Both the position numbers and the translations under genes were made by a program. From an uncultured bacterium (GTDB lineage: Bacteria > Desulfobacterota > WTBG01): a stretch of 9,749 nucleotides of DNA. The stretch spans positions 1 through 9,749 of the forward strand of contig CALJBY010000168.1 of the NCBI GenBank assembly GCA_938024025.1. The letters run 5' to 3'. The notes under the pieces were generated by a model. That model saw only the letters and a program-made list of their open reading frames with translations, was not told where the DNA came from and searched no databases. Below, one piece after another: positions 1-9,749 of this stretch. Each line of letters starts with the position of its first letter. The first letter of the stretch is position 1.

Positions 1-90
1 GCTGAAAAGCATCACCTTCCCGCCTTCTGTCATTTTCTGATAGTACAGTGCGTTGTGCCCGTATCATTCAATAAGCCTGCTAACCTTGAT

Positions 91-94
91 GGAG
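91..94 (+). promoter_or_regulatory. Ribosome binding site of the bilin-reductase-like gene
   Basis: GGAG lies six bases before the ATG at 101 and supports that start. The rest of 1-100 holds no gene I can support. One frame ends in TGA at 38-40 and another stays open to TAA at 118-120, so either could be the tail of an upstream gene, but too few codons are visible to choose. No convincing -35/-10 pair was seen. Confidence 0.6.
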
Positions 95-100
95 TGACCT

Positions 101-868
101 ATGGCCCGCGTGGACTATAAAAACATGATCCGGTTCAGGGATGAACTCGTTGAGAAGCATAAGATCTTCGAAGGCATGGAGCTTGTTCCCCTCGAGACGT
201 ATGAGGGTATGAATACCAGAGTGGTCTGGGAATTCAAAACTCCCATGATCGAAGGGTTCTATAAACCGTTTCAGGTCAGGGGGGATGATAAAATTGAAAA
301 GCTCCTTATTGGTGAACTGCACTATATGAAAAGGGCGATATACTGTTCTCTTGCCATTACGGTAAATGATGCGTATGATCTTCCCCTCCTTACCTGCGAA
401 TATGATCAGACTGCCCCCCGTATTACCGTTACCGTAGACTTCATGCCCGCAGTTGATATGAGTGTCCATCAAGAGTACCGGGAAAAGTATTATAGTGCTC
501 TTGCCGGCCTCTGGCGGCAGTACCGTACGATCGAGGGTCTCACCAAAGACGGCCGCTGTCTTCTGCAGAGAAGATATGGCCATGCACCCTGGGCCCGGGA
601 GACGCTTTCCTGTTACCTGCTTGACGGTAAGGTTGAAGAGGAAGAGGCAAGATACCAGGTGATAGAAGCAGCTGTTGCTTACATACGGGTATGGCTTGAT
701 CACTGGAGGAAAGCAGAACCCGTAGAGGACCCCGTGTATAAGCAGGAGATAGCGAAGCGGAGGAAGACGATTAAGGAATACTATTTAGCCCACTCCCCGG
801 GGGGAGAGATGCTTAAAAAACTTTTTGGTAAAGAAAAAAGTCATCTCATTGAAAGCCTGCTTTTTTAA
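101..868 (+). CDS. Ferredoxin-dependent bilin reductase (PcyA/PebA) family protein
   Basis: Probable member of the family that reduces biliverdin or related linear tetrapyrroles with electrons from ferredoxin, in the cytoplasm. At 255 aa it has the family's length. By eye it lines up with cyanobacterial PcyA: GEL at 71-73 matches the region of PcyA Glu76, YDLP at 92-95 matches the same four residues before PcyA Asp105, TVDFMP at 111-116 matches the following beta strand, and the C-terminus (LKKLFG at 238-243, ending LLF) matches the family's closing FG...LF signature. In this alignment Asp105 becomes Glu100 and His88 becomes Ser83, so the proton-donor set differs from true PcyA and the product cannot be predicted. 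The ATG at 101 follows a GGAG. The gene ends inside the ribosome site of the MFS gene, so the two are probably one transcript. No heme oxygenase, phycobiliprotein or phytochrome is in view. The family call comes from motif memory, not a search. Confidence 0.68.
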   Translation: MARVDYKNMIRFRDELVEKHKIFEGMELVPLETYEGMNTRVVWEFKTPMIEGFYKPFQVRGDDKIEKLLIGELHYMKRAIYCSLAITVNDAYDLPLLTCEYDQTAPRITVTVDFMPAVDMSVHQEYREKYYSALAGLWRQYRTIEGLTKDGRCLLQRRYGHAPWARETLSCYLLDGKVEEEEARYQVIEAAVAYIRVWLDHWRKAEPVEDPVYKQEIAKRRKTIKEYYLAHSPGGEMLKKLFGKEKSHLIESLLF

Positions 869-873
869 GGAGA
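867..873 (+). promoter_or_regulatory. Strong ribosome binding site that fixes the MFS start
   Basis: AAGGAGA sits five bases before the ATG at 879 and overlaps the TAA (866-868) of the preceding gene. This selects 879 over the in-frame ATG at 825, which lies inside the preceding gene and would add 18 residues of non-membrane sequence. It also suggests translational coupling. Confidence 0.75.
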
Positions 874-878
874 AGCCC

Positions 879-2198
879 ATGAGTGAACAAGAAGCTCAAC
901 AAGGATCTGAGAAACGCTTTGCAGGGATTACCATCCCACCAGATTTGAAGTCTTCTCACTTTTTCAGCCTGTATCTGGCAACCTTTTTTATTGCCTGTGT
1001 GACGGTTTTTGCCTCGTTCATTCAACCGCTTTTTTTAAAGCAGGTTATCAACATTCCTGAAGATCAGGCCGGCTCCATCAACTCGGGACTGCAGAATGTG
1101 AGCCAGGTGGTAACCTTACTCCTTGTGGGGCTGATCGGGATTTTTTCCGATAAGGTGGGCAGGCGCATGCTTGCTTTTTTTGGCTTCATCATAGCCGGTG
1201 TCTTCTATATCGTGTTCGGCTATGCCCTGGAGATCTCCCTCGCCCTGGGGATTACGAGCGTGGGGGGGCAGGTCGCCCTCATATACTTCATCAAGTTGAT
1301 TATAGGTATTGGTTTCATCCTGTGTTATCCCCAGTTCATCACTATGGTGGCTGATTACACCTATGAGCGTGACAGGGGAAAGGGAATGGCCTTAAACGGT
1401 GTGATGATGAGCCTCGGTTCCTTTGTTGTTTTTGGGGTGCTGGCCCAGCTCGCCGTGAGGATTGATCTCATGATACTCTTCTACATTATTGGAGGACTTG
1501 CCATCCTCGGGGCCTTCATTTCTCGGACAGGCCTTGTTGATCGCCTCCCCAAAGAGAAAGCAAAAAAACTGGGCTACAAAGAGATTTACAGGACGGTTTC
1601 AAAGAGTCTTCCCCTCAAAATAAGCTACGTGACAACTTTTGTCGCACGTGCCGATGTGGTGATTATCGGGACCCTGATCTTTGTCTGGGTTGTTTACGTG
1701 GCTGAGGATTTCGGCATTGATCCCACCAAGGCGGCTGCCAAAGGGGCGATTGTGATGCTGGTAATGACCTTTGCCTGTTTCCTGTCTTTTCCGATAGTAG
1801 GGATTCTGCTGGACCGGATCGGGAGGATCCCGGTGCTTATTAGTACCCTCCTTATTGGAGGAACCGGCTACTGCCTCATGGCAATGACACAAAATCCCTT
1901 TTCCCCCGCACTGTATATTTTTGCCAGCATGATTGGCATTGGCTTTGCGGGAGCGGTTACCGGTTCTAATACACTGGCTTCTGATGCTTCACCAAAAGCC
2001 ATGCTTGGCAGTATTATGGGGGGGCTTAATACCATGCAACCCATTGGGGTGCTCATCTTCCTGCAGGTAGGTGGTCTCCTGTTTGACAAGGTTGGCTACT
2101 GGGGGCCTTTTGCACTCAAGGGTATCGCCGATGTGATCTGCGGGTTGTGGATCCTGTCTGTCAGAAAACGCATCCCTGTCGCGGTGAAGGACAGGTAA
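879..2198 (+). CDS. Major facilitator superfamily (MFS) transporter
   Basis: Inner-membrane secondary transporter of 439 aa with the hydrophobic pattern of twelve membrane segments, a normal size for the superfamily. After about 25 soluble residues the first helix begins near residue 28. The loop between helices 2 and 3 carries the MFS motif A as GIFSDKVGRR (87-96). A second copy, GILLDRIGR (308-316), lies at the equivalent place in the C-terminal half. A charged YERDRGKGM (162-170) follows the fourth to fifth helix region, as in many MFS members, and a basic loop (about 221-245) separates the two six-helix halves. The gene starts 10 bases after the bilin-reductase-like gene, so the substrate may be connected with that enzyme (a tetrapyrrole, its precursor or its product), but nothing in the sequence proves this. 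I do not recognise a specific subfamily. Confidence 0.88.
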   Translation: MSEQEAQQGSEKRFAGITIPPDLKSSHFFSLYLATFFIACVTVFASFIQPLFLKQVINIPEDQAGSINSGLQNVSQVVTLLLVGLIGIFSDKVGRRMLAFFGFIIAGVFYIVFGYALEISLALGITSVGGQVALIYFIKLIIGIGFILCYPQFITMVADYTYERDRGKGMALNGVMMSLGSFVVFGVLAQLAVRIDLMILFYIIGGLAILGAFISRTGLVDRLPKEKAKKLGYKEIYRTVSKSLPLKISYVTTFVARADVVIIGTLIFVWVVYVAEDFGIDPTKAAAKGAIVMLVMTFACFLSFPIVGILLDRIGRIPVLISTLLIGGTGYCLMAMTQNPFSPALYIFASMIGIGFAGAVTGSNTLASDASPKAMLGSIMGGLNTMQPIGVLIFLQVGGLLFDKVGYWGPFALKGIADVICGLWILSVRKRIPVAVKDR

Positions 2199-2252
2199 AA
2201 CAAAGAGGTCAGCCCGTACATATCTGACAAAGAGATGCTTGGCCCTATCGTT

Positions 2253-2280
2253 TTGACGATTTCTCTAAGCCGTTTATCCT
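2253..2280 (+). promoter_or_regulatory. Candidate sigma-70 promoter upstream of the glycosyltransferase gene
   Basis: TTGACG (2253-2258) and TATCCT (2275-2280) are separated by 16 bases, matching the -35 and -10 consensus at 5/6 and 4/6. It would give a leader of roughly 90 bases. A second, weaker pair nearer the gene is TTCACA (2338-2343) and GATAAC (2362-2367) with an 18-base spacer; this one encloses the palindrome at 2345-2357. Both are eye calls and could be chance. Confidence 0.3.
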
Positions 2281-2344
2281 TTTCAGCCTTCATACCAGTC
2301 CGACGACCCGCCTCTGTTCAAATGGTCACATGCACATTTCACAT

Positions 2345-2357
2345 GGGGTCCGACCCC
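2345..2357. repeat. GGGGTC-C-GACCCC palindrome, REP-like or operator-like
   Basis: A perfect 6-bp inverted repeat around a single C. With a one-base centre it cannot fold as a normal hairpin, which suits a duplex binding site or a scrap of a REP-like element. Close variants (GGGGTC-N-GACCCC) are, from memory, widespread intergenic repeats in deltaproteobacterial genomes, often near REP-associated transposase genes. Here it lies in a 180-base gap at a base-composition boundary. The rest of the gap (2199-2344) contains no gene I recognise; its minus strand holds a 65-codon open frame running back into the MFS gene with no family resemblance I can name. Confidence 0.45.
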
Positions 2358-2378
2358 GGATGATAACAGACTGATACA

Positions 2379-4211
2379 ATGAATAATAGAAAGAAAAGAA
2401 AACGCAGCTATCTCCTGTGGAGTTTAGTATTTTCCATCCCGATTATATTAAGAGTTGCCTTATTTATAACAACGTATGATGATCCTTTCCTGGGGGTACG
2501 GACGGTAGATGAAGCAGATTACCACCAATGGGCCTTAAAAATAGCTTCTGGAGAGCTATTAAGAGAAAGTGCCTTTTTTACTACACCACTATATGCATAC
2601 TTCCTGGCAGCAATCTATTTAATGAGTGAAGATCTGTTTGTCATACGATGTGCTCATTTTATCCTTTTCTGCCTTACACTATGTTGTATCTCCTTGAGTT
2701 CGAAAAGATTATTTAAGTTTCCCTTTTCACTTATCCCTCCTTTCTATATAGGTATAAGTTTTCCGTCTCTGTTTTATGAATGCTTCGCTGAAAAAACTTC
2801 CTTGGTGTTATTTCTTTCAGCGCTTAGCTTCTATTTGCTCATTAGAGCAATGAAAACCTTTTCAAAATCAGACTGGATTCTCTCGGGCATATCATGTGGA
2901 TTAACCCTCCTGGCACATGCGGCCCTCGCACCCTTACTAGTATGTGTCATTCTTTCTATTCTTATCCTCAAACGACATGACTTAAAAACAGCTACTGTCC
3001 CGGTACTGTTGTTTTCTGTTTCTTGTCTGGTCGGAGTGCTTCCGGCTACGGTACACAATTACAGGACGAGTCATGATTTCGTTCTTATTGCCTGGAATGG
3101 AGGGCAGAGTTTTCACACAGCGAATCATCTTCAGAATAAAAACGGGCTGTATCATCCACCGTCCTTTGTTACCAAACCTGAACTTATGTATGAAGAGCTG
3201 GATTATAAAAAGGAGGCGGAAAAACGAAATCAGCATTCTATGAAACCTTCGGAACTGTCAAGATACTGGTTTAGACAAGGCTGGAAAGATATATTGGCCG
3301 ATCCTGCATTAGCGGTAAATCGTTATCTTAAACGGCTGCGCTGGTCATTCCACAATGTTGAGCTGGCTGATGCGCGGCACCCAGACTTTTATAAAAATCG
3401 ATTCCCCCCCTTCTATCGATACCTACCGGGCTTAGGCATAGTTTCCGCCCTGGGAATTATAGGCATATATTTCTCAAGGACTATGCCCGAGTTTCTCCTT
3501 ATGAGATTATTTGTAATCTTATTTCCTCTCTTTATGTCGTCATTCTTTATTTACGGTCGTTATCGTTTCCCCATAGTTATTCCCTTAGTGCTACTCGGAA
3601 CAGTAACTGTTGAACGTTTCTATGCTCGGGTTACTAAAAAGCAGTTTTCCCTGCTCGTAATGCCACTATGCGCACTTTTTTTCCTAGTCATTTTTTTTCA
3701 TGGGAATGTAAATGAGTATAGAGAAACGTACGATGAATCAAGGGAAATCAAAAATATAACGGGAGGTTATGGAAAAGAAGCTCTTCGGTTAGAGAAATCA
3801 GGTAAATTAGAAGAAGCAATTAACGTGTATCACATTATCTTGCAAAACAATCCTGGTCTATACGATGCGCACTATAATATGGGAGTTGTTTTGCTCAAAC
3901 AGGGGAAAAATGAGGAAGCCCTTAAAAAATTTATACATGCCTCAAAAATAGATCCCACATCTTCTGCAAGTTACAGTAATATTGGAAATATTTATGCCAT
4001 GAACAAGGACTATGAAAAAGCAATCACCTATTATGAAAAGGCCATCTTTTATGATCCTAATGATCCTGTTTTTTACAATAACCTGGGGGCGATGTACATG
4101 CTATCTGGATCTAATGAAGACGCTATTACCAACTTTAAAAAAGCGATAGAATTAAATCCACACTATGAAAGCCCTAAGAAAAATTTACAAAAACTACTTG
4201 GGGTGCATTGA
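2379..4211 (+). CDS. ArnT/GT39-like membrane glycosyltransferase with C-terminal TPR repeats
   Basis: Polytopic inner-membrane protein of 610 aa, probably using a polyprenyl-phosphate-linked sugar on the outer face of the membrane (GT-C fold). After a basic N-terminus (RKKRKR) and the first helix (about 12-31), the first periplasmic loop carries acidic VDEADYHQWA (43-52), placed like the catalytic Asp motif of GT-C enzymes, then TTPLYAYFLAAIY (68-80) as in PMT/ArnT relatives. More helices run to about residue 220. NYRTSHDFVLIAWNGGQ (227-243) opens a soluble loop, and helices resume near 350-440. From about 463 there are four tandem TPR units (463-491, 496-526, 530-560, 563-594) with W/Y-N-x-G and A-x-x-x-x-A spacing. 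The acceptor could be lipid, glycan or protein. No clear Shine-Dalgarno precedes the ATG at 2379, and the gene is visibly richer in A+T than the MFS gene, so recent acquisition is possible. Confidence 0.8.
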   Translation: MNNRKKRKRSYLLWSLVFSIPIILRVALFITTYDDPFLGVRTVDEADYHQWALKIASGELLRESAFFTTPLYAYFLAAIYLMSEDLFVIRCAHFILFCLTLCCISLSSKRLFKFPFSLIPPFYIGISFPSLFYECFAEKTSLVLFLSALSFYLLIRAMKTFSKSDWILSGISCGLTLLAHAALAPLLVCVILSILILKRHDLKTATVPVLLFSVSCLVGVLPATVHNYRTSHDFVLIAWNGGQSFHTANHLQNKNGLYHPPSFVTKPELMYEELDYKKEAEKRNQHSMKPSELSRYWFRQGWKDILADPALAVNRYLKRLRWSFHNVELADARHPDFYKNRFPPFYRYLPGLGIVSALGIIGIYFSRTMPEFLLMRLFVILFPLFMSSFFIYGRYRFPIVIPLVLLGTVTVERFYARVTKKQFSLLVMPLCALFFLVIFFHGNVNEYRETYDESREIKNITGGYGKEALRLEKSGKLEEAINVYHIILQNNPGLYDAHYNMGVVLLKQGKNEEALKKFIHASKIDPTSSASYSNIGNIYAMNKDYEKAITYYEKAIFYDPNDPVFYNNLGAMYMLSGSNEDAITNFKKAIELNPHYESPKKNLQKLLGVH

Positions 4212-4348
4212 GAAAAAATGTAAGAAAAATAAGTTTGCTCTGCTTTCACTGCACCATTGGTTAAGAAGAAAATTACGGCACATAACTATCATTGCACGTA
4301 CCGATAGCCGCCATCTACAAATGTTGAAGTATACATGTCTGGTCACTG
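4212..4348. other. Convergent intergenic region
   Basis: The 137 bases between two converging genes. I looked for a bidirectional hairpin terminator followed by a T-run and saw none that is convincing, and no RNA gene. An open + frame crosses it but runs antisense through the FGase-like gene and has no family resemblance. Confidence 0.5.
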
Positions 4349-5038
4349 TTAAAGAGGCTTATTGCACCACTTTTTCAATGCTTCCAGCATTCGAAAGCTT
4401 TTTTCTTCATTGGAGAAAAAAGGGGCACGGGAGAGTTCAAGCTGTATCCAGGGGAGCTCTTTGGCGTGTGAGCGAACAATATAACCTCCTGTGAAGGGGC
4501 GGTTAATTGAAACCTCCTTTTCGAACACCCTTTCGAAACAATCGGCCAGGGCGGTTATCCACTCTTTTGGGCAGGTAAAATCTGCATTACTTATACAGAT
4601 AGCCGGACGTTCTATCCCCGTATCAGGGCCTACCGGCGGCCCCTGGGCAGCCATGGTATGGCAGTCAACTCCGCATTGAACATGCGTAGCATGCTGAGCA
4701 AGACTTGCATGATAGGGCTTATAGAAGTTCTCTAGTAATGTCCTAACCATTTCCCCTGTGGGAAACTCCTTGTAAATTTGAACATTCCAGCACGTGTGTG
4801 TCTTTATAACACCATCCTTCCCACGATCATCTTCAGCCCGGTTCATATCCACAATGGCCCGGGCAACAACCGTTGTCACCAATGCAGAAACTTCATTCTC
4901 TAAGGGAAGGTAAATCTCAGCAGCCCCTTCATCCCCATCTTCAATAATCTCTTTTCTTGTGAGAACACAAAGATTTTCTACCTCGGGAGGGACTGTTAAT
5001 CCAGCATGAGGTACCGACAAGAGTAAAGGCAGGGTCAT
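4349..5038 (-). CDS. N-formylglutamate amidohydrolase (FGase) family hydrolase
   Basis: Cytoplasmic metallo-amidohydrolase-like protein of 229 aa, somewhat shorter than the 260-290 aa usual for HutG-type N-formylglutamate deformylases. Family marks in order: SVPHAG (8-13), DMNRAEDDRGKDG (64-76), DCHTM (125-129), NRPFTGGYIVR (179-189) and IQLELSR (198-204). These supply the His, Asp, Arg and Glu residues typical of the family's active site. It is the last gene of a coupled three-gene operon: its ATG overlaps the TGA of the GGT-like gene as ATGA. No histidine-degradation genes are nearby, so a role in hut-type histidine breakdown is unlikely. Context suggests cleavage of an N-acyl or amide bond in a product of the upstream ligase and GGT-like enzymes. 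The family call is firm; the substrate is unknown. Confidence 0.85.
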   Translation of the reverse strand: MTLPLLLSVPHAGLTVPPEVENLCVLTRKEIIEDGDEGAAEIYLPLENEVSALVTTVVARAIVDMNRAEDDRGKDGVIKTHTCWNVQIYKEFPTGEMVRTLLENFYKPYHASLAQHATHVQCGVDCHTMAAQGPPVGPDTGIERPAICISNADFTCPKEWITALADCFERVFEKEVSINRPFTGGYIVRSHAKELPWIQLELSRAPFFSNEEKSFRMLEALKKWCNKPL

Positions 5039-6645
5039 GTAGCTGGTCCTCCGGCAGAACCATCACGGCGGGGATCGGCAACCCCTATAAAACTGCCGTT
5101 ATCATTGAGGACCATTTGAACACATCCTAAATAGAAGGACATGGGTTCACGCACGTCAATGGTGAACCCGTGCTTTTCCAGTAATTCGAGAATGTCGTTA
5201 CGCATATGAGCGGCCTCGAGTGAAACTTTTCCATCATAGGAGCAGTGCATTCTCGGGGCAGCTACTGCATCGAAGGGGGATTGTTTTGCAAGGCGAATAA
5301 GCACCTGGGCTATGGTGGAAATAATACGTTCGCTTCCGGGTGAGCCGATAGCAAGCCAGGGCTTTCTGGAACGAAAAATAATAGTCGGGGCAACACTTGC
5401 CCACGGCACTCCATTAGGACGGAGATAATAGGGGTGGGCCATATCTTCATAGTCGAACGCAGACATGTAGTTATTGTAAAGGAAACCCAGTTCCGGGGTA
5501 AGCACTTTGGCGCCATAAACACGCTCAATGGATTGTGTGAGGGATACAACATTGCCTGCTTTATCCATTACCGAAAGGTGTGTTGTCTCCCCTCCACCCT
5601 TAATGCGAGTACGTATTTGCTCTGATACAAGCTTTGCATAATCTTTGCTCAGCATCCGTCGATCCTGCACCTGGGGATAGAAATTGGCATCAAAGGGACG
5701 GTCCCGACGGTCAAGTTGAGCACGCCTCATGATTTCGGCCAGTAGGAGTGCCCCTTGTGGAGTATCGGGGTTTCTGTCTTTTACTTGAAATTTTCGAATG
5801 ATATTTAATGTTTCAATTAATGGTCTCCCTGCACCCGGGGGAGGCATGGTATGGACAAACATATTTCCGAAACGGCTCGAAACCGGATCACGCTCTATAG
5901 GATAGGGAATCCGTGCCAGGTCATCCTTTTGGATAAAACCACCGTTTTTTTGCATATCCTCATGAATTAACTGGGCAACCTTACCACGGTAAAATGTTTT
6001 AATCCCCTTTTTGGCAAGGAGCTGCAGTGTATCAGCAAGCACAGGCTGTTTGAAGATCGTACCCACCGGGAATGGCCGCTCTCCATTACGAAGGAAGGTA
6101 CGCCCTGCACCTCTTTTTTTAAGGGCCTTGAGCTCTCTTCGCTGCAACCGGTTCTGTAGGGCACTGATCTCATAGCCTTCACGGGCACGATAAATGACAG
6201 GCTCCAGGACCTGTGACAGCTTAAAGGTGCCATATCGTTCGAGCACATACGCCAGGGTTGCCGGTGTGCTTGGCACTGTTGCAGCACTGTGTCCGGCAAT
6301 CCGGGATGATTTTTCAGTAAAAAAATCAATAACTGCCCTGTTAGGTGCCTTTGAGGATCCATCAACGGCAATAGTCTTATCAGCCTCCACACTATGGATG
6401 AGCATCATGGTTTGACCACCGAGCCCGGACGCCTGTGGCTCACAGACTCCAAGGGCAAAGGCGGCCGCAACTGCGGCATCTACTGCATTACCCCCCTGCT
6501 CGAGGATAGCGACACCAACTTCCGTAGCACGAAAATGAGCTGTTGCAACCATACCGTGTGGAGAAGCAGCAACGCGTTGTGGTTCCGGCAATCTGATCTC
6601 TGCCGGTTCAAAAAACTCGGTGTCTTGATCTGGCGGTTTCTTCAT
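5035..6645 (-). CDS. Gamma-glutamyltransferase-fold Ntn hydrolase with altered substrate pocket
   Basis: GGT family protein of 536 aa; such enzymes self-cleave into large and small subunits at a nucleophile Thr. The start of the small subunit is clear: GGETTHLSVMDKAGNVVSLT (351-370), with Thr354 as the expected nucleophile after cleavage behind Glu353. Other family marks are GGNAVDAAVAAAFALGVCEP (51-70), GLGG (74-77), MPPPGAGRP (267-275), NN at 391-392 and GSPGSERI (434-441). No signal peptide is visible, so it is probably cytoplasmic, unlike E. coli GGT. By eye alignment to E. coli GGT most gamma-glutamyl-binding residues are changed: Arg114 to Ser97, Asn411 to Glu373, Gln430 to Tyr393, Asp433 to Ala396 and Ser462 to Ala416, while Ser463 is kept as Ser417. 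A different amide or peptide substrate is therefore likely, as in cephalosporin-acylase-like relatives. The ATG at 6645 overlaps the TGA of the ligase-fusion gene (ATGA); only a weak AGGA lies upstream, consistent with coupling. Confidence 0.88.
   Translation of the reverse strand: MKKPPDQDTEFFEPAEIRLPEPQRVAASPHGMVATAHFRATEVGVAILEQGGNAVDAAVAAAFALGVCEPQASGLGGQTMMLIHSVEADKTIAVDGSSKAPNRAVIDFFTEKSSRIAGHSAATVPSTPATLAYVLERYGTFKLSQVLEPVIYRAREGYEISALQNRLQRRELKALKKRGAGRTFLRNGERPFPVGTIFKQPVLADTLQLLAKKGIKTFYRGKVAQLIHEDMQKNGGFIQKDDLARIPYPIERDPVSSRFGNMFVHTMPPPGAGRPLIETLNIIRKFQVKDRNPDTPQGALLLAEIMRRAQLDRRDRPFDANFYPQVQDRRMLSKDYAKLVSEQIRTRIKGGGETTHLSVMDKAGNVVSLTQSIERVYGAKVLTPELGFLYNNYMSAFDYEDMAHPYYLRPNGVPWASVAPTIIFRSRKPWLAIGSPGSERIISTIAQVLIRLAKQSPFDAVAAPRMHCSYDGKVSLEAAHMRNDILELLEKHGFTIDVREPMSFYLGCVQMVLNDNGSFIGVADPRRDGSAGGPAT
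5047..5052 (-). promoter_or_regulatory. Ribosome binding site of the FGase-like gene
   Basis: On the minus strand GGAGGA lies eight bases before the ATG at 5038-5036, inside the end of the GGT-like gene. With the ATGA overlap it supports coupled but efficient translation of the last cistron. Confidence 0.65.
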
Positions 6646-8810
6646 TTCTTATTATTCCTACCTGATGTAACATCCTGTGCTAAAAACTCTGCAGTAAGCA
6701 GTGTCCGTTGGATAAGGCTAATCCTGTTTACGGCTTCCTGAGGGGTATAGAGATCTTTTGATACAGGACCTATTCCACATAAAACAGAAATATCGTCCGG
6801 TACAAGGCCGGCCACCGATGGGACTACCGACGATTCCTCAGAAAGGGCTATTTCCCATTTCTGGGCAACACTGGCGAGGGGTTTTGAAAGCTGTAGGCTA
6901 TTACGACGTTCTTTCATAGGTGGACGGTCAGATATTCTTTCTAAATTCCATTTGAAGGTAGCCTGTTTAAATAATATCCTCATCTGTTCTTCAATTCCGT
7001 CAGCAAGCTTGGCATCATTATAACTTAAGACCAGGGTCGCTGTCACCTGATGTGGTAATAACATTGGAAAAGAGCTGGTTTTAATGTCAGTTACGGAGAG
7101 TGTGATACGGTCTTTTTTGGATGAAAGATTTGACAGTTCTGCAATTTTGTTGCTGAACCAGAGGATTACCTCAGGTGACTTTCTTTGCTGTCCTATGCGT
7201 TGCGGTTTCCCTTCAATAATGAGGTTGTATTTTCGCTGTCCTCTCCGTTTAACAATTACATTGTCACCCGGACTGCCCGGCCGTAACACCAGGACCCGTT
7301 CCGCTTTGGATGCTGCAGCTCGAATGATTTCGGCACTGTATCGGCAATCCCGTCCCTCATCAAGGTAATAGAGGACTCCTATGGGAAGCTGATGAAGCAA
7401 CCTGTTGTAACGTAACGACCGCAAAGCAAATTCGAGCATAACAAGTGGGGCCCGTGACACACCAATCCCCTCACCGTGGAGCCACTCGGGCTCTCTACGA
7501 AAGGGTTGGACAGGAACACCCGAGTCGAGAGGAACATCAATATGGCCAATGAAAAGTGTTCCCCCTTCAAATCCCGCATTGGTCTCCCAGGTCCAGGCAG
7601 ATCGGGTGTCGGTAAACTCCTTGACCAGTTTCATCTTCATTTCCTGCATGCGGTTGTCAAGCTGTGTTATGGCCATAGTATTACCGACTGGATCCGAGGT
7701 GCGACTCGAAAGGTGTGTCCACTCTTCCAACCGTTTCTCAATACGATCACGCCGTTCAGTTAAAAAGGAAAAGATGAGCGTCTGCGGGTCCTTTTCTCCT
7801 GCCTGAATCGTGGGAGGGGTTGGAGTGCCAAAATACCGGGAGCTTGCTACCTCTACAATCCTGTTAATGAGAGCAGGAAAATCAAGGCCGACCTTTTCTG
7901 CAGCAATGACATAGGAACCATGTTCTCCGAGGCTGGGCAGGCTGTTAATCTCAAGAACATAAAAGTTGCCTTCTGCATCAAGGCGCATATCTACCCGGGC
8001 TGTATCATAACAGCCGAGCGCAGTAAAAGCCTGTTTTGCTATCTCCTGTGCCTGGTGCGTTTGTTCTTCAGTGAGGGGAGCAGGGCAGAGCCACTCAATG
8101 GTACGACCGGACTTTCCTTTCTTATCCTCGATAGTGTAGATAGCGGGGCCACCCGAACCAAATACCATTTCACAGGGTGGTAGCGTTTCTGGTGGATTGT
8201 TGCCCAAAAGCCCAACATTGATTTCACGTCCTTCTATGTACCGCTCGACCAGGACAGGTTGATTAAATTTGTCAAAGATGACCTGAGCTGCCTTGCGAAG
8301 CTCTTCTTCATTGTTAACCACCTTAATACCCATCGACACCGCTTCATTTTTTGGTTTTACGATGAGGGGATAGGTAAGATCAGGGGATTCGAAATCCGGA
8401 TTGCTGAGAACAGCAAAGGGTGGTGTGGGAACACCATTTTGAATGAAGATCATTTTTGCAACAACCTTGTCCAGGGCAAGTGAATGGGCTAGGGGACCTG
8501 AACCCACATAGGGCACTCCCACCATCTCAAGAATGCCTGGCACATGGGTGTAACGGGCTTGCCCCTGGATACCATAGGAAAGGTTGAAGGCCATACCGGG
8601 ACGTTCTCCCTTGAGTACCCTGGGCATAAAATGTTCAAGATTATTAATAAGGTCTTTATCCCCTTCCAGTGCAGTAACCTGGTGCCCATATTTTTTTAGA
8701 CTGTCAACAATCCTTTTGATTGCTTGTTTACCATACTTTTCCCTGTTCGGCATACCAAAGAGGTTGATGACGCTTTGACTATCTCTGTTGTATATGACGG
8801 CGACTTTCAT
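6642..8810 (-). CDS. D-Ala-D-Ala-ligase-like ATP-grasp enzyme fused to a degenerate M20 peptidase-like domain
   Basis: A 722-aa fusion. Residues 1-325 form an ATP-grasp ligase like Ddl: YVGSGPLAHSLALDK (101-115), PLIVKPKNEAVSMGI (148-162), VLVERYIEGREINV (186-199), and ARVDMRLD (271-278) with LEINS (286-290), giving Asp274, Glu287 and Asn289 for Mg-ATP and Arg272 for the acceptor carboxylate. The usual N-terminal Glu (E. coli DdlB Glu15) has no equivalent, and Ser281 and Gly276 of DdlB become Gly298 and Ser293, so it may join something other than two D-alanines. After a linker (326-345), residues 346-712 resemble M20 peptidases: GHIDVP (422-427), HGEGIG (445-450), LDEGRDC (483-489), RPGSPGD (510-516) and a closing GIGPVSKDLYTPQEAV (679-694). 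His423, Asp425 and Glu485 remain, but the bridging Asp, second Glu (Gly486), Glu/Asp (Arg510) and last His (Tyr688) are lost, so zinc catalysis is doubtful. First gene of the coupled operon; no strong Shine-Dalgarno before the ATG. Confidence 0.85.
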   Translation of the reverse strand: MKVAVIYNRDSQSVINLFGMPNREKYGKQAIKRIVDSLKKYGHQVTALEGDKDLINNLEHFMPRVLKGERPGMAFNLSYGIQGQARYTHVPGILEMVGVPYVGSGPLAHSLALDKVVAKMIFIQNGVPTPPFAVLSNPDFESPDLTYPLIVKPKNEAVSMGIKVVNNEEELRKAAQVIFDKFNQPVLVERYIEGREINVGLLGNNPPETLPPCEMVFGSGGPAIYTIEDKKGKSGRTIEWLCPAPLTEEQTHQAQEIAKQAFTALGCYDTARVDMRLDAEGNFYVLEINSLPSLGEHGSYVIAAEKVGLDFPALINRIVEVASSRYFGTPTPPTIQAGEKDPQTLIFSFLTERRDRIEKRLEEWTHLSSRTSDPVGNTMAITQLDNRMQEMKMKLVKEFTDTRSAWTWETNAGFEGGTLFIGHIDVPLDSGVPVQPFRREPEWLHGEGIGVSRAPLVMLEFALRSLRYNRLLHQLPIGVLYYLDEGRDCRYSAEIIRAAASKAERVLVLRPGSPGDNVIVKRRGQRKYNLIIEGKPQRIGQQRKSPEVILWFSNKIAELSNLSSKKDRITLSVTDIKTSSFPMLLPHQVTATLVLSYNDAKLADGIEEQMRILFKQATFKWNLERISDRPPMKERRNSLQLSKPLASVAQKWEIALSEESSVVPSVAGLVPDDISVLCGIGPVSKDLYTPQEAVNRISLIQRTLLTAEFLAQDVTSGRNNKK

Positions 8811-8830
8811 CAGGTTCTTTTCTTTAAGGT

Positions 8831-8859
8831 ATTATATTTTGTTGCTTTTTCCATCTTAA
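8831..8859 (-). promoter_or_regulatory. Candidate sigma-70 promoter for the ligase/GGT/FGase operon
   Basis: On the minus strand TTAAGA (8859-8854, 4/6 to the -35 consensus) and a perfect TATAAT (8836-8831) are separated by exactly 17 bases. Initiation near 8824 would leave a leader of about 14 bases before the ATG at 8810. A TGTGCACA palindrome (8861-8868) abuts the -35 element and could be an operator. The gap to the kinase gene is 119 bases, so the operon may be transcribed independently of it. Confidence 0.5.
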
Positions 8860-8929
8860 TTGTGCACACGTACCCTATCGGGTTATTTCTAGCGCATATA
8901 AGGAGAAAAAAATATTTCTTAAAGCCATT

Positions 8930-9691
8930 TTAGGAAGAGGTCCATCTCAGCGTTTCTAAATGTTCACGAAGCTGTTTTGTTGTTTTGAATTTCTTAAGAA
9001 TAAGGGAGCGCTTCAGGCCACAACAAATAGTCTTAACCGGCAGGGGATGTTTTGTATAATGCTTTGCTCCCCCAAGCGCATCATAAAATATACGGATAAG
9101 GTCACAAATATCATCCTGGATGTTTTGCCTCTTGGGCGTAGACCAATGAAACATATCTAACAATTTAAGATCAAAGCTAAGGCCATACCGTCTTACTATG
9201 ATGTTCTCCGGGTGGAGATCCCCATGATACTCTCCAAGATTGTGAATTTCCTCAATGCCTTTGGTGAGGGAATGAAGTAAATGAAGGGCTTGAAAGGGGG
9301 TGAGCCGTTTCCATGGTTGTTTCTTTAAAAAGTTACTAAAGAGTTCTCCTTCAACATATTCTGACACGAGAACGGTAATAGGAGTCTTTAAATAGGTGAT
9401 CTGTTCTTCTGTGTGGTATTGAATCACGATGGAACAGTGGCGAAGCTGGTGGAGTTTTTTGGCATAGAATTTTGAGGTTTTATTGCGTATATTTCGGTGC
9501 GGGAAGAATAACTTGGCTGCCCGTTCAATCCCTGTATTTCGTTCCCTGATTTTATAGACTTCTCCTTCCCAGCCGGAGCCGAGCCTGGAAATAACTTCAT
9601 ACTTCCTTGCCAAAATTCTACCTTCCAACAAATTAAAGGTATCAATAGACAGTGCTTTCTTTAGTTTTCCTGCCAAAGCCAAATGCCTCAA
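8930..9691 (-). CDS. Ser/Thr protein-kinase-like protein, single domain, non-ATG start
   Basis: A stand-alone protein-kinase fold of 253 aa as drawn. Glycine loop LGSGWEGEV (37-45), the ATP-anchoring Lys60 in AAKLFF, hinge region VSEYVEGELF (109-118), catalytic loop HGDLHPENII (156-165) with Asp158 and Asn163, and the metal Asp179 in LLDMF, where the usual DFG reads DMF. DDICDLIRIFYDAL (193-206) matches the Asp-containing helix after the activation segment, which is very short here. No membrane segment or sensor domain. It may phosphorylate proteins or a small molecule; Asn163 and the HGDLHPEN form fit active kinases. The start is uncertain: no in-frame ATG precedes the domain, an in-frame TAA lies upstream, and the drawn start is a TTG at 9691 without a Shine-Dalgarno; TTG codons a few residues in are alternatives. 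Same strand as the ligase operon 119 bases downstream, so a regulatory link is possible. Confidence 0.75.
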   Translation of the reverse strand: MRHLALAGKLKKALSIDTFNLLEGRILARKYEVISRLGSGWEGEVYKIRERNTGIERAAKLFFPHRNIRNKTSKFYAKKLHQLRHCSIVIQYHTEEQITYLKTPITVLVSEYVEGELFSNFLKKQPWKRLTPFQALHLLHSLTKGIEEIHNLGEYHGDLHPENIIVRRYGLSFDLKLLDMFHWSTPKRQNIQDDICDLIRIFYDALGGAKHYTKHPLPVKTICCGLKRSLILKKFKTTKQLREHLETLRWTSS

Positions 9692-9749
9692 TAATGAGCA
9701 CGCTAGAATGCTTGTTTATTGAAAGTAGTATTCCAATAATACAACATTC
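9692..9749. other. AT-rich edge upstream of the kinase gene
   Basis: Fifty-eight AT-rich bases before the kinase start. On the minus strand one frame opens with ATG at 9747-9745 and stops after 14 codons, with no recognisable content. No clear promoter pair or ribosome site could be assigned. Confidence 0.35.

Follow-up and report, generated by a model that had tools for sequence, protein, structure and literature searches.

Ferredoxin-linked proteins of the bilin reductase superfamily occur in many copies in a class of apparently anaerobic bacteria

In this work we describe W, a protein of the ferredoxin-dependent bilin reductase (FDBR) superfamily from an uncultured bacterium, and the family of relatives that surrounds it in its class. 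The main point, which a sequence-only reading of the window (the whole stretch of 9,749 nucleotides analysed) could not reveal, is that genomes of this class carry 6–18 FDBR-family ORFs each. We give a probability of about 55% to the reading in which W is an FDBR-superfamily reductase that is fed by a [4Fe-4S] ferredoxin and acts on a substrate that is hydrophobic, possibly derived from a tetrapyrrole, and likely has a source other than heme oxygenase. Judged by titles and abstract openings, the open-access literature describes neither an FDBR family present in many copies in bacteria that lack heme oxygenase, nor tandem FDBR pairs in which one member has the catalytic acid and the other lacks it, nor operons that combine FDBRs with an SCP2-fold protein and a ferredoxin. 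Pre-PcyA proteins in heterotrophs (PMC10151467) and an RCCR outgroup that includes Ca. Schekmanbacteria sequences are already published, and the two new clades without characterised members mentioned for the supplementary tree of PMC13193486 may overlap with the radiation described here.

The gene for W and the features around it are listed in Table 1. The window is contig C168 of genome G000, an assembly of 1.92 Mb that is 59.7% complete and has nine PF05996 matches genome-wide. The MFS gene starts 10 bp past W on the same strand and the two likely share one transcript; in two further genomes (loci L184 and L136), relatives of this transporter (cluster c32) are found at a distance of 5–6 kb from W. 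No ferredoxin, SCP2 or partner FDBR gene is seen in the window, whose contig starts only 100 bp upstream of W. A protein with 96% identity (P0012) is encoded on a contig of 62.5 kb. A search of the incomplete G000 assembly with a profile of W2, the FDBR that accompanies W elsewhere, matched other FDBR paralogues only; the cut ORF on contig C9 is a member of FDBR group N. Further along the window (6642–8810, minus strand), a 722-amino-acid protein has an ATP-grasp domain of the D-Ala-D-Ala-ligase type and about 400 C-terminal residues without a Pfam match, and its gene stands in an overlapping run with genes for a gamma-glutamyltranspeptidase and an N-formylglutamate amidohydrolase.

Table 1. 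Position of W and neighbouring features in the window
Feature	Position	Strand	Basis
FDBR-superfamily protein W, 255 aa, orthologue group W	101..868	+	profile, tree, fold
GGAG, likely ribosome-binding site of W	91..94	+	sequence
YDLP codons (W residues 92–95), ahead of the active-site strand	374..385	+	
Glu100 codon of W	398..400	+	aligned with the catalytic Asp105 column of PcyA
AAGGAG, sharing bases with the stop codon of W; probable ribosome-binding site for the downstream gene	867..872	+	sequence
MFS transporter, 439 aa	879..2198	+	PF07690, 8.9e-35

W matches PF05996 (Fe_bilin_red), the profile of the FDBR superfamily, with 48.4 bits against a curated cut-off of 31, and a confident structure model, built from 63 sequences, has the FDBR alpha/beta/alpha sandwich; profile and fold together confirm that this gene encodes a bilin-reductase homologue, as had been proposed from the sequence. 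HemF/CPO has the fold in common with W. Unlike HemF, the oxygen-dependent coproporphyrinogen oxidase, W has no match to PF01218 at E values up to 1. The RCCR profile PF06405 gives W 25.8 bits (cut-off 24.9), less than PF05996 does, and among 18 class representatives all match PF05996 and two match PF06405. An identity of W as an RCCR appears less likely on these profile scores. In PDB profile searches RCCR chains were matched in some searches and not in others and were absent among the matches listed as alignments, and Glu100 may correspond to the catalytic Glu of RCCR; the distinction from RCCR and the Schekmanbacteria sequences is one of profile scores. A phage origin was set aside, with no match in phage records. 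W is about 20% identical to PebA/PebB and HY2, and differs from these enzymes of cyanobacteria, algae and plants in belonging to a class with no detected heme oxygenase, many FDBR copies per genome, and SCP2-fold and [4Fe-4S] ferredoxin neighbours. At the column of the PcyA catalytic residue Asp105, W has Glu100, which is Glu in eight of eight W alignment rows and invariant in 66 W sequences. The Glu76 and His88 columns of PcyA are Gly71 and Ser83 in W, which does not have the full set of PcyA catalytic residues.

FDBR genes are concentrated in one class, of Thermodesulfobacteriota type, in which 13 of 17 genomes carry them, with 153 ORFs in a six-frame recount made with our own profile on the stretches fetched around PF05996 places, a total in which fragments at contig ends are included and one or more G003 genes appear twice (W2 pieces on two contigs overlapping at 100% identity). 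Earlier gene calling had given 145 ORFs and missed some, a figure distinct from the 145 PF05996 matches of the profile search, and locus L038 adds two ORFs beyond the 153 in 13 genomes. Among G000 and its relatives, 39 genomes in all, the 13 that match PF05996, with 6–17 matches each at E values up to 0.001, are all from W's class, and the same holds for each of the 12 genomes above the PF05996 cut-off among 395 sampled from the phylum; one genome outside the class has a match below the cut-off (19.4 bits). A profile scan of named genomes yielded seven loci where the preceding single-sequence scan had yielded none. Their source MAGs bear the labels Deltaproteobacteria, delta proteobacterium or Thermodesulfobacteriota, and in one case Epsilonproteobacteria, and the isolate name of one of the seven refers to lake-type sediments. 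The Epsilonproteobacteria label, attached to L038 (QNFX01000094), is probably wrong; this locus has the W operon, with a W2 that shares 98% identity with the G001 protein. A family match with three internal TGA and one TAA codons (G015:C171:1700-2368), of which a piece is nearest to group A, looks from its sequence like a decayed copy.

A putative link to ferredoxin comes from the orthologues of W, whose operons also encode W2, an SCP2-fold protein and a ferredoxin of the 2[4Fe-4S] type. The ferredoxin gene is found at all six W loci long enough to show it, the window copy having none in view, and the SCP2 fold is predicted by a confident model (40 sequences, from 120 listed among 440 found). 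In addition, 10 of the 11 members of FDBR group Fd (L078 639–1622 and 10 relatives) have an N-terminal extension with two CxxCxxCxxxC motifs, a ferredoxin domain in the one member scanned with Pfam, and these fusions would point to ferredoxin as the electron donor. Several Fd-group genes are followed by an FDBR of group G. Downstream of W, genes for MMPL, DUF1302 and YCF48 proteins (labelled by scanning a single member of each cluster with Pfam) are present at four of the six loci readable that far (G005, G011 and both in G014) and absent in G015 and L038.

What the substrate may be is suggested by other genes. The HemF-like genes are found in 11 of the 13 FDBR-positive and none of the four FDBR-negative class genomes, and only 4 of their 33 places lie on a contig that also has an FDBR place. 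There are one to five HemF-like matches per genome (L201–L210 and further places), in genomes in which no heme-copper oxidase was detected. In four genomes the K/K2 FDBR pair has a gene for a BchE-like B12 radical SAM protein nearby, the one such protein scanned scoring 212 bits, far under the family cut-off of 481. Compared directly, profiles of the class FDBRs (18 sequences) and of the HemF-like proteins (5 sequences) align over 173 columns with P 1.2e-4 and a probability of 55%; in PMC13193486 and PMC10151467 the two families are reported to have no significant sequence similarity. The HemF-like co-occurrence and the BchE-like neighbour are two leads that point to tetrapyrroles, while the SCP2 fold and the outer-membrane and MMPL genes point only to something lipophilic, and the MMPL, DUF1302 and YCF48 neighbours are as compatible with terpenes or steroids as with tetrapyrroles. 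A ferredoxin-driven reductase whose substrate is instead a steroid, a terpenoid or a polycyclic aromatic taken up by the class is the most serious competitor, to which we give a lesser though still substantial chance. The SCP2 fold of the operon protein agrees with it, and so do genes in the vicinity of FDBR loci for MMPL, DUF1302, DUF1329, SDR, old-yellow-enzyme and aldehyde ferredoxin oxidoreductase proteins, DUF1302 and DUF1329 proteins having been tied to monoterpene metabolism in Castellaniella (PMC6394551). Against it, the families named for this fold in PMC13193486 (FDBRs, RCCR and CPO) all handle tetrapyrroles, and the HemF-like genes track FDBR presence within the class. We favour, by a modest margin, a lipophilic substrate derived from a tetrapyrrole over a steroid or terpenoid.

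A place for W close to PcyA is not supported. In a tree of 137 ORFs (8 of 145, shorter than 200 amino acids, were left out beforehand), the window protein falls in a 100/100 clade of eight, one per genome, beside 16 further named groups and a few unplaced ORFs. In a tree with PDB-derived references (48 rows, no more than three from any group, and 5 references; unplaced ORFs and two rows on long branches were left out), PcyA, PebA, PEBB and HY2 stand together with class group A across a 95/91 branch, with W outside. Forcing the W group and PcyA into one clade is rejected with p-AU 3.8e-6 in this tree, which is unrooted, has long branches and holds no RCCR or pre-PcyA sequence, whereas forcing the canonical references alone together is compatible with the data (p 0.43). 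Published pre-PcyA genes have neighbours for heme oxygenase, a bilin-binding globin and V4R in the case of pre-1 and pre-3, and a cluster with a globin and a B12-binding protein in the case of pre-2 (PMC10151467). The first of these contexts was not found here: heme oxygenase PF01126 matches none of 39 genomes (3 of 14 controls match), the phycobilisome family PF00502, a stand-in for bilin-binding globins, matches none of 17 class genomes, and V4R, present in 4 of the 17, occurs neither in G000 nor on any FDBR contig. The sequence-only reading had taken W for an early pre-PcyA branch in an apparently non-photosynthetic setting. The family and the setting stand, a search for reaction centres of type II (PF00124) also having found none in the 17 genomes; the pre-PcyA identity was rejected, with tree, active-site residues and gene context all against it. 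Like pre-1, pre-2 and pre-3 of PMC10151467, W is an FDBR-family protein of apparently non-photosynthetic bacteria and lacks His88 and Glu76; unlike them, it occurs in apparently anaerobic hosts with no detected heme oxygenase or PF00502 globin. Pre-1 enzymes, which have none of the three PcyA residues, still had weak measured activity (PMC10151467).

These results also bear on the idea that W is a true pre-PcyA-type biliverdin reductase, supplied with biliverdin from outside or by an undetected heme-opening enzyme. Family membership and fold, the Glu at the Asp105 column and the activity of heterotroph pre-PcyA enzymes (PMC10151467) speak for it, and the rejected clade with PcyA and the missing bilin pathway make it quite improbable. 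The search for heme-opening enzymes covered PF01126 and HutW, and no class genome has HutW above the cut-off; lower-scoring relatives are present in all 17 (up to 205.7 of 400 bits), and all 14 control genomes match, one of them above the cut-off. Anaerobic heme opening by ChuW/HutW was rejected on these scores. The search for terminal oxidases covered heme-copper oxidase PF00115, which was not detected in the 13 FDBR-positive genomes and is present in two of the four FDBR-negative ones, once as a partial match. As 8 of the 13 genomes are at least 90% complete, such shared absences weigh more than absence from G000 alone, and from them the FDBR-positive members of the class appear to live anaerobically.

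The class FDBRs differ at the catalytic position itself. Asp or Glu occupies the Asp105 column in 96 of 152 readable ORFs (L038 included; three more are gaps) and 56 have no acid there. Among 22 tandem pairs (same strand, separated by less than 2.5 kb), 21 combine a member that has the acid with one that lacks it, the exception being G-G within a G-G-Fd triple. The mixed pairs are W/W2 (9), Fd/G (5), K2/K (5), B/H (1) and J/F (1), with two members assigned by position only and J close to K and K2. Orthologous pairs do not count as separate evidence, which leaves five independent types, all five of them mixed; at the observed acid frequency this would arise by chance in about 2% of cases. In the alignment, W2, K2, G and H have no substitute acid at the position of either His88 or Glu76. 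The window copy of W has the MFS gene, not a tandem partner, beside it. The acid-free FDBRs are putatively non-catalytic, an assignment weakened by the weakly active pre-1 enzymes and by groups A, H and N, which lack the acid and are mostly unpaired, so that acid loss does not require a partner. The K2/K pair is found at L124 5922–8882, with relatives in G003, G005, G012 and G015; in G010 an SCP2-like gene and two ferredoxin-type genes lie between K2 and K, and a third ferredoxin-type gene follows. That these FDBR-fold proteins are non-catalytic tetrapyrrole binders or sensors is the least probable reading, as the acid-free members and the lack of a visible ferredoxin gene beside the window copy are outweighed by the invariance of Glu100 in W and by the ferredoxins fused or adjacent to other FDBR copies.

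In the ferredoxin-fed reductase that we favour, W would take electrons from a [4Fe-4S] ferredoxin, presumably the one encoded in the operon, and reduce a double bond of a hydrophobic substrate handed over by the SCP2-fold protein, with Glu100 taking part in protonation by analogy with PcyA. The acid-free tandem partner could be a substrate-binding or regulatory subunit, or could alternatively catalyse the next step of a two-step reduction, in the way that PebB follows PebA. The MMPL, DUF1302 and DUF1329 proteins of some W loci, and the MFS transporter of the window, may carry the substrate across membranes.

In the argument of Rockwell et al. (2023; PMC10151467), the known PcyA-related enzymes are all ultimately oxygen-dependent, and FDBRs were proposed to have arisen after the onset of oxygenic photosynthesis. 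A speculative and rather doubtful extension of our observations is that the fold radiated in oxygen-free bacteria as ferredoxin-driven, two-subunit reductases (one subunit with the acid, one without) of lipophilic tetrapyrroles from chlorophyll and heme debris, the canonical bilin reductases being one twig, which would make an oxygen-linked origin unnecessary. Apparent anaerobes that hold so many FDBR ORFs, with no detected PF01126 or heme-copper oxidase, make the dependence of the fold on oxygen directly testable. They would also give access to likely ferredoxin-driven C=C reductases that form an unexplored set and, perhaps, to a route by which pigments derived from chlorophyll or heme are degraded anaerobically in sediments.
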